Shown: one piece after another, positions 1-64,000 of the stretch
Layout: each line of letters begins with the position of its first letter
How positions within the stretch are numbered: the first letter of the stretch is position 1
Assembly: GCA_009869945.1 (NCBI GenBank)
Contig: WIXG01000295.1
Coordinates: forward strand, 1-64,000
Source: Mesaphorura yosii
Lineage: Eukaryota; Arthropoda; Collembola; Poduromorpha; Tullbergiidae
Length of the DNA stretch: 64,000 bases
Direction of reading: 5' to 3'
Notes under the pieces: model-generated
Told to the model about the DNA's origin: nothing
Seen by the model: the letters and a program-made list of their open reading frames with translations, nothing else
Databases searched by the model: none
Made by a program: the position numbers and the translations under genes

Positions 1-309
1 ATGAAGAAAATGTGCGAAGAATGCACACCGCAGTCAAGTTGAATGAGGCCATTCTGTCAAAGTCGCATGAGGCCGCATTGGTTATAATTAAGATGCCTGC
101 ACCACCGCTTCCAATCACAGCTGAGAACGAGGCGAACTGTGAGTAAATTATTTGGAGATGCTTCAATTATGTGACGCCTTGAACTGCACTCTGCGGCTTT
201 CTCCGACTTTCTTGCAGATTTGGAGTACCTTGAAGCAATGACGGAGGGCTTACGCCGTGTGCTTATGGTGCGTGGTGGCGGTCGCGAATTTCTGACTATC
301 TTCTCATGA
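1..309 (+). CDS. kcc: K+/Cl- cotransporter (SLC12A4-7 / kazachoc), C-terminal end, partial
   Basis: Electroneutral K-Cl symporter of the plasma membrane; only the cytoplasmic C-terminus lies in the window. The exon 3-138 reads [18 protein letters not shown] and then KMPAPP. A GT-AG intron spans 139-217, and the last exon 218-309 reads [13 protein letters not shown] across the junction and ends [12 protein letters not shown] followed by TGA. The LNE-(V/A)I-x-(A/S)KSH, MPAPP and VRGGGRE-(V/F)-(I/L)-T-I-(Y/F)-S blocks are the invariant end of the KCC branch of SLC12, as I know the family; NKCC proteins end differently. The gene starts upstream of base 1. The AAG/GTG base context in the first two bases is not interpretable. 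Membership in KCC is strong; which paralogue cannot be told. Confidence 0.93.
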
Positions 310-953
310 TCAATCTCAAATGGATCTCTTAAATCTTACACACACCCAAGGGTGTGCCTGGTCGAATTTGGATGCGCTCTTCACCTCGCTACGGGTTATT
401 CGAATACTAACTTGGCTTAATATATATTTTGATTCGGACGGTTATTTGTTGATTTAATGCCCTCTCGTCGTTAGATTAGGCTTAGACGTTAATGTGGAGT
501 ATTCCGTATTCAGCTATCAATTGATTGTTACGTGGTTGTGTCAAAGTCATCGGTGGGCGGACAGTTTAGTTTTGGCATACGGTACCTGATAAGCAACGAA
601 AAGAATCCCGTGCCTATGGTACCTGAAATCAAGTGTTAAAACTGAACGAGATTACGAGAATAGTCGTGCATTACTTTCGAAGAATGTAAAACGTAAATCG
701 ACCAATTGACCTGCAGTTCAATTGTTACTATAAATTCCGAAATAGTTTATATGTGCGTGTTGCGGCAATTAAAGAACGGAAATCATAGTTTATTTACGGA
801 TTGTCATTTTAGTTTAGTCTTAAATAGAGCATTTTAACAATAAATTCTGATGAAATGTGGAACAAAAATTCTACAATTCGCCTAAAAAGAAGCAATTTAG
901 CCCATCTACTCCTCGCCGGAAAGCATTTATCTTCATTTGCGTCAAATAACTAA
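310..953. other. Intergenic, 3' flank of KCC
   Basis: About 640 bp after the KCC stop. It is AT-rich with no coding-looking frame. AATAAA at about 839-844 is too far from the stop to be an obvious poly(A) signal for it. Nothing else seen. Confidence 0.5.
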
Positions 954-1621
954 TACGAGGGCCATTCCAAAAATAATGCGCGTTACATTTTTATTCATAA
1001 CTTGTCAAGCAATTGCAGGAACTGCACCAAATTTTCATCACAGCCTCTTTGGGACATACCACAAGTTTTGCACTATTTACAAAAATCTTCAATAATCACC
1101 ATCTCAAATTCCGCCAGGATATCTCGGGCAACTTGCAGATAACTGAACCAATATTTATATGGGGCCTTCTCCATTAATTTGCCTTCCTTTATGAACTTAT
1201 TCGGAGGAACAGTCACCAACGAGGCCAAAGAATGGCGATACGAAAATTGAGTTTTCGGGTTTACACACTGTCCCCGCTGATGTAGAGTCATCGTCAAATT
1301 TATGACACTATCAGAAATTAACGGCAGCCATAGGTGAGATTTGCCGAAGACCGTTTTTAAATTGTTTTAAAACTCGCTGAGATATTTGAATTTTAAGTTC
1401 ATTTTATAAGAAAATGGCGTGCAAAAATGCATAATCTTCCGCTACCCGTTACACAATATAAGCTCACTCGACTGAAAACATGTCTTGAAGCCTCAGATTT
1501 TCAGATCTTGAGCTTTAATGCGTAGGCTATTAAGTGCACATAGTCACCGGCTGAAACGATTCGTAAATGAGAAAATCTGTAGTCATACAAAATGTGCATT
1601 ATTTTTGGAATGGCTCTCGTA
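954..1621. mobile_element. Short mariner/Tc1-like element (non-autonomous, MITE-like)
   Basis: The left end (from 956) reads CGAGGGCCATTCCAAAAATA and the right end (to 1619), reverse-complemented, reads CGAGAGCCATTCCAAAAATA; the match extends on through ATGCGC versus ATGCAC, so the inverted repeats are about 26 bp with two mismatches. Both ends are flanked by TA (954-955 and 1620-1621), the target duplication of the Tc1/mariner superfamily. The element is about 666 bp between the TAs, half the length needed for a transposase gene. The only frame inside (1073-1297, minus) has no DDD/DDE transposase motif, so I read it as a non-autonomous or internally deleted copy. Confidence 0.8.
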
Positions 1622-1651
1622 CTCTTAAGTTTACGGGCTCAGCTATCAGAT

Positions 1652-4600
1652 CTAATATTTCTCAGCGTTGAAATTGTTCATAATGCCGGTCGCGTTCGTC
1701 GTCGCCATTGCTAGTGGCATCAGAGTATCCACAATCGAGTGCCGTCCTCCGCCTGTGCCACCTGCAGCTGCGGAAGATGATTGTCTTCGCAGGAGTGACT
1801 GTGGTGGTGGATTTTCCATCGACATCTGCTGTTCCTGCTGCAACTTTGCCAGACGCTTGGCAATCGCGCGATCGTGATATCGGCGAGTGTCGAGCAGATC
1901 TTTCATTTCTTCCTTCTCATCTTCCGTTTGATTCAGGCGGAGCACAAGGGCCAGACTCGAGTCGGCCATCGGTTGACTGTACACCCGCTGACGCGCCTGC
2001 CTCTCCTTCGGACTCACGCCTCGCTCGACGACCAGCACAATTCGTGCCCACTGCCTCTGCCATTCGTTCTTTGTCTCGGCAATCTTGGTGTAGGTGTTGC
2101 CCATCATGGCAATCAGCATGTTTATCAGGAGAATCGCGGCGATCGCCATGTAGATCATGAATAGAATCTGCAATAAATGACAACCACATTTGACATTCCT
2201 GAACAGATGGTTACGATTCACAGCATGCATTCACTTACAGTCGCCATCACTTCATGATTTGTATCCTTAAACGCGTCGAACGTAGCTTCAAATGATTGCA
2301 GGGACATGAGAAACATTGTGATCACCGACTCTGCTGGAGAACCCATCGGATTCGGCGGCTTATTTCCCTTCTCGTCCGACTCATACGAGAGAAATATGAT
2401 GAAGAATGCTTGCGAGAATCCCATCACAAAGACCATGTAAATGATGACGAATCGGAGTAAGTCTCCCACAATCATGCGATAAATCATGACCACGAAGGGA
2501 CCGACAGTCTTAAATCCACGGCAAAAGAAGAGGAAATAAGGCGCTGTTGTCAACATGACCATGACAGCGAACAAGTCCTCCAACTCTTTCAGGCAAAACA
2601 AGTTCAGGAGTCCCATAATCAGAGCGAGCACACGGGAGAAGAGAAACATCACGCGCGCAGGCGCAGTTGCCTGAAAACAAAAACAATGGCACAAATACAG
2701 AATGCACTTCAAATAAGTGGCTTGCAATGCAAATACTGACCAAGTTCTCAAAAAACATGGACGACCCAAGAAAATGCCACTCACGAGCCGCACCAAGCAA
2801 GTACGCGATTGACCCGAGGATCATCAGCGTCTCGAGTACAATTTGCATGATGCGCTCTTCTTCCGTGGAATTGCTGGGAAATCCGCATCGATCGTAGGTT
2901 CCACCGTCCTCGTCAGTTCCGTTAGCAGCTTGCAACAGTTGAAGTACATCTGACCCGTTCTGCTCCAGTAAGTAAGCCATGAGCATGTTTGTGCTCTGAT
3001 TGGCAAAATCGCCTCCCATCACAATGTCGTCAAATGCAGAAACATCTGAGTCGGATCCGTTGCCCGAGCCATTGAATAATGTGAAAGGCGAGCTGAACCT
3101 CAGCCCGCCACCTTTCCCAGACTTTCGAATCACCGGCAGCGGGCTGGCCGTTCCATTCACTGTTGCTCCACTGTCGACTCCCATCTTGTGAATTGGCCGT
3201 GTGACAAAGGTGACTGCCGAGGTGAGGAAGAAGAGCGTGAAGAGGATAAATTGCCGGTAAAACCTGGCCTTGATGAACGAGTTCCATTTCGTAGTTAGCA
3301 GATCAATTATCGGACCTTCGAGCAGATCCAAATGCATTGTCGATTCGCCAAACACAATCAAATTCAGCGCAGACTCCTTCTGTATCCCACCGTCAGCCGG
3401 GTTTATGGTGTCCAGTTCGTTGAGAGGATACGCGGCGCACGTGACGCTGCCGATTTGCCAGTAAATTTCACGTGAAATATTGAGAATGTGGAAGAAGAGC
3501 TCCTTCTTGGCCAGCTTGGCTGCAAGACGCAAGGGTGTCAGGTTCAGATTGTTGTATATGTGCAGGTCAGCCCCAAGTTCGTATGCGATGTTGAACATAT
3601 GCTAAACAAAAATATGATACCCGATCTTGAGTATTGCATTAGTATTTTGTAAACAAAAGGATAATTCAAATGGCAACCTTCTTGTTATGAATGGCCATCA
3701 TGTGAAGAACTGTATTCCCATTGGAATCTTGCGCGTCCGGATCTGCTCCTTTCGCCAGGATGAGTCGGTAGCAATCTTCTTGGCCGAGACAGGCAGCGAA
3801 AGATGCTGGATATTCACCCCAATAGACATATCTGAAATTATTCATCATAAGATGCTTGGGCAAAATGTTTTGTGTTTTCTCAAACTATGCTGAGCAAACC
3901 CCTGATAATTTGTGTTTGGGTCGCAGACGACAGCTTCTTGCGTCAATATATCTGTGCGGGTCGGTTTCTGGTCCTCCGGTGACCTGCCATATACAAATGC
4001 TCGAAATTCCGGCGTTCATGAATCATGTTACGTACAAAAATACGTATAAACTTTCTTTACATAAAGGACCCAAAACAGCGTTCCATGACATTAGCACCGT
4101 TGTCTAGAAGGAACTTGACCATTCCGGTGTCCTCATTCACGATTGCAATGTGCAGCGCGCTCTCACCGTAGTATTCATCGTTCATGTACACATCGTCAAT
4201 CAGCCTCGGGTAGAACATCAGAAGCCGCTTGCCGAGTTCGGCGTGAATCGAGGTCGCGTGGAGGAGACACAAAAGGAAACATGTTTCGCCGACCGCGCCC
4301 CGCTCGTCCAGGTCCCAGCACACGTTTCGGTACATTTTTGGATCCTTATCCGGTGGTTCGACAAAATTGTCAAAGTCAGCTTCATTCTTGAATATGTGCT
4401 TTTGCTTGGAGCGCTCGCGATTCCGGGTCAGAACCACTTTGCTTATGTGAATTTTCTTGCCTTCTCCGTGATTATAAAGGAACGGCTCGACGCGCGTTTT
4501 AATTGCTTCATCAAGTGCGGCGTAGTTTTTAGTTGCGCTGGCTTGTTTTCCAAGCTCAACTAGAATTCCACCACCTGCAAAGTGCGAACAATGTTAAGCT

Positions 4601-4759
4601 TTCTTCGACGCAGCTCCAGGTTTTGGGTTTTGGTTAGTCAGTGTGATGTGCGTATTACTTACCTTTTAAATCAAGTAGTTGGTAGCATTTCTGGGAACTT
4701 GTGTCTGCTTCTGCCTGCTTCTTTACACCAGAGGTAACGTCGGATGCGGCGTTACCCAT
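1652..4759 (-). CDS. nan: TRPV channel Nanchung
   Basis: Cation channel subunit that, with Inactive, forms the chordotonal-organ TRPV channel for hearing, gravity sensing and proprioception in insects. Seven exons: 4759-4663, 4574-4061, 3983-3900, 3831-3678, 3601-2741, 2670-2239, 2167-1652; 885 aa. It starts MGNAASDV. Ankyrin repeats occupy about residues 70-380 (for example [46 protein letters not shown]). Signature stretches of Nan follow, such as [18 protein letters not shown] and [17 protein letters not shown]. Six membrane helices end with a pore loop ([20 protein letters not shown]) and S6 [19 protein letters not shown], which is strongly conserved in TRPV. Odd: the S1-S2 extracellular loop is long and Gly/Ser/Asn-rich with several N-x-S/T sites, and the tail is rich in Gly, Ala and Met. 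Small introns of 55-95 bp apart from the first few. Assignment to nan rather than inactive rests on the N-terminal and ankyrin blocks. Confidence 0.95.
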
Positions 4760-5327
4760 TTCACTACGATTACTTTTTCTTCAACGGATGTTCGTTTGAC
4801 CACCCTTCATTTCATTCTTGCAATTGCACACTAAAGCCACAGCCGATCAGTTAGCTCCTGATTGAGTGAAGTCTTAAGCCTCATGCGCTGCACGATGAAG
4901 TGTCTGCGTCTTCATAATTGAAAGATTGAATGCAGTAACATCGAGTAAACAAACGGAGATGGACGCATCCTGACTCCTGTCCGTACCAGTTTCGTGTGTG
5001 TACTCTTCATTATTGAGATATAGTAGTCTAATACAAACGTAGACGCCAGGAGTTTGATTCCTAATTGCAATTTTCGGAAAACAAATTGTTTTCGTTCCAT
5101 GCTGTACCATTCTCAGTCTTCATGTGCATCATTTCGATATCGATTAAACAAAGTCTAAGCTAAGTAAGCAATGATGTCGCAACTCTGTCGCCCATTCATT
5201 CATCGTTCTTTTATTTAACTAATTTAACCTGTATTTTCCTATCAAAAACAATTCTTATGTGAAAATATGTCTTAATGCAAATATTTAGTAACACATCATT
5301 AGTAAAGACGTTTCGAAAGAATTCACT
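4760..5327. other. Intergenic, nan 5' flank / NOB1 3' flank
   Basis: No supported gene. The reverse-strand AATAAA (TTTATT at 5210-5215) about 110 bp beyond the NOB1 stop is the probable NOB1 poly(A) signal. The rest should hold the nan promoter and 5' UTR. Confidence 0.5.
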
Positions 5328-6944
5328 TCATTTTCGACCACCTTTCGGCCTTGTCGCATTCGGATTCTTTGCGTTCCAATAACACACGTTTTGTCCCTTC
5401 TTCACAACAAATGATCTTGTACTAACATCGTTCAAGCTAAAAGGTCCGATTTCTCTCGCAACTGCTTTCTTGCTCCTGTAGTTTGGCGTCGTGTGCTGAT
5501 CCTCAGACAAGATAGGATTCACTGCATGTTTCCCGCCTTGAGGCTTGGGCAACGAGAACTTTTTTCCTCTTGGAGTCAGAACGTACTTCGACGAGAAGTG
5601 AAGTTTCATTTGCCCATTTTCGTCAATTGATACGGAAATTCGCCGTAATGTCTTATTTCCACAGCGTGGACAAAATTGCTTCTCAAATTGACTTGTTGTG
5701 TGGAAGCACGCGTAGCAGCGGAGAATGTAAGAGCGAAGTGTCGTGATTTGTTGGCCATAAGGTGAGATGAGGGGAATGTTTGTGTGAAGGATCACATTCT
5801 AGAAACAAAGTACAAAAATTTAAAAATACATGCACAACGAGGTTGAACATTCATCAAATGGCCTGGCTGTGTACACTATTAGCAGAAGTAATCCATTTAC
5901 CTGAATTGCGAAATCTGTCGACAAGACTCCCAATGCGGACGATGGCGCAGGTGCCTCCGGCTCGGTGGCTACTTTGTACTTGTAGTTAGACGGCGTAATC
6001 CAGCCTCCATCATCATCGTCGTCTTCATTCTCTTCTTCATTATCATGCGAACTATAATCAGAATCAGATTGCGGCTGAGCTTCATCATTATCCTCAGTTG
6101 CAGATTCGGACTCCTCATCTTCATCCTGTTGCGGAGCTCCAGATTGAATAAGAGCCTCCGCATGAGTCAGCCAGCGGCGAAGATACGGGAACTGTGCTCC
6201 AACTGCAGATATTCCGCCAATTTCCATAATTCTTTCATACAGAGCCTCATCTTGTGATGAATAAGTGTATTTTCCCACATATGGATACACTTTAAAATGC
6301 TCATTATGTTTCTCCAAATTCAATTTGGGGTCGTGAAATCCAATTGGCAAAGTTGTGTTCTCCACCGCCTTCGGTACATTGGAGTTATTGGCCTTCTCCT
6401 TTTCATTGGGGGTCAAGCCTGAGCCCAATACTGATCTAATCTTGGCCTCCTTGAACTCGATCTTCTTTTCATTTAATTCCTCAAATAACTCGATGCTCAG
6501 GGCAATTAATTTGATGTCGACCAACGAGAGGCTTTGGTAGTCACCGGTAGATTTAGAGAATTCTGTGGCTGTACCGTGAACCGAAATATTATTCGTGCGT
6601 CAAAATCAGTGCAATTTAGCGAACCTCTCTAAGATAATGGCTCACCTCTTTTTATGGAGTCAGCGGCCGGTTCTCGCTGTATCAGTTCATACACCGTACA
6701 CTGTAATGCATTCCTCGTGGCGGAATCTCGGATCTCCTTGATTACATCGGGAACAGTATATACAGTGGATGCGAACTCCTGTAAATATGATTAGAGGTAA
6801 TGATCATTAGCACATTGTAATGATTAGTGACACGGCCTAATCAATAAAAACCATAAATGTTAGAGCGTCAACTATTACCTGCAACGGATATGCTTTTATG
6901 AATGCGTTGGCGTCCACAACTAACTTTTCCACTTTGAACACCAT
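5328..6944 (-). CDS. NOB1: NOB1, 20S pre-rRNA D-site endonuclease
   Basis: PIN-domain endonuclease that makes the final cut at the 3' end of 18S rRNA in cytoplasmic pre-40S particles. Four exons: 6944-6879, 6778-6646, 6562-5901, 5798-5328; 443 aa. The N-terminus carries the PIN start KLVVDANAFIK with the metal-binding Asp at residue 11. The middle is a long Asp/Glu/Ser-rich linker (about residues 210-270), then the conserved TDFAIQN segment and the zinc ribbon CYACFHTTSQFEKQFCPRCG (C-x2-C, x11, C-x2-C). The C-terminal block has GGKHAVNPILSEDQ and ends in a Lys/Arg-rich tail (NATRPKGGRK), as in other NOB1 proteins. Length matches the animal family (about 410-440). Next gene on the same strand is THUMPD1; no shared promoter. 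Confidence 0.95.
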
Positions 6945-7631
6945 TTTTCACTTGTTCGAAATGCAAAACGTCTTTAAACTTTAAACGCTGATATTCTTAA
7001 TTAGAGTAAATTAAATTGCTGGCCACATTACTTTACAATCTCTGCGCCGCAGTATTTTCAGAAAAACTTAGCATGTACCGCATACACGTGCTGTAGAAAG
7101 GAATGAAAGATTTAAATGCGCCTCTCTCAAGCTGAAACCCTTTGAGTTGAATATCACACGAGCTATACAAGCGTCTGTTTTGCGTTGATGCTGTTATCGC
7201 TAATCCGACTATCCAAGGACAATTGTTCTCAGCAATTTGTTTCTGTGTTCCGGAGAAATGCTCCAAGCAAATTGTTTCCAGACAATTGTTCTCAGCAACT
7301 TCTTTCCCGAGAATTGTTTTACAATCGTTTGGGTTTTCAAGTGGAGTTGTGTTAAACTGCTCCAAAGAATTTTATCAATTGGCGGATTGATTGTTTGAAG
7401 GTTTTGCAAAGCAATTACAGCATTCATTTCATTCCCAAACGAGAGGCATTAATATATTATTCACACAAAATACCAAACATTTAATAATGAAAGATTTATC
7501 AGAGTAAGTATGACTTGTTAAGGTACAAAACGTATCTTCGCATTAGCTAAATCACGAAGAATACGATTCTCGACATCCCGACAAAAAGATGAGAAACATT
7601 TTATGACGTACATTACGGTGGCTAGATAAAA
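6945..7631. other. Intergenic between NOB1 and THUMPD1
   Basis: No convincing gene. Two overlapping reverse frames (7033-7427) have no family resemblance. A degenerate repeat lies at 7217-7330 (separate entry). Confidence 0.45.
7217..7330. repeat. Degenerate direct repeat, about 63 bp unit, two copies
   Basis: The string ACAATTGTTCTCAGCAA occurs near 7219 and again 63 bp later near 7282, each followed by related T-rich text. Further diverged echoes (CAAATTGTTT, GAATTGTTTT) lie between and after. Confidence 0.5.
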
Positions 7632-8819
7632 CTACGTATCCTTCGCTGATGGTGTTTCTGGAATCGGGTCTGAATCTGGCGGAGCTGCTTGAGCAGTTTG
7701 GTCCAAACTCGCGGGTTCCGTTGGCGCGGGAGCGGGCGCAGGCGGTGCAGTCACCTCAATCAAGTTATATTTCTTGTACAACGCAAAATCTTTAAGAAAT
7801 CCGAGACATATTTTGTTCTTAATGACTTCAACAACAATTGTACATTTTGGATTGGTCAGGTCGACCACGCTGAGTGAATTACACTCCACAACCATGTCAG
7901 CCAGTAATTTGATCACGTCATCCCGGTGGATGTTTCCGTTGTATCTTGACTTGAACACGATTTGGAATGAGGTGTATTCACCAGCTGGAAAGTGCTTAGG
8001 CGCGAGCTCGCGAAAAGTTGCTTCAAGATCATCCATGTAGGCTTTGCAAACGATTTGAACTGGTAACATTCGAAGTAAAAATTTGGATTTTTGTTCCTTC
8101 TTAGCGTGGAGATCCTCCAGGATTCGGTGAGCCAGTTTCGCAGGATCTTCAACCTGTATCAAGGAACAAGTTCGTCAGCACAACGTCAAATTAACAAACA
8201 GTAAAACAACTTACTGTTGTACTTATAAAGACCAAATTCGGAACTTCAGTGTCGGCTGACTTGAACTTGAATCTGTTCTCGAAACTTTTAAGCTGCTTGA
8301 CTTCTGCATTCAGAGCCTTCTCTATGTCGTCATCGTCATTCGCTTCCTCTTTGACCTCTACCTTTACCGCGGTCGCTGCGTCTGGCTGAGGTCCTCCCTT
8401 TAATTGTGTTAGTCATCAGCGGAATGATTATGATGTTTTTGTAATATACTATTTAAAAAAATACTTACCGTCCCAGCATCCAATCCCTTCTCAGCCCCAG
8501 TACTAACTTTGTCTTCGTCCTCGCGAAAGTATTCATTCAACAGATTGTAAGCTTCCTTCGTGCAATCCCTTTCATTGAAATTACAGGAGCATAAGAATCC
8601 TCGCATTCCGAGCGCTAATTTGTCCCTTCCACTGCCGCCGCTGCCACTAGACCCTTGCCCATGATGATAGCCTCCACGACCACCTGATCGACTACCACCA
8701 CCACGGCCGCCATAACCATGACCTTGTTGCTTCCATTGCTTTTGGTGTGACATTTTCGCTTTCTTACTTGTATTTCTGTCTTGTTGATCACCGGGACCAG
8801 GACCGGATTGCTTGGACAT
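7632..8819 (-). CDS. THUMPD1: THUMP domain-containing protein 1 (Tan1 homologue)
   Basis: Adaptor that binds tRNA through its THUMP domain and supports N4-acetylation of cytidine 12 in tRNA-Leu/Ser by NAT10. Three exons: 8819-8469, 8397-8215, 8153-7632; 351 aa. The first 65 residues are a Gly/Ser/Arg-rich RGG-like tail. The family core starts at GMRGFLCSCNFNERDCTKEA, as in vertebrate THUMPD1. The THUMP domain covers about residues 180-300 (for example LLRMLPVQIVCKAYMDDL, then FQIVFKSRYNGNIHRDDVI and IVVEVIKNKICLGFL). The C-terminus is a Pro/Ala-rich unstructured tail. The RGG-like start is longer than usual. It is divergent from CTP synthase across about 740 bp. Confidence 0.93.
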
Positions 8820-9560
8820 ACAATCACTGAAAATGCAATAAAGCGTGTAATTCCATAAACCTGCAGCAGTTGTACTATTTCATTATCGCACGCCATACCC
8901 AGTGGCTAGCCTTTCTCAGCTATCAACTCACCTTTAGCTGAGAAGAATCTTAATTGCGAAGATCACAAGCTCAATCGGAAATTGATATGAGTTCAGGTGT
9001 TATTTACTTCAGTTGCGGAATACGCTTGAGTTAATCAATGAACTCTGGCGGCTGCTACCAAATGCAATTAATTCGGATAATATTGATATTTTAGTTGATG
9101 CTGTACTAATTGAAGAGATCAGAATCCTTTCATGCCGTTGCTTTAATTTTGCTTCTGTCCATATTTCAAATGAGTTGGTGCGAGAAACGAAACACGAGCC
9201 ACGTGAAGAAAGTGTTGAAACGAATAGTATGAGCACGAGTGGAACTTTCCTACATTTATTAAGATTCATTTTGAGTGGGAATTTGTGCGTCCTGTCTTTC
9301 GTTTTCTTCTTTCGTTTTCTTCTTCCGTTGGTTTAAGTTGGAAGTCTGGATGCCTTCCGTGTGACCTGACTCGTGACCTTTGAGAGTCGAGCTGATTTCA
9401 AACTTGCGTACAGATCTCATTTATTGGAGTCCACGTGTGACCTTCCGGCACTGTCTGGGCCTCTGGACACTGGCATAAAACTTGCATCACAATTGTAAAA
9501 ATATCAGCCAGACAATTTAGGGTTCTGTGAGAGCAATATTCGTGTTCTTAACAATTAAGC
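8820..9560. promoter_or_regulatory. Intergenic between divergent THUMPD1 and CTPS starts
   Basis: A 741 bp head-to-head gap. It must hold the promoters and 5' UTRs of both genes, but I see no TATA box at a convincing place. Overlapping open frames on both strands at 9009-9336 lack family features and are not called. Confidence 0.4.
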
Positions 9561-12027
9561 ATGTCTAGTTTGAGTTCTGACAACTGTTCGCCAACGCCAT
9601 CAACTCCGGTATCTCAGGTCAATTCGCCACCAGCTAAGCAGCAGCAGATCTCGGGAAGCAGCAATGGATTTAGTGGTATCAGTTCAAGTACTGAGAAAAT
9701 GCCCATGAAATACATTCTCGTCACGGGAGGGGTTATCAGTGGCATTGGAAAGGGAGTGATAGCTTCATCGATTGGAACAATTCTCAGCGCCTGTGGATTT
9801 CGCGTTACTGCCATAAAGATTGATCCCTACATAAATATTGATGCTGGAACCTTTTCACCATACGAACACGGTATTTTCAATATCTCTAGTTCGTGTGATT
9901 CAAATGTCTTTGATAGATACTGATACCTACTTGTTTCCTTGTGCAGGAGAAGTTTATGTTCTCGATGATGGCGGCGAAGTGGATCTCGACTTGGGCAATT
10001 ACGAGAGATTTCTGGATGTTACACTTCACTCAGATAATAATATTACCACTGGGAAAATCTACCAATCCGTTATCAACAGGGAAAGGGAAGGAGACTATTT
10101 AGGAAAGACTGTACAGGGTAAGTTATCACCGTTCACGTGTCAGGCGAAAGATAACCTATTCCAAATATTTGCATTTGTTTTAGTGGTACCCCATATAACT
10201 GACGCAATTCAAGAATGGGTGATAAGAGAAGCGCAACGGCCAGTGACAGAAGATTATTTGACACCCGAGATTTGCATAATAGAATTAGGTGGAACCATCG
10301 GTGATATCGAAGGAATGCCTTTCGTAGAAGCTTTCCGGCAATTTCAATTCAAGGTGGACAGAAACAATTTCTTTTTGGTACACGTCTCACTAGTGCCGGA
10401 GGTACGACGCATACGCATTTGATTTGCATATTACTTTAATTCCTTAAGGTCCTGTTTACAAACTCTTCTTTAACACTTAGCCTAGATCAACTGGTGAACA
10501 GAAAACGAAGCCAACACAAGCCTCGGTCCGAGAACTCCGAGGTTTAGGTCTAAGTCCGGATTTAATTGTGTGCAGATCCGAAAATTTGATCGGGAAAAGT
10601 GTCAAAGAAAAGATATCAAACTTTTGCCATGTGCAGCCTAATCAGGTAATCAGAACAGTTGTTCCGTGGAAGTTTAGTAAATGAATGAGTTTTATTCATG
10701 GTGTCCTTCGTCCTTTGAAAGGTTGTATGCATCCACGACTGCAGTTGCATCTACCGAGTTCCCTTGCTGCTCGAACGTCAAGGAATTTTAACGATTTTCA
10801 AAGAAAGGCTTCTGCTGCCCGTTGAAACCCCGATGCCACCACAACTCATGAAGAAATGGAGAGATCTTGCAGAGAACTCAGAAAAATTTGCGGAAGAAGT
10901 TACTATTGGAATTGTTGGAAAGTACACCGAATTTGAGGACTCATACGCATCTGTGACTAAGGCGTTGAAACATGCGGCAATGTTTGCTGAAAGAAAACTG
11001 ATTATTAAGGTAGGACCAAGATTCATTTCACTCTTAACAGGAAACCTTCAAGTTAGTAATATGCAAATGCTTTTCTTGTAGTGGATTGATGCAGAAGATT
11101 TGGAGGACAATTCATCGGTTGACGAGATGAGGCACCTTGAAGCTAGGCGCAATTTGTGTATTGCGGAGTAAGAATTTTGATTTTGTCAATGTTTAAAAAT
11201 GATTTAAGATTGTGAGTGAATGCTAATTGTTGAGGTTGATATTGAGTCTTTATTATTTAACCTTTGCTTCCTACTTTCAGTGGTATTTTAGTGCCCGGAG
11301 GTTTCGGCTTCCGTGGAGTTGAGGGAAAGATTTTTGCTGCTGAATACTGCCGCACTCGAAACAAACCATACCTTGGAATATGCTTGGGGCTTCAAGCTGC
11401 AGTGATTGAGTTCGGAAGGTGAGTGTCCAGAGTCGATCTCCACATAACATGAAACACATGACCTAATTAATTATCTTTCTCTTGTCTTAGGAATGTTGTT
11501 GGAATGAAGAATGCGAACTCGGCAGAATTTGAGCCTTCCACACCCTTTCCGCTTGTTATTGAGATGCCCGAGCACAATAAAGGCAAGATGGGCGGCACAA
11601 TGCGACTCGGACGACGCACTACAATATTTCAACCCGGAAAGCCTTCCGTTTTAAGTAAGGGTGAATTCCGCAATTTAAGTGACTTTGCGGTGTCTGTGAC
11701 TGTCGTTCTTTCGTCCTAGAACAATTATATGGAGACAAAGACAGTATCGACGAGCGACACCGTCATCGCTACGAAGTGAACCCAAAATACATTCAGCAGC
11801 TCGAGCAGGCAGGACTTTTGTTCGTTGGAAAGGACGACTCTGGGCAGCGAATGGAAGCCATTGAACTTCGGGATCACCCATTCTTTGCCGCGGTACAATT
11901 TCACCCGGAATATTTATCCAGGCCCATGAAACCCTCACCGTCATACGTTGGTTTGCTGCTGGCTGCATCTTCTCAGCTGAAAGAGTTCTTAGATAATCCT
12001 GGTTCCTTTCCTGACATGGGACACTGA
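9561..12027 (+). CDS. CTPS: CTP synthase
   Basis: Makes CTP from UTP, ATP and glutamine in the cytosol. Nine exons: 9561-9870, 9947-10117, 10184-10401, 10481-10645, 10722-11009, 11082-11167, 11281-11418, 11491-11654, 11720-12027; 615 aa, close to the animal size of about 590. The synthetase half starts at [20 protein letters not shown] (P-loop) and includes [21 protein letters not shown] (split over an intron) and the [13 protein letters not shown] block. The glutaminase half has GICLGLQ with the nucleophile Cys, and FHPEY near the end with the His and Glu of the triad. The first about 50 residues, Ser/Pro/Gln-rich, precede the usual start; an internal Met at the normal position (MKYIL) exists, so translation could also begin there. 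AATAAA lies at 12197-12202, 170 bp after the stop. Confidence 0.97.
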
Positions 12028-12184
12028 ACTGAAGAATCGAGGGAGAAGTTGCTTGCGCAGACTGAGCTGTCTCACCGACAGGCCAAGACGATATTTACAG
12101 AACAGACAAATGATATTACATAATATAGACCTGAAGCATGTGTTATTTATGTGAATTTGTTTTAAATTATTAACTCTAATTGGT

Positions 12185-12190
12185 TTTATT
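12185..12190 (-). terminator. Poly(A) signal of PRPF31
   Basis: TTTATT on the plus strand is AATAAA for the minus strand, about 48 bp beyond the PRPF31 stop codon. Confidence 0.6.
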
Positions 12191-12196
12191 CAGAAC

Positions 12197-12202
12197 AATA
12201 AA
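12197..12202 (+). terminator. Poly(A) signal of CTPS
   Basis: AATAAA 170 bp after the CTPS stop, located inside the predicted 3' UTR of the convergent PRPF31. Confidence 0.6.
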
Positions 12203-12237
12203 CAATTATACAAAATGGCAACCAGGATAGCGGAACT

Positions 12238-14036
12238 TTAATGCTTTGTTTGAACATTAAGGAAGGTTCCTGTGTTGGAAAAGTACTTTGCATTCGCCTC
12301 ATTAACTTTCTTCTCCGCAGCTCCAGGGTTCACAATCTCCAACCCTTGCAGAGGTGTGAACGCGACACTGCTTGCTGTTCCTGATATTTGCTTCTTGATT
12401 GTCGTTGCACCTCCGTACACTTGCTGCTTTTGCAAATTCTTCTGCAATGTCTTGGATATCCGAACTTTGGTTTTCTCGTCGATTGCAGCCATGCGAACTT
12501 TTCCCGTGCCCGATTTACCAAGTTGGCCGCGATTATAGCCCAAGTCTTCCTGGTACGCGTCTTCACCAATCTGTTCAAAAAGAAGTAGAATATCTAAATT
12601 ACTTAAAATGCTGGATGATGTTAGTGGAAGTAAATGAAATCATTCTTACATCTCCAAACGTTGTTCTATTCGCGTGCTTTCTCAATTCCGTTACTGCAAG
12701 CCGTTCCTTCATCTTTCGGACCCGCTTTCCACCTCTTCGCTTCTTTGGTGGATCAACAGGCTTCGGCAGAGCTTTAATTGATTTGACCGGTGGTGGTTCC
12801 TGCATTTTGTCCAGTTTCTTCTCAATTTCCTCCAAGAGGTTTCTTCCTATTTCACCATTTGGACTTGCGTGGCAGGCATCCACTCGGGCAGCAAGCGTGC
12901 ATTTGGCTGCAACCAGCCGCGAAATTTTTCGACGAAGGTCCTAAGAAAACATAAACATTAAAGTGCCACTATTATTAAACTTATGAGAAACTCAATTTGA
13001 CTACTTACGGGTGGTGCATCTTGAACCAGACTGCAGTAGTACACGAAGCCAGTATGCGGAAGCATTGATACTTGTGAATATCCAGACAAATTCTTCTTTT
13101 GAGCTCCCAACACTTGCAAGTTGCAATGAGGCATTTTGGACAATTTCGTAAGTCCACCAGCAATACCCATTAACTTCGCGGCAGTAGCAGCTCCCACTAT
13201 TGCCGAAAGATTTGGCGCAATTGATGACATTCTGGACTCTACAAATTCGTAAATTTTAATTTTGAGATCATTCAACTCAAATGCCATGTCACAAGCTTCG
13301 AAAACTTGGGAGAGCTCTGCCAGTGAGAGGAGTTGTCTAAAAGTTAAGCAACATTATATTAATACGTATTTGGCCTTCTCGACACCAAACATATTGCAGG
13401 TCACATACCCCTTTGTAGTGGACGCAGTGACACTAACCACCATAATCGTGGCCTGAATTAAGAAATTGGGCAAGAGCACGTTGTTCTTGGCTTTATCCAG
13501 ATCATTCCCTAATTCTCGCACAGTCTTCATGTACTCCATTGGAGCCACCACCAATGACTCCAATTCTGGAAATCTCTTGTTGTACTTGTCACGTGTGAAT
13601 CTGTGTATTGTACTGATTTCATTATCAATCTCCACAGCTAGTGTGTTCGCCTCCACGATTAGCTGGTATTCTGGATCTGCTTCAACTGGGCCAGTATACG
13701 TTTTAGGTAGACCTTTTGCTTGTTCGCCCCGTAACTCTTCTATTTGGACCATTACCCGATTTAATAGTTCCGAATCACGAAGTTTGCATAACTGCCGCAA
13801 CGGCACCAACTTCGTTTCTTGTAAACCTGTGAAAACGCAACAGAAAAATCAGTATGTTATGAAATCACTGCAATTCCTATATCTGCTCAGTTTCATTCAT
13901 GTAACTGATGTAACTAACCATTTTTGTCTTCACTGCTGTTATCAATTTCCATTGGTGTTTCATCTTGACCCGCATCCAAAAGATCTTCTGGTCCGTCTTC
14001 TTCGAGATCAGCGAGTAATTCTTCGGCAAGCGACAT
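12238..14036 (-). CDS. PRPF31: U4/U6 snRNP protein PRPF31
   Basis: Spliceosomal protein that binds the U4 5' stem-loop with the 15.5K protein and joins U4/U6 to U5 in the tri-snRNP. Five exons: 14036-13919, 13826-13409, 13336-13009, 12940-12650, 12570-12238; 495 aa (human 499). It starts MSLAEELLADLEEDG. The coiled-coil part of the Nop domain spans about residues 100-220 and the RNP-binding part is marked by SAIVGAATAAKLMGIAGGL and MPHCNLQVLGAQKKNLSGYS. The C-terminal tail has the nuclear-localisation-type run PPKKRRGGKRVRKMKER, then EEDAYQEDLGYNRGQLGKS-like text and RMAAIDEKTKVRISKTLQK. Complete and ordinary. Tail-to-tail with CTPS, stops 211 bp apart. Confidence 0.97.
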
Positions 14037-14625
14037 TGCTGACCGATGTTACAAGATCGCACACAAACTCACGGACTAAACCGATGCTTTGACTAGTTTA
14101 ATGGTTGGTTTGCTGTCAAACTGATAACGTTACGTTACAACATTAGATTGCTGTCTTATTTTTCACGCGTTTATCGGATCACTTCAATAAATGTTAGTTG
14201 CCAAAATTAATAAGTACAAATATACCGGAACAAAACGCTTTTCAAGTCTTTTGCTTCTCGAACTCTTTTGCAAAGCAGCAAGGAGATCACGAGTAGGCGT
14301 CCGTAATCACACGTACATTTCAGTGCGCTTGCATCAAGACAAGACCATTTGTATGATCTTTGTTAGCTTTGAATCAGAGGATACCGATGTTCGCGTGTGT
14401 TCGTAATGTTGAGAGGGTATGACTGGAATCATCTCAATTTTAATGGTATTTATTTCGGAATTAATCGAATTAAGAATGCAGAATTTTATAATAAACTTAA
14501 CTAACTTACACAGTCGTGCCTTCAAATTGAAACAATTTTGGTTTCTATGTTGCAGGGTAAGAAGATTATTGATAATTTGTAAACGACCTCCGTCGGGCGT
14601 TGCGTTTGCTTGAAATCCAGTGAAT
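14037..14625. other. Intergenic, PRPF31 5' flank
   Basis: AT-rich, no supported gene. It holds the PRPF31 promoter side and the 3' flank of the membrane protein gene below. Confidence 0.45.
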
Positions 14626-16849
14626 CTAGCTTAAAACTTCAGTCTCTGTATTCCCATGACCAAAACTAATACGATCGCCAGCGACTTCTGCCAGAGCCAG
14701 AGAGTTGTCAACATAGAAAATAGAATAATAATTAAACAAAATAGACCACGAATATACCCGTACGAGGATTCGGTTGAACCAATGCCACGGGAAGGCCGGC
14801 TGCACCGCACACTCCCGGCTCCAAGTCGAGCTTGCGATGTCTAGAGCGACGTACTCGGTTCCCGTTCTCGTCAATCATGTAAATTTCTTCCGCGGAACTG
14901 TTGACCACTCCAGAGGTGGAATTGTAACGTTCTTGAATTCCATCCAGACAGGCATTTGTGAGTTGAACGTGTCGAATCAGATCAGCGTCCGTTGATCCAC
15001 CAAAGCCGGCATCATCGTGACGGTGATGGCGGCCATGACTGCAAGGGCCTCGCTTGTTCCAGCATTGTACGCACAAGACACATGTGTAGGAGCTCAGAGT
15101 TAGGCCTAGAACCGCGACCACTGCCATGCTGATGTATCGAATTAGTTCTTCTCGCTTCAGGTCATTAGCCTCCTTTTTCGACATCTGGTGTCTGAGTCTT
15201 CGATGAAGTCTTCCACGCCTAGTCGTCAACTTTGGTCGAGAATCCGGTGGAGCTTGTGTTGATGTTCTTGACATGTTGTTGGGCCCTTCCCCGAGAAGCA
15301 GATTGAGAAGTTTATCAGAGAGATCATCGTCAGGTATAACTCCAACAATTCGTGCTTCATCCTTTGAATCCACTGGCTTCGACTGTGCCACAACTTCTGA
15401 AGTCAGCTCAATTGTGGAATAAGGCTTGGATGTCGACTTCCATTCTGCTGGAGTTGTTTCCTGAACCCTCGTGATCTGAACCGGTGAAGCTTGATCAGAG
15501 GAAGTTACAGGCGGTTGCTGATCATTTTCCTTAATTTCTTTGGCTTGGGGAGCAAATGTTGAAGGAACGTTGATTTCACTTGGGCCGGCCGATAAAGGCT
15601 CTTTTAGCTCGCTGTCGTTAAGATTAATGACATCTTGCTCTTGTGGACTAACGGGCTTGGAGATTTCGAACGACTCTTGCTGTGTTTTAATCTCAATTTT
15701 CCTTGATTGATTGATTGGGGTTTTTGTTGTTGTTGAATGACCCAAGTTCAAAACTTCGGTATCTTGGCTTTTAATGAATACTGATGACAATGTTGTAGGA
15801 AGCTGGGCAGCCCGGAATTCTTTGGCATCATTTCGAGATTCTGAATCTGGACCGTGTGGCGCTTGTTCTTGGTCGCTGGAATCCAAGTCCTCCTCTGGAA
15901 GCGCTGGAATGGTCGCTGCCGTTGGGTTGGGTCGCGCTTGAGGTTGATTCTCAAGTTGCATGGTACCTGAGTTGTCGTCATCGGGAATTGGTATCTGCAT
16001 AGTGTTTGGCGTTTCTGCGACAGAGTTCATCGAGGCTTCGCCTTCGAGTTTCTCAACAGTGATAACTGTTGTGAGTTGAACTTCTTGATGATTCACAGCG
16101 ACTGCGGCAGCTGGAGTAAAGTTTTGTGTCTCCTGTTTGTCATATTGATTGTCAACATCATCGCCAATTAAGTCCGATGATTCCGGGTTTTCAGGTTCAG
16201 GTTCAACGCTAAGTTCTTCGCGGTCTTGCTGGTTGCTGATGGGTGTGCTTTCCTTCAGTTGGAATGCTTCACCCTCAATCTCGTCTTTCTCAAGGATATC
16301 ATCTTCGATCAGATTTTTATCAATTGATCGGACGTTGGAATCAGTGAGCACTTCCGCATCCGGTAGATTTTTCACCCATTTAACCGTCTCATTTAGGCGT
16401 GGTCCAGCTTTGGCCAGTGCGCGAGTCAGGAGTCGTTTGATCTGAAAAATAAATGCGGTACTGTGACAAGTACGATCTGAAGCTTGTGTAAGGTGTGCTG
16501 TTACGTGACGAGGTTGATTGACAACGTTCTGACTGAACAAAGCCAGCGGCACCAAATCGTAGTTCCAGAAATCCAGTGCTTTAGAACATTCGAAGCCTTG
16601 ACCATCAGTCGACGTGTACTTTTGCATTTCCACTTGTGCTGTGCTTGGAAACGGAGTCCTGCCTGCCAAATAGAAAGCCACGTCCTGGCATTCCTGACCT
16701 TGAAGATAAGATGTCAGGAGTTCCAAAATGGTTCGAGACACGAATTGAACGGGAGGGCCAGCATCGTTGGTCAAGGCAGATTCAGATTCAGACCACTGGA
16801 AACTGAAGCAGAGGAGCAGGAACAGAATGAGGCAAAATTGTCGGGTCAT
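14626..16849 (-). CDS. Unrecognised type I single-pass membrane protein
   Basis: I do not recognise the family. Exons 16849-14758 and 14687-14626 give 717 aa; the last exon joins with matched phase and ends TETEVLS, replacing a hydrophobic read-through tail. A cleavable signal peptide (QFCLILFLLLCFSFQWSES) is followed by an N-terminal region of about 130 residues with several Cys that looks folded, then about 400 residues rich in Ser, Thr, Pro, Glu and Gln that look disordered and glycosylatable. One transmembrane helix lies near residues 570-592 (YISMAVVAVLGLTLSSYTCV), preceded by a basic stretch of Arg/Lys and followed by a cytoplasmic tail of about 125 residues with EEIYMIDENGNRVRRS. A 63-nt stretch at 16442-16504 has intron-like ends and may be spliced out, giving 696 aa. 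The overall build suggests a surface receptor, adhesion protein or shed mucin-like protein, but that is inference. Confidence 0.75.
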
Positions 16850-17582
16850 TTCGAGAAGTTAAATTGGGGGGGGGGGGTTCAATTTTGCCAGCACATTCCC
16901 TTCGAGAAGCTTCAGTTTTCAATTTAGAAATCATTGGCCAATTTGTGGTGATGAATTGGATCCCGTGCCCGGACCTCGTTTGGGTATGATTTGGCTGTTT
17001 GCGAAGCTGCTACGTACTCCAAAACAGAAATGGGGCGCAATGTGTGAAACTTCAGCTTTAAAACGCCTTGACAATCAAATTTTTGTCACGACTTATGAGG
17101 GCCTATGCCAGGCTTATATTCGCATTGCTTTATAAAAGGCATTCGGTTACAATTAAAATGAATCAAAAACTCAAACGCATTGCAATTTTTGTATCAAAAT
17201 AAAAAGGTAATACATTTATTTCAGTTTCTTCAGTTCAGTTTGTTTCGCAAAAAGTGTACAAAAATACAGATAAATATTTGTTGATAATTTCTTGGACTTG
17301 AACTCCGAATTCCAAGGATTGATCTGATCAGACTCAGTTATCCGGAAAACGACGAAGAAGAGGGTCCATGACTATTACTGCCAAGTATGACTTCTTACTT
17401 GTAGACAGGCACAAGAGTAAGGAACAATTTGGACTCATCATCTCCAGTCGGAAAGAGAAGGCACCAGTCCAGGTTCACTGGTTTTAACAGCTACGCTGAA
17501 GGCTACTCCCGTAATTCACGCTGCTAGGCGCTGTTTAATCCATTTTTTTTGTTTGCTGTCTTCCAGCCGGTCTCAAGCTCAA
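16850..17582. other. Intergenic
   Basis: No gene supported. A reverse-strand AATAAA (TTTATT near 17215) might serve the uncertain minus-strand gene above it. Confidence 0.4.
16862..16878. repeat. Homopolymer G run
   Basis: About a dozen consecutive G bases a few nucleotides upstream of the start codon of the membrane protein gene, on the plus strand (C run in the transcript's 5' UTR). Likely length-variable. Confidence 0.7.
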
Positions 17583-18580
17583 TCAAGCTGCAGCAGCCGA
17601 AGGAATTTTTGGCGGTGGCGGTGTGATTTGTGGAGGTGGAGGCAGGGGTCGTCGTTCGTTTCGTGATCGTGAGCGATCAACGTAATTTCCGGAAGCCGCA
17701 GAAGCGGAGAAGCAGTGCACTCCAAGACGACTCATTGTTGTTGGTGGAGTATTCGTTATCGTAACTTGCAAATGTGGGTTTAGTTCAAGATCAGTTGCTT
17801 TACTATCTCTGATAAACTACTGGTGAGTTCTCAGTTGTTGCTATCTGTTTGGATTCTTGGCAAAGATTGATTCAGCTGACCGGCTTGTAGCTGCATTTAT
17901 ACTTCACGTACAGCAATTCATTGAGATAACGTTTCCTCATCGCAAAATTCCTGCTGATTCTTGCAAATACGATTTTTCCACAGCAATCGTCGCAACTCAT
18001 TTCAACATGTGCAAAAACGTTGTGAGTCAGTTGTTTATGGGGAAAGGTAAGATATACTCCTCCTACTGCGGAGCAGCAAGCAAATTACAGTAAAGTGTGT
18101 AGCCCACTTAATGCTGTCGCTGCCAGCTTCAGTTAGCAATTGCATTGCGGTCTCAATGAACTTGGCCGAGCTCGTGTGGTCGTGGTTATCTGGCCACTGC
18201 CACTGTCTGCGGAATGCACGCATGTGACCGACCGAGCTGAGCCGGCCAGCCGGCACAACATTAGCTAATAGCAATGTATGAGTCATTACGTTCACAATTC
18301 GCTACGTGTTACAACCTGCTACATTGTGCACAAGGTCAAGCTTACTGCATGTTTTCGCACACTGCAAACTTGAACTCGCTCGCACTGCAATTGTGAGCAG
18401 TGGAGTTTCTTTAATTGAGATTTGATAAAGCCGTTCGCGTGCCTCAATACTCAAGAGTGAAACGTCCGGAAGCTGCATCTTTAGAATGAATGACTCATCG
18501 TCTGGTGAAATTGAAATCGAGATTACGTTTTGTTGCTGTTGTTCCTGAATTCCCAACTTCCAGGGAAGACTACGTTTTTC
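17583..18580 (-). CDS. Possible fragment of an unidentified minus-strand gene
   Basis: Weak model. A block 18580-18346 is open for 78 codons, is bounded by an acceptor (GCGCAG) and a donor (GTAAGC), and reads SISISPDDESFILKMQLPDV and later ERLYQISIKETPLLTIAVR, which has the composition of a folded secreted domain. A second block 17764-17583 stays in the same frame and ends in a Pro-rich segment and AAAA before the stop, but its acceptor is a poor AAG and the intron would be 581 bp. The start lies upstream and was not found. The first block faintly recalls the ER membrane complex subunit EMC10 (basic-SLPW, LYxIxI, late Cys), but I would not rely on it. Confidence 0.22.
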
Positions 18581-19392
18581 CTGCGCAATAAGCCATTGGC
18601 AAATTTATTCGACCTTAATTCTGAACCAAACGAAATTATGCAAAATGTGACAAAAGCCGACTGGTCTGATGAAGTGCTCCCTGCTCCGTTTTCAATGGTG
18701 CGATGAGGTCATTGCCTCATCAGCATATCTGCTGCGCGGGAAATGCTTTAATTGCCTCACTACTCTACAACTCAAGGGAAAATTGTAATGTTAATTACAC
18801 CGAGCTAACTCGTAAAAACACCTACATGCAATACGTAATGCACTAAAGAAGAATGAAGAAACAAATGCCCAGGCTTTCCGTCTTTCGGTTCAATTTTAGA
18901 CTTCTCAATAATGCAATTGCCTGAGAAAGTCATAACAAGTGCTGTTCGAATGCTGAGTTTTAGGTCTTGGGTCTTGGGTTTCCGTGCAAATCGCAAAGAA
19001 ATGACGAATTTAAAAATTTAAATATTCGTTATCTCAGCTTAACCACGAGCATCAGAGCCTCGTCCAAGCGAAGTACAGCCACAGCGAAGTGAATGGTAAG
19101 AAATCTTGTTTTTGCGTTCCTTGTATTCATGAATAATTCGTGAATTTCACACAATTTTAATCCGTGCTGTGTTTTCGTACTACGAGCGAGGGCAATCTGA
19201 GATTCCGTGCCACTGCCACTCGTCCAGACTTTTCTGCAGAATAATCATATTTTAATGCATGAAGCATGAGGCATGATGAGATCCTCAGCATTGCCATACA
19301 TAATGAAGACTTGTTATTGTGTGCTGGTGACGAAAATTGCACCACTGAGAATTTGCTTGCTACTGCCTGTGACCTAGCTTGAGATATGTGAT
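18581..19392. other. Intergenic or 5' part of flanking genes
   Basis: No supported coding exon; any upstream exons of the minus-strand fragment or the first exon of the four-pass gene would lie here. Confidence 0.35.
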
Positions 19393-20337
19393 ATGCGAGT
19401 TGGAAAAGAAATCCACAATGGAAAATGGAGACAGACGGGCGAGAAAGAAAGCCATGAGGGAAATCATGTGTGGTGGTATCCACTTTCGGTTTTCAGTCGG
19501 CTCGCATTTGTATTGGTGGGCTTGCTTGCCTGTCAGTTGGTGTCAGTGCCTGACCTGATAACCACAAGACAAAATCTGGAAGACGTTCAAGATGATGTGC
19601 TGTTCATTACGCGCAGCGGTGTATTTCTTGTCCAGCAATCATTTGGTGAGTGAACTCATGCGCGTCTAATCCAACCAATCCATAACTGAATCTTTGTATA
19701 CTTGCTGACTAATTTCAGTATTTTGCAATAACTCGAGTCGTCGTTCCCACATTTCCTTTGGTTTTCAATGACTTCTCAATGAGTAAGTTCTCTATTGCCG
19801 GCGATTGTGCCTGAGTTAAAGTTTATTCGAGACTGAACCATTTCTCTTCGCTAGATTTTACGGCGTCGCTGACGACCAGCATATTTTGCTTGTTGTATTT
19901 AATTTCCGCGGTTCTCGTCTTTTTTGGTGCTGATAAGGTACGTCGAGGCTTGAAAGTCGTATCAATTCCGTTGAATATGAGTATCCTTGAAGGAATCTTC
20001 GACGCTCCTTCGCTATGGCGGACATTTACTGGTTCTGACGCTCATCTACCGATTCTTCCTCATGGGTTTCTCCTTGATGCTGATCAAAAAACTTCCTGAA
20101 GCTGTTCCGCTGTATGTGTACAACACACAAGTGGTTCCAATCATTTTCTTGATGGTGGTCTACATTTTCTACATGTCGACCGTGTTCTGCTACCACAACG
20201 AATTGGTTGACGAACGGATGCGTGAGCTGAGAGGAGTCGGTCATCACGGTCTTTACCTGTGCAAGAGCACCAGGTTCCAGCGACCACCCTCTCCATCAAT
20301 TAATATGATAAGCAGTACGAGTTTCTTGGAAGAATAA
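19393..20337 (+). CDS. Four-pass membrane protein, unknown family
   Basis: Exons 19393-19620, 19719-19782, 19855-19937 and 19993-20337 give 239 aa. The first junction is uncertain: the donor may be GGT/GTATTT (used here, frame kept) or a later one. Hydrophobic segments: LAFVLVGLLACQLVSVP in exon 1, then SIFCLLYLISAVLVFFG, then HLLVLTLIYRFFLMGFSLML, then VVPIIFLMVVYIFYMSTVFC. The tail is short, basic and Ser-rich. The pattern is a small tetraspan with the loop between helices 1 and 2 outside, of the kind often found as 'uncharacterised' in springtail and other arthropod sets. It has the same size, number of helices and exon build as the gene at 57667-58787, though the two share no obvious sequence. 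Confidence 0.65.
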
Positions 20338-20633
20338 ATACAAAACTATTGTTGCGTGCGAGGTACGAGTTTTGGGCCCGGCCATTCTCATTTTCTGTTG
20401 AAATTTGAGTACTGAAAGAAATTGCACAAAGGAGGTACAGTTGGCGAATCGGCAGCGGTTGATTTTTGAACTGCGCTTCAGCTCTTTTTTGTTATGTTGG
20501 AACGATGCAGCACAGTGGCCTTCTCGCATATTACACAAATATAAATCTTTTGTCGGCATCGAACGTACCGAGTCGGGTAGGAGGGTGTTGAATTTGGTTC
20601 TTTGATAAAATTCCATTCTAATTTCCCGTCAAG

Positions 20634-22587
20634 ATGGCGAATACCAACACCTTTTACCTGGCTCCTGGTGAAGAGTTTACCAACTGCCCATATAGTATGG
20701 CGCACCGGATCACGTAAGTTGAATCGTTACTAATTGGATGATCTGATTTGTAAGATTCAAACTGACCTGATTATTTGAACTTTGCAGGAACGTGAAGGAG
20801 CTGACCCACGTCACAAAGTGTCGGGCGAATTACCTCAAAGAATGTAAGGAGAAGGGCGAAAAGCCCGATATGGTGTCATGTCGCTTCGTGTTTTCGCACC
20901 AGATTCCTGCAATCGAACGAGAATACCATGAAGAAAGATGCCCGGGTTCAGGGCGATATTCTGTAGCGTCTCACATTGCTTATCAAGGAACTGGTAAGTT
21001 TATCATGGCACGTTAGTGGCCAGCCTCGCCCGATAGATTTAAAATGATTTTACGATGTAATGTTATAATGATTTTTCAGAGGAATTCCGTGAAAAGATCA
21101 AGCAAGAACGACCCGACAAACTCAGTGATGTTAGCAGTGATGAAGCGCCAGTTAAAGAATCGAAGAAGTCTCACAAGAACAAGACGGAAAAGAACAACAC
21201 ACAAGTGAAGATAAAAGAGGAGCCAGTTGACGATTCGCTGCCTAGAAATCATGATCGGTTTGGTCGGGACGCAAAACGATCCGCCAAGAGCAGCAGGAGT
21301 AGAAGTCCAAGTCGAGACAGAAGCAGAAGTAGGGATCGACGGGGAAGAAGCAGAGATCGTGACAGAAGGCACGACAGAGATCGTAGCCGGGGTAGTCGAG
21401 ACAGAAAATCTCACAGAGACAGAAGCCGGGATCGGAGACGAAGTCGCAGTCGGAGCCGGGATCGTGGTAGAAGGCGCAGCTACAGCCGTCGGTCCTCATC
21501 TTCACCAGAATATGAACGGGTATCAAAGAAGCAAAAGCACAGTAGTAAGAAAAAGGCTCCGACACCACCTTTGCTGACCACAGCTGACTTGGGTGATGAG
21601 AACTGGGACGAAGACTGTAAAGAAGGCTATGAGCCGGGTTACGACCCTAAAGTCAAACTTGAGGCTGATTGCATTTTATAGTACGTGAAATATTTTGAAT
21701 CCTTTAATGCAGTTGGAAAATTTATGAAATTCGGTTGGTTATTGATATACTTGTTCTGCCTTATTAGCAACCCAATGGGCTTGAAAAAATCGGAGAGGAA
21801 GAAATTCAGACTGGAAAATCGAAAGAAAGCCAAAATTGATGTTGAAGAAATCCCAGCTGTGGAACCAAATCATATACCGTCAAACAGCAGTAGCATCGAC
21901 ATTAAGCCGCCAATTAATAACTACAAACCAGCACCAACGTACCCTCCAGAGGAAGAAGAAGATGTACCATATGCAGGTCCCGCCCCTGGTCCTAGGTATC
22001 GTCCACCACACCCATATCCCAGCTATGGTCCTGGTCCGGGTTTTCCACCTCATGGGTACGGTCCACCACCACCTCACATGATGCCAGGATATGGCCCACC
22101 ACATCCGCACATGGGTCCTGGGCCTGGATTTTATGGACCTCCAATGGGTATGGGACCGCCAGGTTATGGACCACATCCGATGATGTATGGTCGCCCGCCA
22201 ATGGGTCCTCCCCATCCTCACTACGGCCCACTACCAGGAATGTATCCTCACTACGGTCGGCCACCTATGGTTCCACCTCCCTACGATCCACATCCACCTA
22301 TGAGGCCGGTGTACGATGTGGAACGTGTAGAACGGGGATACTCGCCGCCTTCGCCAAGACGATATTCCCCTCCTTCGCCCCGAAGATATTCGTCACCATC
22401 GCCGCAACGCGATGTAAAACCAAACATCAAAGACATCAGTTCATTGCCCGAAGTGACAGCTCCTGCACTTGTAAAACGAGATCCTGACGAACCATACGAA
22501 GAAGGCGAAATAGACGAAGAAGGAGCTAAAAATGATGTAAAACCAAGTCAAACAGAAGACTATGACTGGAATGATGACGACGATTAA
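20634..22587 (+). CDS. Double CHHC zinc finger protein (GTSF1/Asterix family) with RS and Pro/Gly/Tyr-rich extension
   Basis: Exons 20634-20713, 20788-20993, 21080-21680 and 21768-22587; 568 aa. Two perfect C-x5-H-x9-H-x3-C fingers are present: C18, H24, H34, C38 (starting CPYSMAH) and C58, H64, H74, C78 (starting CRFVFSH). This pair, and the lead-in FYLAPGEEFTNCPY, are the mark of gametocyte-specific factor 1 proteins, which bind tRNA and stimulate Piwi-type slicing; the single CHHC finger also occurs in U11-48K of the minor spliceosome. A GTSF-like acidic/aromatic patch follows later (DENWDEDCKEGYEPGYDP). Unlike GTSF1 (about 165 aa), it continues with an Arg-Ser-Asp domain (about residues 165-255), a basic segment (GLKKSERKKFRLENRKKAK), a Pro/Gly/Tyr/His-rich domain (about 330-465), SPPSPRRY-type repeats and an acidic end (EDYDWNDDDD). 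Poly(A) signal AATAAA at 22661-22666. A role in RNA processing is inferred from composition. Confidence 0.88.
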
Positions 22588-23482
22588 GCATGGATTGCAT
22601 GGATTAAAAATTTTATTGTAAGAATAGTTTATCTATGTTGTAACGTTGAATGAAGTTTTAAATAAAGAGATTTTATGAAAATCAACATGATCAATCGAAT
22701 CATCACGCTCCAGATGATTCCGGCTAGGTTCAATTTCCTCCAACATTGTGTGTCGTTGTCATCAATGACCTAATTCATCTTTCCAGGGCTCGTGAAAGTA
22801 AGAAGTCAGAGGAAAGCGAAGCAGCGAATGTCAATGCCATTCGGTCATTTCAATGTCAGTTCAAGCTTAGTTTAATCATTCAAGACCAAAACGTCATTCG
22901 CCGAATGGCGTTCTTGGACCCATTTAGCAATTTGATCAGAAGATAAACGGCCAAATATCAAACTGAAATGTATTCCGTAAAAAAAGTTCCTCTTAATTCC
23001 TCGTGTCCAGAATTCTACACAATGGCCTGTCCGACGAAGTAGAAAATCGTGACACCGTGTAACTGGGGAGCTTGTATATAAATAAACAGGACACCGTTTT
23101 CGACACAACGCAACGTACATGTTGACAATTCAGTGGGCGACGCTCGATTAACTTTTCAGTGTGAGTCGGACAATTATGAACCTTGTTTTAAAATTCATCT
23201 GGTATTGGTGAATGGCTTCCATTTATTTTCTATTTCGTTTAGTAGTTTGGAGTGATTCAAGGTCCGACACGAGGGGGACAGTCCGAATCAATTTATATAT
23301 TAAACTCAATCAATTCAGTTTCTCGTTGTATTTGGAAGTCTAAAAGCAATAAATTCAAATTGGTTAATTGTTAACACGCACACAAACATGAACCCCAAAC
23401 GATCGAGAAAGGTCGTGAAGGAAAGAAGGTGAAAACAGCTCAAAAGCTTTTTAATTGCTTTACCACAATAAGTAGACGAATC
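22588..23482. other. Intergenic
   Basis: After the poly(A) signal at 22661 I see no gene. It should hold the promoter of the gustatory receptor gene. Confidence 0.45.
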
Positions 23483-24961
23483 ATGCTGCGCGTTTCTTTC
23501 TTCTGTGGCACACTGACCAAGGAGCAGTCAGACAGTTATTTAGTCTTTCTTCAAGTTGTCTCCAAAATGCCTCGGCTGTCTCATCTGATTCCTCTGCAAT
23601 TGCGAGGGCCTTGGCCGGAATTCAAGTACACTCCAAAGGTCCTTAATATCCTGGGCAGGCTAAATTATTCGATACTGCGATGGGAATGGGCCAGTTACAA
23701 TTTCAGCACAGTGACCATCACTCAAGTGTACGAATCAGAATCCATGTTAAGCCATCGCGCCTGGAAATTTCTGTTTCTGTGCTCCTTATTCCAATCCTCA
23801 TTTGAGTTGACTCAGTTCCTTCTCCATTTTAACGAGTACTTGGCTGCTAAAACGATCGATGATTACTTGCTTCACTCAGTTTGGCTGACCGGAATTATGC
23901 TGGGTACCTCGCTCTTCTCGCACACGATCCTCTATCGACGAGACATTCCCCAAGTCATGAATCAGCTCTTCAAACTCAATGCTCTCTTTCGGTCAACCTT
24001 CCACAACCCGCATCTCTACTCAAGGGCGACCTGGAAGGTGGACATATTTGCCACAATTTACTTTGTCATGTGCCTCGGCGCCTATGCGATTCTGATTCCA
24101 CTTAATATCTGGTATCCACACAAGCACATTTACCTCACCTCACTTTTACCTTGTGTTCGACTACACGCCGAAGCCAACGTCGACAGTCCACACACGCCCT
24201 ACACTAGCCATTTTGAATATGCTTGTGTGTGTAACATGGCAATTTTGTTCATGTCCGTCCTGGAGACGTGTGTCACTTCAATAGTGTGGAGCTTGGGAAA
24301 TCTGGAGTGCTTTCTGAACCTGTATTATGCGGAATGCATGGTGGACTCGCTGGGAGCTCTGGAGTAAATGTCTTACATTCTAATCACAAGTTCCTAAATT
24401 TCATAAAAACACGCCATAAACGCAATTCCTATTTCCAGGAAACACAAGTCATCGTTGAGCACACGCCAGCAGTATCGCCTCTACCAGTCCATCCACGTCC
24501 TGAATCAGCACTTCAATACGAGTTTCGCAAACTTCGTGTTTCCAATGGCCAAGTTAACATTCGGCTCTGTATCAGTTTCTGCGCTGTACTCTGCAATAAA
24601 GCTCATCCACACGGGCTCCCACAACGTGCTTCTCGTTGGTCTGACCTTCATAATCACCATCGTGTCCATGTTCATCCAGTCGTTTCTCTACCCGAAGGCA
24701 GGTCGGATTGAGTCCATGTCGAGGCGGGTGGGCAAGCACGAGTACGGACGGAGTGAAGGCTGGGCAGGCATTCGTGCTCGGTACTCGGGAGTGTTCAATG
24801 CGCGCACGTCCTCAGCCCATGCCAAGCGAATTCTTTGCAAAGCGTTCACACCCTTTGCCGTGCATGTTGGCGTATTTTACGACATGACACCGAGCTCATA
24901 CTTAACATTCCTTCACCAAATTTTTAATCTCACACTACCTCTGTTAATGTTGACAGCATGA
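23483..24961 (+). CDS. Gustatory receptor family protein (7TM)
   Basis: Insect-type chemoreceptor: inverted seven-helix ligand-gated channel in sensory neuron membranes. Exons 23483-24363 and 24439-24961, phase matched, 467 aa; a later Met at 23568 (MPRLSHLIP) is also possible as the start (439 aa). Hydrophobic helices are spread along the length, for example SVWLTGIMLGTSLFSHTILY and IFATIYFVMCLGAYAILIPL, then AILFMSVLETCVTSIVWSL. The last helix has SYLTFLHQIF, a good match to the Gr signature TYhhhhhQF, preceded by PFAVHVGVFYDMTPSS, the usual Gr TM7 lead-in. Long intracellular loop 2 region is Cys/His-rich. Poly(A) signal AATAAA at 25020-25025. No tandem paralogue in the window. Ligand unknown. 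Confidence 0.85.
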
Positions 24962-25136
24962 ACGTTCAGGCCGTTCAAGTCATGAACTGAAACTTGGTAT
25001 TTGCTTTACATTTCTAACGAATAAAACACAAACAGCTAAAGGCAGAGGAGTTTGCAAAAGAAAGGCCCTCAGTTTTGGGTCGGTTTATTGATTTCGTTTC
25101 ACTATACATTTTCCATAATAAACATTGCATAATTTG

Positions 25137-25600
25137 TTAGGCATCGGACTCCTCCTCGATCACAAGAGGAGCCACGAAAGGGCCATCAACTGATCTTGAA
25201 CCTTCTTTTGGGGAAGCACTCGTCGCGCCTGCTGACTGTGTAGCACTCCTATGCACAACCAGTGAATTACCAGTGCCCTGAAATTCAAATTGCAATTGCT
25301 ATCAGTTTTCAGGTCAATTTGAAACAAGCACAAGTATCCAAGATGCAAGGCAATACCTGAGCCTTCTGGTGAAGGACGCCAGCAATACGAAAAGAAACCT
25401 AAGCAGAACGAAAGTGGATTTCATGATTTCAGTTTACGATTTGACGTCAGTATTGACCGTGGTGGTTCGAAGGGACGAATCGCTATTTTAGCGACTCAGG
25501 AAGCAGTTCATAAAGATTTTGATCCTGTACAGTTAAGAGCTCCATCATCTCAACAGGTGTCAACCTGACGCGGCATTTGCTCCTACAGCTTAGTGAATCA
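25137..25600 (-). CDS. 3' exons of an unidentified minus-strand gene, partial model
   Basis: Two exons with good splice sites and matching phase: 25398-25357 (reads VSFRIAGVLHQKAQ) and 25277-25137 (begins GTGNSLVVHRSATQSAGA, ends VIEEESDA and stop). A minus-strand AATAAA (TTTATT at about 25084) lies 50 bp beyond the stop, which supports a real 3' end. Further upstream, around 25600-25489, the minus strand reads TPVEMMELLTVQDQNLYELL before a stop; it looks coding, and could donate via GTACAG, but the join is unproven. Convergent with the gustatory receptor gene. I do not recognise the family. Confidence 0.3.
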
Positions 25601-26028
25601 TGATTATGAGCTCCTCATTAGAAGAAAACACCGCTTGAACCTCTGTAAGCACGTTTTTCATTTTGACTCCGCTTAATTCGACTTTTAATACCACTTATTC
25701 ATAAACAACGTTAAAAGATCACACCCTAGGTGGCCACGTATCGGCGGTGTCGGTAAAGCGACTTTCAAGATGAATAGCGACCGTCATCAACTGAATAAAT
25801 TGAATATTCGACTCGTATTTCCAAAATGGTGGGAAAAGTGCATTTTATCGGATTTTCGTTCTTGGCTCAACACATGAGTTTTAACACACATTTTTGTGCA
25901 GATCGCTGAATTTTTAATTCTAATTGAAACGAGTTTTAACTCAAAATTGTGATCTTATAGGAGGGTATGAACTGCAATCTTCTAGACATTAATTCCGGAG
26001 ACCGTAGAATTTGAGCGCTGTTTGTTGC

Positions 26029-27228
26029 TCACACTAACCACACACCGCATCTGTCTGTCTCTACGATGCCACCAACCAAGACACGTTCATTGCGGCAGCC
26101 AGCAGAAAGATATTTGGACCCATACGAAGTCGGGTTTGGTGGGACGCAGTAATGCGGTTCCACGGGTTTGCGAGGAACGCACGCATTTCTGTCTAGGGCA
26201 TTGACACTGTAATCGCACGACCGACCTTCAAACGCTTGAGCGGCCGCGTCATGTTTTTGGAAGTGATTCCAGTTGTAACCCGGAATCAGGGGCTCGTTCT
26301 CTGAAGGTGGTGGTTTTGGCTCGTAGCGCTGTTCACGACCGTCATACGGTTTCCTGCAGCCATATCGCTCTCTTCGATATATGCTGCCCTTATCACAGAA
26401 ATTAGGCTGGCTGCATTCTCCATCCCTAGGCTGCAAACCGCAGTCGCAGCTGCAGGTGCAGTAAAGCGCGAGCTCCTTCTTCCTCTCCAGGATGTAATCT
26501 GGCACTCGACCATATCCTGGCTTCAGAACGAAGTTCCTTGCCCATCCAGATTTGTACCACGATTGAGTGTGACCTCGAGAATCATCGACGATGCGCGCCT
26601 CGGGTAATTTTGCTGGTTGTCTAATCACTCTCAACGCATTTCTCAAAAGATGATCTGGAGGACATTCGTGAGTTCGGATTGGTTTTCGTTTGCAACCGGT
26701 GCCCGAAACACCAAACTTGGCTTGGGCTGCCCTTTGTTGAACATCTTCGCATCCTTCGATAGGGTGTTGTGACAGCGACGAAAGTAACTCCGAGTTCATT
26801 TGTTGGCTGTGTTCAGACTTCTTGCTCTTGCTCCGATGTGAACTTGGCACCCGCCTGTTGCTTCGAAACGAAGTTGACTTCGGGTTCCTACTCTGAAGGA
26901 AACTGGACTTGGTGCTTTTATTCTGACCCGAGCTTGGCATTTTGCTAATGTTCGGGTGCGTACTTGGCATTGTGATTGTGTTCCGATGTGAGATTGCCAT
27001 CATAGCTGTGAAGCGAATGCGCAACTTAACTTAGTTTAGACAGATAACCTACCTCTAGTGGACTGTCAGGCATGACTTACGCCTGATTGATACAGAATTA
27101 TCCACACTGCACTGCCCTGATTTTAGGCTGCGGCGCATGAAATCCTGTACTGCTGCTTCTAAGAAGCCGTAGTCTAGGTAGGACCAGTTTGTTCTCGGGG
27201 TAACATTCTTATTCATGACTTCATGCAT
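26029..27228 (-). CDS. Cys-rich protein with an enkurin-like motif
   Basis: Exons 27228-27081 and 27005-26029, joined by a 75-bp GT-AG intron in phase; 374 aa starting MHEVMNKNV. An upstream in-frame extension exists without a Met. The N-terminal third is Ser/Lys/Arg-rich and low-complexity (many S-K, S-R pairs). The middle has NFVLKPGYGRVPDYILERKK, which follows the (F/Y)GxVPxYLxxRK start motif of enkurin-domain proteins of sperm and cilia. Next comes a Cys cluster (CTCSCDCGL), more Cys, and repeated Gly/Tyr/Pro patches (SYGSKYLSAGC). The C-terminus has no domain I recognise. A role at the axoneme would fit the motif, composition and tissue-restricted look of such proteins but is inference; the usual rest of the enkurin domain is missing. 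Confidence 0.6.
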
Positions 27229-28703
27229 TTCATCATCACAAATCCGAGTATGCTTCAAGAAGCAGGGCAGCCAGACGGAATAGAATAACAGCCACTGACA
27301 CGCAAAAGCAGCATACACGTACAGCTCCAACTTTTGCAATCAATAGGTCTGCGCTAGCATGTTCAAGTTCCAAAGTTCAGTGTTGCTAATTGCTTTACGT
27401 TTCTTAAATTCCAGGTAGTCTTGCTACCCATATTTCACATATGATTTCATTCTCATTCATCAGTGTTTAGCCATTTAAGCGTAATGCATTAATCAAGATG
27501 CATTACGTAAAACGAACTTGAATACGATCTCTTTTCTTTTATAATCCAAAAACATGTAAAATACACGATGGACAAAGTGTTCTGAACTGAACTCAGGTAC
27601 TTGGGCTCGTATAATGGGCAAGTTACACATTAACTGCATATTGCGTGATTTGATTTATTGTACTAATTGTTGTAGTCATTGTTTCGCATGTTGATGAAGG
27701 TCGCAGAAGATAGGAGCAAATGCAAGAGGATAAAATTATATAACTTAATTGGCTCCGGCTGCGTACTGCGAGCGAACTTGAAACTGCTCTGTTCTTCCAA
27801 CGCCAACAATGTACGTACACCTAATCATTTTCAATACAACAATGAGAAACGAATGAATGACGTAAGAAATGAATACGTGAAAACATGAATTCTAAACCAT
27901 TAGCCTCATAGATATTGTCTATAAAGACCACTTGTTTAAAACACAGGTTGTTTTAATCATTCATGTGTGTGACCTGCTATTCTTTTATCCTGCACGTACT
28001 TTTAAGTTAATTCCAACCATTATTAATTCTCATTGACTAGACGTTCAGTTTCAACGTGTGAAAATCTGCCGGGTTTTGCGTCACGACGTAGGCGAGTGAG
28101 GTTCAGAAGTCGGATTTGAGACAGATAGTAATTGGAATACCTCACTGTTCTATTTCTGCCGCTTTTTTGACTAATTGCTTTAAATAGTCTGCATAAACTT
28201 GGAGTCAACTCTGTTTAGAATCTCATCAATCAACATATTCACTGTCCCGTCAAAGCCAACTCATTCATCGCGAAGCCGAAGCCTGCCTGTGCACATAATT
28301 TTAGACCTGACCTTAGCACCTGAGCCAAAAAGCCAAGTCCGAAGCTGGTGCAGCGTTTACTCGGCGTGTGCTCGTAACGTAACGACGTCAGAAGTTAATT
28401 ATCGTAAACAGTGCATTCACACGACCTCATTAATAACTCATCTTGAAGATACTGAGCCAAGTCATGGACTGTCTTGTTCTTGGAACAATCCTTTGAATCA
28501 TGCACGGCTACACAAATAAACATCATCCCCGCAAATCGTGTATGAGCTTCTGGAATTTTTAGTTTATTGTTCTTTTATAAGGACGAATGAATTCCTCATT
28601 CTTCAGTGCATCATCTCTCAGTTCAGTATTTTAGACCAGTTCAGTCCAGAACAGTGCAGACTAACAGAAAGTTCAAAACTTACGACTCAACTGTGCTTAC
28701 AAA
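27229..28703. other. Intergenic
   Basis: About 1.5 kb, AT-rich. Open frames at 27679-27888 and 28199-28519 (plus) have no splice partners or family features. Nothing else recognised. Confidence 0.45.
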
Positions 28704-30754
28704 ATGGCTGCAATTTTTAAGTTGTTCGGCCGTACAGCAGGACTTATTGATGGCTGGGGTTTGAGTAAATTAGTAACATGCATTTTGGTGATGTAGTAAG
28801 TTGCCCACACCTCATATTGAATCGGAATACCTACTTATTAACTTGACTTTAGACTCACATTTTCAAAATGCTCGAACGGAGCTGATTCACGCTTCAAGCA
28901 ATTACAACTAACCTTCACAAATAGGAGAAGTCAAGGTCTAATTTTATTTTTCAGTTCCTCGTCAATTCACGAGTGCCTCGCGACCGGGCTTGGACTTTTC
29001 AGCGAGATTTCGCCAGCAGCAGCGGCGGGGCCGGCGTCAGTCACGTTGAGTCGATCGCGCCGCGATGGATTCAACACACTGAAAGACGCCGAGAGTGTGA
29101 TTCCCACCAACTACAGCATTCACGAACCACCGCCACCAGGCGGCGATGAAGATGGAGGGAGCACAAACGTGGACTTTTATATTCTTATCGTGGGAGTACG
29201 CAACATTCAAGAAGTGACGGAGGAGCTCCAGGTTGAGCTCAACCTCCAGATTTACTGGAGAGACACGCGGCTCTCACACTTGGCGGACAAAAGTGGAAAC
29301 CGGTTTGTAGTTCTCAATCCCGTCCTGATTGAGCAAATCTGGCACCCTGATATCTTCATTGGTCAGTCAAGTGCAATTGATCCTTCTTTATGTGATTCCC
29401 ACGATAATGGAGACGTTATTGACATGAATTTGCAGACCATGTAAAGAAAATTGAACAGCCAAAGCTCATCTCGACGCCTGCATCTCTGCGGATCTACCCG
29501 GACAGCACTATTCGATATTCAGGGAGACTGACGATCACAATGGCCTGTAGCTTTGACTTCCATTTCTTTCCAGCAGACACTCAACGATGTGCCATTGAGT
29601 TTAAAAGCTGTAAGCTGGAATTTGTTCAGTGAAATTTAGCAGTCCTTCTTTTCCACTGACTGTTCCAGAAAACTTTTATTTTATAGATGCTTATTCGGAT
29701 AAAATTCTAACGCTTGACTGGCGTGAACATAAACCAGCTGCAATCAAGAAGCAGTTGTCTTCATCGTTGCCAAATTTTAGAGTTGGTTTGGGAAACACTC
29801 AAAATTTTACAGTGGCAACCTCCTCGGGTAAATTTCTAATTTTTATATCGCTTTCATCAGTGATCCTGATTTGGATTTTGCAGGACAATACTCGGCCATA
29901 AGTTTTACAATCATTCTACGACGACTCCTGAACTTCCACCTGATTCAAACGTACTTGCCTTCTGCTCTCTTCATAATTGTGTCGTGGCTGTCATTTTTAG
30001 TAGCGCCAGAATCAATCCCTGGGCGAATGACTCTTTGTATAACAACGTTGCTTACAATGACAGCCATGTTCTCCTCGGTGCGACAAAATATTCCAAACGT
30101 CAGTTACATTAAAGCTTTGGATATTTGGATGGTGACATGCATCTTTTTCGTATTCTTTACATTGCTAGAGTACACGATAATTCTCAAGTGAGTAGACTAA
30201 ATATCTGAACTCCTACGTCTGAAGCAAGAATTTCACACTGCTTTCTTTTCAGGTTGAAAAGCATTAAGGCGAGGCCCGCTGCTGAGTCCGTAAACAACAA
30301 CACGTTCACACCCAGTTCGAATGCCTCCGAAACCCCGAAGAAGACGCCCAATGGAAATCTGATGCTCGGTGCAAGGCAAACGAACGTGCGTGACAAATCG
30401 TCAAACACACCAACATGGATTCACATTTCAGAGCACGGGGATCACGTTTGTTATGCAAGTAACTCGAGCGAATGTGGACACACAAATGAGAATGCGGACG
30501 GACCGAGGTTACGTGCCGGGTTCATCCCCGCCACGGCCGACCCAGTGCCAATGTCATCTCCGCCTGCCACTCCTGCCTCATCAGCGGCGCCAGCAACCAG
30601 TGCCCACGAGGATGTGATATCCCGAATCGAGACCATAATGTCCAAGCTGATCCCGGCTTGCTTTGTGCTTTTTAATTTTATTTACTGGCCTTGGCTCATC
30701 CTAGCCGCAGACTATTTCAATGAAGCAGAATTTGAGAACACAAATTATGCATAG
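28704..30754 (+). CDS. Cys-loop ligand-gated anion channel subunit (GlyR/pHCl-like)
   Basis: Pentameric neurotransmitter- or proton-gated channel subunit. Six exons: 28704-28795, 28955-29361, 29436-29609, 29687-29827, 29884-30187, 30253-30754; 539 aa. Exon 1 (MAAIFKLFGRTAGLIDGWGL) provides a signal-anchor-like start. The extracellular domain has LQIYWRDTRLSHL, IWHPDIFIG and the Cys-loop CSFDFHFFPADTQRC with 13 residues between the cysteines. M1 begins LIQTYLPSALFIIVSWLSFL, M2 is PGRMTLCITTLLTMTAMFSS, M3 VSYIKALDIWMVTCIFFVFF, and M4 near the end IPACFVLFNFIYWPWLILA. The M2 entrance is P-G-R where most anion channels have P-A-R; the 0' Arg is kept. The M3-M4 loop is long and rich in Ser, Thr, Pro and Asn. 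Subfamily (glutamate, histamine, pH, other) is not resolved. Poly(A) signal at 30785-30790. Confidence 0.92.
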
Positions 30755-32609
30755 TATTTGTAAGACGGACTTTAAATTTGTGCAAATAAACGCCTAATGC
30801 AAATTTTGTACAGTGTACAATTTTGTAGTACTTGCGTGAACCGGCGAACTCACTCAATTTCATTGAACAGCTTATTGATAAATACGCGTTGTATAGAATC
30901 GTAACTCGTTCTGAGCTTCAAAGTTCGCAATGCGTCTTGCGCGTGCAAAAAGGAGGCAAGAATTCGCAAGCTCAAACATGCACAGTTTTCATCCATTCGC
31001 CCTTTCACGATTTGTGCTTACATGATTTAGGAAGTAGTATAGCTTTAGCATACGAATGAGATAATTTAAATCGCCAATCACCATCATACGAGTACAAACA
31101 AACCTTGCAAATGCATATCACCAGCTTGTCGCAAAGGCACGGTGGTAACACACAGAAAGAGGCCTACTACAATGGAACAGGTGAATCATTTCTGCATAAA
31201 GTCAAGTTGGTATAAAAGCACTGGCAAAGGCAGAACAAAGTAAAAAACTGGATACATTGCTCACTGAACTGCTGTCGTGCCCAACCCAGAGTACGAGGAC
31301 GAGCACGAGAGTCGAATCGACACAGAAACCTTCTGTCTGCAAGTTTGCATGTACTTGCAGTTTATTTACCGGCACAACTTGCGGGCCGGCCCCAGACCGA
31401 CTGTGATTGTCAGTTTTACGTCGTTTTAGTTTTAATTTTAATCGCAGTGATTCAGTTGAAGAACCTCCGTCCTCAATCCAAAAAGCAAACAATTATTGGT
31501 GCTAACACTGGCAAAGTTAAGTGACTGAGTTCTTTGATCAACGTTTTATGCGGATTCACCAAGTGGAATTTAATCAATGTAGGACGTGTTCAGCGTAGAT
31601 GGAAGCCGGCAGTGTTTTAATTCTTAGCTCATTCAATGGGTAAATGAATTGCAGTTCTTGCCTAGCGGTGTAAAGCACGTAAGTAAGAAAAACCATCCAA
31701 TTAATTAATTAGCAGGCTGGTGCAGATAAAGTAAAGCTAAGTTGTAGGCGGATTTCATTTTAGACTTGGCCAAGAATGGCTCATGTCTTCGGTTTAACGC
31801 ATTTTAGTATCTACATCCCATTGTTACATAATTTTCTCACAACCTGTATTATTGAATCACTATTCCATAAAGTACGTATATGTTTTTTGGCCGCTTCAAG
31901 TGTAGGGAGCAGAGCAGTTTTTTTGTAACCTGATGTAAACCCGTTTCCTAGAACCATGAGGCTCGGCTCAAGGTTACCTAAACCGAGAAGCTTTTATCGC
32001 CATTGCATTGTTTGTGCGTGAAACTTTAATAAATGAATCATTCATTTAGTGACAGCCTTGGCCTTGTAGTTGCTGCTATTTTAAATCGCATCATTCTCAT
32101 TCTAGACGTAGCATCGTGTCACAAATTTTATGAGCGTGCATTCGTATTCGGGCCGTGAATGTTCCAACTGGAAGTGCTTTCCATGAAATCGATTTTAAGA
32201 TTTGTCAATGTAATCTAAGGTCATCATTTTTATGTGGGGAAAAGTTTACCTGCACTCCGCACCTCGCCTGTGACTGTGGCCATGCTTGTCGCGCAATGTT
32301 TTTGACAACTTGAAAACGGTCTTATCAAACACGGAAATTAGCTTTTTGTAGACGTGGCTGAAAATAATGTCACTGCATTCATGTACTACGTACGGCTCAA
32401 ATGATGTTGACATTTTCATAATTGGCATACAGGTTGAGTTTCAGAATCCTATCAGATCCAAGCGATAAGAGAGTTAATGCGCGACGCTTTGAGCTCTGTA
32501 TGACTTTGTCCATGCCCATTACGGTGCCCAGTCGGCCATTTGATAGATTTCTTCTATTCCTTTGCAGTGTAGCTCTTCAAAAATTACGACACCGAAACAC
32601 TTCTCCAAC
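30755..32609. other. Intergenic, 5' flank of the PARP gene
   Basis: About 1.85 kb without supported genes; contains the poly(A) signal of the channel gene at 30785 and, at the right end, the probable 5' UTR and promoter of the PARP gene. Confidence 0.45.
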
Positions 32610-35600
32610 ATGGGAAAAGTGAGAAAACCTCGCGCTAACAAGATCGTCGCAGCGAATACAAGCAATGACGCGACCGGGATATCCACATCACCGGAAGTTG
32701 AGAAAAAACCGACCGTGGCTTCATTTGGCAGGGTAGCCCGACGAAACCCGGATGCTAATTCCAGCCCAGGTAATGCACCAAAGCCGCCTCTGGCCAAATC
32801 CAAGCCCGTGACTCCCCAGAAACGTGCGCATGAATCGGATACGAACAACAATGCTAATGCGAAGACGGGACCAGCAAAACGAGTTCGGACTCAGCGAAAA
32901 CCGTACCAAGCAGAAGATCCGATTCCGAAGAAGTTACTTAACCAGTTGTTGGCAACTGATAACAAGGCTTCTTCCAGTAAACCTCCGACCGCTTCGTCAT
33001 CATCAGCTGGAACCGCCCCGAAGCGACAAGACAAAACAAAAGGAAAAGCTAGTCCCAAATCCAACAAATCCAAAGAGAAGACCGGGACGGCAATGGCAAA
33101 TACAAAGAAAGCGGCTGCGCAAGTCGACAAACCAGCTGCAGCGAAGAAAGCAACCACAAAAACTACCCTGCCCGTGAAGAAGCGATTGTCGACTACTTCA
33201 ACGGTCAGCAAATCTAAGGTGAGCATGACCAGCGTCACTGTAGCCGAAACAGACCCAGTTGTAACTACCAGCACCAGCACTAGCAAGAAATCGGCAAGGA
33301 CAAAAGGCAAGGCAAGACAGGACAGTCCTTCCCCCAAACAAGTGCAAGATGACAGGCCTCCGTTCTCAACGTCCACCGAAATTATTCCTCCTCGAATGTG
33401 GAAAACTACATCCAAATCTGTATTGAATCAAGTATCCGCCAGCAGTAAGAATATATCCAAGAAGAAACTGCAGAATCCTGAGCCTACTGCCAGTGCTACT
33501 CCCAAATCTAAACCTACAAAAACGAAATCAAAGAAGCAAAAAGTTGTGGCCGCGGCCTCACTGATCGACATGCTGGAGCCGCCTCCGACGCTTCCGATAA
33601 ACGCCGTTGTCTCGGCTTTGAAGAAGCGAAAGAAGCTGCCGCCTTTACTTTCAAGGCCACACGTGACAGAATACAAAGTCGACCCAACCTTCGACTCTGA
33701 ACTTCCGATGCCATTCATTTCAACCATGGTCCAGTCGAAGCTGCTGATTCGCGCAGTCCGCACTGGGAACATGGCTCAACTTGAGGCTTTAATCCAAGAT
33801 CCTGAACATATTTGCTGCTTTAACATAACGCGAAGCTTGAGCGACACTGAAACCGCGTTTCTCGCAGCTGTGAAAGCTGGCAACGTTCAGGCCATGAAGC
33901 TGGTCCTCCACACCGCGAAAATAGTGAACAAGTTGGGTCCATATCCGGATTTGTTATTGCAGCCCGAATCCACCGGAACACCCTCATACCGCATGTTTGG
34001 GCACGCGATGAGAAACGTGTCCGTTGCTCGTGGCTCGAAAGAAGGTACGAATTATATCCCTAAAATGATTGTCTTAAAATGTGTTCTGAACTTAAGAATT
34101 TCTTCATGTCACAGGAAACGATGCGCTAATCAAAGATGAGAACTTATACCGCGACAAGAGCAAGAATTTCACTCTTCATGAAGCCAACACCACTCTTCTG
34201 CAATATGCGTTAGACAAAGGTTTATCGTGGAATGAAATTACGAAACTGATGCAAGCGAATGATCATGACGGTCAGGAGTCATTGAAACAAAGTGCGCCTT
34301 ATCGGATGTATGACGCAGTTTGCCGAGGTCACGTCGGGTTAGCAGCAGGTTCGCAAACAAAGACTACAAGCTACATGCATGCCGATCTAAAATGTTCGTT
34401 TTTTAAATTTAGAACTTGTGGATATGGGGCTCTCTCGAGGTGGTTATGGATTCAATCAATTACACAAGGAAGCACTAAGCCTCACCGGTGGCACCGCCTT
34501 CACTCCGTTCAAGTCCATTTCAGTCACAAAGAAAGCAATCAATCGTGTAACTCCCGTCCATTGCGCAGCCATCAACCCGGATCCGTACTACATCAAAACC
34601 CTGCTTGGAGTTCGGCAAGAGTACAATGTCCTTGATTTGTTCGGGAGAAGCCCCATTCATTTTGCTGCCGCAAATTCAAAGCCAGCCGTACTAGAATTCT
34701 TGATCAGTCAAGGCATTTCAGTGCTTTTGGCGGACAAAGAGGGAAAGACTCCATTGTACATCGCCGCGGAGTTCGGCCGAGTTGATAACGTGCGAGCCAT
34801 CATAAAGTCACAGCAGCAGTTCGAGAGTGGTGATGCACAGAATGTACCGACAGACTTCAACAAGGATCCGCTTATAAATCGTCCCAATCTCAAGAATGGG
34901 CAGAGCCCAATTCATGTCGCTGCTGAAAAGGGTCATTACGATGTGGTTAATGTGCTTCTGGATTTGGGCGCAACTCCAAATCGAGCACTGTCGGCCCAAT
35001 TCGACAAGTTGACATCTGCTATGATTGCAGCCAAGTTTGGACATTTGAACATCCTGAAGTTGCTGATTGATAAGGGTGAAATTAACATCGAGGAAGGTGA
35101 CAAGCGCGGAAAGACGGCTCTGACACACGCGGTCATCGAAGGGCAAGGCCATGTTGTTTCGTATTTGCTACGTTTGGGAGTGGACAACAAGGTGAAAGAT
35201 ACTTCTGGGAATACGCCGGCACATTATGCTGCTGCATATGGCTGGTACTTCATCTGGAACCTGCTAATGGAATCTGGATGTGATCCAAATGAAGCAAATG
35301 ATTGGAAAATGACGCCAGTGGGCATCGCATTCCTCAAAGGCCACATGGGCTTAGTTGAAGTGATTTTGAAAGAACCTGGAATTGATATCAATGCGCCAAT
35401 TGATGATACAACAGGTAAATGTCTTTTACGAAAATGGAATTACTTGAACAAAGCACGACAATCCGGCAATTAATTAATTCCAATAGGCCGAAATTTGCTC
35501 CTCCAAACCTGCAGCGAATTAAGTCCTTCATTCACTGACAAACTGAAGTTCCTGATTGAGAAGCAAGGAGCGGACTGCCACGCGGTGGACATGGAAAAGT

Positions 35601-38600
35601 GTAACGCGGTATGTTGTCAATAATTATGCACACGGTTTGCGTTTAAGATTTTATGATTTATTGCCAATATCTTTGATTTTAGTTGGGTTTATTGGTGACG
35701 TTGGAAGCGAAGGAACTTGTAAAGAGGATGTTTTGCTATGAATGGGTCCGAAAAGAGCTAGCAAAGGTACGCAGCTATTCAGATTGAGACAGATGAAATT
35801 ATACTCGAAGTTTCCGTACGGCATTTTTCTTTAATTCAGAGCCCGAAACACAAAAAATTTGGGACGAAAGAAAATCCGTTGTTATCTGCTTTAATGCCTC
35901 AGGAATCTTACTCTACTGATTATTCTTATGAAGAGGTACAGTAAAACCTAATTCACAGTTTGTTGTACAGGCTCTGGCGTAAAGTTTACATTTTGGTCAA
36001 CTAATTTTTAGCTCGTAAAGAACCGCACAGCCATTCGTGATGCGGTACTCCTCCTGCTAAAACACGGTTGCAATCCAAATGCAATGAACACCCACGGTGC
36101 ATCTCCAATCAGTATTGCTTACCTGGTTGGATGCACTGAACTCGTTTCATTGTTCCAAGAAAATGGGTTTGGCGTTACAAGCATTCATGTCACGCGTGAA
36201 GGTGACACTATCCTTCACTGCCTCGTCAAACTAATTTGTTCGACAAGACCTACAGCGTATCGCATGCAACTCAAAGATTTTCTACGAAACAACACTACCA
36301 AAGATCCAGCCGTGCTAAAACTATTTCAAGACATGAGCAGGATGCCGAACAAGGCTGGGCAAACCCCGTTGCACCATTTGCTTCAAAATTTTACCGATGC
36401 AAGTCTTCTTGAGAACGCAGCATTGAGAGCCATGAACAACTATTACGAGGAAACGTTGTCATTGCTCGTCAACGACCTAAATTCGGACGTGAACGCCGCT
36501 ACCGCCAATAAAGCAAAAGATTCACCGCTGCATTTGGCTGTCCAACGAGAAACATTTACGATCGAATCAATTCAGCAACTGCTGTCAAAGATGCCTGACT
36601 TGGACTGCCTGAATAATGAATTGAAAACACCATTGGTAGTAGCAATTGAAAACAAGAGGGAGGCAGCTGCAAAGTTTCTCATTCAATCTGGAGCAAATGT
36701 AAACTTCGTCTCTCGAAGACACCAAAACAAATCAATCCTCATCTTGGCCGCTGAGAATTTCTGCAATGAATTCAACATCGTACCAAGTTTGATACAGAAG
36801 AATGTGCAGCTTAACACGTTCGACAACAAAACTGGAAATTCTGTTTTGCATTTGTTGGCGGTGAAACCTAATGTACCAAACGTTGCCGACGCATTCAAGA
36901 AACTAATCGCTGCTGGTTGTGACGTCATGAAGGAAAATGTGCACGGACAAACTCCGCTTCACGTGGTGGTCAATGAAAGAGCAGGCGAAACTGATGTTTC
37001 ATACGACTTGGAAGAACTGATCATTGAAGCTAATCCGAAGTCACTGATTCAGCAAGATGGAAAGGGAAGAACTCCATTACATTACACATTTGTGAAACAG
37101 TCGAAGAAGAGCAAGACCGAATACCCGTTTGCTCCTGCTCCGGATAAACCATTCATAAAGATTGATCCAATTGAATTGGTGGCACTGTTTACCAGATCAA
37201 TGAAGGACTTGGCTGCATCGCCACAATCAATCTTCGCCAAAGACGTTCATGGGGCCACACCATTGCACTACGCCGCCCAGTGTGGGTCAATCATTTGTAT
37301 TTCACTCTTAATTTCTGAACTGAAGGCGAGCAATTCCCGTGCAAGTATTGACGAGCGTGATGAGGAAGGAAATACTGCGTTTGCGCTAGCCGTTTGGAAA
37401 GGCAACGACGGAGCTGCTCTGCAGTTTCAACAGAACGGGGCGGACTTCTTGTGTGCACTGAACACTTACAAACAGCATAAAACCCAACGTCCGCATGAAT
37501 TTGAATGGAGGCACGTTGCACAAGTTCGAGCTGAAACTCAGCGGGAGCTTAAAATCAGCCTCAAGTATCCAATCATTCAAGAAGTGATGAATCAGAATCA
37601 TCAGGGAATCCTTCATTTGATGCTGGAGAAACTGAACATGATGGGCAGCGGTCATGGAATTATTAATGCGGTCGAGGCAGCTCTGAAAACAAAACGATTC
37701 AAATTGGCTCTCAAACTGCTGCACCGAGTAAAATCGTTCAGTAGTTCGTTGCAATCGAAGAGTGCTGGAACCCTTTTCCATGTTATGGGGAAGACAACGG
37801 ACGCGACTCAGCAAGCGGAAGTGGTGCAATCTTTAATATCGAAGAACGTTTCCTTGCAAGCACTCGATGAATTTGGTGCGAATGCAATAATTTACGCTGC
37901 AATTAATTGGAACACGGAACTATGTGAAGAATTCACACGTGTGCTTGGATTGGAGGAAGTGTCAAGAATGAGACCCGACCATTTCCGCAGAACTCCGTTT
38001 TCGGCTCTGTTTTGGAAACTGGTTAAGAAGTTCAAGCAACCTCTTCCGGAAGGGATCAAGACATGGGCCGAAGACTTGCTCCGGTCTGGCGCGTCACCAA
38101 ACGTGCTCACAAGTTACCCAATTGTTTTGTCAACTTCTCCCGGGATTGGCTATCTGCTGATTGACGATAACAAAAACAACCATAACACAATGACTACGCC
38201 TTTGATAATGGCAGTGCTGAGCAGAAACTACGACGCTGTCAAATGGTTGCTGAGTTTGTGTGTATCGGCCGGGGAAGGAAAAATGAAAATTGAGTTGGAC
38301 GCGCAAGATGAGCTGGGAAGAACTGCTCTCATGCACGCCGTAAAATTGGTACATTGCTGCATATACACATTTTGAGTAGTTTAAACTTTATAGAAATATT
38401 AATTTCTTGATTTCACAGAATGATATTAAGATGGTGAAGCTTCTGCTCAACTATCGCGATTACGATGAAGAATTAGACATAAGGCCTTGGTATGAGAGTT
38501 CCCAAAAGAAAAAGAACGCGAAAGGAACCGCTTTCACCGCTATTACCACACCGAGCCTGAAGATTGCGGACGCGAAGGGTTGGACCGTATTGCATCATTT

Positions 38601-41072
38601 GGTTTGTCCTTTGGTGTCATCTGTGGGCCCAATCTGCTACTCTAACAGCTTTAGAATTTTGCAACTCCTTGCCAGTAGTATGGGATTGGAAGGATTGGCG
38701 TCCTTGGATGTTGGAATGCGAAACTCGATTCACTCAGCGTTTGAACTGGTCAAATCAAATTCGAAGTATCAGCCGATCATTGAACAACTTGAACAAATTC
38801 TTCGGATTGCAGGCCACCAAAAGAGTAAACATACGCCGTCGTACGAATTTGTCAGAGTATCACGAGCTGATAATTTCGATCCAGAGTTGGTAGAAGCGGT
38901 CACAAACGATGCCAGCCTTAGTTCACGTGAAATCTTGAAGAAAGTGCAAGGAAACGAAAGCACCGATATGGAAGTCGATAGAGCTCAGCCCAACAACGTC
39001 AAATTCCTACTGAAACCAGATCCCCTCGCCGGGCTTAAGAAGGGACATGCGATCATTATTCAAGACACCACTCAAGACAACCTGCCATTTGATGTTCTTC
39101 TGACGCATGTCGATCTTGCGTACGGGCAGTATGGCCTTTATAATTTCTACAAGATGCAAATGATAAAACAGACCAAAGGCAAAGAGCTCATCTTGCTCTT
39201 CACTCGCTGGGGTCGTGTCGGTGACCAAGGTCAATATCAGAAAACTCCGTTTCCGGACGAAGAATCTGCGATAAAAGAGTTCAAGAAAATATTCCGCGCG
39301 AAAACTGGCAACAACTGGGAAGCGCTGGACCAATTCAAACCCTTGGCAAAGAAGTACAGACTCGTAAACTTGGAACGAAGGAAGGGTGGAAAGGATCAGT
39401 TGAGCAAAGTCAAAGTTGACTTTGGAGTAATTGAGAAAGCCGAGAAGATTCGTTCCAAAATCGGTGATGAGAAGGTTCTCAATTTGGTGAAGAAACTTTG
39501 TCTTGTGCATAAAAAAACCGCGGGCAAGCCGAAAGAACAAGGAGACACCGGCATCGACGAGGAGAATGAAATTGGCCCTGATGTCGTATCAAATGAAAAT
39601 GAGGACCAAGATCTTGTGGTGGATGAAGAAGGGCAGGGAGCAACGACCAGCCTCCAACTACCAGTCATGTCAAGGCCAAATGTTGCCGGTGGAAGTCCCG
39701 AAATCGAAAGGTCATCAGGCTCAAATGAAGATACAGACGCTGTTGAGGAAGAAGAGGAAGAGGAGGAAAATGAGGATTATAAGGAAGGGTCTGATTTGCC
39801 TCTTGCACTGTTGAACAAGGAAGTATTAGAGAAAGGTGAGTCCAGAACCTCAAACAAAATTTCAGTTACCATTCTTTTCATGCGATACTAACATTTTCCT
39901 TGTGATTTGCAGGCAATGAAATTCTTAACGAGATATCGGAGCTCGTACTGCGAAAAGGAAAAATGCAAAGCAAACAGAATGCGGACACAAGCAATAATGA
40001 AGAATACACAGAAATTTACAACTCTTTGATAAAGCTAAGTGAAGAATATTTCTCGTTAATTCCGGTCCGCGGATTTTCATTTGAGAGAATCGAACCAGTA
40101 TTTGACGTGAACAAACTACGCGAAACTCAGCTACAAATTCATCATCTCGTTCACCTCGAGTATGCCACAAAGGCTCTTCTTGGTTCGCAGCTGAGGGCGA
40201 ACGCAATCAACCCGTACGATTATGTCTACAAGAGTCTAAGTACAAAGATCGAGGTATTGGATCCTAACACTGACGAAAGTCAACTGATTCTTCAATACAT
40301 TCACAATACTGGTGGCTCCAAGCCGCCAACCGTGGAGGCTTTGTATCGTGTGGAGCGACATGATGAAATGAGAGCCTTGAAAGAAACAGGAATTGATAAC
40401 CGCTGGCTGCTCTGGCATGGTACAAGCGCGAAAAACGTTCTAAGTATTTTGCACAGCGGGCTGCAGGCTGTGCCACTTGGTGCTAGGTTGAGTGGATCTG
40501 CATTTGGCAAGGTAAGATATTGTGCAATTGGATTGGTTAGGCTCTACCGTTCTTCGCGAGAACCCGTACTATAATGTCTTCTTTCTGTTCTATCTCGTAG
40601 GGAATTTATTTCGCGGACATGTTTGAGAAGAGCAATAACTTCTGTTCCAACGATGACCAGACAGGGGACTCCTCCAAATACATGCTCCTTTGTGAAGTTG
40701 CGTTGGGCAAATTCCAAGATGTGAGTGTTTCCCGAATATATGGAAGTACGTATGACACCGTGGATCCAGAGTTCAACAGTTTTAAAACATGCGATTCAGA
40801 GTATGAGCCAGATCCCGGGACGACCATCTTCTGGAACGGTAATTTGCCTGCCGAAGTCTTAGCATTGCAACACAAAGAAAGGTACTTCTCTATAATTGGT
40901 CTACCTTTCTACAGGGCGTCATGTTCCATTGGGACAGAAGACAAAGTACTTTTTCGAGCCGAGGACGAATGAAGATGACCCTTACTTGTATTACGGGTTG
41001 GACTATAATGAATACGTGGTGTTTAATCCCAATCAAGTTTGTCTGCGATATTTGGTACAATTTCACGACTGA
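32610..41072 (+). CDS. Ankyrin-WGR-PARP poly(ADP-ribose) polymerase (tankyrase/PARP1 hybrid)
   Basis: Nuclear enzyme that transfers ADP-ribose from NAD+. Eleven exons: 32610-34044, 34115-34348, 34413-35414, 35487-35608, 35683-35766, 35840-35935, 36012-38348, 38419-39835, 39913-40511, 40601-40838, 40915-41072; 2573 aa. Residues 1 to about 350 are Lys/Ser/Thr/Pro-rich, AT-hook- and NLS-like (GPAKRVRTQRKP). About residues 390-1900 hold many ankyrin repeats (GRSPIHFAAANSKPAVLEFL, GQSPIHVAAEKGHYDVVNVL, GNTPAHYAAAYGWYFIWNLL). The WGR domain contains LFTRWGRVGDQGQYQ, with Trp near 2034. An acidic Glu/Asp linker (about 2210-2235) leads to the helical regulatory domain (IYNSLIKLSEEYFSLIPV). The catalytic domain has RWLLWHGTSAKNVLSILHSG, GIYFADM and LDYNEYVVFN: His, Tyr and Glu of the H-Y-E triad all present, so polymer-forming activity is expected. 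The last intron donor is AACG/GTAATTTG; reading through it gives a false end. The layout matches nematode PME-5-type enzymes as I recall them. Poly(A) signal 41365-41370. Confidence 0.93.
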
Positions 41073-41606
41073 GCGTGCGAAATGGCCTTTCGGAAATTCT
41101 TGCCTTGAATATTAATGATAATGATAACCAATTATGAATTCAACGCAGCTAGTTTGCAAGGCTCATTGCGTACTACTAATGATTAATTTTATCTAGCTAA
41201 TTTTACCAATTGGTGCTTTGATTGCAATTAAACTTAACCTCAGCCTGCTTTACTTTTACTCACGTTCATTTCTTTTATTTTCAAGGCTGAAAAATGGGAA
41301 AATAGTGAATCATGATTCATTTAGACTTACGAAAAGCATGCATTGCCTTGTGAAAATGTGATGAAATAAAGAAAAATTCAAGAAACACAATATTACTGTG
41401 TATTGATTTAATGAAAGCACTAACAACATCAACGTACTGTGATCAGATCGATTCAATAAAGGAGGGAGTATCTTCAAGTTGTTCTCAAGTTGCTGTTACT
41501 TTCATCGAATTTATCGACAAAACATGAGAACGATGAAATAACAAGGAAATTCTCCAATCTTTGCAGCCATCTTAACCTTGAATTGTCTTAAATAAAGTAC
41601 AGCGCC
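41073..41606. other. PARP 3' flank and intergenic
   Basis: AT-rich 3' UTR with AATAAA at 41365-41370, then no gene until 41607. Confidence 0.5.
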
Positions 41607-42476
41607 ATGCACGGCAAGCCGACAGCAGTTGCATTAGCGCATCCGTGGCCACCACTTCCAACCAACTTGACCAAGCGACAAGTGCTTCGATTTCTATCCA
41701 GTGAGAAAAACCAACACCAAAATGGCAACTGCATCGGCAGCGACGATCTCGAAGACATAAAGAGAGCTAAGGAATTCGTTGATCAGGAAAAGCGACCGCT
41801 CAAAATGGCTCCGGACTCAACCGAGAAGGAATTGATCAGTGAAATCGAACTTGCTATCTATTGGGACCGCCACGCGTATGAGTTCAAGCCCAAGCGCAGT
41901 AACAGCGCAGACCCGATCCGAAAGTTCAAATCCATGAGTTCATTAATTGACAAGAAGTTGAACACAGCTGATGTTGGTGTGCAAAAGGATTTGTTTGAGG
42001 ACACAGCAGACGAATTCGAGAATGAGAAACGACTTCGCTTACTGCAAATTGAGCGTAAGAATGCGTCCAGCCAAACCGCCGACCTTCGTGACGCGCCATG
42101 TCAATGCTACTGCTGGAAACATCAGCCCCATCCAAGATTAGTTCGTTCGAGGAGTGCTGTCCCAAAATTAGTCAAGTGTATGAGTACAAATACAGTGGAC
42201 GAAGGCGAGCGACCGAATCCGCGACCGTGGCGCGACTGCTGCAAAGACAAATACTTGACGTCAAATCCCGTCCCTAAGATATTGCGCTGCAAACAAGTTG
42301 AATCAAATCACATGAATTTACAGAAGAGGAACCCAGCCTTAAAATTCAACACCAAACCGAAGAAATCAACTGAATACACCGCCAACTTTCGCAACCCATT
42401 CAAAATCGGAGACGCTGAGAGCAGAATCCTGAAATCCAAAGTACTAAATCGGTGTTTTGAATGTTCAAGAAAATGA
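41607..42476 (+). CDS. Single-exon Cys-containing protein, unknown
   Basis: An uninterrupted 289-codon frame from an ATG, with no introns among neighbours that nearly all have them. It starts MHGKPTAVALAHPWPPLPTN. Highly charged (Lys/Arg/Glu/Asp) with a low hydrophobic content; three Cys patches, CQCYCWKHQ near residue 170, CCKDKY near 213, and CFECSRK at the very end. The text ELAIYWDRHAYEFKPKRSNS and the repeated Pro-Val-Pro-K-(I/L)-L-(R/K)-C type blocks (AVPKLVKCMS, PVPKILRCKQ) suggest a small imperfect repeat that may bind metal or tubulin. Composition resembles the Cys-rich protein at 26029-27228, so both may be germline or ciliary, but this is a guess. No family recognised. Confidence 0.6.
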   Translation: MHGKPTAVALAHPWPPLPTNLTKRQVLRFLSSEKNQHQNGNCIGSDDLEDIKRAKEFVDQEKRPLKMAPDSTEKELISEIELAIYWDRHAYEFKPKRSNSADPIRKFKSMSSLIDKKLNTADVGVQKDLFEDTADEFENEKRLRLLQIERKNASSQTADLRDAPCQCYCWKHQPHPRLVRSRSAVPKLVKCMSTNTVDEGERPNPRPWRDCCKDKYLTSNPVPKILRCKQVESNHMNLQKRNPALKFNTKPKKSTEYTANFRNPFKIGDAESRILKSKVLNRCFECSRK

Positions 42477-42713
42477 GATCATTTACTCAAATACAAGTGT
42501 TAGTTTCTTACTCTAGGACACAACACAACATGATTACACGATGAACAATCATAATCATACAATCTCAATTTCTGAATTCTTCGAATACTAAGGAAGAAAG
42601 TTAGTCAATACTTAAGTCTAGAAGAGTAGCTCCGTCATCCTTATCATTTGCCACCACGCACACAGTAATCAGTAGTAGTAATTAGGTCATTACTACAACT
42701 CTCATCTGATTCA

Positions 42714-43960
42714 TCATTCTGAGCTAGGCTTGGGACTCGAGCTACAGAATTTTCTGTCTGGTGGAATTTGTAAAAGTGTATCAAAATATTTGAACAATTT
42801 TTCAACGCTAGGCGTGTACTTTAAGAGGAACACAGTATACGTGAAATAAATCAATAGCATACTGTTGTAGAAATTGTTGCTTCTTGCGATTTCATTGTGC
42901 TCTGCAAAAATGATCATTCTCTTGTCGCAGTCGCCATTAATTAAGTTGCCTTCTAGGATAAGAATGTATGGGTGACCAGGAAGATTTCTTTTCTTTGCTC
43001 CTCTTTCTCCGGTCTAAAGATAAATCATAATAACAATCAATTAATTTAAACATGCCTGACCCAACCAATATAAAGCAATTCTAATAAAATTACCTCGTTT
43101 TCAGTATCGTCCCCAAGATCAAAGAATCTGTACAACTCTCCATAATTCATAGTCACGTCAACGTCTAGGAGGTCATGCAACAATAGCAACAGACCCACGT
43201 TCATTCGTAAATCTGTAAAAGCAAACGCACAAAGTTAGAATAGAAAGTCAATTAAACGGAGGCGGCTTGCTCATCATGCCAGACCTTTATATTCCGTGTG
43301 ACCTTTCGTCGATTTCGCTTGTTCCAGAGCATCGAGTGACCTCTTACACAACGGATACTGCTGTGCAATTTTGCCCAATACATCGTCCTCCCTTAAATAC
43401 CAATCCAGCAGTGGCTGTAACTTCATATCGAGGTCGACCGGATCCACTTTTGTAAGGAGCTTAAACTCCAACTTCAGCTGGGAATAGCGGCATACAGGCA
43501 TAATTTGGTTTAGGCACTGCCGATGCAAGAGCGCAAGAACAGAATTTGGAACTGATTACAATTTCCTACGTACCAGAGCTGAGAATCCTAGTGCTGGATA
43601 GGCTCTTAGGATTGCATGAATATACGGGTTTTGTTGAATCCAATAGCGTCGTTGAAAAAAAGTTTGCGTCATTATGCTTCCCAACATCGCCATTCTCGGT
43701 TGGACGTCGGTGGTTTCTCGTAGCATGCGGATGCAGACCTGACTTTTTGTGAATGGGGGCAATTTGACCAACCAGCTCCTTCCTTTGGTCGTGATTTTCA
43801 GATTCACTTTTGGTTTCTTCGCTTTAGGCTCTTCCGGTCCCGGTTGTTCTTCAAGTTTTTCAGGAAAATCATCCGTCTCGTACTCGAGGTAGTTGTCTGG
43901 CCGAGTTGACTTTCTGCATGATCTTCGAAGCCAGCGGTTTTTTTGACGTCTGGTACTCAT
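42714..43960 (-). CDS. Unrecognised nuclear-type protein
   Basis: Exons 43960-43574, 43516-43285, 43212-43094 and 43013-42714, phases consistent; 345 aa. The N-terminus is basic then acidic (RRQKNRWLRRSCRKSTRPDN, then a Glu/Pro linker and KAKKPKVNLK, NLS-like). The middle and end look alpha-helical and folded (RMAMLGSIMTQTFFQRRYW, RMNVGLLLLLHDLLDVDVTM). The last exon reads GHPYILILEGNLINGDCDKR and FYNSMLLIYFTYTVFLLKYT, a beta-strand then helix pattern that recalls the C-terminal block of uncharacterised, possibly transposon-derived proteins in many invertebrates (glycine-x-D/E, then a helix with aromatic/Tyr-Pro). That likeness is from memory. No transposase catalytic motif is visible and no TIRs surround it. 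Confidence 0.6.
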
Positions 43961-45485
43961 GCTGGGCGAATTCGGAGGTCAGAATTGAGAAAGCTGGATT
44001 TGGAGGGCACGCGATTACTCGATTCGATGGCTGCTTTTCAATGGGTTGTGCGCTGATGGTTTGTGCTGGTTAACTGCGAATTATCCCCGTCCACAATTGC
44101 CAATGGCAGGTTTCAGCAAATTAAACACAAATCACCACGGGACCGGATTTAGTGGATCAGACACACAAGACTACATTGATGGCGACAGAATGACGAAATG
44201 ACAACTCGAGCGTACAACTTAGACAAATGAAAGCGTGCTCTGCTAGACAGTTCACAACGTAATTGCAACGCAACTAATGAACACTGGCAGGTTCATTCCG
44301 CCAGCCAGGGTTGACGGAATGAGGAACCCTTTCTCCACTTCATTTGCATTGAAAAAACGAAAAAATAAAAGTCATGAGCAAGTTGAGAAAGGCTTTACAG
44401 TTCATTCTAAGATGGCTGCACTTTATTGTTAGAGCTCTCCTACTATGTTGTGCATTTGTGATTTTTCAGAAAAATTAAAATCTTTAAAGTGTACGGGACC
44501 GATTGCTTCTTCCATTAACCGAATTATACATTCGTAGATAGTTATACTTTTATGCGTCGAACTTTGGCTAATGAGACAGACACTCAAGTCTATTATTGCA
44601 TTGCATCATTTGACCTTGTTCTCTATGAAAGTCGTTTACCAACGAACGGACTCGCCAGTTAACGGGACCTGCTTCGCTTCGCAAACTTTGGAACCAAACA
44701 CGTACGTGTTAAGGAACTTCATGTGATTATCACGCGAGAACCGATAGCTAGTGCCATTTGATGAATAATGCTGTGCAGTTAATTCGCCCGCATATTATCT
44801 GTCAATTTCAATGTCAGTAGTTGTTCTTTGTTGACCTTCACCTGCGGATTCACACCAACGTTCCCAGTTGCAAATGCGCAAAAGAAGCAGCTGCTGAAAT
44901 CGTCTAAAGTTATACCTTAACAGATGTTAGTCGTGTAGTCGCGTTAGAAAATTAAGATTACTGTAAGTGTTTAAATTAAAAGTCAGGCTCATCTCTTTGC
45001 TATTACACATCACGCACCAAGTTGCCAACACCATTTAACATCTACGCTAATTAGTATGGAATGAATCATAATTCACGCATTAAGCTGATCTTCATCCTCA
45101 TCGCATCCAGCAACCAGCAACCGGTGAAGCGAATGGGATTTGTAATGATGAGAGACCGACACTGAAGGGAGAATCATGTCCTTGTCAGCTGTTTGAATGG
45201 ATACAACCTTGAACACACTTCGCAATTATGAAAACACATGTTCATTGTGCCTGCTAAGCTGCTAACTGCTTACTTGCTTGCGTAGCAGTCAGTCAAGCGA
45301 ATAAATATTTATCAGCAGTTACGTAACTGAACATCTAATTCGCATATGTGTTGAATTGCCTGAATTGCCATTAAGTGCAAGCGGATTTCTTCGTTTATCG
45401 TTCCAGTAAGCGGTTCTCGCTCGTACTGTGCTAATTCCTGATTAGACCGGCAACTCACTGTGACAGGCTTGAATAAGTTTCTACA
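43961..45485. other. Intergenic
   Basis: About 1.5 kb with no supported gene; 5' flanks of the minus-strand gene on the left and of the SDR gene on the right. Confidence 0.45.
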
Positions 45486-46476
45486 ATGGCAACGAAACAA
45501 GGGCGACTCGAAGGGAAGATTGCTTTCATCACGGGAGCCGGGCAAGGTACGTCCTCGAGTCCAGGTTGTTCAAACACGGAAATATAAACAATCCAAACTT
45601 ACTCTGGTTTGGTTTCTAGGAATTGGGCGTGCGTCAGCACTGCTCTTTGTACAGGAAGGAGCTCAAGTAATCGCCACCGACATTGATCCGTCAAAGTTGC
45701 AGGACCTAGGAAAGGTGAAAGGCGTGATCAAGACGGCCAAGTTGGATGTGACGAAGAAGGATGAAATAGTCGCACTGGCGAAGGAAATTGCAAAGATTGA
45801 TATTATCTTCAACTGTGCTGGGTACGCTTGTGTGTGACCTGCCCAACTCATGACTTTTGGTCTAGCTTGTGCTAGCTAACACATTCTCTTTCAGGATTGT
45901 TCCCGGTGGTTCCATTCTTGAGACAGATGACGCAACTTGGGATCTAACCCTTAACCTAAACGTGAGATCAGCATTCCACGTGTGCCAGGCACTCATTCCA
46001 ATCGTACTGAAGAATGGCAACAGTTGCTCCATCATCAACATGTCCAGCATGGCATCTTCGTTGAAGGGAGTCGAAAACCGGTTCGCATACTCCGTGTCCA
46101 AAGGAGCGTTGAACGCCCTGACGAAGGCAATCGCCGCTGATTTCATCGGCCAGAAAATACGCGTGAATGCAATTTGCCCTGGCACAGTTGACACGCCAAG
46201 TTTCCGTGGCCGTGTTGACTCAGCCGAGGATCCGAAGAAGGCAATGTCCGACTTCATAGCAAGACAGAAAATGGGCAGGCTGGGCACGGCTGAAGAAATT
46301 GCAGCGTTGGCTCTTTATCTGGCGAGTGATGAGGTAGGTCACACGATTAGATCACGTTCAAAGTCCAACTGATAAGATAGGGTGTGTAATGTAATGCTCG
46401 CTTTGAATCTTGTGCTTTACAGTCGGCCTACATGACTGGACAAACACTGGCGATTGATGGAGGCTGGAGTCTTTAG
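45486..46476 (+). CDS. Short-chain dehydrogenase, BDH2/DHRS6-like
   Basis: Cytosolic NAD-dependent 3-hydroxybutyrate dehydrogenase type 2 family, also linked to siderophore-like 2,5-dihydroxybenzoate formation in mammals. Exons 45486-45546, 45620-45821, 45895-46333 and 46423-46476; 251 aa, the usual size. The Rossmann motif TGAGQGIG, the NAG-type NCAG, the catalytic Tyr-x3-Lys in YSVSKGAL, the ICPGTVDTPS block and the end TGQTLAIDGGWSL are all present. The strings FIARQKMGRLGTAEEIAALA and RVNAICPGTVDTPS match this branch of the SDR family. Poly(A) signal at 46531-46536. Name is by family likeness; substrate not proven. Confidence 0.9.
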
Positions 46477-46653
46477 AGGAAATTGCTGTTAATGGTTAAT
46501 AATTGCAACTTAATTAAAGGAATTGTTCAAAATAAAATTTATTAAAGCACATGATGGATACTTGTCCAAGCAGTCATTCCGCTTGGGAGTAGATTGGTCA
46601 AACTTCTGTGATTCTCACCGGTATGAACAGGAACGGCCAGCTCAAGCCGACTT

Positions 46654-47417
46654 TTAATTTGTGCCGAGAACCTTTTCTTCACACATCTGCGTTAAAGAAA
46701 GGAAAATGCACATTTTGAGATTTTTGCCAGCCACCAATGTGAAAGAAGTCTGGAAATGTCTGGTACTGAATTTTACCCTCGTTAACTGGTTAACTTACGT
46801 TGACAAGGTCCAGAGCCTTATTCATGTCCATCTTGGCCTTTCGAAATTCCATCGCCAAGCACATTGCGTACTGTAATGTATTACAGTCACGAGAAAGTAA
46901 ATGCCGTTTACAAAAGAGTAATGATGACTAAAAACCGGACGTTGGAGTTACAGCTTTAACTATTTTTTTCGCATGCTTACTTGTGGGAATTTGTAGATTT
47001 CTCGACACGACTGCTTCAGATTCTCCGGAGTATTCAGAATATACCCGTTCACCCGCTTCTGGCATTTGACGAAGAGCTTAATTCCGCCGTTCTGCGAGAA
47101 AGACCGAAGCACAGTTAAAGTTAAAGTCTGTAAACTCCTTGAAGTTTTGATGTTCTTACCGGCGCAGCGTTGTAGCAGTCGAAGAACTTTTGAGCGTCCC
47201 ATTTACTTAGCCTCGGCCCAGTACACAGTCGTTTTATGACTCGGAACGTTGACATGAGCCCGTATGGAGTCGGAAGAGATATCCCACCTCCTCCACCTCC
47301 ACCACCGCCACCTCCTTTGCTACCACCATTGCCACCGGCTCCTTTTCCGCCACAGCTGCTCTCACTCAGAATGCAGGCCAATACTGCCACGACCAACGCG
47401 AGTCTCAACAATTTCAT
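46654..47417 (-). CDS. Secreted poly-Gly, six-Cys protein
   Basis: Exons 47417-47160, 47091-46981, 46870-46799 and 46686-46654, all phase 0 to phase 0; 157 aa. A signal peptide (LLRLALVVAVLACILSES) is followed by a Gly-rich run with eleven straight Gly codons, then about 100 residues with six cysteines (CTG, DCY, KCQ, SCR, MCL, MCE) in a mostly helical context. The small phase-0 exons each carry one or two Cys. The spacing does not fit odorant-binding proteins, defensins or Kazal domains. Function unknown; a secreted helical disulfide protein is all that can be said. Confidence 0.72.
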
Positions 47418-48362
47418 TCTGAACTCTGACTGTGGACTGATCCGAATTAGACAACTTTTGTTGCTGTCCTGCTCTGCATCGGTTGAATCGTCTTAATGAT
47501 TGTCAATCATAACTTCAGACGCCATTGCAGTTGCATTGCGATTGTAGCTCGTATCCTAATTATGGGAGCAAACAGTGCATCTTCTTGACATGAATTCCCG
47601 TACGCGAGCTCACTCATACGTAACATTACAAAGTGCATTCAATGCTCGATGCATATTCGCATGTTGCTCAAGGAAGCCCAATTTTTGTACGCAATTAAGT
47701 CAAGATTTATTTATTTGCGTTTATTTAGGTTATATATAGAAAGGGAAAAGATTCGACTCAAAGATGCGATGCGAATCGCTGAGCACGCTGAAAAGAATGT
47801 GAAGATGCGATTTGCGATGCGACTGGATTGTGTAATCGCTCCGCATTGCGTTTGAAGTAACGTGAATATGTGAATCTTCAGAATAAACTCGGATTTCGTA
47901 ACACATTCAGTTTCAGTTGATATTTTATAGGAAATCGGCATCGACATCATTTTGTCGTACACGGTGACAGTATGACAGTGCAATTAAAGAAGTGATTTAG
48001 GTTGGATTCGGCTAGCTCCTCACTCGCTTCGCATTGTGGACTGTTTACTAGAGTAGCTTGAGTCATCCTACTCTTTCTTAATGTCGATGTGACTTGCGAT
48101 GTACTTAGACTGTTATAGCACGGGTTAACACATGACTGTCAGGGAGGGAGACCGGCCAGCGGCCAGAGCCACGTCTTGCATAATTGAGCATAACAGGCAC
48201 GTAATGTAATGTAATGCAGAAAATAGTAAAGCTAGTCTTGAATCTGACTTGAGCTCTTTTACAAACTTGCGTTCAAATTAAACATTTTCAGTTTGTCACA
48301 CTTCAAGCTTTGCATCTACCCTTTCATTTCATATCTTCGTACTTCTGATTGTCAACGGCGAA
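47418..48362. other. Intergenic
   Basis: About 0.95 kb; minus-strand 5' flank on the left, ALAD 5' flank on the right. No gene seen. Confidence 0.45.
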
Positions 48363-49823
<1,461 letters not shown>

Positions 49824-50672
49824 TAGAGAAAAGCTCAAACCGCATTCTTCCTGATAGTTTCATCTGAGTATCAATGTGCCTCTTTTAGAGTTGGGCATGC
49901 AAATTTTATGAGTATGCGTTGGAATCCTCTTTTGTTAGACCATTAGTGTATGCTGACGATGATGAATAAAATATGGTTATGAGTGCCGGCCATTTTCACT
50001 GACTCATGAATGCGGTACTTGGAAAAATTACGAGCTTCATACTTATAGAAATTGTACGATGATGACGCGCAAGTACAAATCCTTGTTCCAACTTTACTGC
50101 GTTCATATTACGAAGACGAAGGAAATTATTACGACGTACGTGTTATATCGTTTTGAATTTTACGACGATTAATTACCAGCGAAGTATAGAAATTAAATTA
50201 GAAATTACATACGATCAGTGATTACATAATTATTCATAAAACCTGACCTGAGTCCGGCTAAGGTTGTTTCTTGAATTTACCGGGGACGGGCTATCAAAAT
50301 TAGTTACAATCAGCAAACTTTGTTATTGAATTTGTACTTGTTTACACAATACTGTACACATTAGGTGAGTCACGTCATTTATGAAATTATGGTATGAAAT
50401 ATCCTTGCTTGCTAAAAATGATAACGGTGACCAAGCACTAGTGATAAAATGCTCTACTTTTAAATGCTAAAGTAAACTACAATTTTTCAATTGATAAAAA
50501 TTTGTGCAATTTCGCTTTCTCCCATTGCTGTTACATTATAATAATTGTTGGACCTTTCTTATCTCCACGGGAAGGACGCGTCGAGCTGGAAACAGTTTGT
50601 CACCCGTGTGAGTATTTGTTAGAGACAAGGTTGGTTTGGATAAACCACCTTGTGCAAGTGAAATGTAGATAA
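49824..50672. other. Intergenic
   Basis: ALAD 3' UTR with poly(A) signal at 49965, then about 700 bp of AT-rich DNA leading to the P4 ATPase gene. Confidence 0.45.
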
Positions 50673-53600
50673 ATGATAGAGCTGGATGAGCTGTTGATGG
50701 AAGAAGAAGAACCTCTACTTCATGATCAAACTCATAGTTCAGTCAAAGTTGAAATTCGAACAAGAGCAATGGAGTCAGCAACAAACAGCATTTCAACTTT
50801 AAACTCCACTACGCCCATTATAACGCTTGAGGAACGAAGGGCCCAAACATCAAATCCTCGATCTCCTAACAGTCATAGTTCTTCGTTGAGACCTTCCATA
50901 TTGGTCCAGTGCTTCTCTGGATTCTTTCGTTTCTTTACGTCATGCTTCACATCATCCACGGAATACAAACCTCGTGAATTTCGTCTTGGGAGACCAACTA
51001 CCGAGAAGTTTGCACCCAACGTAATCAAGAACCAAAAATACAATATCATTACTTTCATCCCTTTGGTAAGATCTCACGTGATTCGGTAAAACATGGGAAC
51101 TGAATAAATTATCTACTTTCTTTTTGAAAACTAGGTTCTGTTTCAACAATTCAAGTTCTTTTTGAACTTGTACTTTTTGGTGATGGCATGCAGTCAATTC
51201 TTTCCGGATGTACGAATTGGCTATTGGTACACGTACTGGGGACCATTGGTAAGTAAACATTAAAAAGTGTGCCTCACGAATCACCGAAACTCCAAAGGGT
51301 TCATGTTCATTAAACTGATGCTTCTAGATATTTGTGTTATTGGTGACACTTATTCGAGAATGGGTGGATGACTTCAGAAGAATGCAACGCGATAAGGAGA
51401 TAAACTCCCAAAAGTATTACAAACTTACAAAGGGAGAAAGGACGTATATTCCTTCTTCGTCATTGAAGGTTAGCTGCCATCAAATATTCAGATAAAATTA
51501 AATTCACGGAATACTGAATTTAAATGGTCACACTTCCAGGTAGGAGACTTGGTCGTCATTGAAAAAGATCAGAGAATACCGGCAGACATAATCTTGCTTC
51601 GAACCTCGGACCGCAATGCAAGGTGTTTCATCCGGTAAGAAATTAAGAATTAAGAGTAGGAAATAATGCCTATTAAAGGAATAATTAATTATAATACTGA
51701 CTAATAATAAAAACCGTGGGTTTCAGAACCGACCAGCTTGACGGCGAAACTGATTGGAAACTTAGAATCCCAGTGCTCCAGGATGTCGAATCTGATAACG
51801 AACTGCTGAAGCAGCACGCAGTAATTTATGCAGAAAGGCCTCAGAAAGACATTCATTCCTTTATTGGCTGCCTGTACAAGGTAAAAAAAATTGTTTTTGA
51901 TTCCACTGCAATTATTCTGATTTTCTCTATTGCTCAATAACAATATTTGTAAAATATTGTCTTAAACAGAAGGATGATAACGATGAAATCATCGAAGAGG
52001 TGGGTATTTCATTAGAAAATACGCTTTGGGCCAATACAGTTTTGGCAGCTGGAGAAGCTGTTGGTGTAGTCGTCTATACTGGAAGAGAAACAAGAAGTGT
52101 CATGAATAACTCTAAACCCCGAAGTAAAGTTGGTCTAATTGATCTCGAGATCAATGACCTGACAAAGGTATGCGCAGTGAAGAAATACTCAATCTGATTT
52201 TATTGACGCGCTCTTAATTCTGTTTAGATTCTGTTTGTGGCAGTGGTTGGGTTAGCATTTCTGATGATGTGCCTGAAGGGTTTCGAGGGTCCGTGGTATC
52301 GATACATGTTCCGATTCGTTCTGCTATTTTCGTACATCATTCCAATTAGGTAATCAACCTCTATTTCATTAATCATTGATGCCAATCGAACATCATCCTA
52401 AGACAATTATGATTCGTTCAGTTTGCGTGTGAACATGGATATGGCCAAGTCTTTCTACGCATGGAGCATTCAGCGTGATAAGGATATTCCTGGAACAGTT
52501 GTTCGATCGAGTACAATTCCAGAAGATCTTGGCCGAATTTCGTACCTTCTGACGGACAAAACAGGCACATTGACTCAAAACGAAATGGTGTTTCGACGCC
52601 TGCATCTGGCCACAAGTCAATACGATTCCGCATTGGACGTTTTTGAGAAAATCAGGGACGGCCATGCCCAAATTAGATCAGAAATTAGTACCTCAGACTC
52701 AGTGCCACTACAGAAAGTCAATGAAGTCACACGAGTCGTGGAAGCAGTAAAGGCGCTCTCCCTATGTCACAATGTAACTCCCGTTTATGAAGAGACTGCT
52801 CCATCAAGACACACATATGAGGACGACGAAATGGTTGTTGGAATGGAGCGCGAGGCTACTTTACAGGCTTCAAGTCCAGATGAGGTTCGTTTTGTAATCA
52901 GAATTCACATTGATTAACTCAAGAAGTTAACAACGCATGGTTTAACTTGATCCAGATTGCATTAGTCAAGTTTTCGAATGATGCCGGCCTGTTGCTACTG
53001 AAACGTGACCAAACAAAGATGTCAATCAAACAGATGGATACTGGAACTGTCAAGGAGTATACCATTCTGCACATTTTTCCTTTCACTTCAGAAGCTAAAA
53101 GAATGGGCATAATCGTGAAGGTAAAGTAATTGTTAAACGAATATTTTTATTTACATGAATCCTTTCCAAACCCTGTCGATACTTTTAATAGGACCCTGAA
53201 ACGGAGGTCGTAACCTTCTACTTGAAAGGCGCGGACACCGTCATGAAGGACTTCGTAAAATACAACGATTGGATGAAAGAGGCGTGTGACGATATGGCTC
53301 GAGAAGGATTGCGTACATTAGCAGTCGCCAAACGAGTTTTAACCTCCGTTGAGTACGCAGACTTCGACCGTGCTTACTCCGCTGCTAAGAGCAGCAAAGT
53401 GGATCGAGTCACCCAAATGAGTTACACCATGGGTTCAATTGAGAGGGACATGGATTTACTTTGTGTAACTGGAGTTGAAGATACATTGCAGCAAGATGTC
53501 AAAGTAACTCTTGAAACTCTAAGAAACGCCGGCATCAAAATCTGGATGTTAACCGGTGACAAACTGGAAACAGCAACTTGCATCGCGAAGTCATCAAAAC

Positions 53601-54850
53601 TCATCTCGGTGCAACAAGAAATCTACACATTTAGAGACAAGCCGGACGAATTAGATGAGCCTGGAGACGTTGGTGAAGGCGGTGGGGACAGACAACACGC
53701 GTTCAATGAACTCAATTCATACCGTCGTAAATCAGACGCTGCATTGATCATACGAGGAGAAAGTCTAGAAGTTTGTCTGAAATCATTCGAGAACGAATTC
53801 ATGGAGCTAGCCTGCAACGCGCCAGTGGTTGTCGTTTGCCGTTGTTCACCAACACAGAAAGCGCAAGTTGTTGAGCTGGTCCAGAAACACACTGGAAAGC
53901 GGGCAGCCGCAATTGGCGATGGCGGAAATGACGTCGCTATGATTCAAGCGGCAGATACTGGAATTGGTATTGAAGGGAAAGAGGGAAGACAAGCTTCTCT
54001 GGCTGCTGACTTCTCAATTCCCCAATTCAGCTTCGTTTCAGACCTCTTACTGGTTCACGGAAGATATTGTTACAAGCGTTCAGCCTCTTTGGCGCAGTTT
54101 GTCATGCATCGAGGCCTGATCATCACAGTCATGCAAGCAGTATTCTCTTCAATCTTCTACTTCTCTTCCGTTGCATTGTACCAGGGCTTTTTGATGATCG
54201 GATATGCAACTGTGTACACGATGTTTCCCGTTTTCGCACTTGTTCTGGACAAAGATGTTAAGGTCGAGGATTTAAGACGTCTTCCGGAATTGTATTCAGA
54301 ATTGGGAAAAGGAAGGTCGCTGACTTACAAAACTTTCTTCCTTTGGGTGCTGATCTCCGTATTTCAAGGCACGTCCACTTTCTCTCGTCTGGGCACCCGA
54401 CGTAAAAGAACGCAATATTTTTTAACGAAATGAATTTTCTTGCAGGTGGAGTGATTATGTACGGTGCTCTCATCTTGTTCCAAGACGAGTTTATTCACAT
54501 TGTGTCAATCAGCTTTACATCCTTGATTCTTACTGAGCTGATTATGGTAGCGTTGACCATACGATCAATGCACCGCCTCATGCTGATAGCAGAACTCACA
54601 TCTTTCATGTTTTACGTAGCGACACTGATTCTGTTTCATGAATACTTTGGTAAGCTATAAAATGTATGCGTAATATTTTTCTGGAATTCTATGCCATGCC
54701 TCTTGCTCTGTTTCAGATTCAAACTTCATCTTGTCATTTGGTTATTTCTGGAAGGTCGTGCTAATCACAACCTTGTCGTGTGTACCAATTTATATTGGCA
54801 AATACATTCGCAAATACGTGGCACCTCCGAGCTATTCCAAACTGAATTAA
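50673..54850 (+). CDS. ATP9: P4-ATPase class 2, ATP9A/B (Neo1 homologue)
   Basis: Monomeric (CDC50-independent) phospholipid flippase of the Golgi and endosomes. Twelve exons: 50673-51065, 51135-51248, 51328-51468, 51540-51634, 51727-51880, 51970-52167, 52228-52349, 52422-52884, 52956-53120, 53192-54368, 54446-54649, 54717-54850; 1119 aa. The phosphorylation motif is [13 protein letters not shown]; actuator DGETDWKLR; hinge [19 protein letters not shown]; nucleotide-binding VYFL-type [17 protein letters not shown]. The class-specific N-terminus has a long acidic start ([16 protein letters not shown]), and TM9-10 [20 protein letters not shown] matches the ATP9 branch. The intron 54369-54445 starts with GC. 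Poly(A) signal 54916-54921. Single-copy look; other subunit not expected. Confidence 0.96.
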
Positions 54851-55857
54851 TCCTTTTCGCCCTTCGTACGTCGCACCACGTCTAAGCCTCTGGCGAAAAA
54901 ATGAATATTAGGAGAAATAAAGTGATACTGTTACATGTTGCAAATGTATATTATTTATTCCGTACATGTATGAAAGAGTCTCCTAATAAAGGAATTTTCT
55001 GCACTATGACTTCTTTTGCTCTTATTCTTATGTATCTTCCATCGTGTGTCCTAGTGATACGTATTTTTAGACTCCCGCCGAGCTATTGATCAGCTTCTTA
55101 TTAACTTTTTCCTGGAAGCGGCTTACGTTAATAAATTACACTTTCGTTCTTGGTGACAGTTCTCCTGTCTTTGTACTGTATGTTAGTACAAGCATACGCA
55201 TTATTACACAATACACAATAGAAAGAGAAGTGAACGATTTTCAATAGAATGTTTCACCTTCCCGGCCACGACATGACGTGACTCAAGCCTCATTCTTTAT
55301 CCATTGTAAAGGGCAAATAAGCGAAGGAGGAAAGTGATGACGAGCGTCAAGGTGAAACAGTAAATGACGCCTCCAGAATATTGATCTTTTGCTAGGAATT
55401 ATGTCCTTCTAGTCAAATGAGTTCATAAAATTAGCGAAACGAGGAATTGGCATGTTCGCGTGGATCAGAATGGGTTGGGACACGATCATGAATTCGTAAT
55501 GCGTGTAATTTATAAGATGCGTGCGGCGTGCCTTGAACATACATAAAAAAAACCGATCAAGATTCTGAAAACAAATTACTTCTTTAATTCGTGTGATCCG
55601 AATTGCATTGTCTGAGAATTGAAGGCGAGGTCAGACGAATTGCGAGTGCCCACACGTCGAAGGTCGGCTTAATACTTTCGCGTTTGACGGACCAGGCACC
55701 ACAAATCGATTTCTTTGACTTGTAGTGACTGACTCGTAGTCCATCAACACATTATTGGTTAGACTGTTTACACGTTTACAGGCGTCATCAGTCGCCAGCT
55801 GACCCTCCAGTCGCAAATTACGCCCGGTGCTGACAAGTTCACTTGCAGTTTTTAATT
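54851..55857. other. Intergenic
   Basis: ATPase 3' UTR with poly(A) signal at 54916, then no gene. The GST gene's 5' UTR intron probably ends at an acceptor (CTTGCAG, about 55848), 10 bp before its ATG. Confidence 0.45.
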
Positions 55858-56670
55858 ATGGGCCTGGATTTGTACTACTTCCCCGTTAGCGTACCATGTC
55901 GAGCAGTGTACATGGCAGCTACGAGTATTGGAATCCATTTCCAAGTCAAGCCAATCAATATCATGGCTGGTGAACACTTGAAGCCAGATTTCTTGAAGGT
56001 AGGACGGAATGTTACAAGTTCACACACGCACTCGCATTCATAGAACACATTCCAGAAAATTTAAATTTAAATTCTGTACAGATCAATCCGCAGCACACGA
56101 TTCCAGTGATTGACGACAACGGGTTCGTTCTCAGCGAAAGTCGCGTTATAATGCAGTATTTGGCGAATGCATATGCAAAACAAGACACGCTCTACCCCAA
56201 AGGGACAAGAAAGCGAGCGATTGTGGACCACCGTCTAAGTTTCGATATGGGGACGCTAAATAAAGCATTTGGAGAAATATACGTGAGTGTTCATACGGTG
56301 ATTCGATCCAATATTTGATCCAATCTCTCAATTTACTATTCCTGAGTAGGTTCCAATCATATTCGAGAATCAGTCACTAAAACCTGACAAGGTAAAGAAA
56401 TTCAACGAGTGTCTTGGGTTCCTGGACGGCTTTCTGAAGGAGTCCAAGTACGTGGCAGGAGACCACCTGACAATTGCCGACATCTCAATCATTGCCACGC
56501 TAAGCTCAGCCGTCGAAGCAGGGCACGACATGAGTCAATTTCCACGGATCCAAGAGTACATCAAAGTATGCAAGAAGGAAATCAAAGGCTACGAAGAAAA
56601 CGCGGCGGGTGCAAAACAATTTGGGGATTTTGTCAAATCCAAATTAAATCATTTAAATTCCAAGCGTTGA
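55858..56670 (+). CDS. Glutathione S-transferase, delta class
   Basis: Cytosolic conjugation enzyme for xenobiotics and lipid peroxides; the delta class is arthropod-specific. Three exons: 55858-55998, 56082-56282, 56350-56670; 220 aa (usual 205-225). The N-terminal thioredoxin fold has LYYFPVSVPCRAVYMAA; the catalytic Ser is residue 11. The cis-Pro is in HTIPVIDD and the GSH gamma-glutamyl contact in SESRVIMQYLA. The C-terminal helical domain has GDHLTIADISIIATLS with the capping motif. One oddity: Val replaces the usual Gly just before the catalytic Ser (P-V-S rather than P-G-S). Poly(A) signal 56750-56755. Confidence 0.94.
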
Positions 56671-57666
56671 AGATTGTGTAAAGTATGGATTAATGAAGTC
56701 GGACTCGGAACATCAGAAGACCCGAATCCAGCTCTGTTAAATCGAATTGAATAAACATTCTCACAGCACCATCTTTATTACATGTAGTGTTTCTGTGCAA
56801 AATCGAAAGACTTTTTATGGATTTCTAGCCTTGCATTTCAACTATGCTTTGGCTCACGGGGCACGCTGAGATTGCGCCCAGGCTGAAACTGAAAGAGACT
56901 AGCATTTTAGCATTGCTAAAATCCTATTTTGATCTGGAGCCACATCAATTCGTGCAATTTTAAAGCGACAACTCGGTTAATTTGTCCGTTGTCGATGAAT
57001 TCATCGATTAGATCTTCCACTGTACTCGTCTCTACCAGTTCAGTCTATATTCCGAATTTTCATAGTTTACTTTAGGCTTTTCTGCAAAAATAAACATTAT
57101 GCCCTATCTGTATGGTGCTTGCATTCATAATTCATTAATAATATCCGGAGATTACATAAATGTCCGTCGTCGACCTGCGAATATGAGCATGTGCCCGAGT
57201 TCAGCCTGACTTCACTTTTCGAATCGAGTTTGGTCCATTTCCTTTGCACCGTGCGTGCGTGTGTCTTCTCTGCAATACAGATAGCAATCAGTAGCTTCAA
57301 TTGCTTCTAAAATTAAATCTCGCCATGCATCTCATCTTCATCACGGCCGACCGCCGCCGTCGCCTTCCTGTCCATGCTGCCTGAGATTTTCGCCGAGTTG
57401 CATACACGCCTTTGATAAATAAACAGTGGAAAGAAAGACTCATCGAGCTGGCAAAATTTGTACATATTTTGTCATGTGCCAGTGAAAGAATTTTGTTATG
57501 CTCAATCTCCATCGCCTTTTTTGTACGATGCTGACGAAGCTAAGATGATCGCCGGCCTACGCCTGGCGCACTACACCGTAACGTGGCCGTGGGCATTTTG
57601 CAGACCCGTTCATTGCATTTTGCATCAGACATGCGTCTCCAGCTTAATTAGTGCAAACCCAAGAAA
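56671..57666. other. Intergenic
   Basis: GST 3' UTR with poly(A) signal at 56750, then about 900 bp without a supported gene. Confidence 0.45.
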
Positions 57667-58787
57667 ATGACAAGGGCAAGCGTTTATCGTCGTATCATCC
57701 AAGTTGTGGCAGTGGTCGACACGGTAAGCTGGCGCTTTGTTAAAGAGCTTGCGACAACTTGCGTCTAAATTTTGAAAATTGCAGGCCATTGCGCTGTCCT
57801 ACATATTTTACGCATCCTACCAATTTTCGCATGGTGAAGATTTAATTCCTGGAGGACTGAAGCGAGGAGAAAGTAAGTTTGACAATTTAGTACTTCACAC
57901 ATAGACTTAAATTATGAAGCATGGATAGAATATGAGCACGCATTAAGCTAGTTTTCATAGTCAGTTAGCAAAATTGTAGTGTTTTTCAAAAATTTCGCAA
58001 TTGCCCGCATTTGTATTCGCGATTTAAGTGTGAAATAATGTGGTCTAAACTATGAAGTATTGATTGAAACAAATTGGAAGTATTAATCGAGTGTTTGACC
58101 CCAAATTATAATATCGCACGAAAGCCACGGTTCAGACACGAGTGATTGGGTGAACGGGTGATTGTCAAAGACTAGTCGGCCCAGCTATGGTTAGAATGGC
58201 AGCTAGGAGTTAAGCTCAGATAAACTAAATCAAAAGATAATAATTGAGAGAAGAAACAAACGCTTTTACCTGTCTTACTCATCATTTGGCTAATTGGTCA
58301 TCTTTATTCCAGAGATAAGCCGACTCGCTGTATATGCTGTTCTCACGTACATATTTCTTGCAATTCAGCTGGTGATGTCAATTACTCTATTGTATAGTGC
58401 AACTAAGGTACGACGAAACTTGAATGTTAATTCCCGAACTGTACGTTCTCATCCTTTCTTATCGGAGCCATACCATTGCCATTTCAGGTTCTGCACCATC
58501 CGTCAATTCACATCATGCAGACGTTCGCCCGATGGAGAGCCTGGTCTCTGGTGTACCTCCTCTTCATTATTATAGACTTATTCGTCGTAGTCCTCCTGAT
58601 GGAAGATAATCACCGAAGATCTGTCACCATCAGTTTGCTGGTCATTCACATTGTCTTTCGCCCAATTGGCATCGTCCTAATACGCCAATTTGAGCAGATT
58701 TGTCTGATACATTACGATACATCCATCACAGTCATCCGACTACCTCGAGTGAACAGCAGCACCGGGACAAGAGTCACGGCGACCTAA
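57667..58787 (+). CDS. Four-pass membrane protein, unknown family
   Basis: Exons 57667-57723, 57785-57872, 58313-58407 and 58488-58787; 179 aa. It starts MTRASVYRRIIQVVAVVDT. Helices: ALSYIFYASYQF region, LTYIFLAIQLVMSITLLYSA, LVYLLFIIIDLFVVVLLM and ISLLVIHIVFRPIGIVL, followed by a short cytoplasmic tail with R-L-P-R. The third intron (57873-58312) is longer than usual here (440 bp). Same build as the protein at 19393-20337. No family recognised; tetraspan size is less than a tetraspanin and no tetraspanin Cys-Cys-Gly motif occurs. Confidence 0.65.
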
Positions 58788-59547
58788 CTGCTTACCGTGA
58801 AACTAAGATGACCCAAATGAATCAGGGCATGTAATCGTACTTTCGTCAAAGTTGGAATTGTGCAGTTCCCAACTGTGAATATTTTATACGAATTAATAAA
58901 AGACTCTTATTTACTCAAGAGGGTTACTTATCTTATCTTTTGTGTACCAAATAGAGGCTTCGAGAGAAACTCCAGCTCAGTCTCATTCACGAGCAGGAAT
59001 AGAATTCTTCGAAAAATCTCATCTTTCATTCATTTCATTCAGGGATTTGGAGACAACAAAAGCGAAGCTAGAATTTTCAAGTTTTACAGAACCCCACAAT
59101 CCGAAGAGAAAGTAGTCGAATACTTTGTTCAACATTTCACACAGCAACCAACCCGTATAACGTATAATCAACCTCAGCGCAGGTTCTGCGTTTCATCTCT
59201 CAGCACGGTCATGATCATGGGTTGTATACAAATTGGAGCCAACGAGCGCAGGCGGTGAACTTCAATCTATTTCTGACAACCTGTCAGAATCCTGTCCAGG
59301 ATTCAGCTTCCATTCTGCATTAGCCAGTAAACTTAGCGTAGGACGGTAGTTACCATTTGCCACCACCGATACTTTGCACTGCACCTCAATGCACTAATAA
59401 CACGTAGGGTCACTTGCCAACTTTGAGCTTACACCACTCGTTCCAAGCATAGTACTTAACCTTCGACCTTTAAGTGGAAATACTCAGTTAGTGTGCTCAT
59501 TCCGGCCATTTCCTTCCACGTGTGGATTTCCACCAGCGTCATTCGCC
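58788..59547. other. Intergenic, Vav 5' flank
   Basis: No supported gene; a 132-codon frame (58860-59258) has no recognisable content. The first in-frame ATG of Vav is 59548. Confidence 0.4.
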
Positions 59548-62500
59548 ATGATCTCAGCAACCTCAAACACATCGTCCGTTTCCTCAGAAGACTGGTCCGC
59601 TTGCTCCAAATGGCTAACCAAGATTGGGCTTCTCCCACCGGATCACCGAGCCCATGAATCTGTTCGCGACCTAGCAATTGTTCTTCGCGATGGTGTGCAA
59701 CTCTGTCGGCTCGTCAATTTGCTTCAACCAGGGTGCTTGGATATGCGAGAAATTAGTCAACGGCCTCAAATGGCCCAGGTAAAAATAATATACTACAACT
59801 GACAATTAAGTACATGAGGTCTTTGATGTAATTAGTAAAATGAATGTTCCAGTTTCTCTGTTTGCGAAACATCCGGTCGTTTCTTCAAGTATGTCGTAAC
59901 GTGTTTGAGCTGAAAGAAGCTGACCTGTTCCAACCTTCAGAATTATTTGAACTTTCGGACTTTGGTAAAGTTTTGGCTACGCTCAGCAAGCTCAGCTGCA
60001 CTGAGAAAGGCGGTGGAGGGTTCGTGAGGTAATCGCTTTAATTTGCATGAGTTAATTATCTTTTGATAATCTAAAGAAAGTGGGGCAGTGTAACGAGGCT
60101 AACTGTATTTCTACTACGAATATTTGAATTATCTGTCAAAGTAGGCAGGGACACTAAAATGCGTAGCAATAAGTCTAATCGATCTTTTACAAATTCTTAT
60201 AGTGCGTCAAGTCCAACTGCAATTACATTCCAACCCAGCCGAGAAAGTCAGCTGGAATCACTGCTCGATGAGGAAAGACCAAGCACTTACGCGTAAGCAA
60301 TTTAATTATGGTTTTATTCGCTCTAACTTAACTCATTTATGCCGGTATTCCAAAGTGATGGAGTGAGCGATGAGCAAATGTTTCGCACCGAGAACGAGAG
60401 CATTTACGAAGAGCTCTGCTACATTAATTTTCAAATTCCGAACCAGGTTTGCAATTTGCGAACACTTATCGATGTCGTAATTGTCATTGTCTTGTATGAA
60501 TTCGCTTTTTGTGTCATTTGCTTTGCTTTGCTGTTGCCCAGAATTCGGCATTCGAATAAGTGTCGATGATTTATGATTTTGTAAATCATGGGCGCTTGAA
60601 CAAAGAGTCCTTTTCCAATCTCCATATTCTACTAAGATTCATGTTTTGCAGTCTCCAACCCGAATATGATTACTATTATTCGACAATCGAGTCTTCATCT
60701 CGGGAAGAAGATATTTACCAAGATCTTTGCTACATTCACCATTCGCAAGTATTGCTTTCTTTGTTTTTGTTTTGCTCAATGTTCAGTGTTATGTTCGCAC
60801 TCACATTTGGTAGCTCACAATTTTTTACTTTCTATTAATTAGACTCCAGTGACCCCGAAGGAGGGCAGAGATCATGTGAAAGACGAACTACTTGAAACGG
60901 AGACTAATTACGTTGAGGCTCTAAATATGCTCAAGAAGAAATTTGTCAGGCCTCTCAGCAGCATACTCAAAGAAGAAGAGCGAAAAGTTGTGTTTTTCGG
61001 AATTAAGGTGATCTGCTGAATAAACTAATCGTATGGATGAATTGCAATTTTTGTTGAAACCCTTGCATTTTGTACAGGAATTAAGCGAGATTCATTCCGG
61101 CTTCCTTTCCGACTTGAATCGCTTCCTTCAAAATAGTTCTTATGCTTCCGGTCATTGTAAAACTATTGGCGACCTCTTCAGCCATTGGAAAGAGAAGTTC
61201 ATAGTCTATGGGGATTATTGCGCCAACCTCACGAGGGCACAAGGTTTGATAGAGGAACTTGGTGCCAAAGAAGGAATCGGTGCGGAAATTGCCGTAAGCA
61301 TGAAATAATGAAATAAACTTTGTCGCGAAATCAGGAAAGGATTAAAAGAGTCAACGTTAATATATTGTTAGAAATGTGAACGTGAAGCCAATGGTGGACG
61401 CTTCAAACTCCGTGATTTACTTTCAGTGCCAATGCAACGAATTCTCAAGTACCATTTGCTCCTGAAAAATTTGCTCGATAAAACTAAAGTTGTAAGTTTA
61501 ATGCTATACAGATGCATATTTCAAAAATTTCAATGGCCTCTGTCGCTGTCGCATAGGAGTTACATGGATTCGACGAATATAAGTCAATTGAAAGAGCTTG
61601 TCAGGTCATGGCCGATGTTGCTGAATTCACAAACGAAGTCAAGAGAGACAGCGAAACGTTGGCTATCATTAGGCAAATTGAGGTGAAACTTGAGCATGCA
61701 ACTGTGGTCGTATTGACCTCACACAATCCTGATTCACATTTCCAGGGATCAATCTACGATCTCCGAATGCCCGAAGGGTGGCAGCTTTCGGATTATGGCC
61801 GCTTGCAAAAGGACGGAGAGATCAAGATTCGTGGACATGATGACAACCGCGTGAAGTCCCGCTATGTCTTTGTCTTTGACAAAGTGATGCTGATGTGCAA
61901 GAGCACAAGGGTAAGACGAGATATTCTCTGCTGCTTATCAGTCGTAATCGGTGCTAACTTTAACGTTGATCTTCATTGTTTTCTGGTGCTTTCGTTCGTG
62001 TTTAGATGATGGACAAATTGTTGAGGGTAATTTCATTTAAAAGAACTCTCATTGTCTGTGTTATGTTAGTTAGTATCGTGAATAGCTAACTGTGGTAGCT
62101 TTCTTTGTGAGTTTTGACTGGGATAAATGGTACCTATCGCGATTTACCCGAGAATTCAATGACATTCGTCTATTGCCTATGCTGGCTTAATCGTTATTGT
62201 CTCTACACTTTAGGGAAGAAACAGAATGCTTTTAATTGAATGTTGCATCCCCCGTGCTGTGTATGGCATTTACGATTTACTTATATCTTGACAATGCGTT
62301 TTAGGGAGAAGCCTACTCATACAAGCACTCATTATGTCTACAAGAATATCACGTCGAAGAGCTCCCGCCCGATTCGGCGAAAAAATTATATGGGTTCAAT
62401 CTTGTCCATCATCTTCAGAAAAACGTGTACACGCTTCTGGCTCCTAGCGAACAAGAGAAAAGGCGTTGGATTAACGCTGTTGAAGATGCTTTGTACGTCA

Positions 62501-63263
62501 GCGTAGTAAAACACGCAGTCGAAATTATCATTGAAAGGCCTATTTAATTTTTAGATCCAACATTTCTCCACTGGAGGCGCGTCATACGAACCATCTTTTT
62601 AGTATGCACACTTCCGCTCAAGGCGCCTTCTGCGACGTTTGTCATCTATTCCTGAAAGGCCTATTCTACCAAGGCTATAAATGCATCAAATGCTCCATTA
62701 CGGTTCATCAAGCTTGCATTTTAACCGCTCCGTCTTGTGGCACCACCCCTGCTCCCAGTCTTCCGCCCAGACCGGGCACTCTCCTGCCACAGAGTGCACA
62801 GAAACAAAATGATGTGGCAAAGGAGACTCCGATTGAAGCGAATTACATGAATCTGAGTCTACAGGCATATTCGTGGTACGCTGGAGAAATGGAGAGAGAC
62901 GAGGCGACAGCTGTTTTGAGCCCACAGGAGAATGGAGCATTCCTTGTGCGACAGCGCCCAGGTTGTGGGACTGATAAGAGCTTCGCGCTCAGCCTAAAGT
63001 AAGTATTGGCATTCGATGAATAGGGCTCCTCAGCCCGAAATTACTTGCTAATTAACAGAGGTTTTGTGTGTGATTACAGATGGGCTGACGGCGTAAAACA
63101 CATGAAAATACTTCAAAGCCAGGAAATGTTTTATCTTTCAGAATCCAGATACTTCAAATCCATTGTTGAACTCATTCATTGGTATAGTGTCAATTCTCTT
63201 GCAGAGAGTTTCAGCGGGCTCGACGCCTGTCTAGAAACTCCCTTCGAGCTACCTCCTCTGTGA
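59548..63263 (+). CDS. Vav: Vav Rho-family guanine nucleotide exchange factor
   Basis: Tyrosine-kinase-regulated GEF for Rac/Rho. Main exons: 59548-59778, 59853-60028, 60203-60292, then either 60356-60446 or 60652-60748, then 60843-61007, 61078-61293, 61372-61491, 61557-61682, 61746-61910, 62305-62492, 62555-62998, 63080-63263; 731 or 733 aa. Domains: calponin-homology (residues 1 to about 130; [31 protein letters not shown]), acidic/tyrosine linker (about 166-196), DH (about 205-400; [33 protein letters not shown]), PH (about 410-525; [17 protein letters not shown]), C1 zinc finger (about 540-590; [18 protein letters not shown]), SH2 (about 620-715; [20 protein letters not shown] with the key Arg). 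It ends ELPPL at a true stop with AATAAA at 63277-63282; no SH3 follows. Microexon candidate at 62006-62026. Confidence 0.95.
60356..60446 (+). other. Vav: Vav alternative exon 4a (regulatory Tyr segment)
   Basis: 91 nt, enters at phase 2 and leaves at phase 0. Acceptor CCAAAG, donor GTTTGC. Encodes [17 protein letters not shown], with the IYE(E/D)LCY motif of the Vav autoinhibitory tyrosine. Confidence 0.8.
60652..60748 (+). other. Vav: Vav alternative exon 4b (regulatory Tyr segment)
   Basis: 97 nt, same entry phase 2 and exit phase 0 as 4a. Acceptor TTTTGCAG, donor GTATTG. Encodes an extra Tyr cluster (EYDYYYS) and [15 protein letters not shown]. Joining 4a to 4b instead would give a frame with a stop within six codons. 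Confidence 0.8.
62006..62026 (+). other. Vav: Candidate 21-nt Vav microexon in the PH domain
   Basis: Within the 394-bp intron between PH exons. Acceptor GTTTAG and donor GTAATT flank 21 nt (seven codons, MMDKLLR) which keep frame from CKSTR to GEAYS. Confidence 0.35.
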
Positions 63264-63282
63264 TAACTTGTCGCGGAATAAA

Positions 63283-64000
63283 TTCAGTCGTGCTTTTTTG
63301 TGCTATTCGACCCTTGCATCCCACACGCTGAATTTTTTTCCAGCTACCTTGCTGAAATGACGACATAATTCACTAGAGTGATCAACTAGCCCAGTTGTCC
63401 AAGTCAGATAGATTTGATCTTGACATTCTTCATGTCGTCATCATCGTCTTCACAGCACAGTCTTTCTCGATTTTCCGGCCCACTTGAGTCCTTCGTTTCA
63501 TATTCGTCCTCAAAGTTGACTGAGCAAGTGACATCACATCTTTTATTATCGAATACGGTACAATCGATATTGATTAGCATGAACGAACTAAACTTGAGAA
63601 GAAGCGTGCCATAACGCTGCATGCAATTACAATGCAAACAAAGAATAGATCTGAGAACGGACGGATTGTTTACGTTTTGATGAATGTTCAAGTCGTGTTG
63701 TACAAGAACCTGGCAAGCCAAAAGTAGAGAGCATGAAGATCATGAAGATGCAGATGATGACTCGTTGTTTGTCTCATTCAGTCTCATTTTACCCTTTCTC
63801 TCACACGTACGCTTTCTCATCGCCGTGCCCGGTTGGGTCGCCAGGAATTCTGCGTTTTCTTGTGTCGTGTCTTTCTTCGTGACTTTTATTTACAATTTTG
63901 TTCAGAAGGCAGCTTCCTCTTTCCAACCGTAAACACAACTCAAGCATCGAATCATTTGTTATAAATAAGCATTACATAATCCAGCGTCTCCGAATTGCAA
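63283..64000. other. Vav 3' flank and window end
   Basis: Beyond the poly(A) signal of Vav. It includes the weak minus-strand terminal exon listed separately; otherwise no gene seen. Confidence 0.4.
63404..63519 (-). CDS. Possible terminal exon of a minus-strand gene running off the window
   Basis: An acceptor (TGCTCAG) at 63520-63522 is followed by a frame reading NFEDEYETKDSSGPENRERL, CCEDDDDDMK and a stop. It is acidic and looks like a real protein tail, but no poly(A) signal or upstream exon was found in the remaining 480 bp. No family recognised. Confidence 0.25.

Follow-up and report, generated by a model that had tools for sequence, protein, structure and literature searches.

The Vav gene of the springtail Mesaphorura yosii contains two neighbouring exons, 4a and 4b, that probably arose long ago by tandem duplication of the exon for the DH-blocking segment and that would be used one at a time. 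The gene is complete and lies at the end of the window, by which we mean the whole stretch of DNA analysed (64,000 nucleotides, positions 1 to 64,000 of contig WIXG01000295.1), with its stop codon at 63261-63263. The features discussed below are collected in Table 1.

Table 1. Position and properties of the Vav gene, of exons 4a and 4b with their neighbours, of two rival exon boundaries and of two hairpins (positions in the window)
Feature	Position	Strand	Properties
Vav gene, ATG to stop	59548..63263	+	CH, acidic region, DH, PH, C1, SH2; Pfam, PDB match, open isoforms
Exon 3, start of acidic region	60203..60292	+	ends in phase 2 (...RPSTY + GC); donor CGC/GTAAGC, 6.5 bits; sole tyrosine Tyr165
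Exon 4a, 91 nt	60356..60446	+	phase 2 to 0; Tyr183 = Tyr174 of Vav1; acceptor -1.2 bits, donor 5.1 bits
Rival longer 3' end of 4a, in-frame junction with 4b	60447..60493	+	donor CTT/GTATGA, 2.8 bits, below 39/39 curated
7-bp hairpin whose base includes the GT of the 4a donor	60447..60463	+	possible masking; first 20 intron nt fold at -7.1 kcal/mol
17-bp hairpin in the 4a-4b intron	60557..60598	+	-19.2 kcal/mol; z -5.1; 0/200 dinucleotide shuffles
Exon 4b, 97 nt	60652..60748	+	phase 2 to 0; Tyr188 = Tyr174 of Vav1; acceptor 5.3 bits, donor 0.3 bits
Rival short 4b, would join 4a in frame	60692..60748	+	acceptor TCGAG/TC, -5.3 bits, below 39/39 curated
Exon 6, common to both forms, start of DH domain	60843..61007	+	phase 0 start; Pfam RhoGEF, PDB alignments; acceptor 5.1 bits

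A Single Vav Gene with the Domain Order of the Family

Five stretches of the gene were searched against Pfam, and CH, RhoGEF, SOS1_NGEF_PH, C1_1 and SH2 were matched; the order CH, DH, PH, C1, SH2 of the Vav family is present, and the best match of known structure is Vav. The 4b isoform aligns from CH to C1 with PDB entries 6nf1 and 3ky9, which we take to be human Vav1, at E = 1.4e-102 (347.6 bits), and the 4a isoform does so at E = 6e-102 (345.4 bits), the match spanning residues 12 to 593-595. A second Vav copy was sought throughout the genome (93,006,257 bases in 1127 contigs) with the DH exon and with exon 4a as queries, and only one match was found for each.

A search of the genome for SH3_1 (E up to 0.1) gave 67 matches, none of them on the 99,528-base contig that bears Vav. 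Going by this search, the clamp by a C-terminal SH3 that is known from Vav is probably absent here, in which case the clamp formed by CH and the acidic region would probably carry the regulation of Vav alone. Some members of the Vav family lack one or both SH3 domains, and SH3 is thus not strictly defining (PMC6562523).

Some further details of the gene were seen outside the exon pair. In the PH domain, a 21-nt in-frame microexon (62006-62026, MMDKLLR) has a strong acceptor (8.2 bits) and a strong donor (7.1 bits); Vav1 has an 8-residue gap at the same place, and the exon may be optional or constant. An intron of 278 nt lies directly 3' of this microexon. Past the Pfam SH2 match, the product continues for 25 residues (63080-63263).

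Two Exons that Can Replace Each Other in Frame

Exon 3 leaves two bases of a codon at position 60292; either 4a or 4b brings the third, and each of them ends on a codon boundary. Messages with a single one of the two exons are open from the ATG at 59548 to the stop, encoding 738 aa with 4a and 740 aa with 4b. Joining 4a to 4b by the standard sites yields SPTRI and then TGA at the sixth codon, which is codon 202 of the message, and skipping of both exons yields ALQ and then TGA at the fourth codon; with standard sites, joint inclusion and joint skipping therefore break the Vav frame. Compared with the published description of exclusive pairs, 4a and 4b are alike in length (within 20 aa; PMC3228551), in frame and in their GT/AG borders.

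Both exons encode the motif IY-x-(E/D)-LCYI, as SIYEELCYI in 4a and as DIYQDLCYI in 4b, and 4b adds EYDYYY, with four further tyrosines at 171-175. The original prediction, made from this DNA, had described the coordinates of the two exons, their phases (2 to 0), their motifs, the YYY cluster of 4b and a TGA within six codons of a 4a-4b junction, all of which are confirmed in the sequence. Its claim that exactly one of the exons is usable goes too far: joining by standard sites does run into a stop, but on paper two in-frame paths through weak sites would bring both motifs into one protein.

Similarity of 4a and 4b

The two exons share a common core of 24 nt that is 88% identical, and the best local BLOSUM62 score of this core is 46. 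Dinucleotide shuffling of the 396 nt that follow 4a (2000 rounds) gave at most 39, and so did 1320 other tiles of 396 nt, so that 0/2000 and 0/1320, respectively, reach 46. When the exons are aligned globally the score is 24, which is reached by none of the 21,275 decoy exons (maximum 21) that were drawn from both strands of 264 kb and had to agree in phase and length, to be bordered by AG and GT and to keep an open frame. Relative to a self score, this global score amounts to 12-23%, the value varying with the gap cost and with the exon that serves as reference, and the published cut-off of WebScipio for homology is 15% of the self score (PMC3228551). The closeness to this usual threshold would allow an intronic frame that resembles exon 4a by chance; such an accident is extremely improbable, as not one of the shuffles, tiles or decoy exons was as good. 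By the published sequence criteria, the Vav pair agrees in length and frame and is borderline in homology.

Within 60293-60842, the 24-nt core is the only ungapped direct repeat of at least 10 nt that was reported. This suggests an old duplication in which both cores were kept by selection, and this scenario would best explain the likeness of the two exons.

Both Exons Encode a Counterpart of Tyr174

Residues of Vav1 were numbered as the position in the PDB chain minus 3, with the E of ELWRQC, at chain position 5, presumably being residue 2 of Vav1. In the chain so numbered, Tyr142 lies in DEDIYSGL, Tyr160 in DEDLYDCV and Tyr174 in GDEIYEDL, with the spacings of 18 and 14 that the names require. 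The tyrosines of SIYEEL in the 4a form and of DIYQDL in the 4b form both align with Tyr174, and, counted to its first residue, the DH landmark TE-x-x-Y follows the motif tyrosine at a distance of 32 residues in the 4a form, 29 in the 4b form and 31 in Vav1. Tyr174 within IYxxL ahead of DH, a feature of the Vav1-type switch, is thus present in both isoforms. A reading of IYxxL as Tyr160, with Tyr174 lost, is ruled out by the chain numbering (IYEDL is 174, LYDCV 160 and IYSGL 142).

Near the position of Tyr160, the 4b form has a tyrosine of the YYY cluster, which is the third in the PDB isoform alignment and the middle one in another alignment; in the 4a form, Tyr165 of exon 3 is aligned in one alignment and is one position off in the PDB isoform alignment. 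A counterpart of Tyr142 was not found: it aligns with the Glu of QLESLL in the 4b isoform alignment, and exon 3 has no tyrosine except Tyr165.

Tyr174 holds the DH domain shut and its phosphorylation frees DH (PMC12475976), and phosphorylation of Tyr142, Tyr160 and Tyr174 is sequential (PMC6767298). Section 5 of a review of Vav family evolution mentions losses of sites 541 and 836 and none of 142, 160 or 174 (PMC6562523). The original prediction had assigned the motif tyrosine to the blocking of DH, which agrees with its alignment to Tyr174 in both isoforms and with the role given for Tyr174 in PMC12475976.

Splice Sites, Introns and Alternative Readings of Exon Use

We scored splice sites against a species-specific set of 39 introns, of which 31 are from five neighbouring conserved genes and 8 are Vav introns away from the pair. 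Introns of the neighbouring genes were obtained from spliced alignments to five conserved proteins; 33 were found, and 2 were dropped, both from ATP9A and both ending in GAG, one of them lying within an unbroken frame and the other being ambiguous by 6 nt. Both introns flanking the microexon and all introns touching 4a or 4b were kept out of the training set. The leave-one-out medians are 6.8 bits for donors and 5.8 bits for acceptors.

Each of the two exons has one very weak site, the acceptor of 4a being lower than 39/39 curated acceptors and the donor of 4b lower than 39/39 curated donors. The opposite sites are better, the acceptor of 4b being ordinary (it exceeds 14/39 curated acceptors) and the donor of 4a exceeding 6/39 curated donors. 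One weak site per exon fits regulated exons as well as it fits a decaying one. We enumerated 685 open paths between exons 3 and 6; the 15 best reach 23.2-27.4 bits, none of them is a single-exon path, and each includes at least one stretch without homology and sums over three or four introns. The single-exon paths, with two introns each, sum to about 15.5 bits for 4a and about 17.2 bits for 4b. The splice scores alone thus single out no exclusive path and do not prove exclusive use.

The intron between 4a and 4b is 205 nt long, and an exclusive message would require the removal of an intron of 359 or 396 nt. Among the curated introns, 38/39 are 60-113 nt long and one is 174 nt, while the 278-nt intron beside the microexon lies outside this set; the greater lengths around the exon pair were counted in favour of exclusive use.

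To measure the coding signal, we trained a codon score on 6600 nt that are unambiguously coding. It is +11.2 bits for 4a, +2.4 bits for 4b (+3.4 for the first 13 codons and -0.9 for the rest) and +2.7 bits for the extension of 4a. Exon 3, which is surely coding, scores +4.8 in its own frame against +5.8 and +11.6 in the other frames, and because it scores better in the wrong frames, the codon test is weak here.

It is conceivable, if quite unlikely, that the gene is constitutive and carries both motifs in one protein, with two IYxxL in a row before DH, either by extension of 4a to the donor at 60493 and joining to 60652 or by joining of 4a to the acceptor at 60692. Both paths are open and in frame, the codon score of the 4a extension makes codon usage compatible with coding, and the acidic region of Vav1 has several such motifs, DIYSGL (142), DLYDCV (160) and EIYEDL (174). 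Vav of the fly also has two such motifs, which we counted in favour of this arrangement. The acceptor at 60692 and the donor at 60493, however, each fall below all 39 curated sites. The former has -5.3 bits against 5.3 bits for the acceptor at 60652, and it has G at -3, which is found in 0/39 kept acceptors (2/41 if the dropped introns are counted). By these scores, 60692 is rejected fairly well and 60493 is unlikely. Moreover, the extension of 4a would put the hydrophobic LIDVVIVIV into the acidic region, and the global alignment with Vav1 gains nothing when the short 4b is added (its score is then 20, while 4a has 30 and 4b has 27).

A second possibility, also unlikely, is that only one of the exons is productive, the other either decaying since the duplication or serving as a poison exon, by which the Vav level would fall when both are spliced in. 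The very weak acceptor of 4a and donor of 4b would be expected from such a state, as would the little coding signal in 4b. Against this, both frames are fully open and the IYxxL core is present in both at nearly its native distance from DH; the lack of reported similarity outside the core is also as expected if both exons were selected. Taken over the sequence evidence as a whole, mutually exclusive use of 4a and 4b appears to be the best reading.

With 7.7 bits, the acceptor at 60542 has the highest score in the region; it stands behind a pyrimidine-rich tract within the 4a-4b intron. It lies 95 nt past 4a, which is a normal intron length, and in the frame of 4a it leads to TAA at the sixth codon; this acceptor is possibly a decoy or belongs to a poison exon.

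RNA Hairpins Between the Exons

Two local hairpins were found in the 4a-4b intron (Table 1). For both, windows were picked after the intron fold had been viewed, so that their z-scores are optimistic, and the whole 205-nt intron has a fold z of only -1.7. In the fold of the first 20 nt, the intron at the 4a donor is more stable than the strongest of the 39 curated introns (-3.9 kcal/mol). With flanks included (-7 to +24, that is, 7 exon and 24 intron bases), 2/39 curated donors fold better than the 4a donor; its hairpin has a z of -2.4, with 5/200 shuffles as good. It is possible that this hairpin masks the 4a donor. The 17-bp hairpin is single-copy, its sole genome match being itself; 51 of 10,901 windows fold as well, as do 4 of 2875 GC-matched windows of 53 nt, its own included. 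No long-range pairing beyond chance was detected among the three introns (104, 179 and 87 of 200 mononucleotide shuffles were as good). The original prediction had asked for a check of RNA pairing elements between the exons; this check gave local hairpins and no long-range pairing of introns beyond chance.

Other Genes in the Window and Genome

At 32547-40969 of the window, inspection by eye showed a long gene whose product would have ankyrin repeats and end in a PARP-like C-terminus. Elsewhere in the genome there are 12 matches to DIOX_N (contigs C759, C614, C382, C651, C1065, C722, C764, C420, C63 and C118), three of them with internal stops, which represent a family of isopenicillin-N-synthase-like genes in an animal genome. 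Isopenicillin-N-synthase-like enzymes, with DIOX_N, are carried by springtails, and the 12 matches agree with a springtail origin of the DNA without proving it.

Comparison with Known Systems

Exclusive tandem exons are a well-described kind of gene structure (PMC3228551; PMC5740500; PMC9741552). As in Dscam, Mhc and others (PMC3228551; PMC5740500), the Vav exons are neighbouring, homologous, similar in length and of the same phase. In human exclusive clusters, lengths are indivisible by three such that joint inclusion breaks the frame in 377 (60%) (PMC5740500), and the same is seen for 4a and 4b. On the fly X chromosome, just 90/16180 (0.56%) of non-exclusive exons match a neighbour in length and frame and are homologous to it (PMC3228551), and this background rate of look-alike neighbours was counted in favour of an exclusive pair. 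The Vav pair differs in that its likeness is confined to a short core. It also belongs to a regulatory linker, in contrast to the human exclusive regions, 87% of which sit within secondary structure (PMC5740500).

The exclusive pair of FYN (FynB/FynT), whose use is tissue-specific (PMC9741552), likewise concerns an enzyme of a tyrosine-kinase pathway and alters a linker beside the catalytic domain. FYN is a kinase, however, in which the paired exons span the SH2-kinase linker and the ATP site, whereas the Vav exons would each carry the phospho-tyrosine plug of a GEF. With the acidic-region switch of Vav1 (Tyr142, Tyr160 and Tyr174), the gene shares the order CH, acidic region, DH, PH, C1, the spacing of the Tyr174 IYxxL (29-32 against 31) and a tyrosine near the position of Tyr160 in both the 4a and the 4b form; it differs in having the Tyr174 segment in two exchangeable versions, in lacking a counterpart of Tyr142 and in that its contig gave no match to SH3_1.

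Among the papers listed by full-text searches, no title or abstract opening reports an exclusive exon pair in Vav, which is in line with the original prediction, whose author knew of no such case. The papers listed on Collembola and exclusive splicing, by titles and abstract openings, likewise include none on Vav, and Vav is not named in the main text of PMC9741552.

Proposed Mechanism and Implications

We propose that the spliceosome would join exon 3 to either 4a or 4b and that messages with both exons or with neither would be lost through their early stops. The choice is probably regulated, as suggested by the weak site on each exon and by the two hairpins in the intervening intron. By analogy with Vav1, the chosen segment would plug DH in unphosphorylated Vav, and phosphorylation of its tyrosine would open DH; since I, Y and L of IYxxL are kept in both exons, both can be expected to plug.

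The plug of 4a would be ENESIYEEL, with one neighbouring tyrosine (165) near the position of Tyr160, and that of 4b would be REEDIYQDL, with the YYY cluster near this position. The 4a exon thus has YEEL at its tyrosine, and 4b has a more acidic lead-in (REED) and its additional tyrosines. The YEEL of 4a is close to YEEI, the ligand of the Src SH2 domain. Different kinases or thresholds for the 4a and 4b forms are plausible, and with such differing surroundings of the plug, splicing would determine the kinases by which Vav is opened and the number of phosphorylations that this takes.

We put forward tentatively that splicing may pick the autoinhibitory plug itself: the Tyr174 segment would come in two versions, only one of them with densely clustered tyrosines, in a Vav without Tyr142 and SH3, and the choice alone might set the kinases and the number of phosphorylations that open this Rac activator. 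Vav is a textbook example of a GEF that a tyrosine segment keeps shut until phosphorylation opens it, and a natural pair of plugs would make it possible to ask directly how the sequence of the plug sets basal activity, kinase choice and threshold. An exclusive pair would add splicing-based tuning to a switch that has been set since choanozoans, according to a 2019 review (PMC6562523).
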